Shown: positions 1-37,779 of the stretch, in pieces | How positions within the stretch are numbered: the first letter of the stretch is position 1 | Layout: each line of letters opens with the position of its first letter | From: Candidatus Aquidulcis sp. | GTDB taxonomy: Bacteria > Chloroflexota > Anaerolineae > Anaerolineales > UBA4823 | Reading direction: 5' to 3' | DNA: 37,779 nt | Assembly (NCBI GenBank): GCA_020723385.1 | Contig: DYIZ01000049.1 | Coordinates: 1-37,779 of the forward strand | Made by a program: the position numbers and the translations under genes | Notes under the pieces: model-generated | Databases searched by the model: none | The model's input: only the letters and a program-made list of their open reading frames with translations | What the model was told of the DNA's origin: nothing

Positions 1-471
1 CTCGCGCACCAAAAGCATATGGGCAGCCGGGTCTTTGCCGGTCATGGAGGGCATCCCTCCGGTCAAGCGGATCCAACGCAGCAATTTGAAAGCGTCTGCG
101 CCGAGCACGTTGATCGCTCCGGACGCCTGGCGACGCAAGTAAGGGGCGCCGCGCATGTCCATCCACAGGATGCAATTCATCAAGGCATTGCCGCTGGCAT
201 CCACCGGGATGGTGCCTTCGCCCTGTGTCGAACAACACACCGCTTGAACTGCCTGGGCCGCGGCGGGATTCTGCCCGAGGAGGCGCTTCGCCGCCAAAAG
301 GAACGCCTGCCACCACCCTTCGGGCGATTGCTCTACCCCCCCATCGGGCGTAAGGAGGAGTTCCAATGGTTCGGCTTCCCAGCCCAGCACCTGCCCCTGG
401 ACGGTCACCAACGCCGCCTTGAGGCTCGAGGTGCCGAGATCTACGGCCAGGATGAGGGGATTATTGCTCAT
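1..471 (-). CDS. FGGY-family carbohydrate kinase, N-terminal part (truncated by window edge)
   Basis: This frame is open from the ATG at 471 to the window edge and gives 157 residues. It begins MSNNPLILAVDLGTSSLKAAL, the phosphate-1 motif (D-x-G-T-S) of the FGGY/ASKHA sugar kinases. Further on are the family-like segments VEQSPEGWWQAF, CCSTQG and CILWMDMRG. Family members phosphorylate a sugar or polyol with ATP in the cytoplasm. The xylulokinase-like look suggests a ketose substrate, but the substrate cannot be read from this half. The start codon overlaps the stop of the upstream aminotransferase (TGATG), so translation is probably coupled. Kinase, aminotransferase and class II aldolase form one minus-strand operon. 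The C-terminal half lies outside the window. Confidence 0.88.
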   Translation of the reverse strand, partial: MSNNPLILAVDLGTSSLKAALVTVQGQVLGWEAEPLELLLTPDGGVEQSPEGWWQAFLLAAKRLLGQNPAAAQAVQAVCCSTQGEGTIPVDASGNALMNCILWMDMRGAPYLRRQASGAINVLGADAFKLLRWIRLTGGMPSMTGKDPAAHMLLVRE

Positions 472-1922
472 CAAATCCCTTCCACGCTTGCCAAAACGCT
501 CTCGAAGCGATTCAGCGCCTCGTCAATCATCTCGTCGCTGTCGGCCATGCTGGTGTACATGCGGCTTCCCGCCAGCGTGACCAGGCCGCTCGCCATGTAG
601 GCTGCGCCCATCTCTTCCATCATGTGTTTACGCGGTTTCATTTCGCGCAGCAACTTGATGGGGTTTTTGAAGTCGAGCAGCATCACCCCCGAGGTCTCGA
701 GATGCACGATCGAACCCTGGTTATAAGCCACGAACGGCAGCTTCAGGCGGGCAATGATTTCCTGCAAGCCTTTGGTCAGCCGGTCGCCGGCCTGGCCAGC
801 CAACACGGCCGCGTTGGTGCGCTCCATTTCCAGCAACGCATAATATCCCGCCACACACGAAAGCGGGTTGGCCGAAAGCGTCCCGCCGATGTAGGCGCGC
901 TCGCCTGCCCCGCCAATCCCGGCGGCAAAACGCATCAGCACCTCGCGCCGCCCACCCACCCCGCCGGCCATCGGATAACCACCGGTGATGCACTTGCCGA
1001 AGATGGTCAGGTCGGGCCGCACGCCAAAATAGCCCTGTGCGCCACCCATTCCCAGGCGAAAACCGGTCACCACCTCGTCGAAGATCAGCAGCGCCCCGAA
1101 TTCGTCGCACAAGGCGCGCACGTTCTGGTTGAAATCGCGCGGCACCGGGCGCGTGCCGCTTTCCGGGCCGACCGGCTCAACGATGACCGCGGCGGTGCCG
1201 CCGCGCAGCCGGTTGAAGAGCAACAGCCGCCGCAGGGCTTCCAAATCGTTGGGATAGAATTCCTGCGTATCGCGGCTGCACGAGGCCGGGATGCCTTTGG
1301 CTTCCAGGCGGCGCGTGCCGGGAATGTGCAGGCCGTAGACCATCTGGTCGCTCCAGCCGTGGTAGGCCCCGCCAGCTTTGATGATCTTCCGTTTCCCGGT
1401 GAAGGCGCGGGCCGCCCGGATGGCCGCCATGACGCTCTCCGTGCCCGAACCCAACATGCGGAACATCTCCACCGAGGGCATGAAGCGGTTGACCAGTTGG
1501 GCCAGCTTCAGCTCGTATTCGTGAAACAGCCCCGTTACCGGCCCGCAGGTCTGCAACATCTCGAATACTTTTTCGCGCACCGGGGCGTAGTTGCTGCCCA
1601 ACACCGTTGGCCCGCCGGCCTGCAAAAAGTCAATATACCGGTTACCGTCCACATCCCACAGATAGGCGCCCTCGGCTTTTTCGACCGCCAGCGGGAACGG
1701 GTAATTGAAGGCCAGGTTGTGCTGCACGCCACCAGGGATGAACTGCTTGGCAGCGTCGGTCAGCGCCTTCGAGCGCGAGCAGCGCTTCTCGAAATAGCCG
1801 AGAAACTCTTGCATTTTCGCCCGTTTCACCGGGCGCATGGGCTGCTGGATCAGCGCGTTCAGTTGGCGGTAGATTTCGGCGCTGTCGGGATATTGGCTGA
1901 TGGCGTATTGCTGTTCGTCCAT
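471..1922 (-). CDS. Class III aminotransferase (glutamate-1-semialdehyde aminomutase-like)
   Basis: A 483-residue PLP enzyme of the class III (fold type I) aminotransferases, closest in style to HemL. Visible signatures are VDGNRYIDFL near residue 91, the phosphate-binding GSGTES at 158-163, AYHGWSDQ near 187, the ring-nitrogen aspartate in FDEVVTGFR (D282) and the Schiff-base lysine in FGKCITGGYPMAGG (K310). It has about 50 extra N-terminal residues before the usual start of HemL-like proteins. An AGGAG ribosome site lies 5 nt before the ATG. It sits between a class II aldolase and a sugar kinase, with no other tetrapyrrole gene in view. I therefore infer a catabolic transaminase acting on an amino-sugar, amino-polyol or aldehyde intermediate rather than haem synthesis. 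The real substrate is unknown. Confidence 0.9.
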   Translation of the reverse strand: MDEQQYAISQYPDSAEIYRQLNALIQQPMRPVKRAKMQEFLGYFEKRCSRSKALTDAAKQFIPGGVQHNLAFNYPFPLAVEKAEGAYLWDVDGNRYIDFLQAGGPTVLGSNYAPVREKVFEMLQTCGPVTGLFHEYELKLAQLVNRFMPSVEMFRMLGSGTESVMAAIRAARAFTGKRKIIKAGGAYHGWSDQMVYGLHIPGTRRLEAKGIPASCSRDTQEFYPNDLEALRRLLLFNRLRGGTAAVIVEPVGPESGTRPVPRDFNQNVRALCDEFGALLIFDEVVTGFRLGMGGAQGYFGVRPDLTIFGKCITGGYPMAGGVGGRREVLMRFAAGIGGAGERAYIGGTLSANPLSCVAGYYALLEMERTNAAVLAGQAGDRLTKGLQEIIARLKLPFVAYNQGSIVHLETSGVMLLDFKNPIKLLREMKPRKHMMEEMGAAYMASGLVTLAGSRMYTSMADSDEMIDEALNRFESVLASVEGI

Positions 1923-1946
1923 AGATTCTCCTGGCTTACTCGTCGT

Positions 1947-2630
1947 TCACTCGCCGCTCGTCTGGAAATTGCCCTGTTCGACCTTTTGCTGGTCTTTGCG
2001 CAGCTTGACAAAGGCAATCTCGCGCACGGCCAGCGGGATTTTGCTCACCTTGCGCTCGCTACACAGCGCCAGCAGGTAGGCCAGGGCGCACTTTTCCAGG
2101 ATTTCGACGTTGTGTATAGCACGCTCCATGTCGTGGCCAAAACACAGCGCCCCGTGATTCTGGAGGATATAGGCGTTATGGCGATTCTTCACCCGTTGGA
2201 CCACCCCGTTTTTCAGGAATCCGGTGCCGGAGGGAGCATACGGAATGATGTCCACCGAACGCCCCAGGAAACGCACCTGCTCGTCGAACAGCGCCGGGAT
2301 GGGCGCGTTGATGAGCGCCAGCGCGCTGGTATACACCTGATGTGTGTGGATAATCGCCTTCACATCCGGGCGGGCGTGGTATATTCCGGCGTGCAGGTTG
2401 CTCTCCACCGACGGTTTGCGCTCCCCCGCCCGCGGCTTCAGGTCGAAGTCCAGCACACACACATCGTCGGAGGTCATTTTGCCGTAATCATAGTTGGACG
2501 GCGTGATGGCAAAGGCGTTTTGCCCGGACAGGCGGATAGACACATTCCCGCCGGTCGCCATCAAATAGCCCTTCTCGACCAGGAGTTGGCAGGCGGTGAC
2601 AATTTGTTGCTGTTCATGGTTATGATTCAT
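1947..2630 (-). CDS. Class II aldolase/adducin family protein (fuculose-phosphate aldolase-like)
   Basis: A 227-residue protein with all hallmarks of zinc-dependent class II sugar-phosphate aldolases. It has ATGGNVSIR near residue 26, SNYDYG near 45, the catalytic glutamate and following segment ESNLHAGIY (E76), the zinc ligands HTH (H95, H97) and a third ligand in QNHGALCFG (H159). Family enzymes split a ketose 1-phosphate into DHAP and an aldehyde, or decarboxylate or epimerise related sugar phosphates. It is the first gene of a minus-strand operon and is followed after 24 nt by the aminotransferase. A GGGAG ribosome site lies 6 nt before the ATG. The promoter TTGACA-17-TAGAAT lies directly upstream, inside the TetR operator region. 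The precise substrate is not recognisable. Confidence 0.9.
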   Translation of the reverse strand: MNHNHEQQQIVTACQLLVEKGYLMATGGNVSIRLSGQNAFAITPSNYDYGKMTSDDVCVLDFDLKPRAGERKPSVESNLHAGIYHARPDVKAIIHTHQVYTSALALINAPIPALFDEQVRFLGRSVDIIPYAPSGTGFLKNGVVQRVKNRHNAYILQNHGALCFGHDMERAIHNVEILEKCALAYLLALCSERKVSKIPLAVREIAFVKLRKDQQKVEQGNFQTSGE

Positions 2631-2646
2631 CTGACGCTCCCTGAAC

Positions 2647-2675
2647 TTGACACTGTCAAGATTCTAGTGGATAAT
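2647..2675 (+). promoter_or_regulatory. Sigma70-type promoter for the tetR-family gene
   Basis: TTGACA (2647-2652), a 17-nt spacer, then GATAAT (2670-2675). This is near consensus and points at the regulator whose ATG is at 2714. The -35 box lies in the left operator arm, consistent with autorepression. Confidence 0.7.
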
Positions 2676-2689
2676 CTAAACAGTGTCAA
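2661..2689 (-). promoter_or_regulatory. Sigma70-type promoter for the aldolase-aminotransferase-kinase operon
   Basis: On the minus strand TTGACA (2689-2684), a 17-nt spacer, then TAGAAT (2666-2661), about 30 nt before the aldolase ATG at 2630. The -35 box lies in the right operator arm, and the two divergent promoters overlap face to face. Confidence 0.7.
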
Positions 2690-2713
2690 GATTAAGCTTG
2701 AGGAGATTTGGCA

Positions 2714-3355
2714 ATGCCAGAGAAAACCTACCACCATGGCGACCTGAAAAACGCCCTGATCGCAGCCGGGATAGATATCCTCGCCAAAGAGGGCATGGGC
2801 GGGCTGAGCCTGCGCAAAGCAGCGCGCAAAGCCGGGGTGAGCCATGCTGCGCCCTATGCTCACTTCACCGACAAGCAGGCGCTCATCGCCGCCATCGCCA
2901 CCGATGGGCACAGCAAAATTTACGCCCGCCTCGCCAGCGTGATGGAGCAATACCCCGGCGACCCGCTGCGGCAGCTCATCGAGATCGCCTGGAGCTACAT
3001 CGAGTTTGGGCTGCAGGAAGCCGACCATTTCCGAGTCATGTTCTCGGGCGCGGTGGAAAAAGAGCGCGACTACCCTGCTTTGGTGGAGATAACCGGGAAA
3101 AACTTTGGGCTGGTCCGCCAGCTAACGGTGCGCTGTCAGGCTGCCGGCATCCTGGCCCCCGGCGATCCTGATTTGGCAGCCGTCGGTATGTGGGGGCTGG
3201 TGCATGGGTTCGTGTCGCTCCTCCTGGAAGGGCAGATTTCCCACACGGTGACAGACCGCTACAGCCAGCGTGAACTGCTGATCGCCGCGCTCAACCAGAT
3301 TTCGCGGGTTCCCATAGATTTGCAAAATTATTCAACACCGCCCGATGGTGGATAG
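2714..3355 (+). CDS. TetR/AcrR-family transcriptional regulator (WHG-type C-terminal domain)
   Basis: A 213-residue regulator. The N-terminal helix-turn-helix spans about residues 10-55, with KTYHHGDLKNALIAAG, LSLRKAARKAGVSHAAPYAHF and TDKQALIAAIA typical of the TetR branch carrying a WHG C-terminal ligand domain. A TTG at 2708 is also in frame, but the ATG at 2714 sits 8 nt after GAGGAG (2700-2705), against 2 nt for the TTG, so ATG is chosen. It is divergent from the aldolase operon across an 83-nt region holding a perfect inverted repeat. The likely role is repression of that operon and of itself, relieved by a substrate or pathway intermediate. This role is inferred from layout. Confidence 0.9.
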   Translation: MPEKTYHHGDLKNALIAAGIDILAKEGMGGLSLRKAARKAGVSHAAPYAHFTDKQALIAAIATDGHSKIYARLASVMEQYPGDPLRQLIEIAWSYIEFGLQEADHFRVMFSGAVEKERDYPALVEITGKNFGLVRQLTVRCQAAGILAPGDPDLAAVGMWGLVHGFVSLLLEGQISHTVTDRYSQRELLIAALNQISRVPIDLQNYSTPPDGG

Positions 3356-3431
3356 GAAAGCCCAAATTGGTTGTTACCGGTTGATCGAACAGATAAAGGT
3401 AATCGGGTTTCCTCGTTTCACTTGGAATGAC

Positions 3432-3452
3432 AATTGCCTGCAATGGGCAATT
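3432..3452. terminator. Weak hairpin between convergent tetR and histidine-kinase genes
   Basis: AATTGCC (3432-3438) pairs with GGCAATT (3446-3452) around a 7-nt loop. No T-run follows directly, though ATTTTT occurs at 3467-3472. The 186-nt stretch 3356-3541 separates two convergent genes. A 71-codon plus-strand frame here has no family signature, and I do not call it a gene. Confidence 0.25.
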
Positions 3453-3541
3453 AAGTGCGGAGTAATATTTTTACAAGCCCTACGCGTCGGGAATTCCGAC
3501 ATCATCCTGTTCAAGGCTAAAAACGAATCCACGCCTCACGG

Positions 3542-5824
3542 TTACAACAAGCCAGTGTGATTTTCCCCCTGGCTCCACACGACTTTCAGCCGCGTGCCGT
3601 GTTGTGGGGTCGAATCAATCTGTAGCCGGGCGCTGATCAATGACGCTCGTTCATACATTCCTGCCAGGCCAAAATGCCGGTTAGCCAGCAGCCCAATCAG
3701 GTTGAGCGACTCACCTGTCTCGAAGCCGATCCCGTTGTCTTCCACCGTCAGCGTTGCCTGGTCTGATGCCAGGCATCCTGCAATGCAAATATCACTGGCC
3801 TGGGCGTGAACCAGGGCATTCTGGCAGGCTTGCTGGATGATGCGAAACAGGTGCAGCTCGACTGCAGGAGGATAACGCACCTCGCTGGGGGGCAAATCTA
3901 CCCGGATGGGAATCGCGCCTCCGACGAGTCCGGGCGACTCATCTGACAACTCCTCGATGGCCGCTTGCAGGCCGTAGCTCAGCATCGCCGGGCGCAAGCC
4001 GTTGATGATCTCGCGCACATGACCAACCGCAGATTGATAGGCCTCTGCAAACTGTGGTGAGGCGCCATCGCCGGCGTTGATCCTGAGCATCGCCATTTGG
4101 CCGAGAACATCGTCGTGCAGCTCACGCGCCAGACGGCTGCGCTCGGCTTCTTCTCGCTCGATGTCGGCCTGATAGAGGGCGTGCAGGCGTTCGGTTTGAA
4201 GGATGTTGGTGAGGGCCACCGCGGTCTGGTTGGCAAGGGCTTGAAAAATGGCGATCTCCGCCTGGGCGTAGAAATCGTCGGGATCACGCCGCCCCAACAG
4301 CCACAGACCAACCTGCTCTCCGCCAAGTTTGAGCGGCAGGGCCAGCCGCACCCACGAGACGGGTTGTCTCTCCTGCTCCATCGTCGCCGGCAGGCGATAA
4401 TGCCCGGCATTTGTGAGCAGCCTGGGATCATTGCAATCCTGAGGAAGGTCGCCATCTTCAACACCTATCCGGTAAACCGTCGCCATCCGGCAGTTTTCGT
4501 CAACCCGCAGCAAGGCCGACTGGCGTACGAGCAGGCTGGGCAGCACTTCCTCCGTGAGCAGGTGAATGAGCGAGGGGGTATCTTGGGTGATGGTAATGCG
4601 CTCGGCGTAGGTTTCTAACAAACGAGCAGGTGGTAAGGGCATACCCAAAAGTCGCTGTTCGACCCAACGTTGGAAGGAAGCAAACCCGAAAACCGTAAAG
4701 AGGGCGGCCAGGAAAGGCCCAACCAGACCGAGCAAGATCATCGTATCACTGGGAGGAAATACAGCGTAAATGATCGTTGTCAGAAGGGTCATGGCGCTTA
4801 CCAGCAAGACGATAAACAGATATAGGGCGATAAAGCGGTTGGCGCGCAATTCCGATGGGCCTAAACGACGGCGATGAGCAACGTAGAAATATACGCCTGG
4901 CAGGATCGGCAGCCCCAGGAGACTCACGGCTCCCGCCGGTTTCCAACTGCCGATCAATCCTGCAATCACCAAGGCGATGGTTGGGGTTAACGTTAGCGCT
5001 ACGCCGGCTGCCAGCAGCCCCAATTCACGGCGCAGGGCGGGCTGGATGAAGAAGCGTATGACTAACAGGATGATGCTGCCCAAGACCGCCAGCAGAAAGC
5101 CAAAAAAGAAGGCATAGGATGGCAATAGTTGAAACCATTGGGCCACCGCAATCAGGCTTCCAACCGAGTAGAGGACAACCCAGACGGCGGCAGGAGCTTT
5201 CCCCAACGGTTTGGGAAAGACCCAGTGCAGATTCCAGTACACGGGAATACACATCCAAATCGCCGCCCGCATGACGAGCGTACAGTTCCAGACGCGCCAT
5301 GCCGATAAGGTTCCAACCAGCAGCCAGATCGCCGTCAGGTAGTTGAATGCGATCAATAGCCGCCAGCGATCATCACGTGGGCGCAGAATCATGACGGTCA
5401 ATGTCCCGAAAAACCAGAAGATGTAGGAAAGCCACCAATAACTCGACAACCGTTGAATGATTTCCTGGCGAGGATCAAGCGGATATTGCCATGAAACTGT
5501 AAGCTGCTGCCCGCCGCGTTCGACGATGATAGGCACTGTCTGGCCCTGATGCGCCCCCTCGAACAGGTTCTGCCCCAAGTCTGTCAAGAAATCATTTATG
5601 GTGACTGACCCAACCTGGATCAAATTGTCGCCAACCTGGAGGCTGGCTGCCTGTGCGTTCTCAGTGTAAATTCCCGTTACCTCGCCACTCTCCGGGTCGA
5701 AATAGAAACCTGGGTAGAGTGCTACGAAGAATCGGGCATAGGTGTAGCCCACCAGGATCAAGAGCACGATCCAGGGTAAGATGGATCCTAGGATTTGTTG
5801 GAAGCTTGGCAGGCGTTTTTCCAT
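3542..5824 (-). CDS. Membrane sensor histidine kinase, NarL/DegS type, with PDZ and GAF domains
   Basis: A 760-residue inner-membrane sensor. Residues 13-34 form a membrane segment. Residues about 45-110 look like a PDZ domain facing outside (YTENAQAASLQVGDNLIQVGSVTIND). About 130-380 holds roughly eight membrane segments. About 410-540 looks like a GAF domain. A dimerisation/phospho-acceptor domain of the HisKA_3 type has RSRLARELHDDVLGQMAM with H570 as the phosphorylated histidine. The ATPase domain has an N-box QQACQNALVHAQ, VEDNGIGFE and HFGLAGMYERA. The signal sensed is unknown; the PDZ domain suggests a peptide or envelope cue. AGGGA lies 7 nt before the ATG. The cognate regulator is almost certainly the LuxR-type response regulator encoded 277 nt upstream on the same strand. 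Confidence 0.92.
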   Translation of the reverse strand: MEKRLPSFQQILGSILPWIVLLILVGYTYARFFVALYPGFYFDPESGEVTGIYTENAQAASLQVGDNLIQVGSVTINDFLTDLGQNLFEGAHQGQTVPIIVERGGQQLTVSWQYPLDPRQEIIQRLSSYWWLSYIFWFFGTLTVMILRPRDDRWRLLIAFNYLTAIWLLVGTLSAWRVWNCTLVMRAAIWMCIPVYWNLHWVFPKPLGKAPAAVWVVLYSVGSLIAVAQWFQLLPSYAFFFGFLLAVLGSIILLVIRFFIQPALRRELGLLAAGVALTLTPTIALVIAGLIGSWKPAGAVSLLGLPILPGVYFYVAHRRRLGPSELRANRFIALYLFIVLLVSAMTLLTTIIYAVFPPSDTMILLGLVGPFLAALFTVFGFASFQRWVEQRLLGMPLPPARLLETYAERITITQDTPSLIHLLTEEVLPSLLVRQSALLRVDENCRMATVYRIGVEDGDLPQDCNDPRLLTNAGHYRLPATMEQERQPVSWVRLALPLKLGGEQVGLWLLGRRDPDDFYAQAEIAIFQALANQTAVALTNILQTERLHALYQADIEREEAERSRLARELHDDVLGQMAMLRINAGDGASPQFAEAYQSAVGHVREIINGLRPAMLSYGLQAAIEELSDESPGLVGGAIPIRVDLPPSEVRYPPAVELHLFRIIQQACQNALVHAQASDICIAGCLASDQATLTVEDNGIGFETGESLNLIGLLANRHFGLAGMYERASLISARLQIDSTPQHGTRLKVVWSQGENHTGLL

Positions 5825-5880
5825 GATGGCATCCCTGGCAGATCTGTGTCGAATTTGAAGAAAACTCGCGGTTTAAGAAA

Positions 5881-5913
5881 AGGAGGTACGCCAATTATAG
5901 CGCGTAACCTCCT
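5881..5913 (-). terminator. Hairpin between response regulator and kinase genes, terminator- or attenuator-like
   Basis: AGGAGGT (5881-5887) pairs with ACCTCCT (5907-5913). ACGC (5888-5891) then pairs with GCGT (5902-5905), leaving one bulged base. Read on the minus strand the stem is followed by TTTCTT, so it could end or attenuate transcription leaving the response-regulator gene. The loop contains TATAAT on the minus strand, a possible -10 box for the kinase gene, but no good -35 is seen 17 nt upstream. The 277-nt stretch 5825-6101 shows nothing else. Confidence 0.4.
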
Positions 5914-6101
5914 CTGACTGACCGGCGATTGGGTATCGAGTTTACTAGGAAGCACAGGCTCTGTAACGTTACACCGCCCCAGCCGCCCACTTCACTGGCG
6001 ACTGCCAGCCCTGGCAAGTGAAATAGCCGGAGATGCCTGAGATCAGACTTGAGCGCGTTAATCCACCCTGGTCAAAAGTTGCTCCAGGCTATTGGCGCGA
6101 C

Positions 6102-6815
6102 TCAACCGGTTTTCCCGTTGCCGTATGTTCGTAAGTCAACGTTTGAAACGTCAGGAGTGAGCAATTCTATCTGACGGGCCTTTGCGATTGCGGCTGCCCG
6201 GGTGCGCACGTCCAGCTTTAGGTATGCCCCCGAAAGTAAATTGCGCAGTGTCGAACTTTCGATGCTCATTTTGTGGGCCAGGTCGGCTGTACTGGCATCC
6301 GGGTAGGCCGCGCAAAGCGACAACGCTTCCAACTGCCTGACGCTCAAGGGTTGGTTCAGGTCGCCGGCCTGGCGCGCGCGTAGTTGCTGGTAAGCCTGCT
6401 GGCTCAAGTGAATCCCCCCGCCAGCAACGCTGCGGATCACCGAGGCCAGCTCTTTGATGGTCTCATGATCATCTTTCAGTACATATCCGCTGGCTCCGGC
6501 CTCCATAACAGCATGGATGAGCGTGCGCTGGGTGTGCATCGAAATAACCAGAATTGCCAGCCTGGGGTAGATTTGCAAGAGTTTCGGGATCAGGAATAAT
6601 ATTGGGTAGGGGTTGGGATTCTCCAGGCTGGTGGGTGCGTGAACATCGAGCAGTAATACATCCACCCGCTGGTGGGCGAGCATAGGTTCTAATGCTTCCC
6701 CGTATAGCACCGTACCAACAACATCAATATCAGGTTCACCGGTCAAGCGATGTAAATAGCCGTCAATAATCCCCTGGTGATCATCCAGAATGGCCACACA
6801 AATTTTATTTGTCAT
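6102..6815 (-). CDS. NarL/LuxR-family response regulator
   Basis: A 237-residue two-domain regulator. The receiver domain spans about residues 5-125, with acidic residues D11/D12, the phospho-acceptor D57 in LLLDVHAP and the conserved lysine in SGYVLKDD. The C-terminal LuxR-type helix-turn-helix (about 155-215) is recognisable from LSVRQLEALSLCAAYPDASTA and the recognition-helix region SSTLRNLLSGAYLKLDVRTRAAA. The latter is rather divergent from the usual TVKNHLSNIYRKL pattern. It lies upstream of and co-directional with the PDZ/GAF histidine kinase and probably receives phosphate from it. It begins with ATG at 6815; the ribosome site is weak (GGGG about 10 nt upstream). Target genes cannot be inferred. 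Confidence 0.9.
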   Translation of the reverse strand: MTNKICVAILDDHQGIIDGYLHRLTGEPDIDVVGTVLYGEALEPMLAHQRVDVLLLDVHAPTSLENPNPYPILFLIPKLLQIYPRLAILVISMHTQRTLIHAVMEAGASGYVLKDDHETIKELASVIRSVAGGGIHLSQQAYQQLRARQAGDLNQPLSVRQLEALSLCAAYPDASTADLAHKMSIESSTLRNLLSGAYLKLDVRTRAAAIAKARQIELLTPDVSNVDLRTYGNGKTG

Positions 6816-6999
6816 TGGTTAACAGCCCCTCATTAGCGTTTTGGTTCTCCCGCCTTCTGCGGGAATGTATTCCAGATTTTGGGATCATCCCGTCAGAAGC
6901 AGCAGAGCTTGTTTTTTATAGGATACATCAAATGATTTCTCGTTGCAAGGGGGTAGGACAAAACATGATAAATGCCTATGTCGAGACAAAGTTTGCCTA

Positions 7000-7028
7000 T
7001 TAACATTTCAACTGTAAATCGTTATAAA
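7000..7028 (+). promoter_or_regulatory. Candidate sigma70 promoter for a plus-strand small RNA
   Basis: TTAACA (7000-7005), a 17-nt spacer, then TATAAA (7023-7028). No open reading frame with a ribosome site follows before the terminator at 7089. Confidence 0.45.
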
Positions 7029-7034
7029 TTGGTT

Positions 7035-7126
7035 CATGGGGTTGTAAAACAAGTTTGCCAGTTGTTCCGTTTGGGGGGCAGATCCGTGTTGGTGGGCGTA
7101 GGGGAACGCCCACCAAATTTTTTATT
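7035..7126 (+). ncRNA. Candidate small non-coding RNA of about 90 nt
   Basis: The predicted transcript would start about 7 nt after the -10 box at 7023-7028 and end in the T-run of the terminator at 7089-7123. It would be antisense to no gene, lying between two minus-strand genes. There is no match to any RNA family that I recognise. The evidence is purely the promoter-terminator arrangement. Confidence 0.35.
7089..7123 (+). terminator. Intrinsic terminator on the plus strand
   Basis: A perfect 11-bp stem, TTGGTGGGCGT (7089-7099) with ACGCCCACCAA (7106-7116), has a 6-nt loop AGGGGA and is followed by A and six Ts (7118-7123). The T-run is present only on the plus strand. It also lies 50 nt beyond the stop of the minus-strand CAP-LysM gene, but that orientation lacks a T-run. 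Confidence 0.7.
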
Positions 7127-7166
7127 GTTCAAGAAAATATAGCGACGGTGAGGCGGTTACGCCGAA

Positions 7167-8597
7167 TTATGGCTGGTGTTTTTTGCGAAAGCTCAACCCG
7201 AGCACGATCAACCCTGCAACAGCCACCAGGCTCAAGATGATCCCAGACAGGACTGGGCGGTTTGGCTGATCGTCTGGTGCAGCGGTGACGGCGACGGTGG
7301 GGCTGGCGGTGGGTCGGGGTGTGCGCGTCACGGTCGGCGGTGGTGTTGTGCGGGTAATTGTGGCGGTTGTCGTGGGCGGGCGCTGCGTGGGGGTGATTGT
7401 GGCGGGTGGTGTGACACGTAGCAGCAGCTTTTGATCCGGCCGGATGATCGAAGCGCTGTTGAGATTATTCCAAGCCATCAGATCATTGACAGTGACATTG
7501 TACAGGCTGGCAATCCAGGTCAGCGTCTCGCCGCTCTGCACGATATGATAATAATTGCCGTCGCTGGCCGGGGTCAGTTTCTCGATGGGCGTCAGCGGAC
7601 GGGGGGTGGCGCTGGGCGTCACCTTGCCGGGCGAGATGATCAGCGTTTGCCCGATCTGCAGCGGCCAATCCAATTGCCAGCCGTTCAAGGCTAAGATCGA
7701 ATCCACCGATACCTCGTAAGCCAGGGCGATCGTGGTCAAAGTCTGGTAAGCCTGCACCGTGTGGACAATTTGCCCATCTGCATCGGGCGTGCTGGCGATG
7801 ACCATGCCCACCGGGGTCGGCGTGGCGTAGCCCTCGGTGTTGCTGCTGGGGATGAACAGACGCTGCCCAATTTGCAGCCCCGTGTCTCGTGAAATGTTGT
7901 TCCAGACCTCCAGATCCTGGATGGTGACCTGGTAGGAGATCGCTATTGACCATAGAGACTGGCCGGCTTGCACGATATGGTAAATTTTCCCATCCGCATC
8001 GGGCGTGGCGATCTGCACCGGCACGATGATCTGCGAGACCGGCATTGTGCCAGCCGGGGCGGCTGTCCCCTCGGGGTAGGTATAAGGCCCGCATGAGTGC
8101 GAAGACGTGTAGGCAGCCTGTAAGACATAATAAGTCGAGCCATTCGCCGCCTGGGCAACCCCCGCTCCCACATGGCAATAAGCCGGGACTGTCGCCGGGC
8201 GCATGTGATCGGGGTCGGACCAGACCTGCATGATCGCCTCGAGGGTCATGTGGCCGACCGCGAAATTCTCGGTGGCCCACACAGTAGCGCCGCCGCCATA
8301 GCCCGCCGCCGCCAGCCGGCCGCGCACATCGCCGATATGCCAGGACATCTGGTTGGCTGCCATGATGTCGGCGGTGTTTTGAGCGACCGCGTTGACGATC
8401 GGGTCTTCGATCAGGGCTGACAGGCCGTTCGAGACGCGCAGCGTGTTCATGGCGAGGATCAAATCATAAGCAGTCACTCCGCTCGATTGGGCCAGGTTCG
8501 ACCCAGGCGAGGCCGCGCCCGCTTTTTCCGCCGGATGCAGAGACCCAGCCAGCACAATGAGGATCACAAACCAGGGGAATACACTTTTTAGTCTCAT
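7167..8597 (-). CDS. Secreted CAP-domain protein with three LysM repeats and C-terminal membrane anchor
   Basis: With the ATG at 8597 the product is 476 residues and begins with a clear signal peptide (MRLKSVFPWFVILIVLAGS). The frame opens further upstream only through a TTG. A CAP/SCP-like domain follows (about residues 40-165), including ATENFAVGHMTLEAIMQVWSD and YCHVGAGVAQ. Three LysM motifs come next, each opening with H-(I/T)-V-Q (YHIVQAGQSLWSIA, VHTVQAYQTLTTIA, YHIVQSGETLTWIA) and ending near a W-N-N or L-N-G turn and an IGQ-like strand. A Thr/Pro linker leads to a terminal hydrophobic helix and the basic tail FRKKHQP. LysM domains bind glycan chains such as peptidoglycan, so the protein is probably anchored at the cell surface. 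The role of bacterial CAP domains is poorly defined. A monocistronic unit is likely. Confidence 0.9.
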   Translation of the reverse strand: MRLKSVFPWFVILIVLAGSLHPAEKAGAASPGSNLAQSSGVTAYDLILAMNTLRVSNGLSALIEDPIVNAVAQNTADIMAANQMSWHIGDVRGRLAAAGYGGGATVWATENFAVGHMTLEAIMQVWSDPDHMRPATVPAYCHVGAGVAQAANGSTYYVLQAAYTSSHSCGPYTYPEGTAAPAGTMPVSQIIVPVQIATPDADGKIYHIVQAGQSLWSIAISYQVTIQDLEVWNNISRDTGLQIGQRLFIPSSNTEGYATPTPVGMVIASTPDADGQIVHTVQAYQTLTTIALAYEVSVDSILALNGWQLDWPLQIGQTLIISPGKVTPSATPRPLTPIEKLTPASDGNYYHIVQSGETLTWIASLYNVTVNDLMAWNNLNSASIIRPDQKLLLRVTPPATITPTQRPPTTTATITRTTPPPTVTRTPRPTASPTVAVTAAPDDQPNRPVLSGIILSLVAVAGLIVLGLSFRKKHQP

Positions 8598-8603
8598 GAA
8601 GCA

Positions 8604-8609
8604 ATTATA
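8604..8609 (-). promoter_or_regulatory. -10-like box six nucleotides before the CAP-LysM start codon
   Basis: TATAAT lies 6 nt before the ATG at 8597 on the minus strand, and no ribosome site is visible. If used, the transcript would start at or next to the ATG (leaderless). No good -35 box is present at 17-19 nt spacing, so this is tentative. Confidence 0.3.
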
Positions 8610-8672
8610 AAGCAATATTGACCGCTCATTGCTCAAGGGCAACAATCGCCACTCTCTGGTATGATTGAGATC

Positions 8673-8699
8673 GGCTCTCCCGTTGGAAACCGGAGAGCC
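8673..8699 (+). promoter_or_regulatory. Stem-loop in the leader region of the ABC exporter operon
   Basis: GGCTCTCC (8673-8680) pairs perfectly with GGAGAGCC (8692-8699) around an 11-nt loop. There is no T-run, so it is not a terminator. It lies 50 nt before the GTG start of the first exporter gene and could be a leader control element or an mRNA-stabilising hairpin. A possible -10 box TATGAT is at 8660-8665. Confidence 0.35.
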
Positions 8700-8748
8700 T
8701 TAAGACATCATTTGTCTTGCCCCCAAATTTACGGATAAGGTTCGCTTT

Positions 8749-10566
8749 GTGAGTGATCCCTCTAATAATAAATCAACCTTTCACCCTTCTACGTTGTCCA
8801 CGCTGCGCCGGGCATACAGCTACCTGTACCCTTACCTGCGCTGGACGCTGACGGCTTACGCGGCCCTGCTCGGCGCGCTGCTGCTGAACCTGCTCCTGCC
8901 GCAGATCATTCGCTGGATGATTGACCAGGGCATCTCCACTCATCAACTTAAGCCATTGGGATTGGGCGCGCTGGGAATGTTAGCCATCACCCTGCTGCGC
9001 GGCGTTTTCAGCTACCTCGAAGGCCGTTTTTCGGAAACAGCCTCGCAGAATGTGGCTTATGATCTGCGCAACGCCATCCAGCGCAAGCTGACCTCGCTGT
9101 CATTCTCATTCCATGACGAAATCGAAACCGGCGATTTGCTCTCGCGCGCCGTTCAGGATGTGGAGCGCATCCGCTTCCTGACCGGCCGCGCCACCGTGCG
9201 CTTGATCGAAGCCGCCGTCATACTGCTTGGCACAGCCGGGCTGCTGCTGTGGATGCAGCCGCGGTTGGCGCTGCTGGTGATCGCCACGATGCCCATCCTG
9301 GCTTTCCAGGCGCTGCGCTTTGGCCGCCGCTTCCGCCCGCTCTCGCTGGAAATCCAGAAGCAACTGGCCCGGCTGACCACACTGGTGGAACAAAACCTGC
9401 GCGGCATCCGCGTGGTGAAAGCTTACGCCCAGGAAACCGCCGAGATCGAGCGTTTCGGGGAGGCCAACACCCATTGGTTCGAGCTGTCCTCCACGGCGGC
9501 GCGGCTGCAAGCGGTGCAGGCCCCCCTCCTGCTGTTGATCGCCAACCTCGGGATCGTGTTCATCTTTTGGTACGGAGGCCGGTTGGTCGTATCGGAAGAA
9601 CTGACTCTCGGGGCGCTGGTGGCCTTCACGGCTTATCTCGGCCAATTGATTGATCCGGTGCGCCGGTTGGGGATGATCATCCCGGCCCTGGCGATTGCCA
9701 GCTCGTCGGCGGAACGCATCTTCGAGATTTTGGATGCTGTGCCAGATGTGGAAGATGCTCCCGATGCCACTCCGCTGCCTGAGGCGCGCGGCCACGTGCG
9801 GTTCGAAAGTGTCTCGTTTGCTTATCGCAGCCAGCAGAACCTGGCGGCGGTGCTGGATCACATCTCGTTCGAGGCCCAGCCCGGGCAGGTGGTGGCGCTG
9901 CTTGGCCCAACCGGATCGGGAAAATCCACCGTGATCAGCCTGATCCCGCGCTTCTACGATCCCACCGGCGGGCGCATCCTCGTTGATGGAGTGGACAGCC
10001 GCAAAGCCACGCTCAAATCGCTGCGCAGCCAGGTGGGGATCGTCATGCAGGAAACGACGCTGTTTGCGGCCAGCATTCGCGAGAATATCGCCTTTGGCCG
10101 CCCGGAAGCCAGCGACGAAGACATCGTCGCCGCCGCCCAGGCCGCCCAGGCGCACGAATTCATCCTCGCCATGCCGCAGGGCTATGAGACTCGAATCGGC
10201 GAGCGCGGCGTCACCCTGTCGGGCGGGCAGAAACAGCGCATCGCCATTGCCCGCGCGCTGCTGATGGCTCCGCGCATCCTGATCCTCGACGATGCCACTG
10301 CCTCGGTGGATATGGAGACCGAGCATCTGATCCAGCAGGCCTTTGGCTGCCTGATGCAGAACCGCACAACGTTCGTCATTGCCCATCGCTTGAGCACTGT
10401 GCGCCGGGCTGATCTGATCCTGGTTTTGGAAGGGGGCCGCATCGCGGCGCGTGGCAAACACGATGAGCTGCTGGAAACCTCGCCGCTCTACCGCCAAATC
10501 TACGAGCAGCAGCTCAACCCAGCCGGCCAGAAAGCCAGTCAACCGGCGCAGGAGGCCGCGCGATGA
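8749..10566 (+). CDS. ABC exporter half-transporter with degenerate Walker B (subunit 1 of heterodimer)
   Basis: A 605-residue type IV ABC exporter subunit. Six membrane helices occupy about residues 25-320 and a nucleotide-binding domain about 350-590. Walker A is GPTGSGKST (386-394), the signature is LSGGQKQR (490 on) and Walker B is LILDDATASVD. The catalytic glutamate after D514 is replaced by aspartate (D515), and the H-switch is IAHRLST. In known heterodimeric exporters such as TM287/288 and BmrCD, this marks the subunit contributing the degenerate site. The start is GTG with AAGG 8 nt upstream. The stop overlaps the next start (ATGA), so the partner is co-translated. The likely role is efflux of a drug, lipid or peptide; the substrate is unknown. 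Confidence 0.92.
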   Translation: MSDPSNNKSTFHPSTLSTLRRAYSYLYPYLRWTLTAYAALLGALLLNLLLPQIIRWMIDQGISTHQLKPLGLGALGMLAITLLRGVFSYLEGRFSETASQNVAYDLRNAIQRKLTSLSFSFHDEIETGDLLSRAVQDVERIRFLTGRATVRLIEAAVILLGTAGLLLWMQPRLALLVIATMPILAFQALRFGRRFRPLSLEIQKQLARLTTLVEQNLRGIRVVKAYAQETAEIERFGEANTHWFELSSTAARLQAVQAPLLLLIANLGIVFIFWYGGRLVVSEELTLGALVAFTAYLGQLIDPVRRLGMIIPALAIASSSAERIFEILDAVPDVEDAPDATPLPEARGHVRFESVSFAYRSQQNLAAVLDHISFEAQPGQVVALLGPTGSGKSTVISLIPRFYDPTGGRILVDGVDSRKATLKSLRSQVGIVMQETTLFAASIRENIAFGRPEASDEDIVAAAQAAQAHEFILAMPQGYETRIGERGVTLSGGQKQRIAIARALLMAPRILILDDATASVDMETEHLIQQAFGCLMQNRTTFVIAHRLSTVRRADLILVLEGGRIAARGKHDELLETSPLYRQIYEQQLNPAGQKASQPAQEAAR

Positions 10567-12437
10567 CCTTTTCAATCGGCACCTCTAACCTGGGCATGGG
10601 CCCGCGCGGCGCGCTGGAAGATTTCGGCGGCAAAGACGTTAAGGATGGCGCTTTCATCAATCCACACGTGGTGCGGCGTATGTTGGATTATCTCAGGCCC
10701 TATCGGCTGCAGATGGCGTCCGCCTTCCTGCTGATGCTGTTGGAAACCAGCATGACGCTGCTGACGCCGTACCTCTTCAAGGTTGCTGTAGACTCTTATA
10801 TCGCCAGCGGCAATGCGGCGGGCTTGAACCGGATAGCCCTGGCCCTGGCGGGCAGTTTTATAACCCTTTACCTGGCGATAGCCGGTGAGCGTTACCTGCT
10901 GGCCTGGGTCAGCCAGCATGTGCTGGCCAATCTGCGCTCCGATCTGTTTCGCCACTTGCAGCGCCAGTCGCTCAGTTTTCACGACAGCCGGATTGCCGGG
11001 GTCACTGTCTCGCGGGTGATCAACGATGTGGCCGAGATCAACGAGCTGCTTTCGCAGGGCGTGATCACCCTGATCGGCGATATGCTGACCCTGGTGGGGA
11101 TCATTATCGTCATGTTCGGCATGAACCCGCGCCTGGCGCTGCTGACCTTCACGGTGCTGCCCCTCATGTTCCTGGCCACGTATCTTTTCTCCCGCCAGGC
11201 GAGGAGCGCCTTCCGCGAGACGCGTTCGCGGGTGGCGGCGGTGGTCGGTAACCTGGCCGAGGGCATCAACGGCATCCGGGCGATCCAGGCTTTTGCCCAG
11301 GAGGAAACCAGCGGCGAGCGTTTCACCAACGTCAACGAAGCTAACCGCAACGCTTATATCAACGCCATGACGCTGTCGTATATCTTCCTGCCAAGTATCG
11401 AATTTTTGAGCATCCTGTCCACGGTGATTGTGCTGTTCTTCGGGGGGCTGGCGGTGGGGGCGGGGCAAGTGAGCCTGGGAGTGCTGGTGGCGTTCCTGTC
11501 CTATGTGACGCGCTTCTTCCAGCCGGTGCAGGAGTTGAGCCGCCTGTACACCACCATGCAGTCGGCGATGGCGGGCGGCGAGCAGGTGTTGAAGCTGCTG
11601 GATACGCCGCCTTCAGTGGCGGACCTGCCGGACGCCATCGAGCTGCCGCCGGTGCGCGGGGAGGTGCGCTTCGAGCAGGTCTCTTTCCGCTATCGCAGCG
11701 ACGAGGAATCCAGTGCGCCGCCGGTGCTGCAGAACATCAATCTGAGGATCGAACCCGGCCAGACCGTGGCCCTGGTCGGCCCGACGGGCGCTGGGAAAAC
11801 GACTATCGCCAACCTGGTGGCGCGATTTTATGATGTCAGCGCGGGCCGCGTGCTGGTGGATGGGATTGATGTGCGCGGCGTAACCCAGGAGTCGCTGCGG
11901 AAGCAGGTGCGGGTCGTTACGCAGGATCCCTTCCTGTTCTCGCGCACCATCGCCGAGAACATCCGTTTTGGCCGCCTCGAGGCCAGCGACGCCGAGGTGG
12001 AGCAGGCGGCCCGGCAGGCCAACGCCCACACCTTCATCGCCGCGCTGCCCCACGGGTACCAGACCCGCATCCTCGAGGGCGGGGTCAACCTGTCGGTGGG
12101 CCAGCGCCAATTGATCGCTATCGCCCGCGCTATCCTGGCCGACCCGCGTATCCTGATCCTGGATGAAGCCACCGCCAATATAGACACCGTCACCGAAGGG
12201 CTGATCCAGGGCGCGCTGGAAAACGTGCTGCGCGGGCGCACCGCCATCGTCATCGCTCACCGCCTGAGCACCATCCGCCAGGCCGACTGCATCTACGTGC
12301 TGGAAGAAGGTCAAATCGTGGAGCAGGGCACTCACGCCGAATTGCTGGAACAGGGTGGGCTGTATCGTGAATTGCACGAGCGGTTGTTCATCGAGACAGA
12401 GGCGGGTTCCGAGTCGGTTGATAGACAAGATGTGTGA
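10563..12437 (+). CDS. ABC exporter half-transporter, canonical Walker B (subunit 2 of heterodimer)
   Basis: A 624-residue partner of the preceding gene, starting within its stop codon (ATGA). Membrane helices occupy about residues 50-340 and the nucleotide-binding domain about 370-605. Walker A is GPTGAGKTT (406-414). Walker B is LILDEATANID with the catalytic E535 intact. The signature reads LSVGQ (510-514) instead of LSGGQ. A changed signature here and a changed Walker B in the partner fall in the same composite ATP site, exactly the pattern of asymmetric heterodimeric exporters. There is an extra N-terminal stretch of about 45 residues before the first helix. A methyltransferase follows after 25 nt and may be co-transcribed. 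Confidence 0.93.
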   Translation: MTFSIGTSNLGMGPRGALEDFGGKDVKDGAFINPHVVRRMLDYLRPYRLQMASAFLLMLLETSMTLLTPYLFKVAVDSYIASGNAAGLNRIALALAGSFITLYLAIAGERYLLAWVSQHVLANLRSDLFRHLQRQSLSFHDSRIAGVTVSRVINDVAEINELLSQGVITLIGDMLTLVGIIIVMFGMNPRLALLTFTVLPLMFLATYLFSRQARSAFRETRSRVAAVVGNLAEGINGIRAIQAFAQEETSGERFTNVNEANRNAYINAMTLSYIFLPSIEFLSILSTVIVLFFGGLAVGAGQVSLGVLVAFLSYVTRFFQPVQELSRLYTTMQSAMAGGEQVLKLLDTPPSVADLPDAIELPPVRGEVRFEQVSFRYRSDEESSAPPVLQNINLRIEPGQTVALVGPTGAGKTTIANLVARFYDVSAGRVLVDGIDVRGVTQESLRKQVRVVTQDPFLFSRTIAENIRFGRLEASDAEVEQAARQANAHTFIAALPHGYQTRILEGGVNLSVGQRQLIAIARAILADPRILILDEATANIDTVTEGLIQGALENVLRGRTAIVIAHRLSTIRQADCIYVLEEGQIVEQGTHAELLEQGGLYRELHERLFIETEAGSESVDRQDV

Positions 12438-12462
12438 ATGAACGAGAAATGAGGATAAAACC

Positions 12463-13242
12463 ATGAATAGAATGACCCAAGCCAACAAAAAAGGGTGGGA
12501 CGGCCTGGCGGCAACCCATTACAAAAATTATCACATTGACAAATTACTGGCGGGAACGCCCTTGTTGAATGAGCTGATCCAAAAAGAAGTCGGGGATGTG
12601 AAGGGCAAATCGCTGGTGCATTTGCTTTGCCATATCGGAACCGATACCCTGTCCTGGGCGCTGCTCGGCGCCAAGGTCACGGGTATTGATATTTCGTCCG
12701 AATCATTGAAATATGCCAGGAAGCTGGCGGCGCAGATGGGAATTGGCGCAGAGTTTATCGAGGCGGATGTCATGGAAGCCGCGCAGATCGTGCAGGATAA
12801 ATATGATATTGCGTTTTCATCAACGGGGGTGCTTTGCTGGCTTCCGGATATTCAACGCTATGCGCAAACCGTGCGGCATCTATTACGTGACGATGGTTTC
12901 TTTTATATTTTCGACGGTCATCCGTTTCGAAGTGTCTTTCTCGATGAAGCAGGAGAGTCAAACACCCAGGCGATCCACGGAAACTATTTCCGCAAGGAAG
13001 TGTGGCAGTATGACAACATGGGAGATTATACGGACGCGGACCTGAAAATACCGGTCAATTCTTACGAATGGAATTGGACGATGGGAGAAATTATCACTGC
13101 TTTTTGTGAAGCCGGTATGCGGATTGTGTTCCTGCACGAGTTCCCGCAGTATTTTTATAATGGGTATACCCCGTATGATGTTCAAAATGAAAAAGTTGAG
13201 CTGTACCCCTGTACGTTTAGTCTCAAAGCGAGGGCCAAGTAA
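12463..13242 (+). CDS. Class I SAM-dependent methyltransferase
   Basis: A 259-residue protein with a Rossmann-type SAM-binding fold. Motif I is altered to HLLCHIGTDTLSWALLGAKV, followed by the acidic residue in GIDISSESL and by FIEADV and FSSTGVLCWLPD. The substrate, whether a small molecule or another target, cannot be told. GAGG lies 8 nt before the ATG at 12463. An in-frame ATG at 12472 is a less likely alternative. Base composition is visibly lower in G+C than the exporter genes before it and matches the next gene, so this pair may have a different origin. It may be transcribed with the exporter, since only 25 nt separate them. Confidence 0.85.
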   Translation: MNRMTQANKKGWDGLAATHYKNYHIDKLLAGTPLLNELIQKEVGDVKGKSLVHLLCHIGTDTLSWALLGAKVTGIDISSESLKYARKLAAQMGIGAEFIEADVMEAAQIVQDKYDIAFSSTGVLCWLPDIQRYAQTVRHLLRDDGFFYIFDGHPFRSVFLDEAGESNTQAIHGNYFRKEVWQYDNMGDYTDADLKIPVNSYEWNWTMGEIITAFCEAGMRIVFLHEFPQYFYNGYTPYDVQNEKVELYPCTFSLKARAK

Positions 13243-13343
13243 TTGTTAGATTGGAAAATATGGCAACTTCTGCCGATGAATTGAAAAGTCAAGATGGAAT
13301 GAAATCCTGTGTTTCCCTATGCCATATCGCTGGTGGAATAACA

Positions 13344-14255
13344 ATGAAAAGTTTTAGGAAATTTCATGTTCTTTTGGTCATAATCATCCTGACCGGATGT
13401 CAAGCAAAATGGAGCCAGCCGTTTCCGAATGCTGATATCGTTTATCAGTCTGACAGTCGTGACCTATCGCTGATTAGCTTTATCAATTCGGATGGTTCCA
13501 ACCCTGTTGTGCTCGATGTAGGTGACTATCTGATAACACCTGCATGGGCTATAGATGGGAAACGAATCTACGGATTGGCAAAAAGTGGGGTCTATATAGA
13601 CAGGGGATATCCAGCTTATTGGGAATCTAATGGGACATTTAAAGAATGCCGCCAATGGTTTAATTTTAGCCAAATCGAGCATATTATTCTTGCGGATGGC
13701 ACTGAGCAAGCATTGATAATGAGTAGCAAGTCTTTACTGATTGTAGACAATGAAAAATGTGACCTTATCGAAGTGGTGCTAGACTTTACGAATCGTGGCG
13801 AGTTATCCCTACGTGGTTTTTCATATCGTACAGATGGGCAATGGTTATTATATGGATTAGAGAGAACCAAAGATGTATATGAGAGAACTTATCAGATCAA
13901 CAAGGTGAAAATAAACGCTCTCCAGGAAGTTGAGATGGTGGAAGGGATCAATCCATCCTGGTCGTCAGATGGCTCACAGATCGCGTATGTGCAGGCTGAT
14001 GGAATTTATGTTATGAATGCAGACGGTTCGCAGCCTCGCCAGCTCATTTCACATAACTTTGTAGATTCACATGGAATTTTCGGCGTAATTCCGCCCATAC
14101 CGCAATGGTCACCGGATGGGAAATGGATTGTTTACCATCGGTGTGATACATACTCTTGCATCGTATATGAAAACACAATTTACAAAGTGGAGGTTTCATC
14201 AGGCAGTGAGGTGAAGTTGATCTATGGAGGCGGCTATCCTGACTGGAAGCCATAA
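13344..14255 (+). CDS. Lipoprotein with WD40/TolB-like beta-propeller repeats
   Basis: With the ATG at 13344 (GGTGG 7 nt upstream) the product has 303 residues and begins MKSFRKFHVLLVIIILTGC, a lipoprotein signal with lipobox LTGC. The frame extends upstream to 13251 only through a TTG without a signal peptide. The mature part contains PD40/TolB-like motifs, for example INPSWSSDGSQIAYVQADGI, GIYVMNADGSQPRQL and PQWSPDGKWIVYHR. These propellers usually mediate protein contacts outside the membrane, and no enzyme activity is indicated. The gene is AT-rich compared with its surroundings, like the methyltransferase before it. Confidence 0.85.
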   Translation: MKSFRKFHVLLVIIILTGCQAKWSQPFPNADIVYQSDSRDLSLISFINSDGSNPVVLDVGDYLITPAWAIDGKRIYGLAKSGVYIDRGYPAYWESNGTFKECRQWFNFSQIEHIILADGTEQALIMSSKSLLIVDNEKCDLIEVVLDFTNRGELSLRGFSYRTDGQWLLYGLERTKDVYERTYQINKVKINALQEVEMVEGINPSWSSDGSQIAYVQADGIYVMNADGSQPRQLISHNFVDSHGIFGVIPPIPQWSPDGKWIVYHRCDTYSCIVYENTIYKVEVSSGSEVKLIYGGGYPDWKP

Positions 14256-14360
14256 CCATTTCTGTTCTGTGTTCCACTTCGATGAAAAACTTTCTTTCAG
14301 GCATTAGTGAATACTGACCGCTGAAAACTCCCACCCCATACAAGAAATCGAGAGACAAAC

Positions 14361-14780
14361 ATGAAATCCTACCGAAAAGAATTGTGGTTCGATATCCGTT
14401 TCCGGCGAGGCTTCGTCAATATCACCTCGCAGGTCGAGATGTGCCTGAAGGAAAGCGGCATCAAGGAAGGCCTCGTTCTGGTAAACGCGATGCATATCAC
14501 CGCATCCGTGTTCGTCAATGACGACGAAAGCGGCTTGCACCACGATTACGAGATGTGGCTGGAGCAGCTTGCCCCGCACGAGCCGGTCAGCCAATACTGG
14601 CATAACCGCACCGGCGAGGATAACGCTGACGCGCATCTCAAGCGGCAGGTGATGGGCCGCGAGGTGGTCGTGGCTGTTACCGAAGGCCGCCTGGACTTTG
14701 GCCCGTGGGAGCAGATTTTCTACGGGGAATTCGACGGCCGCCGGAAGAAGCGCGTCCTGGTCAAGATCATTGGGGAGTAA
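14361..14780 (+). CDS. yjbQ: YjbQ family protein (UPF0047)
   Basis: A 139-residue single-domain protein of the YjbQ/UPF0047 family. Typical segments are [36 protein letters not shown], the invariant [17 protein letters not shown] and [11 protein letters not shown]. The conserved histidine/aspartate cluster is thought to bind metal, and some members act weakly as thiamine-phosphate synthase. The physiological role is unsettled. Part of this gene (14565-14590) recurs almost unchanged at 36377-36402. No strong ribosome site is seen (GAGAG 7 nt upstream). It appears to be a single-gene unit. Confidence 0.9.
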
Positions 14781-14857
14781 CGGCAGGGAAAAGCCTTGAA
14801 AGGGTTATCAGAGCACTCCCCGCAGGCGATTTTTGATTCAGGGCAGATCCCAGGGGG

Positions 14858-14998
14858 TTAAAAAGTGAACACCAACTGGTCAGCGGCCATCCCCGGCAGG
14901 TTCGACCAGTAATCTGGAGCGCCCGCACCGCCCGGCGGCCAAATATACAGCAGGCTGAGGGGATTGTGCGCCTGATTCCTTGCAACGGTTGGGTACAT
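14858..14998 (-). pseudogene. 46-codon protein-like reading frame, possible gene remnant
   Basis: Read on the minus strand this gives 46 residues including NPLSLLYIWPPGG and APDYWSNLPGMAADQLVF, ending in TAA. The composition (Trp, Tyr, Pro and Gly in plausible contexts) looks like the C-terminal end of a real protein. No ribosome site precedes the ATG and a stop lies directly upstream. It may be the decayed tail of a lost gene or chance. I do not recognise a family. Confidence 0.2.
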
Positions 14999-15006
14999 TC
15001 AGCACA

Positions 15007-15035
15007 TCGCCACAAAAATGAAATACTGCTACAAT
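15007..15035 (+). promoter_or_regulatory. Possible promoter for the symporter-esterase-PHP operon
   Basis: TCGCCA (15007-15012), a 17-nt spacer, then TACAAT (15030-15035), about 100 nt before the symporter ATG. The -10 is good and the -35 matches four of six positions. Confidence 0.35.
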
Positions 15036-15132
15036 TTGAGTATCCATACGATTCAACGTAAACCGGAAGACCTCTACCAGGAATTCAAAGAAACGCAGCT
15101 CTGTTCACAAACCCCTCAGGAGGCACACCCCC

Positions 15133-16464
15133 ATGTCCGAATCTCGCTTGAAGTCTTTCAACTACGCCATCGGCATGTTCGGCACGTCAATTCCCATCAA
15201 CATGCTGAAAACCTATGCCGCGATCTACTACGTTGATACCCTGGGATTGACAACGGTGCAATTCTCGCTCGTTCTGACTATTTACACCTTCATTGACGCC
15301 CTGGACAATCCGATCTATGGATTTTTATCCGACCGCACGCGCAGCCGGTGGGGGAGGCGGCGTCCCTGGCTGGTGATCGGCACGATATTGCTGGTGCTGT
15401 CTTTCATCGCATTTTACAGCCCGCCGGTCCAAATGGCCGCCAGCATTCTCTTCGGCTACTGTATGCTCTTCTATTTCCTGACTGGCACGCTCGACTCGGT
15501 GATCAACGCCAATTACGGCGCGCTCTTCCCGGAGCTGTTCCGCACCGATGCGAGCCGGGCCTTCACCAACGCACTGCGGCAGGCGTTCCAGCTCGTGGCG
15601 ATGATCATCAGCATTGCGCTGACCCCCATGGTCAAGAATGTCCTGGGGTACCAGCTCACGGCTATCGTCTACGGCATCCTGGGAGGCGCGGTGATCCTTT
15701 ACATGGCGCTGACCAGCCGGGAGGTCAAAGTCGAGGAGGCGGAAGAAAAACCCCAATTGTGGGACAGCATCAAAAGCCTGCTCATCAACCGCAAATTCTG
15801 GATTGCCGGTTTTGCTGGCGCGTTCTACAGCGCGGCGATGTCGCTGGTGTTGGTTGCCATGCCTTTCTTCGTCAAATACACCCTCGCCATTCCCGACAGC
15901 CAGTCCACCTTTCTGTTCGCCTCCGTGCTGCTGATTGCTATCGGATGCGTCGCCATCTGGGCTTACCTGGTGCGCCGGTTCTCTCTGATCCCCGTCTGGC
16001 GCGCCGCTCTGATCACACTGGCGGTAGCCTTCGGCCCGCTGTATTTTGCCAACTCCCTGGTCACAGCCATCCTCGCCAGCGCCCTGGTGGGCTTCGGGTT
16101 TGCAGGCGTGATCACCACCATGGATCTGATCGGCGCAAAGATCATGGACGAGGACACCCAGAAGCACAACGTGCGGCGGGAGGGGATCATCTCCAACGCC
16201 ATGGGGTTCATGAATCGCCTCAATGGGCTGTTTACCGGCGCGGCGTTTTACCTGGTTTTCGTGCTGTTTCACTTCGAGAGCGGTAAAAACCCTGGGCCGC
16301 AGCCGGGGAACGCCGCCCGCTTCCTGCTGACAGTTTTCCCTCTGATCCTCATGGTAATCAGCTTTGGGTTCTCGTTCCTGATCAACTTCGACGATCAAAA
16401 ATTTCCTTCATCCTTGAAACGTGAGGCATCTCATGGCACTGATCCATCTCAATCACGTTCCTGA
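15133..16464 (+). CDS. GPH-family (MelB-like) sugar:cation symporter, MFS superfamily
   Basis: A 443-residue integral membrane protein with about twelve hydrophobic helices. The N-terminal region MFGTSIPINMLKTYAAIYYVDTLGL and the loop FIDALDNPIYGFLSDRTRSRWGRRRPWLVIG match the glycoside-pentoside-hexuronide:cation symporter branch (MFS_2), where D-x-x-x-D-P and the R-W-G-R-R-R-P-W loop are typical. These carriers import sugars or glycosides with sodium or protons; substrate is unknown. AGGAGG lies 9 nt before the ATG. Its 3' end overlaps the following esterase gene by 32 nt, so they form an operon with the PHP hydrolase. The set could import and then hydrolyse an ester or phosphate-bearing compound (inference). 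Confidence 0.9.
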   Translation: MSESRLKSFNYAIGMFGTSIPINMLKTYAAIYYVDTLGLTTVQFSLVLTIYTFIDALDNPIYGFLSDRTRSRWGRRRPWLVIGTILLVLSFIAFYSPPVQMAASILFGYCMLFYFLTGTLDSVINANYGALFPELFRTDASRAFTNALRQAFQLVAMIISIALTPMVKNVLGYQLTAIVYGILGGAVILYMALTSREVKVEEAEEKPQLWDSIKSLLINRKFWIAGFAGAFYSAAMSLVLVAMPFFVKYTLAIPDSQSTFLFASVLLIAIGCVAIWAYLVRRFSLIPVWRAALITLAVAFGPLYFANSLVTAILASALVGFGFAGVITTMDLIGAKIMDEDTQKHNVRREGIISNAMGFMNRLNGLFTGAAFYLVFVLFHFESGKNPGPQPGNAARFLLTVFPLILMVISFGFSFLINFDDQKFPSSLKREASHGTDPSQSRS

Positions 16465-17209
16465 AACAGTGCAGCTCAACCTGCCGTTGAACATCATCTT
16501 GCCCGACCCCGCCAGGATGGGCGAGGTACCGGTACGGGATCGCAAGGTGCTGTACCTGCTGCACGGCCTGAGCGGCGACGCCAGCGCCTGGCAGCGTTAC
16601 ACATCCATCGAGACCATCGCTGCGGCCTACGGCCTGGTGGTGGTCATGCCATCCGTGGGGCGCAGCTTCTACACCGACCAGCCCAACGGGCAGCGCTATT
16701 TCACCTACTTGACCGAAGAACTGCCGCGCTACCTGGCGGATGTCTTTGCGCTGGCCCCATCGCGCGAAAACACGCTCATCGCCGGGAATTCGATGGGCGG
16801 ATACGGGGCATTCAAAGTTGCGTTTGCCCAGCCCGAACGCTTCGCCGCGGCGGCCAGTTTTTCGGGAGTGTTGTCGCTCGAATTCATCCGCCTCTTTCCC
16901 AACGACCCGCGCCGCCCCGAGTTTGCTAACATCTTCGGCGATCTCGAAAAGCTTTTCGGCGGCGAGAATGACCCGGCGGTTTGGTACCTCCGGGCAGCCC
17001 AGGATGTCTCCCGGCTGCCGCGCCTGTTCATGTCCTGCGGGCAGCAGGAAGACCTGTATCCGCTCAACCAGATGGTTTATGCCGCTTTCCAAAAACTGGG
17101 CATCCCCGTGGATTATCACGAGGAAAACGCCCGCCATGATTGGTTCTTCTGGGATCGGGAGATTCGCCGTTTTCTCACCGAAGTGCTCGGGCCGATCCCA
17201 GCCGCGTGA
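16433..17209 (+). CDS. Alpha/beta-hydrolase esterase (esterase D / tributyrin-esterase-like)
   Basis: A 258-residue serine hydrolase of the putative esterase (EstA/FrmB-like) family. The oxyanion region is YLLHGLSGDASAW. The nucleophile elbow is GNSMGGYGAFK with S120. An acid residue is likely in CGQQEDLYPLNQ and the catalytic histidine in ARHDWFFWDREI. No signal peptide is present, so the enzyme is probably cytoplasmic. A GTG at 16421 is in frame, but the ATG at 16433 has GAGG 6 nt upstream and is preferred. The gene overlaps the end of the symporter gene and is followed after 14 nt by the PHP gene, indicating one transcript. Probable action on short acyl or carbohydrate esters. Confidence 0.9.
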   Translation: MALIHLNHVPETVQLNLPLNIILPDPARMGEVPVRDRKVLYLLHGLSGDASAWQRYTSIETIAAAYGLVVVMPSVGRSFYTDQPNGQRYFTYLTEELPRYLADVFALAPSRENTLIAGNSMGGYGAFKVAFAQPERFAAAASFSGVLSLEFIRLFPNDPRRPEFANIFGDLEKLFGGENDPAVWYLRAAQDVSRLPRLFMSCGQQEDLYPLNQMVYAAFQKLGIPVDYHEENARHDWFFWDREIRRFLTEVLGPIPAA

Positions 17210-17223
17210 GAGAGGAAAAACCC

Positions 17224-18540
17224 ATGCAGGAATTGCTGACCTTTGACTATTTCATCGAACCCTCCCGGCAGGGGACGTATTTCCTGCTCCCGTTCGATAT
17301 GCCAGCCGACGTGGAAATGCTGACCCTGAGCTACGATTATCCGCGCCACGACGAAAACGAGATGGGGATGGGAAGCGCGGCGTTCACCGCACGCCAGGAA
17401 ATCAACATCATTGACCTGGGGCTGGTCGCGCCCGATGGGTCTCAGGTAGGCGCATCGGGGTCCGACAAGCGCGAAATCTCTGTCAGCGAGGTAGCTGCCA
17501 GCCCGGGTTACCGCGCCACCCCATTGGTTCCAGGCAAGTGGCAGATTCTCGTCGGAGCCTACAAAGTCGCTCCTGATGGCGTGCCCGTCGCGTATCAACT
17601 GACCTTCGACTTCAAAGATCGCCGCCTGTTCAAAGGCGATCTCCACGTCCACACAGTGGCCTCGGATGGCGTTTCGACTGTCGAGGAGCTGGCCTGGCGG
17701 GCAAAACGTCACGAGCTGGATTTCCTGGCCATCACCGATCACAACCAGACAGTCTCCCAGGATGCCCTGCCCAAAATTCCAGGGCTGACGCTGATCCCCG
17801 GTGTGGAGTGGACGCATTACCAGGGCCATGCCAACTTCCTGGGGGTTGACCGGCCCTACGATGGCTCCTTTGCTGCCAACACTCCCGAAGAAATCCAGGC
17901 GCGCTTTGCCTCGGCCCGCCAGCGCGGGGCGCACATCACGCTCAACCACCCTTTCGATGAAACCTGCGGATTTAATCTCGATTGGCAGACTTTGCCGTTC
18001 GACAGCCTGGAAATCTGGAACGGCCCGATGCGCGAGTCGAACCTGAAAGCGGTCGGTTTCTGGCAAAGCCTTCTGGCGGCGGGCCGCAAAATCCCCATCT
18101 GCGGTGGGAGCGATTATCACCGCGACACACCTTTTCTCTTCCTGGGCGGGCCGACCACCTGCGTTTATGCCATGTCACCCGGCCCGAGCGACATCCTGGC
18201 CGCACTGAAGGATGGGCACGCCTATATCACCTTCGCGCCGGATGGCCCGTGGGTAGAATTGACCGCCGGCGAGGCGATCCTGGGCGATACGGTGGCCTGG
18301 TCCGATGTCAAGGAGTTGGATATTCTCGCCGGCGGGCTGCTGAAAGGGGATGTGGTGCGGGTGGTCACCGGCTCGAGCAGCGCCGTGATCGTGCAGGCAC
18401 CCTCGGCGGGGCAGGTTCAGGCGACCTACACCCTGGAAGCCCCCGGGTTTGCCCGCCTCGAGATTTTGCGGGCCTTTATTCCGGGCTTGCCCCTGCTGCC
18501 AGCGCTGATCTCGAACCCGATCTATTTCGAAGCGGGGTAG
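17224..18540 (+). CDS. CehA/McbA-like PHP-domain metallohydrolase
   Basis: A 438-residue protein. An N-terminal beta-rich region of about 135 residues (DYFIEPSRQGTYFLLPFDMP) is followed by a PHP metal-dependent hydrolase domain. Metal-binding motifs appear in order: GDLHVHTVASDG, ITDHNQTV, GVEWTHYQGHANFLG, HITLNHPFDE and GGSDYHRD. The last about 90 residues form a further beta-type region. CehA/McbA-type proteins hydrolyse phosphate or carbamate-type esters, and the real substrate here is unknown. The frame is open from 17140, but the ATG at 17224, 14 nt after the esterase stop and preceded by GAGAGG, is the sensible start. It completes the symporter-esterase operon. Confidence 0.88.
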   Translation: MQELLTFDYFIEPSRQGTYFLLPFDMPADVEMLTLSYDYPRHDENEMGMGSAAFTARQEINIIDLGLVAPDGSQVGASGSDKREISVSEVAASPGYRATPLVPGKWQILVGAYKVAPDGVPVAYQLTFDFKDRRLFKGDLHVHTVASDGVSTVEELAWRAKRHELDFLAITDHNQTVSQDALPKIPGLTLIPGVEWTHYQGHANFLGVDRPYDGSFAANTPEEIQARFASARQRGAHITLNHPFDETCGFNLDWQTLPFDSLEIWNGPMRESNLKAVGFWQSLLAAGRKIPICGGSDYHRDTPFLFLGGPTTCVYAMSPGPSDILAALKDGHAYITFAPDGPWVELTAGEAILGDTVAWSDVKELDILAGGLLKGDVVRVVTGSSSAVIVQAPSAGQVQATYTLEAPGFARLEILRAFIPGLPLLPALISNPIYFEAG

Positions 18541-18615
18541 AAGCAGTCGGGAAACGAGACAAACGAAATTGAACTTAACCGTCTGTTGATCAATAACGGT
18601 CTTGAACGATGATAA

Positions 18616-19227
18616 ATGCGACCACTCATGACTTGGGAAATCAATCCACATCAACATCTGGTCAGACAGGTTGACCGGACGGCGTTAAACACGCACCAGC
18701 CAGCCTGTCTGTGGTTCACCGGTTTGTCTGGCAGCGGCAAATCTACGATTGCCAATGCCGTGGAGCTGCGGCTGAACCGCGAGTTCCAGGCGCACACTTA
18801 TCTATTGGATGGCGACAATGTACGCAACGGTCTGAACAAAGACCTGGGATTCACGCTGCCAGACCGGGTTGAGAATATTCGCCGCCTCGGTGAGGTGGCG
18901 CGGCTGTTTGTAGATGCCGGGTTGATCGTATTGACAGCTTTCATCAGCCCGCTGCGCGCCGATCGGGAACGCGCCCGGCAGATTATCCACCCGGGAAAGT
19001 TCGTCGAAATCTACGTGGAATGCCCGCTGGAAATCTGCGAGCAGCGCGACCCCAAGGGGTTGTATCAGAAAGCCCGCCAGGGGTTGATTCCCGATTTTAC
19101 CGGGATCAGCTCACCCTATGAGCCGCCCATCTCTCCAGAACTGATCTTACACAGCGGGCAATTCCCGGTAGATGACTGCGCCCAAATGGTGACGGCTTAC
19201 CTCATAGAGCAAGGGATTCTTGGTTAA
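18616..19227 (+). CDS. cysC: Adenylyl-sulfate (APS) kinase
   Basis: A 203-residue APS kinase that phosphorylates adenylyl sulfate to PAPS with ATP. Walker A is GLSGSGKST near residues 36-44. The family motifs [67 protein letters not shown] and [11 protein letters not shown] are all intact, so the enzyme should be active. The start is uncertain: ATG 18616 or ATG 18628 (MTWEIN), neither with a ribosome site. A TTGATC-18-TGATAA promoter-like pair ending at 18615 would favour 18628. It leads a tight cysC-cysD-cysN operon that makes PAPS. No PAPS reductase or sulfotransferase gene lies in the window. Confidence 0.95.
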
Positions 19228-19228
19228 G

Positions 19229-20110
19229 ATGGATCATCTCAGCGAGCTGGAAAACACCAGCATTCACATCCTGCGCGAAGCTTACGCCAATTTCAAAAGC
19301 CTGGGGATGCTTTGGTCCATGGGAAAAGACAGCACCGTGCTGCTATGGCTCACGCGCAAAGCATTCTTCGGGCATGTCCCTTTTCCGCTGATTCACATTG
19401 ATACGAAATACAAAATTCCTGAAATGATCGCCTACCGCGACCAACTGGTGCGTGAATGGCGCCTGCCGATGATTGTCGGGATCAATGAGACCGCGCTGGC
19501 AGAAAAAGAAACCTTCCCAGACGGCAAGACGGACCGTTTGGCCTGTTGCCGGTTGTTGAAAACAGAAGCCCTGACCCAGACGATCAATGGGCGAGGTGTG
19601 CGCTACCGCTTCAATCACACGAACGGGATATATGAGCGGGAAGTCAACCCTGAACCCTTCGAAGGCATCATCGCCGGGGCACGCGCCGACGAGGAAGGCT
19701 CACGCTCCAAGGAGCGCTATTTTTCGCCGCGCGATTTGCGCAATGAATGGGATGTGGGCGATCAACCGCCTGAATTCTGGAATCAATTCAAAACCGACTT
19801 TGTTCCCGGCGCGAATGTGCGCGTCCACCCGCTGTTGGATTGGACAGAATTGAATGTTTGGGAATATATCCAGCGCGAGAACATCCCAACCGTTTCCCTT
19901 TATTACAACCACGGTGACGGAAAGCGTTACCGCTCGTTAGGCTGCTATCCGTGTACTTCTCCGGTTGTGTCAGAAGCGCGCTCGGTAGCGGAGATCATCG
20001 CCGAGCTTCGCAGCGGAAAGTTCTCTCGAGTTTCCGAGCGTTCTGGGCGCGCACAGGATGCTGAAGATGGCGGCGGGCTGGAGACACTGCGCCGGGAAGG
20101 ATATATGTAG
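19229..20110 (+). CDS. cysD: Sulfate adenylyltransferase subunit 2
   Basis: A 293-residue ATP sulfurylase small subunit of the N-type ATP pyrophosphatase fold. The PP-loop reads [12 protein letters not shown] near residue 33. Further family motifs are [56 protein letters not shown] and the C-terminal [14 protein letters not shown]. Together with CysN it forms APS from ATP and sulfate, driven by GTP hydrolysis. The frame could start at TTG 19220, overlapping cysC, but the ATG at 19229 ([19 protein letters not shown]) matches the usual CysD N terminus. Its TAG stop shares one base with the GTG start of cysN. Confidence 0.96.
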
Positions 20111-21924
20111 TGGAATCTGTGGAAAAGATGAATATCGTCATAGTGGGGCATGTAGATCATGGCAAGAGTACGGTGATCGGGCGGTTGCTGGCTGACACCG
20201 GCGCCCTGCCGGCAGGCAAATTGGAACAGATCGAACGCTATTGCGAGCGCCATGCGCAACCCTTTGAGTATGCGTTTTTGATTGATGCTCTCAAGGATGA
20301 GCGGCGTCAGAATATCACGATTGACTCGGCGCGGGTATTTTTCAATTCTGAGCGGCGGCGGTATATCGTTCTCGATGCCCCCGGGCACATCGAGTTCCTG
20401 AAAAACATGGTTACAGGGGCAGCGCGGGCCGAAGCGGCATTGTTGGTGATTGACGCCCTGGAAGGCATCCAGGAAAATTCGCGCCGCCATGGCTATATGC
20501 TGTCATTGCTTGGCATTCGCCAGTTGGCGGTGCTGGTCAATAAACTGGATTTGGTCAATTATTCGCCGGAACGCTTCGAGTCCATTCGCTCTGAATATGC
20601 CCAATTTCTCGCCAGTGTGGGGCTGAACGCGAAGCATTTCATCCCGATCAGCGCCCGGTTTGGAGATAACATCAGCCGCAGCAATGACAGGATGGCCTGG
20701 TATGGCGGCGAAACGGATGGCGCACCGACCGTATTGCAAGCGCTGGATGGTTTCGAGAAAGAAAAACCTCCCAGGGATAGGCCCTTTCGCTTGCCGGTGC
20801 AGGATGTTTATCGTTTCTCAGAGGATGGCGACGATCGGCGCATCGTTGCCGGGACGGTTGCCAGCGGCGCGGCGGCGGCTGGCGATGAATTGGTTTTTTA
20901 TCCTTCTGGCAAGCGCAGCCGGGTGGAGCGGATTCAATCCTGGCCTGAAAACGCCTCGTGTGAACAACAAATTATCGTTTCAGGTCAGGCGGCTGGCCTT
21001 ACCCTCGTCGAGCAGGTGTATGTCCAGCGTGGCGAGATTGCCGCCCGGGCCGATGAGCCGCCGCCGCAAACAGCCCGCCGGGTGCGAGCGAGCATATTTT
21101 GGCTGGGGAAGGCGCCCCTGGCGATGAGGACAACCTATACCTTCAAGCTGGGAACGACCCGGCGGCGCGGTCATTTGGAGGAGATATTGCGCGTACTGGA
21201 CTCCTCCACTCTGGAAGATCGCAGCCAGGCGGCCCTGGTGGAGCGCAATGAAGCGGCCGAGTGTATTTTGGCATTCGACCAACCCCTGGCCTGCGACGAA
21301 ACAAAAATGTTGCCAGAAACCAGCCGATTTGTGATTGTGGATGATTATGATATTCGCGGCGGTGGGATGATTCTCGAAGTGCTGCCAGATGCCGAGGTCA
21401 GGCTGCGCCAGCAGGCGCAGGTGCGAATGGCGCATTGGATTCCATCCGATGTGACGGCAGCTCAGCGCGCCGCGCTGTATCACCAGGCGGCCTGCCTGGT
21501 GATTATCACCGGTAAACAAGGCGCCGGGCGGAAGCGGCTGGCGCGGGCGCTGGAAAAGCACCTCTTTGACGCTGGAAAATTTGTATATTACCTGGGAATG
21601 GGCAGCGTGGTTTATGGCGTGGACGCCGATATCGCCGGGCATCCCGAGCCAAAAATCCGCCGCGAGCATGTGCGCCGGATGGCAGAAATTGCCAATATCC
21701 TACTGGATGCGGGTTTGATCCTGATCATTACCGCCGTGGAATTGACACAGAGCGACCTGGATCTCTTTCATACCAGCATTCACCTAACTGAAGTCATGGT
21801 CATTTGGGTCGGCGATGATAGGGACAGCGACATTGCTCGCGACCTGGTGATCGAGGCCGGAGATGCCAGCTCAGAAGAGTTGCAGCGAATACAGAGCTTA
21901 TTACAAGGGCGGTATACTCGATAG
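20110..21924 (+). CDS. cysN: Sulfate adenylyltransferase subunit 1 (GTPase) fused to a degenerate APS-kinase domain
   Basis: A 604-residue protein. The translational GTPase domain is intact: GHVDHGKST (13-21), [12 protein letters not shown] and NKLD. The EF-Tu-like domains 2 and 3 follow to about residue 440. The rest is a CysC-like domain as in CysNC fusions, but its key motifs are lost. The P-loop is GKQGAGRKR (468-476) with R in place of the Walker lysine. The D-G-D-N motif is replaced by LGMGSVVYG, and the F-I-S-P-x-R segment by AVELTQSD. This domain is therefore probably structural or regulatory, while the separate CysC supplies kinase activity. The GTG at 20110 has AAGG 9 nt upstream; ATG 20128 is an alternative. 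Confidence 0.93.
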
Positions 21925-23810
21925 ATAGCAAGTGATTTATCCTGCTCAACCGGGTGGGTTCTTTCAATGGCACGTCAACCTGTTGTGGATGGCCTCTGTT
22001 GCTCCGGGAAAAGCGATGAGAATCTTCGCAACCCAACGTGCCTTTCGTGGATTGCGGCTTCGTGGTAAAACTGTCTCATCCGATAGAGATCGGGATAATC
22101 AGGAGATCAGACACAGATGCCAATTGATGCGCCACTTACTACCGGTATGGTGTTGGTCAATCGCTACCGGATCGTCAAGCTGCTTGGGCGGGGCGGGTTC
22201 GGAGCAGTGTACCGCGCCTGGGATACCCGTTTGAACATACCTTGTGCGGTGAAAGAAAACTTCGATGCCACACCGGACGCATCCCGTCAATTTACCCGCG
22301 AGGCCTCGATCCTCGGCAGTTTGAATCATCCCAATTTGCCGCGGGTCACTGATCACTTTTCCGTGCCAGGCCAGGGGCAATATTTGGTGATGGATTTTGT
22401 CGAGGGGGAAGATCTTCAAACGATACTCGACCAGACAGGCGGACCAGCGCCGGAGGCGCAGGCGCTATCCTGGATCGCGCAGGTGTGCGATGCCCTGAAT
22501 TACCTGCATTCCCAGCAACCGCCCATCATCCACCGGGATATCAAGCCTGCCAATATTCGCATTACACCCCAGGGCAAGGCCATGCTGGTGGATTTTGGGA
22601 TTGCCAAGGTGTATGATCCGCTGAAGCGCACAACCCAGGGGGCGCGGGCAGTCACACCAGGTTTCGCGCCGTTCGAGCAATACGGACAAAAACCGACCGA
22701 TGCCCGCAGCGACATCTACGCTCTCGGCGCAACCCTGTATGCGGCCCTGACCGGGCAAACGCCTCCTGAGAGCATTGACCGTGTTGCTGGCGCTGACCTC
22801 CAACCACCCCGCAAGCTCAATCCGGCTATTTCGCCTGCCATTGAACGCGCCATCTTGCAAGCGATGGCGCTTCAACCCCCACAGCGTTTCGCGAATGCTG
22901 TCGAATTCAAAACTGCTCTGCACAGGCTGCCTGGACCCATCGAGCCGATACAGACCATCTTTCCGATGACAGGGGGGCTTCCAACCCCTGCACAATATAC
23001 AGCCGTCCAATCCATACCCATACCCGAGAAAGCCCCCACGCGCCGGATTTGGATGATTGGAGGTGTTGCAGCAGGGGGATTGATGATCCTGCTGGTTTTG
23101 GCGGTGGTTGGCGTTATAGCGGCGTTGATCCTGCGGCCCAAAGCCACAGCAACCGTAGCAGCGGTTAATTTGTCGGCAACAGTAACTCCCCTGGCGGCGG
23201 TCGCTATCACACCAACGCCGAGCCAGGCGAGCATGGCGACTGAAACATCTCTTCCGACGCCAACGACAACCGGTACGCAGATACCCATCGCAACACCGAC
23301 ACCCACCTTGACGCCTCGCCCAGCCAATACCAGCACCCCCACTTACACGTTCACGCCGCCTCCGACAGCGACCTTCACGCCTTCGCCAACATCAACGCCG
23401 GAACCGCTGCCAGCGTACAGCGGCGGCGACACAATCCAATCCCCGGTTGACGGTATGATTCTGGTCTATATCCCTGCCTTCGGCGGCTTCTGGATAGATC
23501 GCACCGAGGTCACGACCAGTCTCTATGCGCGCTGCGTGTCAGCGGGGATATGCTCCCGACCGGCTGTGTCCACAATGTATGATCTGGGACCATATTATGG
23601 CGAGCCGGCCTTTGCCAGTTATCCGGTTGTATATGTCTCGTGGTATCAGGCGAAAACCTATTGCGAATGGGCTGGGCGGCGCTTGCCAACCAGCGATGAG
23701 TGGCAGGCAGCCGCACAGGGTGCCGATGGCCGGGCTTACCCCTGGGGGAACGGGTCGGTGAGCGGTACCCGGACGAATATCTGTGATGTCAATTGTTCTT
23801 TAGCCGAACT

Positions 23811-23816
23811 TCAGGA
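23811..23816. repeat. Left copy of 6-bp target-site duplication
   Basis: TCAGGA, repeated at 24051-24056, directly bordering the insertion. Collapsing the two copies restores the FGE-domain reading frame. Confidence 0.7.
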
Positions 23817-24050
23817 CTGTCCATTCGCTGATATTTTAATTGATATCGTGAATTTCTATACCGCCACATATAGCGGTAATCGCGACGAAAGGCCTACATA
23901 TGGCAGTAAGTGTTTTGCTCTCACAGAGCAATTTACAACGAAAAATGAATTTTCAGCGTGTTCTATTGCTCTCAAAACCAAAATGAAGGTAAAAAGCGGC
24001 TTTTTGGGCCATAATTCGCGAAAGTCACTTTAATTTAAGCGAACAGTCAG
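23817..24050 (+). mobile_element. MITE-like 234-bp insertion with imperfect terminal inverted repeats
   Basis: The element is AT-rich compared with the host gene and lies between two TCAGGA copies. Its left end (23817-23835, CTGTCCATTCGCT on) and the reverse complement of its right end (24050-24032, CTGACTGTTCGCT on) match at 14 of 19 positions. No transposase is encoded, so it would be non-autonomous. Inside are small hairpins such as TACCGC/GCGGTA. The CTGAC-type end recalls some IS4-family elements, but the 6-bp duplication is shorter than usual for them, so I assign no family. The host frame stays open through most of it until a TAA at 24031. Confidence 0.68.
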
Positions 24051-24056
24051 TCAGGA
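24051..24056. repeat. Right copy of 6-bp target-site duplication
   Basis: TCAGGA, identical to 23811-23816. Confidence 0.7.
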
Positions 24057-24357
24057 TAATAGAGATACCTCTATCAATGATGGCTATGCATTCACCGCGC
24101 CAGTTGGCAGCTACCCAGAAGGCGCCAGTCCGTATGGCGTGCTGGATATGGCTGGTAATGTATGGGAATGGACATCAACCGAGAGCAATGGCTCCTATGT
24201 GATTCGCGGCGGAGCATGGACCAATAAGGCCAGCAGCATTCGCACCGATCATAAATATTGGTACACCCCGGATGTGGCATGGGTAGATACCGGGGTTCGC
24301 TGCGCCAGCTCGCCTTAAGCCAGCTATGCCATTCGACGAAAAATCAAAGGGAAATCC

Positions 24358-27168
24358 ATGACACTTCCTCTGTTCGCGGTGACATTCGGCGAGATGCTCA
24401 AATATCTGCGGCGGAGAGCGCACCTGACCCAACGCGATCTCTCGATTGCAGTCGGTTATACCGAAGGCCATATCTGCAGGATGGAGAAAAACGAGCGCTT
24501 GCCTGATCTGACAACGGTTGCGGCGCGCTTCATCCCTGCGCTTGATCTGGAAGATGAGCCTGGCTTATTGGAACGATTCCTTCAACTGGCAGCGCAAGCT
24601 GAGGGCGGGCGGCAGTTGACGAGTGTGACGATCAATCAGGTGACCATTGAGCATTATGTCGAACGGGAGATTGGCGCTCTCGAGCAGGTTCCATCCCGCT
24701 TGGCGCATTACGTTACCCGTTTGGCCCTGGTGCGTCGGGTGAACCGAATCTTATCCGAAGAGCGGGGAGTGATATTGTGTGGCATGCCGGGAACCGGGAA
24801 GACGGCATTGGCTGCTGCAATCGCCCGCGAAAATAAATCGGATATGATATTCTGGCACACATTCACAAGCGGGGTGAACACCAGCCCTGAGGTCATAATC
24901 AGGCAGTTAGCTTTATTTTTCTTGGGCCACGGGCAGACGCAAGTCAGGCCGCTGGTCGAGCGACACAGCGAGGTTCGCCCCATACCGCTGGATCAACAGA
25001 TGATGCTCATCCGGCAGGCCTTGATGCGAACGCCTGCCTTGCTGTGTTTCGACGATGCTCATTTGTTGCTCGAAGAGGAAGACAGCTTATCGCTGCTCCG
25101 CCACCTGAGCACAACGATGTCAGCATCTCTTCTGCTGACCACTCGCCAGGATTTGCCGCTGCCGGTGAGACATGTCAAGCTGGGGGGATTAGAGCGGGGA
25201 GAGGCGCGTGAGTTGGTTGAGCGATTGGGTATCAGCCTCGAAACGAGTGTATTGGATAGTCTCATGACCAGGACTGGCTGCAACCCGATGCTGCTCCGGC
25301 TGGCCGTGGGGCAATTGCTCGATACCCAGGTTGATGCTGATGCCTTTGTCGAAAGCATTGCGACACAACCGCAAATGGCCTCGTATTTACTGAGTGCAGT
25401 GGTGCACGGTCTGTCGCCCGAGACGCTCTGGTTGGTTGAGCTGATATCGGTCTTCCGACAACCAATAAATCTTTATGATGAAATGCTTGGTGAGCTGGTT
25501 GCGGAGGCCAATCAACACTGTATTCTCGATGATGCTATCAATGAACTGCAAAGTCGTCACTTGATTGACGATATGCACCGGGCTATGTTGCACCCGTTGG
25601 TGCGGGATCATCTTTATATGACGTTGTCAGCGGATGTTCCACAGAAGAAACGATATCATCGCATCGCCGCTGTGTGGCTTGAGCGAGCGATTGGCGATAT
25701 CGTCGAAGCAGCCTATCATTGGGTGCGCGCCGGGGATGTGGAGCAAGCGGCTGAGATTATAAGCGATCAGAGTGAGATGCTATTCGACCGAGGGCAAGCG
25801 CAAGCTGTAGTCCAAATCGTGGATGAGGCGTTAGAGCAATTACGGCGCAAGCGCAGCGATACGAAGAACTTGCGTCGCAGCTTGCTGACCGCCCGCGGCG
25901 ATTTGTTACGCGGCACCTCCCGTGCCGCAGAGGCCGAGACCAATTACCGTGAAGCTCTGGCATTGGCGCAACACCTCCCATCGGTTCGAGCGCAGATCGT
26001 GCGCAGCCTGGCGCTCATCCTTGGCCAGCGCAGCCAGTCTGCAGAAGGGCTGCGCCTGTGCCAATCTGCATTCGCTGACCTCTCGGAGGGGGATACCGTG
26101 CTTCGGGCGCGGTTAGCCTCGATCCAATGCCGGTTACACCTGGCGTTGTCACAGTACAACGAGGCTGAGAAAATTGCCCAAATGGCCCTCGATCTATCCG
26201 ATCAATTCGCGGAGTTCTTGCCACAATTAGCTGATGATGTTCGATCTCGCGCTGAGCGTACCTTGGGTTGGATCAGTTATACCCGCCATCCGCAAGGGAC
26301 CGAGGCGTTGACCCATATCCGCAGGGCATTGGAATGTGCTCGGCGCGCCAATCTGCGGGTTGTCGAAAATGCGGCATTGTCTAACATGGCCACTATCCTC
26401 ACTGAGCGGGGTGATCTGGATCAGGCGCAGCAAGTTTATCTGGAAGCGCTCAAGGGGGTTGAAGCCCTGGGTGATTTGTACAATAAAGCAGCTATTTTGC
26501 ACAACTTGGGTATTCTTCACAACAACCGTGAGGAATTCGACGTTGCTCTCGCCTACTATGAACAGGCCGGCCAAATCGAACGGGAAGTCGGCGATTGGGA
26601 AGGTTTGCTTAGCTCGGAGGAAGCGCGTGCCGGGATTTTCCTGTCGTTGGGTAAATTAAACGAAGCACGCGCTGTGCTCGATGCAGCACTGGCGGAAGAT
26701 CGAGGGTCGTCCGACACCTGGACACTGGGTACCTGTTTGTGTTTATTGGTGGAGGTTCAATTATTGCAAGGTGAATTGGAAACCGCACGGTCAACCGCGC
26801 AACGCTTGCTGGCGCTGCCAGGTATTCAGGATAACGCCCGTATTCGTGCTTGGGCGTTGAGCAATCTCGGTCTGGTGCAGATCGTCAGCGGTGAATTGGC
26901 GACTGCGCAAATCACGATGGCTGGCCCAGCCCCGGAGGATCTAGGGATTGAGTTAACTTTACGGTGGCAATTGGTTCGGGCCGCGGTTGCCCTGGCGTGT
27001 GGCCGCCTGGCTGAGGCGCAGGCGTTGGCTCATACGGTGATTGAGGCCGCAGAACGCCAAAATCATCCCCAGGTTACCCTTCCAGCAGAACGACTGATTG
27101 CCAATCCGGGGCTACCCCTGACCGACTATATTCGACTAATCTTGATGGGCGATCCAAATCGAGAATAG
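24358..27168 (+). CDS. XRE-type HTH, STAND ATPase and TPR multidomain regulator
   Basis: A 936-residue cytoplasmic protein. An N-terminal XRE/Cro-type helix-turn-helix (about 8-65) shows MLKYLRRRAHLTQRDLSIAV and ICRMEKNERLPDL. A STAND-type NTPase domain has Walker A GMPGTGKTA (142-150) and Walker B LLCFDDAHLL (228 on). The C-terminal half (about 480-930) is helical repeats of TPR type, for example ALEGVEAL-like units, NKAAILHNLGILHNNREEFDVALAYYEQAG and YNEAEKIAQMALDLSD. Such proteins act as ligand- or partner-gated transcription switches. It starts 39 nt after the kinase-FGE gene with AAGGG 6 nt before the ATG, so the two are probably one transcript and may form a signalling pair (inference). 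The ligand and targets are unknown. Confidence 0.88.
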   Translation: MTLPLFAVTFGEMLKYLRRRAHLTQRDLSIAVGYTEGHICRMEKNERLPDLTTVAARFIPALDLEDEPGLLERFLQLAAQAEGGRQLTSVTINQVTIEHYVEREIGALEQVPSRLAHYVTRLALVRRVNRILSEERGVILCGMPGTGKTALAAAIARENKSDMIFWHTFTSGVNTSPEVIIRQLALFFLGHGQTQVRPLVERHSEVRPIPLDQQMMLIRQALMRTPALLCFDDAHLLLEEEDSLSLLRHLSTTMSASLLLTTRQDLPLPVRHVKLGGLERGEARELVERLGISLETSVLDSLMTRTGCNPMLLRLAVGQLLDTQVDADAFVESIATQPQMASYLLSAVVHGLSPETLWLVELISVFRQPINLYDEMLGELVAEANQHCILDDAINELQSRHLIDDMHRAMLHPLVRDHLYMTLSADVPQKKRYHRIAAVWLERAIGDIVEAAYHWVRAGDVEQAAEIISDQSEMLFDRGQAQAVVQIVDEALEQLRRKRSDTKNLRRSLLTARGDLLRGTSRAAEAETNYREALALAQHLPSVRAQIVRSLALILGQRSQSAEGLRLCQSAFADLSEGDTVLRARLASIQCRLHLALSQYNEAEKIAQMALDLSDQFAEFLPQLADDVRSRAERTLGWISYTRHPQGTEALTHIRRALECARRANLRVVENAALSNMATILTERGDLDQAQQVYLEALKGVEALGDLYNKAAILHNLGILHNNREEFDVALAYYEQAGQIEREVGDWEGLLSSEEARAGIFLSLGKLNEARAVLDAALAEDRGSSDTWTLGTCLCLLVEVQLLQGELETARSTAQRLLALPGIQDNARIRAWALSNLGLVQIVSGELATAQITMAGPAPEDLGIELTLRWQLVRAAVALACGRLAEAQALAHTVIEAAERQNHPQVTLPAERLIANPGLPLTDYIRLILMGDPNRE

Positions 27169-27175
27169 GGAACAG

Positions 27176-27213
27176 CTTCGACAGGCGTTTGAACCCCCCA
27201 ACGCCTGTCGAAG
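27176..27213. terminator. Bidirectional terminator hairpin between convergent genes
   Basis: A perfect 14-bp stem, CTTCGACAGGCGTT (27176-27189) with AACGCCTGTCGAAG (27200-27213), has a 10-nt loop. It lies exactly in the 64-nt gap between the stop of the STAND gene and the stop of the large minus-strand surface gene. No T-run follows on either side. Confidence 0.6.
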
Positions 27214-27232
27214 GAGCGTTTCGAGATAGATG

Positions 27233-30200
27233 CTATCTCATGATGATCGGCAAAAAGACCTGGTGTAGTAAATAGACTGTGAATGACACCAGGTTGCTGC
27301 GACCGCCGCCAGGGAGTGGGTTGGTGACCGAGATGCTGTTCAAGGTAGGCGGCCATAACTGGTCGGATGTACTGATTGTTACCTGCAAGTGCGTGCTGTC
27401 AATAAATTGTGTTGGACGGTCGCTGCCATTCCATTGAACGGTCGCGCCTTCCACAAAGTTCATACCCGTGATGGTGATGGTGAAGGGTGAGCTATTGACG
27501 CGCGGTGATAGTACATAAGCGGGAGAGATTCCTGTGATCGTAGGCGCCGGGTTCCATCCTGGAGGGCAGACAAACAGACTGGCTGTATTGGAGTCGGCGT
27601 CGGTGCCATTGCTGACCTTTATGCTCAGGGTGCCGGCTTGCGCCAGCAAATCCTCGGTGATCATCAGACGCAAGTGGGTGCTGCTGACGAACTGAACATT
27701 CTGCGCTTCCACGTTGTTTACCCATACCTCTGAGGCGGCCTGGAAATTTGCGCCATAGATATCCATCATGAAGGATTCCGCGCCTGCTTTTGCTCCAACA
27801 GGGGTGATAAAGCTGATGGATGGAATGGGCTTGGGGGAAACGGCGAAGGATTGGTCCGCGGCCAGCGGAGAAAACACTTCGAAAACCAGGTAGTTGAAAG
27901 ATTTGCCGCCGCCGGGCGCAGGATTTACGACGCGGATCGAATGCTCGGCGGGGTAATTCAACCAGCCGGCCGGGATGGTAGTCTCTACCTCGGTTTCGTT
28001 CACGTATGTCGTTTCCAGAGGAACCTGGTCGAAAGTCACTTGCGCTCCAGGGATGAAGCCCGCGCCTTTGACAGTGATCGTTTGGCTTTCGTCAGTTTCC
28101 ATGGATGATGCAGGTAGTAAAGCGTAGAGAGTGGGTTGAGGGTTGGCTGTCTGGAAAACTGCTACCGCGTTATCTGCCGCGCCTGTTGCGATGACGAAGT
28201 TGCCATCAGGAGACACAGCCACGTAAACGGTGTGACCGAGGGCTGGAACCCCGGATGTGTCGCGCGGATATTCCTGGTTGAGCCATATCAAATGGGTTTT
28301 GGTATCCCGTTTGAATTCCACCAGCGTTTCATCGGTGGTAGCGACAACATAGACGTGCTTTCCATCGGGGCTGACAGCCACCCCTCGCGCCCCTGCCAGC
28401 CCGCTGACCCCGAAGACGCCTTCAAGGAAGGCGTAGGGCAAATGCACCTCGCCCGTTGCTGGGTCGCGGATGAAGGTGATGAGAGAGCCATCAACAGCGC
28501 CGGTAACGTAAACATTGGCGCCATCCGGGCTAACCGCCACGCCAAAGGCGCCGCGCAGCCCTACCATTGGGAAACAGAGGGGGCATGTCGCTGTATCCTG
28601 GGTATCCCATTGCCAACGCGTTTGGATGGGCGTCAGCTCGCCCGTCAGCAGATTCCGTTGGTAGACTGCCAGGGTTCCGGTAGTATCTGGATCATCGGTA
28701 TAAACCGTTACATACAGATTCTTGCCGTCAGGGCTGATAGCAATGCTGACCGGGTCATTCAACGGGTGCGCACCGTCTGATGTGGCGGTGACTGCACCAA
28801 CAAACGAAAATTTGGTAGGCGCGGATTCATCATGCTCGAAAATAGCAATACTATCGCTGTGAGAGCCTGCAACATAGACAAACCGGCCATCAGGGCTGAA
28901 GTCAACATCCAGGGGGTACTCCATCCCGCTGACGCCGCCAGATCCATTTTGAGCAGAACCCAGGTAGGTCAGGCTTCCACTGCCGCTATCCCGCTGATAG
29001 AAAACGATTGCATTGCTGACTGCGCCGGTGACGAGGACGTAACGGTCATCTGGACTTACCGCGATCCCATGCGTGTTGTTCAAGCTGGAATGGGAATTAA
29101 ACCCAGCATACTCATAGCCATCTATGCCGTCGTCCAAGACGCCTTTCTTAAGCGTGATAACCTGACCACCTATCGTATGATTGCCGACCACATAGGCATT
29201 TTGACCATCTGAGCTGAAGGCCACGCCAAATGGATTGGTCAAATCGTTAGTCAGGTCTTGGGTATGCAAGTTTTGAGTATTGGCCAGATCAGCAAGACTG
29301 GGCTGTGCGCCGGCGCAGTTGAGGTTGAAAGCGACCGTTGGTTGTGAAGGGTCGTTAGTTGTCAGAGTCAACTGGCCGGTCAGCAAGCCGATTTGAGAGG
29401 GTGTGCAGGTCGGCGTAACGATTTGCTGGTTGCCTGGGGTAATGCTGAAAGGCGTTGGCGGGAAATTCGGCGATATATCGCTGGCGCCAGACCAGGTGAC
29501 GGACTCAATGGTGAGCGAGGCCTTACCGATGTTGATAATGGTCAAGTCGCTCGCGGCTATATCTCCAACCGTTGCCACACCAAACTCGAGTGAGGCTGGC
29601 AAAGCAGGGAGTGAGGCAAATACCGGCTGGGGGGTCGGCGTCCCTTCGCAGAGCAGAGAATAGGTTGCCTCGGGTTTGTCGGTATCGTTGCTCGAAAAGC
29701 TCAATTGACTTTCCAGTAGCCCTACGCTGGTCGGATGACAGGATAAGGTAATCACCTTTTCTTGGGCTGGCTCTATCTCGATTGGGAAGGCGTCGGATAA
29801 ATTGAAGTGGGATGTGTCCCCCAGGTTGGGGTCGCTGATGGTGAGTTTAAAAGTCCCCGTATTTTTGACAGTAAAACTGGTGGTAAGATCGGTATTGACC
29901 TCAACGCTGCCAAAGTTGAGCGGGCCAGGGGGCAGGGGCATAGCGTCGAAGTGAGGGGCGTACGGAGGCACTTCGACTGCCCCAACATCACACGCCTGGC
30001 TGCCGGTGTGATTGGCATCCTTGGGGCGTTTGGTCCCGGTGGCATCCTCGTTGTGGACAGCCGGATCGTTGCAGATGGCAGAGTCTCCATAATCTACCGC
30101 GGGACTGTCGTGCGCCGGCATGTGGGTGGTAAGCACCGGCAGACCGCCGCCATTGAAAGCCAGCCCGCCTAATTTAGGATCTACCCCTTGCTGGTCTGAA

Positions 30201-31651
30201 GCTGCTGATACACAGCTTGTATCCCTGGCAATATTATGTCCCAGTGAGATCACACCATCCATGGAGCAGAGCGGCGACAACAGGCCATCAATGATGGTAT
30301 TGCCGATGCGAACCTCGGTCGAATCATTGGAGAGAATGGCGCTGGCTAAAATGGGAGCAGCTATATTGTTTTCAAATGTGCTGTTAAGGATCGTCGCGGT
30401 CGTTGACCCGCTGAGATGGAGCGCGCCGCCTTCTACAGTGGCTATATTGGCGCTAAAAGTTGTGTTGGCAATCGAGACGGCGCCATTGGAAGCAGCAATT
30501 GCCCCGCCGTTTCCGCCCTGGGCAAAATTCGATAAAAAGGTGCTGGAGGCGATTTTCAGCCGCCCTAAATTCTTGATTGCGCCGCCATCCATCGCAGAAC
30601 CAGTGTCGCCTGCCAGATTGCCATCGAACAATGTGCTGGTGATTGCCGCAGTCGCGTTGATGTTATTGACCAACGCGCCGCCCTGGCCCTGCAGGCCGAT
30701 GTTGGCGTTGAAGGCGCTGCGCTGGATCTCAAGGATACCGGCAGAGTTGAAAACTGCTCCGCCTCCCAGGTTGTTCGGGTTGCCTCCCACGCTGTTGCCA
30801 GTGAAAATGGAATCGTTGATCGAAGCCTTGCCCTCGTTCTTTTCGAGATAGATCGCCCCGCCAGCAATCGCCTGGTTGCCCGTGAAGGTCGAAGCCTCGC
30901 TTTTGAACGATCCGACGCCGGACATATAGACAGCGCCGCCCAGCCCTGGCGATTCATTTTCTCCGGTGGCGCGGTTGCTGATGAAGGATGTGCCGATGAG
31001 ACTCAGCTCACCATTGGAATCAATCGCCCCGCCGGTGCTTTCGGCCACGTTATTGGTGAAAAACGAGCCGATCACGGTGATCGAAGCGTGGTTGACATCA
31101 TGGATGGCCGGCCCCGAGCCGGTCGTGTAGGAGTTTTTCAGCGATACGGCTACCAGGGTCAGCTTTGCATTCGTTCCCGTCTGGAAAATGTGGGTATCCT
31201 TGCCTGGGCTGCCCTGGATGGCAATCGGGCCAACGATCACCGTTTCACCGTAAATAAACGGGAGATCCATGCCTGGGGGAATTGTGATCGTGCTGGCAGC
31301 CGTGTTCAGGCTGAAGCCGATGATATTCATGGCGTTGGCTTTTGCTTTACAATCCATATAATCTGGCGAACCGCCGCTATTGGCCTGGAAGACAGCTTGC
31401 AGCGCTTCGTAAAGGTCACACTTGCCATCCAACTCGCCAGAAATGGTAGGCGTTTCCACGTAGATATTCGGCAGGGGTAAATCGAAGTCGGGCGCATTGA
31501 CCGCCATCGGGTGGCCTTCGTTCGCCGAGGGGGCAAGCGACGCCTGGCTGGACGCAAACGCCCCTGGCTGTGAGGGGATTGCCATGACCAACAGGGTCAG
31601 AATGATCACGGCTGTTTTGCACTTCTTTTGGATCGAGCTTGATCTAAACAT
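27233..31651 (-). CDS. Large secreted surface protein: beta-helix repeats, choice-of-anchor D, beta-propeller and IPT/TIG domains
   Basis: A 1472-residue exported protein with a signal peptide (KTAVIILTLLVMAIP). After a segment like the CSLREAI motif (CDLYEALQAVFQAN) comes a right-handed beta-helix region of Pmp-type repeats (about 160-470, many F-x-x-N and GGAI motifs). Two choice-of-anchor D domains follow (about 590-790, LNFGSVEVN and LEFGVATVG). Then comes a lactonase-like propeller (about 800-1180, repeated VAVSPDGKHVYV-type strands), and finally IPT/TIG domains (about 1180-1460, ITGISPAYVLS). The C terminus is VFLPIIMR, like those of two other exoproteins nearby. AAGGAG lies 5 nt before the ATG. 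It is the last gene of a three-gene unit. An adhesion or matrix role is likely but not shown. Confidence 0.9.
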   Translation of the reverse strand: MFRSSSIQKKCKTAVIILTLLVMAIPSQPGAFASSQASLAPSANEGHPMAVNAPDFDLPLPNIYVETPTISGELDGKCDLYEALQAVFQANSGGSPDYMDCKAKANAMNIIGFSLNTAASTITIPPGMDLPFIYGETVIVGPIAIQGSPGKDTHIFQTGTNAKLTLVAVSLKNSYTTGSGPAIHDVNHASITVIGSFFTNNVAESTGGAIDSNGELSLIGTSFISNRATGENESPGLGGAVYMSGVGSFKSEASTFTGNQAIAGGAIYLEKNEGKASINDSIFTGNSVGGNPNNLGGGAVFNSAGILEIQRSAFNANIGLQGQGGALVNNINATAAITSTLFDGNLAGDTGSAMDGGAIKNLGRLKIASSTFLSNFAQGGNGGAIAASNGAVSIANTTFSANIATVEGGALHLSGSTTATILNSTFENNIAAPILASAILSNDSTEVRIGNTIIDGLLSPLCSMDGVISLGHNIARDTSCVSAASDQQGVDPKLGGLAFNGGGLPVLTTHMPAHDSPAVDYGDSAICNDPAVHNEDATGTKRPKDANHTGSQACDVGAVEVPPYAPHFDAMPLPPGPLNFGSVEVNTDLTTSFTVKNTGTFKLTISDPNLGDTSHFNLSDAFPIEIEPAQEKVITLSCHPTSVGLLESQLSFSSNDTDKPEATYSLLCEGTPTPQPVFASLPALPASLEFGVATVGDIAASDLTIINIGKASLTIESVTWSGASDISPNFPPTPFSITPGNQQIVTPTCTPSQIGLLTGQLTLTTNDPSQPTVAFNLNCAGAQPSLADLANTQNLHTQDLTNDLTNPFGVAFSSDGQNAYVVGNHTIGGQVITLKKGVLDDGIDGYEYAGFNSHSSLNNTHGIAVSPDDRYVLVTGAVSNAIVFYQRDSGSGSLTYLGSAQNGSGGVSGMEYPLDVDFSPDGRFVYVAGSHSDSIAIFEHDESAPTKFSFVGAVTATSDGAHPLNDPVSIAISPDGKNLYVTVYTDDPDTTGTLAVYQRNLLTGELTPIQTRWQWDTQDTATCPLCFPMVGLRGAFGVAVSPDGANVYVTGAVDGSLITFIRDPATGEVHLPYAFLEGVFGVSGLAGARGVAVSPDGKHVYVVATTDETLVEFKRDTKTHLIWLNQEYPRDTSGVPALGHTVYVAVSPDGNFVIATGAADNAVAVFQTANPQPTLYALLPASSMETDESQTITVKGAGFIPGAQVTFDQVPLETTYVNETEVETTIPAGWLNYPAEHSIRVVNPAPGGGKSFNYLVFEVFSPLAADQSFAVSPKPIPSISFITPVGAKAGAESFMMDIYGANFQAASEVWVNNVEAQNVQFVSSTHLRLMITEDLLAQAGTLSIKVSNGTDADSNTASLFVCPPGWNPAPTITGISPAYVLSPRVNSSPFTITITGMNFVEGATVQWNGSDRPTQFIDSTHLQVTISTSDQLWPPTLNSISVTNPLPGGGRSNLVSFTVYLLHQVFLPIIMR

Positions 31652-31688
31652 ACTGTCTCCTTAATTTCTGAAAAACGGTCCGCGATTC

Positions 31689-31982
31689 TCAGCGCACAAC
31701 CAGCGGTAAAAAGATTTCCATCAGCAGCTTGATCCCGCTCGGCCAGAAACCTCCAGCAAGCGAATAGTCACCGCCGCTCGATGCGCCAGCATCGGCCTGT
31801 CCTATGGTTCCGCCGAGCGAGTAGTCTCCGCCGGCGCTGAAGGTCGCCCCGCCGGCGTCTATCGTGTACCAGGTGAGATCGTATTCGCCTCCCGCCTGGG
31901 ATGCGGCGGCTGGATGGTTTAACATGGATGTGAGCAGGAGCGCAAGCAGCGCCAATACGATAATCTTGCGAGCGCCCATCAT
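31689..31982 (-). CDS. Small secreted protein with twin GGDYSL repeats and C-terminal LPLVVR tail
   Basis: A 97-residue exported protein. The signal peptide is ARKIIVLALLALLLTSMLNHPAAA. The mature part has two imperfect repeats, SAGGDYSLGGTIGQADAG and SSGGDYSLAGGFWPSG, a pattern I know from small exported proteins of Chloroflexota and planctomycetes with no known function. The end is MEIFLPLVVR. The start ATG at 31982 overlaps the stop of the upstream gene (TAATG) and is preceded by GGGAGGGG; the next codon is also ATG. The frame extends to 32054 upstream but without sense. It sits between the repeat-head protein and the giant surface protein in one operon. Confidence 0.85.
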   Translation of the reverse strand: MMGARKIIVLALLALLLTSMLNHPAAASQAGGEYDLTWYTIDAGGATFSAGGDYSLGGTIGQADAGASSGGDYSLAGGFWPSGIKLLMEIFLPLVVR

Positions 31983-33685
31983 TATGCCCCTCCCTTCTGT
32001 CGCCACAGCCCAACGCCGCCCAGCAGCGCGGTTGCGCCGAGTAGATTGAACCAATTGAAGGGCGTTGAGGTGCTGGCCGGCGTTTGTTTCTGTTCCAATT
32101 GAGCCACGCGCGCCTCCAAATCGGATATTTGCTGGTCTTTCTCCTGCACGATTTGATACAGCCCCTGGATTGAGTTGAGCGCAACGCTATCCAGATCCAT
32201 GCTGCTAAAACCTTTTTGGTCGCCGTTACTCAAGCCGAAAGCAGCATTGAAATCCTCCGCGATGGGGCTGAAATGTTTTACGCTCGGATCAGCCTCGTTT
32301 GGCGTCCATTGCATAATGGGCACCGTTGCCAGTTGGTCGAGAGTTGTGCGTCCATTCAATTGGATGGAGTTGTCCTTCGACCTGTCATTATTATCATAGC
32401 AATACCATCCGTTTGAAGTTTTATGTAAATGGCACCCCACTGGTAAATGGCCCTCTCCATCAATATCAACGCTTAAAAAGACGCCGCCGGTTGCACGCAC
32501 CTCGAATGTATTTTCTAAATATGTTGTGAAATCAAAAGGGTTGTCGTCAGCGAAGATGAAACTTCCGTCATGGTTGGCTTTGGCGCGAAAACCTGCCGCG
32601 AAGCTGTATGCTCCGGAGGCTGTGTTATAGGCGCCCCCTGGCACGGTGGCGCGGTAGCCGCTGGCCTCGTTAGCATAGCCGCCGCCGACCACGCTTGACG
32701 CATTGGTAGCCCAGTTGTCATAACCACCCCCTACCGTCGCATAGGCGCCGCTGGCAAAATTCTTCTGCCCGCCCGTTATTGCAGCATAGTCGCCGGTTGA
32801 ATAGTTGTAATGTCCGCCGCCAACGACTGACTGGCCTCCGCTGGCCTGGTTCATGTTACCTCCGCCGACCGTATCGTAGTTTTGGCTGGCGAGGTTATCC
32901 GAACCGCCCGCTACCGTTGCGCCCCCGCCGATGGCGGTGTTTTCCCAACCGCCTCCAACAACCGATGAGCCGCCGCTGGCTTCATTGCTGTAACCGCCAG
33001 AGACGGTGTCATAATCTTTATTGTCATTCTCTTTACCGGTGGTATTCCCATTGCCTCCGCCCACAACGCCGTAATAACCAAAAGCAGAGTTGTTCAAACC
33101 CCCACCGATAGTAGCATAATCGGCTTTAACCTGATTGGGGTAGCTTGAATTGCCGCCCCCGCTGATCGTGGAGCCTAATACCCCCGTTGGAATGAGGTTG
33201 CCCCAATATCCGCCGATGATGTTGGGGCTGACGCTATTTTGTTGGGTGTACAGCCCAGGAAGCGACAGGGCCAACGGGGCAGGCGTCAGCGGCTGGAGGG
33301 GCGCCAGCGAGGTGTAGCTCCCGCTTCCCGCCGGGCAGCGCACGGCAATGCCTAACCAGCTCGCCGCGCCGGTAAAAGCGCCTTTTCCAAAATCAATCTG
33401 CACGGTAAACAGGCCATCGGTAACAGCCACATTGCTGGCGTTCTGTGTGCTGCCGATTTGCGTCCCTGAGCTTTCCGCGTCGAATAAGCTGAATTGGAAA
33501 TCGCAGGTAGCGTTTACAGGGGCGCCATTGCTATTAAGCTGGCCCTGGTATGTAAAGGCTGTACCCACATTCGATGCGAGCGCGTTCGAGGGGAGATCAT
33601 TCGCTGGATGCGCCTGCGCTGCGCCAACTGCCAACATTGGAGTGAGCAGAATTGATATAACGATGACTAAGATTTTGTTTTTCAT
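31982..33685 (-). CDS. Surface protein with YadA/haemagglutinin-head-like 15-residue repeats and C-terminal membrane anchor
   Basis: A 567-residue exported protein. It has a signal peptide (KILVIVISILLTPMLAVGAAQA), then an N-terminal domain of about 110 residues (GTAFTYQGQLNSNGAPVNATCDF). Residues about 190-375 carry 15-residue repeats of the pattern x-x-V-V/A-G-G-G-x-x-N-x-A-S-G-x, as in trimeric autotransporter heads, which fold as left-handed beta-rolls. Near the C terminus a coiled coil (QGLYQIVQEKDQQISDLEARVAQLEQKQ) follows a stretch reminiscent of the S74-type intramolecular chaperone tail. The protein ends in a hydrophobic helix with basic tail (LWRQKGGA). Trimerisation is plausible. 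It is the first gene of a three-gene surface operon. A role in attachment is inferred. Confidence 0.85.
   Translation of the reverse strand: MKNKILVIVISILLTPMLAVGAAQAHPANDLPSNALASNVGTAFTYQGQLNSNGAPVNATCDFQFSLFDAESSGTQIGSTQNASNVAVTDGLFTVQIDFGKGAFTGAASWLGIAVRCPAGSGSYTSLAPLQPLTPAPLALSLPGLYTQQNSVSPNIIGGYWGNLIPTGVLGSTISGGGNSSYPNQVKADYATIGGGLNNSAFGYYGVVGGGNGNTTGKENDNKDYDTVSGGYSNEASGGSSVVGGGWENTAIGGGATVAGGSDNLASQNYDTVGGGNMNQASGGQSVVGGGHYNYSTGDYAAITGGQKNFASGAYATVGGGYDNWATNASSVVGGGYANEASGYRATVPGGAYNTASGAYSFAAGFRAKANHDGSFIFADDNPFDFTTYLENTFEVRATGGVFLSVDIDGEGHLPVGCHLHKTSNGWYCYDNNDRSKDNSIQLNGRTTLDQLATVPIMQWTPNEADPSVKHFSPIAEDFNAAFGLSNGDQKGFSSMDLDSVALNSIQGLYQIVQEKDQQISDLEARVAQLEQKQTPASTSTPFNWFNLLGATALLGGVGLWRQKGGA
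32560..33118 (-). repeat. Tandem 45-bp coding repeats (15-residue head repeats)
   Basis: About twelve degenerate 45-bp units encode the GGG-x-x-N-x-A-S-G head repeats of the surface protein. Recurrent DNA such as ccgccgccgaccac and gctggc is visible in successive units. One unit is lengthened (the segment with KENDNKD). Confidence 0.8.
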
Positions 33686-33755
33686 TCTCTTTTTCCTATA
33701 GTTCTCTGGATGATAACTGCTTTTTGTGCGAGGATTTTGAGTCTGCTAAAGAAAC

Positions 33756-34283
33756 TCATGGGAAACTGAGGGTCGAAACCACTTGCAGCACAACTGCCCG
33801 ACTTTTCTCTGTTGTATCGTTTGTATACACGAAGCCTCCAAAGCCGATATTTCCTAGCGGTTCGCCAGCCAAACTCCACAATTCTGTTCCATCTTCTCTT
33901 TGAGTATGACAGGCGGGCAAGGTTCCTTTGGCTACGGCTATCTGTTGATAGCCTTCTGGACACGCTCCGCCAAACCCGGTTCCCCATTGCAACTCTACTG
34001 CTCCTTCTGGGCCTTTCAAAACGATATGATGCCTTTGACCTCCGGCTTCGTCGGGCAAGTCTTCTTCTTGCCAATTCGAAGGGTATTGTATGCTGAACCC
34101 AGCCTGCGCATTCGCATAAGTTTTCCAGGTTGTTTCGGTGACTGACGAAAGCGTTGGCGTTGAACTGACTGCTGTGCTGGGAGGCGGCGTCACTGAGGGG
34201 GATGGGGACTGTGTATTGCCTGCAAGCGAATTGCAGGACGCCAGTAGGATTGCAAAGATGAGGATGAGGGTTTGCTTTTTCAT
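33756..34283 (-). CDS. Lipoprotein of unknown function with PsbP-like segment
   Basis: With the ATG at 34283 (AAGGA 6 nt upstream) the product has 175 residues and begins MKKQTLILIFAILLASC, a lipoprotein signal with lipobox LASC. A Ser/Thr/Pro-rich spacer of about 35 residues follows. Then comes a globular part with TYANAQAGFSIQYPSNWQEE, a motif typical of PsbP-like or DUF1795-type domains, and LKGPEGAVELQWGTGFGG. The longer frame to 34454 places the signal peptide internally and is rejected. The function is unknown; it is probably displayed on the outer face of the membrane. Its neighbours are other exported proteins on the same strand. Confidence 0.82.
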   Translation of the reverse strand: MKKQTLILIFAILLASCNSLAGNTQSPSPSVTPPPSTAVSSTPTLSSVTETTWKTYANAQAGFSIQYPSNWQEEDLPDEAGGQRHHIVLKGPEGAVELQWGTGFGGACPEGYQQIAVAKGTLPACHTQREDGTELWSLAGEPLGNIGFGGFVYTNDTTEKSRAVVLQVVSTLSFP

Positions 34284-34315
34284 AGTGATTCCTTCAGAAT
34301 TGTTTTTGGTATCAG

Positions 34316-34338
34316 CCGCCCAACGCTGTGTCGGGCGG
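34316..34338. promoter_or_regulatory. Stem-loop in the leader region of the lipoprotein gene
   Basis: CCGCCC (34316-34321) pairs with GGGCGG (34333-34338) around an 11-nt loop. On the minus strand it lies downstream of the SBBP gene and 33 nt upstream of the lipoprotein ATG. It lacks a T-run in that direction, so its role (weak terminator or leader hairpin) is open. Confidence 0.3.
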
Positions 34339-34506
34339 TTTCTTTGATGCAGACGAACCTTCTCGCGAGCATGCTCTAATGCCATCTTTTGGTTGGTTTT
34401 TTGAAAGGTTGTACAGGATGACTCTAGCGAAAAGTATCCCCTGAAATTTGACATTTCTTGTCAATTCGTGACTTCATCCCGTCGAAAGAGAAGAACTCAA
34501 CACAAT

Positions 34507-36177
34507 TTATCGCTTAACCAACGGGAGATAGAGACGCTCGTTCAAGGGCGCTGGCGTCACGGTTGCCGTGGGAGTCGGCGTGCCCACGGGTATGTCCGGC
34601 AGGAGCTTGAGCAGGAAGGCGTCCGATTGACCATTGGATGTAAGGTAGTCCCCATTTCCAGGGTCGAAGTCAACGGTTCCGGCAAATTTACCTTGTGCGT
34701 AGATAGTATCCACCCCATCCAAAACGACGCTGCTTGTATCGTCGCCGCCCCCGCCCCAGGTTCTGACCCAATCGAAGTTCCCGTTCACATCCAACAGGCT
34801 GATGAAGGCGTCGTGTAGACCGTTCGAGACATGGTTATTGGTTTGGGTACCAGGGTCGAAGTCAACTGTGTCGAAGAACCAGCCCGCAATATAGATACGG
34901 TCAAGCTCATCTATCGCCAGTCCCATGGGCTGATCGTCGCCGCTCCCGCCCCAGGTCTTGGCCCATTGAAAAGTTCCATCGGGGCTGAACTTGCTGAGAA
35001 ACACATCCTGGCCGCCGTTGGTTGAAAACGTCTGAGTAATGAGCGGGTCAGGATCGAAGTCGCAATCCATGCTTACGAACCGGCCGGCTACATAGATACT
35101 ATTTGTTTCATCTGCTTTTACAAGTCCCGTGGCGTCTTCAGTACCTTGCCCGCCCCAGGTTTTGACCCACTGGAAGTCGCCGCTTGAGTTGAATTTGCTG
35201 AGGAATACATCCACGATAATGCCGGAATCATGGGCGGGGTGGCCCAGCCCCCCGCTCCCGCCGTCCGGATCGAAATTGATATCCTGGCTGGCGTACATGC
35301 CGGCTACGTACAGGTTGCCCCAGGCGTCAACCGCTATGCCCGGCCCATCGTCATAACCTTCGCCCCCCCAGGTCTTTGCCCAAATATGATTGCCGTTCAA
35401 ATCGAACTTGCTGATGAAAGAGTCGAAGAAAATGATACCTTCGGCAGGGACATGATTTTGGTGCGGATCAGGGTTTGACGGATCCCATGGGTTGAAGTCA
35501 GTTTCGTCGCCCGAAAAATCTCCGACCACATATAAATAATTACCGTCCACAGCCACAGTATAGCCTTCGGCCCCAAAAGATGCTCTGCCGGGAACGGGCG
35601 CTGGCCCCCAAGCGCGTACCCATTGGAAGGTTCCATCCGGGCTGAACTTGCTGAGATAGATATTATTCTCGCTCGGATAATTGGAAGTATGCGTGGCAGT
35701 GATGACCGGGTCTGGGTTGAAGTCAACGGTCTCACGGTAAGGCCCAACGACATAGGCGTTGTCCGAGTCATCTACTCCCACGCCATAAGCTGTGTCCCTG
35801 GCGATCCCGCCCCAGGCTTTGGCCCAGAGGAGATTCCCGCTCGAGTCGAACTTGCTGAGAAAGGCATCAATCGAGTCATTATTCGATGCAAGCGGGTAAG
35901 CAATCGCTGGATCCGGGTCGAAATCTACCGCGCCGACAAACTGCCCGACCACGTACAGATTCCCCGCGCTATCCACTGCAACAGCATTGACGCTATCCGC
36001 TGCGTTCCCGCCCCAGGTTCTTGCCCAGCTAAAAACCGGCGCTGCCGAACCAGTTGCCTGTAAACTCGCCGAACTCACCGGATACAGCCCGCCTGCTGAG
36101 AAAAAAGAACTGGCGAAAAATGCCGCCCCCACCATCCCGAAAAACAGTGCCCCTACAGAAAATATCGTCCGATTCAT
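34507..36177 (-). CDS. Secreted SBBP-repeat beta-propeller protein with C-terminal LPLVKR tail
   Basis: With the ATG at 36177 (GGAGG 5 nt upstream) the product has 556 residues. It starts with an export signal (MNRTIFSVGALFFGMVGAAFF); the frame further upstream encodes no signal. The body is seven units of about 60-75 residues of the SBBP type. Each ends in a W-(A/V)-(K/R)-(T/A)-W-G strand, followed by VDxxGNxYVxGxF and a DFDPDP-like turn, then DxFLSKF. Seven units fit one seven-bladed propeller. The DFDPDP loops could bind calcium (inference). The C terminus is TPTPTATVTPAPLNERLYLPLVKR split as a Thr/Pro linker plus LYLPLVKR. The function is unknown, probably protein contact at the cell surface. 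Confidence 0.88.
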   Translation of the reverse strand: MNRTIFSVGALFFGMVGAAFFASSFFSAGGLYPVSSASLQATGSAAPVFSWARTWGGNAADSVNAVAVDSAGNLYVVGQFVGAVDFDPDPAIAYPLASNNDSIDAFLSKFDSSGNLLWAKAWGGIARDTAYGVGVDDSDNAYVVGPYRETVDFNPDPVITATHTSNYPSENNIYLSKFSPDGTFQWVRAWGPAPVPGRASFGAEGYTVAVDGNYLYVVGDFSGDETDFNPWDPSNPDPHQNHVPAEGIIFFDSFISKFDLNGNHIWAKTWGGEGYDDGPGIAVDAWGNLYVAGMYASQDINFDPDGGSGGLGHPAHDSGIIVDVFLSKFNSSGDFQWVKTWGGQGTEDATGLVKADETNSIYVAGRFVSMDCDFDPDPLITQTFSTNGGQDVFLSKFSPDGTFQWAKTWGGSGDDQPMGLAIDELDRIYIAGWFFDTVDFDPGTQTNNHVSNGLHDAFISLLDVNGNFDWVRTWGGGGDDTSSVVLDGVDTIYAQGKFAGTVDFDPGNGDYLTSNGQSDAFLLKLLPDIPVGTPTPTATVTPAPLNERLYLPLVKR

Positions 36178-36376
36178 AGCTGCCTCCAGACACGTCGCAT
36201 GATTGACCTCATCAGTCACCAATTTACCAACTTCCATCCGCCAATACTTGCCTTTTCTTGTCAAATCGTAGATGGGGGTTCGTCTGGCGGTGGATGCAGG
36301 TGTCCAGCCGGTCTTCTCGCCGTTTTATTGCTCTGAGTACGCCAAGGTCTGAATCAGATCGGGTGATAGGATGCAG

Positions 36377-36402
36377 CAGCTTGCCCCTCACGAACCGGTC
36401 AG
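36377..36402 (+). repeat. 26-bp yjbQ-like fragment (copy 1)
   Basis: It matches 24 of 26 bases of yjbQ at 14565-14590, in the frame that would read QLAPHEPVS followed by a stop. Bases 36380-36401 recur at 36494-36515 with one mismatch. It lies beside the terminator at 36407-36451. Confidence 0.55.
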
Positions 36403-36406
36403 CTAA

Positions 36407-36451
36407 AAATAGCAGCGCCCCCTGTGTTTTAAACAGGAAGCGCTGCTATTT
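36407..36451 (-). terminator. Strong intrinsic terminator after the SPFH genes
   Basis: A 12-bp perfect outer stem, AAATAGCAGCGC (36407-36418) with GCGCTGCTATTT (36440-36451), has a second inner pairing CCTGT/ACAGG. Read on the minus strand it is followed by TTTTTAGC (the run of As at 36405-36409). It lies about 70 nt past the stop of the 300-residue SPFH gene. Confidence 0.8.
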
Positions 36452-36493
36452 ACGATCGCTCATTTGCTTTGTCAACAGTTCAGCTTTGAAACC

Positions 36494-36515
36494 CTTGCCC
36501 CTCACGAACTGGTCA
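36494..36515 (+). repeat. 22-bp yjbQ-like fragment (copy 2)
   Basis: It matches 36380-36401 at 21 of 22 bases and lies just past the stop of the SPFH gene. The two copies flank the terminator hairpin as direct repeats. The 256-nt stretch 36265-36520 holds nothing else that I can identify. Confidence 0.55.
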
Positions 36516-36520
36516 TCCAA

Positions 36521-37423
36521 TCACATGGCTTTTCGCGCCGCTGTCAGTTGGTTGAGCAGATCGCTGTGTGGCGGTACCAGCATGAGATGGCCCTTACCTT
36601 CCAGGATTTTCTGCATCTCCAAGATTTCGAACATCGCCGCCGCAACTTCGCCATCGAGCGTGATGGCTTGCAGCGCCTGTCCGACGATGCGCGGGCGGAT
36701 GGCAGCGGCCTTGGCGAACTCGATGGCTGCCTGCCGGTCGGCGGTGCTGGTGATGATATTGACCTGGTTGGCGCCATCCTGCTTGATCGCCGAAGTCACC
36801 TGCCGCAAACGGTTCACCACCTTCGCCTCGATCTGCTGAATCATGCCGCCATCGCGGAAGTGAACTTTGCGGATGTAGACCGAGCCAAGCTTGTAGCCCC
36901 ACTCATGCGAACGCGGCGAGACTTCCTCGCGCACGGTGCGGCTCATGCTGTGACGGTTGATCAGCATTTGTTCCAGCGGCATATTGCTCAGTGAGCGCAC
37001 CACCGCGTTGCTGACATTGGCTGCCAACGACCCACGCGGATCGGCGTTCTTGAACAGGTAAGAAACCGGCTCGCTGATATACATTTCATACCAGATGCCC
37101 ACACCCATCGGCGCGCCTTCTTCCGAGTTGACCGGGTTGCTGCGCAGGTATTGCTGATCCAGCCGCATATCTAAAACCTGGCGGCTGCCGAGCCAGTTCA
37201 CCAAAAAGGCGCTCAGGCCGATCCTGAGCGGTAAAATATGCAGCCCTGGCTCTTTCAGAATGCCGACCACCCGCCCAAATAAGACAAAAACCTGGCAGGT
37301 GCCCTCTTGCACAATCGTGTAGAAACCAATCGTGCGCAGGAAGAACAGCGCGATGGGCATGATGAACCACATCGCCAAGAAAGTCACCCCCGCGCCGATA
37401 AAAAATTGGATCACCGATTCCAT
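36521..37423 (-). CDS. SPFH/band-7 domain membrane protein
   Basis: A 300-residue protein with an N-terminal membrane segment (FFIGAGVTFLAMWFIMPIALFFL) followed by an SPFH/prohibitin-like domain: IVQEGTCQVFVLFGRVVGILKEPGLHILPL, VDxx-like strands, LSNMPLEQMLINRHSMSRTV and WGYKLGSVYIRKVHF. A helical C-terminal part follows, with ADRQAAIEFAKAAAIRPRIVGQAL. Such proteins form large membrane-bound oligomers that organise microdomains or guard proteases. The start ATG overlaps the stop of the upstream SPFH-like gene (TAATG), so the two are co-translated and probably form a hetero-oligomer. A strong terminator follows. Confidence 0.88.
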   Translation of the reverse strand: MESVIQFFIGAGVTFLAMWFIMPIALFFLRTIGFYTIVQEGTCQVFVLFGRVVGILKEPGLHILPLRIGLSAFLVNWLGSRQVLDMRLDQQYLRSNPVNSEEGAPMGVGIWYEMYISEPVSYLFKNADPRGSLAANVSNAVVRSLSNMPLEQMLINRHSMSRTVREEVSPRSHEWGYKLGSVYIRKVHFRDGGMIQQIEAKVVNRLRQVTSAIKQDGANQVNIITSTADRQAAIEFAKAAAIRPRIVGQALQAITLDGEVAAAMFEILEMQKILEGKGHLMLVPPHSDLLNQLTAARKAM

Positions 37424-37779
37424 TATTCCACCTCCCGAATGATCTGCTGTGCGTGCGAATACAGGCGCAAGCGTACATTGCGCAGGTACGCTTCCAGCAC
37501 GCCTGGGCCGCTCTGGCGCAGCGTTTTCAATTGCTCTGATAAGGCAAGCAGGGGTTCCACTTCCGCCTGGGCGTTGAGCGTCTCGATTTCCACCGCCCGC
37601 TTGGATTGCACAATCTTCTGGTCGGCGGCAGCTTGCGCCAGGCTGATATCGGATGAAACCTGGTTGTGGGCGGTATTGATCGCCGCCAGGGCCGATTCCA
37701 CCTCGGCGGGGGGATCAATCCCGGTGATCAGCGAGGCATCCAGGATAATGCCATACCGTGCGGCAGACGTGGCGCACTC
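37423..37779 (-). CDS. SPFH/band-7-like protein, C-terminal 118 residues (start beyond window edge)
   Basis: The minus-strand frame is open to the window edge and reads ECATSAARYGIILDASLITG, then a long charged helix (DQKIVQSKRAVEIETLNAQAE) and VLEAYLRNVRLRLYSHAQQI before TAA. The YGIILDASLITGIDPP segment resembles the end of an SPFH core and the helix its coiled-coil tail. Its stop overlaps the start of the following SPFH gene. The N-terminal half is not in the window. Confidence 0.75.
   Translation of the reverse strand, partial: ECATSAARYGIILDASLITGIDPPAEVESALAAINTAHNQVSSDISLAQAAADQKIVQSKRAVEIETLNAQAEVEPLLALSEQLKTLRQSGPGVLEAYLRNVRLRLYSHAQQIIREVE

Follow-up and report, generated by a model that had tools for sequence, protein, structure and literature searches.

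Three exported proteins encoded on one stretch of Chloroflexota DNA end in closely similar peptides, which raises the question of whether this ending is a sorting signal. Surface display of proteins in this phylum is, to our knowledge, poorly known. The window, i.e. the whole stretch of DNA analysed (37,779 nucleotides), belongs to the genome of a Candidatus Aquidulcis sp. that comprises 6.43 Mb in 239 contigs. Comparison of sequences establishes the ending, here called the tail, as an exoprotein-specific, fold-independent C-terminal peptide that appears to take the place of helix anchors. It is probably a short, linear, helix-free C-terminal tag for the localisation (sorting or retention) of Sec-exported Chloroflexota proteins.

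The window proteins and their endings

The original prediction named the tails VFLPIIMR, IFLPLVVR and LYLPLVKR, and all three were confirmed in the ORFs 27233-31651, 31689-31982 and 34507-36177. The export signals proposed for these products agree with their signal-peptide-like N termini, and their bodies are indeed unrelated: a lactonase propeller with TIG and choice-of-anchor D/Q/Z domains, a Gly-rich domain in a product of 97 residues, and an SBBP beta-propeller. The features are as follows.

27233..31651, minus strand: exoprotein with signal peptide, beta-helix-like N-terminal part, choice-of-anchor Q/D/Z, lactonase propeller, TIG domains and tail
27236..27259, minus strand: tail VFLPIIMR of this 1472-aa exoprotein, read from the sequence
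31689..31982, minus strand: small exoprotein comprising a signal peptide, a Gly-rich domain with GGFW at its end, an unconserved spacer and the tail
31692..31715, minus strand: tail IFLPLVVR of this 97-aa exoprotein
31982..33685, minus strand: exoprotein without tail, ending in a hydrophobic segment and basic residues
34507..36177, minus strand: exoprotein with signal peptide, SBBP beta-propeller, linker and tail
34510..34533, minus strand: tail LYLPLVKR of this 556-aa exoprotein
34534..34590, minus strand: Pro/Thr-rich linker PVGTPTPTATVTPAPLNER between propeller and tail, read from the sequence; modelled without strand and at low confidence over the last 30 residues
7167..8597, minus strand: tail-less CAP/LysM exoprotein for comparison, ending in a helix anchor

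In all three tail-bearing ORFs the stop codon lies directly 3' of the tail Arg. The two exported proteins said to lack the tail, 7167-8597 and 31982-33685, do so, and both end in a hydrophobic segment followed by basic residues. The stop of 31982-33685 and the start of the small tail protein 31689-31982 overlap. The family of this small protein is conserved across Chloroflexota according to a comparison of homologues, and homologues of 31982-33685 adjoin small tail proteins in other genomes as well. An S74-type chaperone domain considered for 31982-33685 had no Pfam support.

Sequence, position and distribution of the tail

A DNA pattern search of the genome for [FY]LPxxxR-stop gave 50 matches, against 1 for the reversed-pattern control. 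The 57 tails sampled are encoded in 57 different codon versions, so conservation and selection are at the peptide level. The proposal had been made to depend on an enrichment among proteins with signal peptides, and this enrichment is present: the tail is found in 45 of 194 signal-peptide ORFs and in 3 of 334 other ORFs within 0.72 Mb of the genome, a sample that consists of the DNA around tail matches and is hence tail-centred, the contrast between the two classes being independent of that choice. The signal-peptide calls came from a simple heuristic, which missed the signal-peptide-like start of at least one of the three exceptions (L099). Across all ORFs of the sample, the pattern [IVL][YF]LP[LIV][VI]x[RK] falls exactly at the C terminus in 46 of 53 cases and within 5 residues of the end in 50 of 53.

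The consensus was refined on 63 tails of the same genome to the decapeptide [YFHW]-[RKQ]-[IVL]-[YF]-L-P-[ILV]-[VI]-x-[R>K]. Position 1 is aromatic or His (35/63) and position 2 is Arg, Lys or Gln (32/63); these are followed by I/V/L (58/63), Y or F (62/63), L (58/63), P (63/63), I/L/V (60/63) and V/I (59/63), then by any residue, often Arg, and finally by R (60) or K (3). The chain stops at the basic residue in 58 of the 63 tails and continues for 1-5 residues in the other 5, so that Arg as the last residue, as originally described, holds for the three window proteins but not in general, a minority having such extra residues or Lys. Lys-ending tails (9 matches in this genome, 31 in a set of 63 genomes) occur only in genomes with Arg tails, the exceptions being two matches in G034, a genome whose genus-mate G102 is tail-bearing. 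The L272 protein carries two tails in tandem, KVYLPLVMREGGGRQHVYLPFVQR.

The strict Arg form gave 148 matches in 251 Chloroflexota genomes, against 9 for the control, and all these matches lie in 29 genomes, which represent 12 of 75 families. That these genomes and the window belong to Chloroflexota follows from two pairs of matching loci: L159 (G061) is 100% identical over 8 kb to L234, from Chloroflexales bacterium ZM16-3, and L297 (G015) is identical to L261, likewise filed under Chloroflexota. Lineage variants (YLPIGYR, YLPFGYRFKR, WLPVGWR and YLPFSARLK), often behind Pro/Thr linkers, were found in G128, a genome of the same class. When about 85,000 named species were scanned for VYLPxVxR-stop, at least 117 stretches were returned; of the 117 matches listed, 100 are from Chloroflexota, including Chloroflexaceae, Roseiflexus, Herpetosiphonaceae, Anaerolineales, Thermoflexales, Caldilineaceae and Ardenticatenaceae. 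The remaining 17 of the 117 listed are mostly chance matches, e.g. ends of non-exported Amycolatopsis proteins, or apparently misbinned Chloroflexota contigs; in L232, listed outside Chloroflexota, the protein end is the same as in the Roseiflexus loci L180 and L240. The impression that such endings recur in Chloroflexota was thus correct, and in these scans the tail appears to be essentially limited to this phylum.

The same-order genome G005 has no tail among its 36 exoprotein-like ORFs. That close relatives such as this one live without the tail was counted against a localisation tag.

Position outside the fold and exchange of anchors

The tail could be the mere last strand of common beta domains, an alternative that the original prediction itself had named, or a product of chance; many cargo bodies are beta-rich, and the tail sequence is strand-like. 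The bodies, however, are unrelated, and the tail is preceded by Pro/Thr-rich linkers in 34507-36177, L084 and L087. Among 14 homologues of 31689-31982 from several Chloroflexota lineages, the GGFW-type domain end is followed by an unconserved spacer of variable length and then by a near-invariant LP-[LIV]-[VI]-x-R. Lying behind such linkers or spacers, the tail does not form the last strand of a fold. For 34507-36177, a single-sequence AlphaFold2 model agrees, placing propeller-like strands at residues 49-525 and predicting the last 30 residues, at low confidence, without strand and outside the propeller; the model is modest (mean pLDDT 52.6) and therefore serves as supporting evidence only, and that of the small protein 31689-31982 was too poor for use (mean pLDDT 49.7). 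Chance was rejected on the reversed controls given above (1 vs 50 and 9 vs 148), and the matches in tail-negative genomes are spurious ORFs. We regard the last-strand or chance explanation as highly improbable.

The tail had also been held too short for a membrane anchor, and no transmembrane helix is involved. When the last 45 residues were scanned with our helix criterion, a C-terminal helix was present in 0 of 52 tail proteins, one of which has a lipobox, as compared with 8 helices and 19 lipoboxes among the 97 non-tail exoproteins of the sample; the tail and these two kinds of anchor nearly exclude each other. Paralogues differ in the same way. The 138-aa protein L072:9754-10170, which ends in the tail (...NDDNPIYLPIIRR), is 72% identical over 127 residues to its neighbour L072:10609-11589, where a Pro/Thr linker is followed by a hydrophobic helix and a terminal RRMTR, and in a third relative, L072:59-508, the body runs directly into the helix. 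Two tandem giants at L061, 79% identical over 1085 residues and with terminal domains that are related, end one in FQLFLPVIVR and the other in a helix anchor. This apparent exchange of anchors between paralogues is the strongest support for a function of the tail.

The cargo points in the same direction. In choice-of-anchor families one body is joined to different sorting signals, and NCBIfam matched choice-of-anchor Q (7), T (5), J (4) and B (2), CSLREA, and families named for rhombosortase, myxosortase or LPXTG dependence among 60 tail proteins, some of these matches being below curated cut-offs; choice-of-anchor D and Z were matched in 27233-31651. No NCBIfam or Pfam model describing the tail was found for the window proteins or among the 25 most frequent families for the 60 tail proteins, and a literature search found no description of the tail sequences or of a Chloroflexota sorting signal.

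Candidate machinery and comparison with known sorting systems

Chosen enzyme families were profiled in 63 genomes, about 31 tail-bearing and 32 tail-free. Sortase (PF04203) is present in 56 of 63 genomes, with or without tails, and had no match in G168 (97% complete), though tail exoproteins are present there; it was rejected as the tail enzyme, since its presence does not follow the tail. Exosortase (PF09721) was rejected as the processor, being found in only 5 of 63 genomes and not in G000. The neighbourhood search returned no recurrent membrane enzyme beside tail genes. Omp85/BamA was matched in 0 of 29 tail-bearing genomes by a search that matched in 7 of 14 controls; this argues against an outer membrane and hence against BAM or T9SS routes, and the tail was rejected as an outer-membrane signal. 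SprA was matched in 0 of 29 genomes by a search that had no match in any control genome.

Peptidase_C25 stood out, being present in 23 of the 29 strict tail-positive genomes as compared with 12 of the 222 negative ones (Fisher 1.4e-18; p = 3e-6 at family level), p-values that are overstated because related genomes were treated as independent. The control exoprotein family DUF11 is present in 52 of 63 genomes, with a copy number that rises with tails; the presence of an exoprotein domain alone therefore does not yield a profile of the C25 type. The tail might be the substrate signal of a C25 cysteine peptidase of PorU-like type that is secreted and works as a sortase-like transpeptidase in cells with one membrane, i.e. 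a T9SS-type sorting enzyme without T9SS. Most of the 12 C25-bearing negative genomes have relaxed or variant tails, gene clusters join a long tailed C25 protein with small exoproteins and a short tail-less C25 protein, and the C25 proteins are relatives of PorU, the sortase of T9SS (E as low as 7e-92). Their best PorU score of 308 bits is, however, below the NCBIfam equivalog cut-off of 420 bits. They are mostly tail-bearing themselves, often with a degenerate tail, and co-occurrence would be expected if C25 were merely cargo. Finally, no C25 or PorU-like match was obtained in four genomes whose tail exoproteins are genuine, namely G037, G150, G153 and G015, the last two being less complete assemblies. 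C25 was for these reasons rejected as the general enzyme; it is at least a frequent cargo, a role as the sorting enzyme is possible but would hardly be general, and we consider the PorU-like version of the tag quite improbable.

In another specific form of the localisation tag, the tail may be a docking strand that stays uncleaved and joins, non-covalently, a sheet or groove in a protein of the wall, sheath or S-layer. Such a role would suit its strand-like sequence, in which hydrophobic and polar residues alternate, a cleavage site is not obvious and the Arg is usually the last residue, and its distribution is matched by no known transpeptidase family; no receptor was identified, however, and extra residues follow some tails. 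We regard docking as a tentative possibility. A role in release, stability or folding is another alternative. Some proteases are known to recognise C-terminal tails, and the tail is short, C-terminal and common to many exoproteins; it could thus govern the stability or quality control of exported proteins, being recognised by such a protease or protecting from it. The alternation of the tail with membrane anchors in paralogues and its near exclusion of lipobox and helix anchors fit localisation better, and close relatives export proteins without the tail, which makes the stability role unlikely.

The localisation tag remains the preferred reading. Of the recognition tag first proposed, the exoprotein enrichment, C-terminal position, fold independence, swap with helix anchors and sorting-signal cargo families speak for it, but a partner enzyme was not found. 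A tail-bearing protein would be exported by Sec, and a surface component might then recognise the tail as an extended peptide and either retain the protein or attach it covalently. Conceivably, although we put this forward with some reserve, the tail is a new kind of sorting signal: a helix-free decapeptide, read by undiscovered and possibly enzymatic machinery in one-membrane bacteria, giving Chloroflexota a means of surface display other than sortase, exosortase/CTERM and T9SS. If the tail is truly a sorting signal, such signals need no membrane helix. The tail rule marks up to about 60 exoproteins per genome and so makes much of the surface proteome predictable, and it provides a concrete query for the machinery by phylogenetic profiling or pull-down.

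Among known systems, CTERM signals (PEP-CTERM/exosortase, GlyGly-CTERM/rhombosortase, MYXO-CTERM/myxosortase, PGF-CTERM/archaeosortase) resemble the tail in being short C-terminal motifs on dozens of unrelated signal-peptide proteins per genome, with overlapping cargo families and a basic C-terminal end. They are tripartite, consisting of a motif, a transmembrane helix and a basic cluster (PMC11980579), whereas the tail has no helix after the motif and ends at the basic residue in most cases. PEP-CTERM moreover goes with an exosortase, which is nearly absent from the 63 genomes profiled, and no CTERM model matched the window proteins or appeared among the 25 most frequent families of the 60 tail proteins. 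The LPXTG signal of sortase shares with the tail a basic end and a Leu-Pro core, located close to the C terminus in surface proteins, but it has T-G and a helix, and the tail has neither. Lacking a helix, the tail is therefore not a CTERM or LPXTG signal. The BAM-read beta-signal of outer-membrane proteins is likewise a C-terminal strand-like peptide; the tail differs in ending with Arg/Lys, in cargo that is not barrels and in the absence of Omp85 from the 29 tail-bearing genomes. T9SS signals depend on their very C-terminal end, tolerate extension and contain a conserved Lys in their final strand; PorU is itself among the proteins that bear such a signal (PMC11285876). The tail is similar in its C-terminal position, occasional extension and basic residue, and PorU-like C25 proteins both co-occur with it and carry it, likenesses that also favour a C25 enzyme. 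The T9SS CTD is, however, a beta-sandwich of 67-108 residues that acts with an outer membrane, whereas the tail comprises about 10 residues behind linkers in genomes without Omp85; not being a folded domain, it is therefore not a T9SS CTD. Judged by sequence, the tail appears to behave as a C-terminal sorting signal, and we file it as such, outside the CTERM, LPXTG and T9SS CTD families.

Variants and placement of the tail

G128, a genome of the window's class, has a lineage variant of the C-terminal tail (YLPIGYR, WLPVGWR and YLPFSARLK; loci L101-L107 and L124-L133). The residue two places after Pro is Gly or Ser in this form, which suggests lineage-specific drift of the signal. An exosortase is also present in G128. 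At a single C terminus in L272 (Candidatus Viridilinea mediisalina) two tails stand in tandem: KVYLPLVMREGGGRQHVYLPFVQR. Tail proteins of the Chloroflexota type were also seen in L232, L216, L250 and L265, whose records bear the names Elioraea, Pseudomonadota and Gracilibacteria; all four are probably misbinned metagenome contigs.

Genes beside tail genes

The small Gly-rich tail protein is partnered by an adjoining larger exoprotein, which shares an N-terminal domain (AFTYQGQL-type) with the tail-less product of 31982-33685(-) in the window. The two window genes overlap at 31982, and the pairing recurs across Chloroflexota.

Small tail protein/larger exoprotein pairs
window 31689-33685(-)
L067, L079, L081, L083, L092, L212, L259, L276

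Large regulators, composed of an HTH or BTAD domain, an AAA/NB-ARC-type ATPase and TPR, often lie near tail genes, and in the sample 14 of 20 were no more than three genes away from one. Four loci have the order tail gene, related small ORF, divergent regulator.

Large regulators near tail genes
window 24358-27168
L060: 4672-7995
L063: 11481-14591
L078: 12731-15811
L079: 5461-9057

C25 peptidases

Three clusters combine a long, tailed C25 peptidase, small exoproteins and a short C25 protein lacking the tail.

C25 clusters
L072: 5092-13817
L165: 6574-13999
L166: 5998-11664

A search for Omp85 in the bacteria bearing these clusters found none. In family f34 a sortase gene directly adjoins a C25 peptidase gene.

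C25/sortase neighbours, family f34
G102, contig C1: 380058-382420
G034, contig C1: 280944-283306
G070, contig C241: 19403-21790

The long peptidase of the three C25 clusters resembles PorU, the T9SS sortase, and bears a propeptide in L072 and L165.
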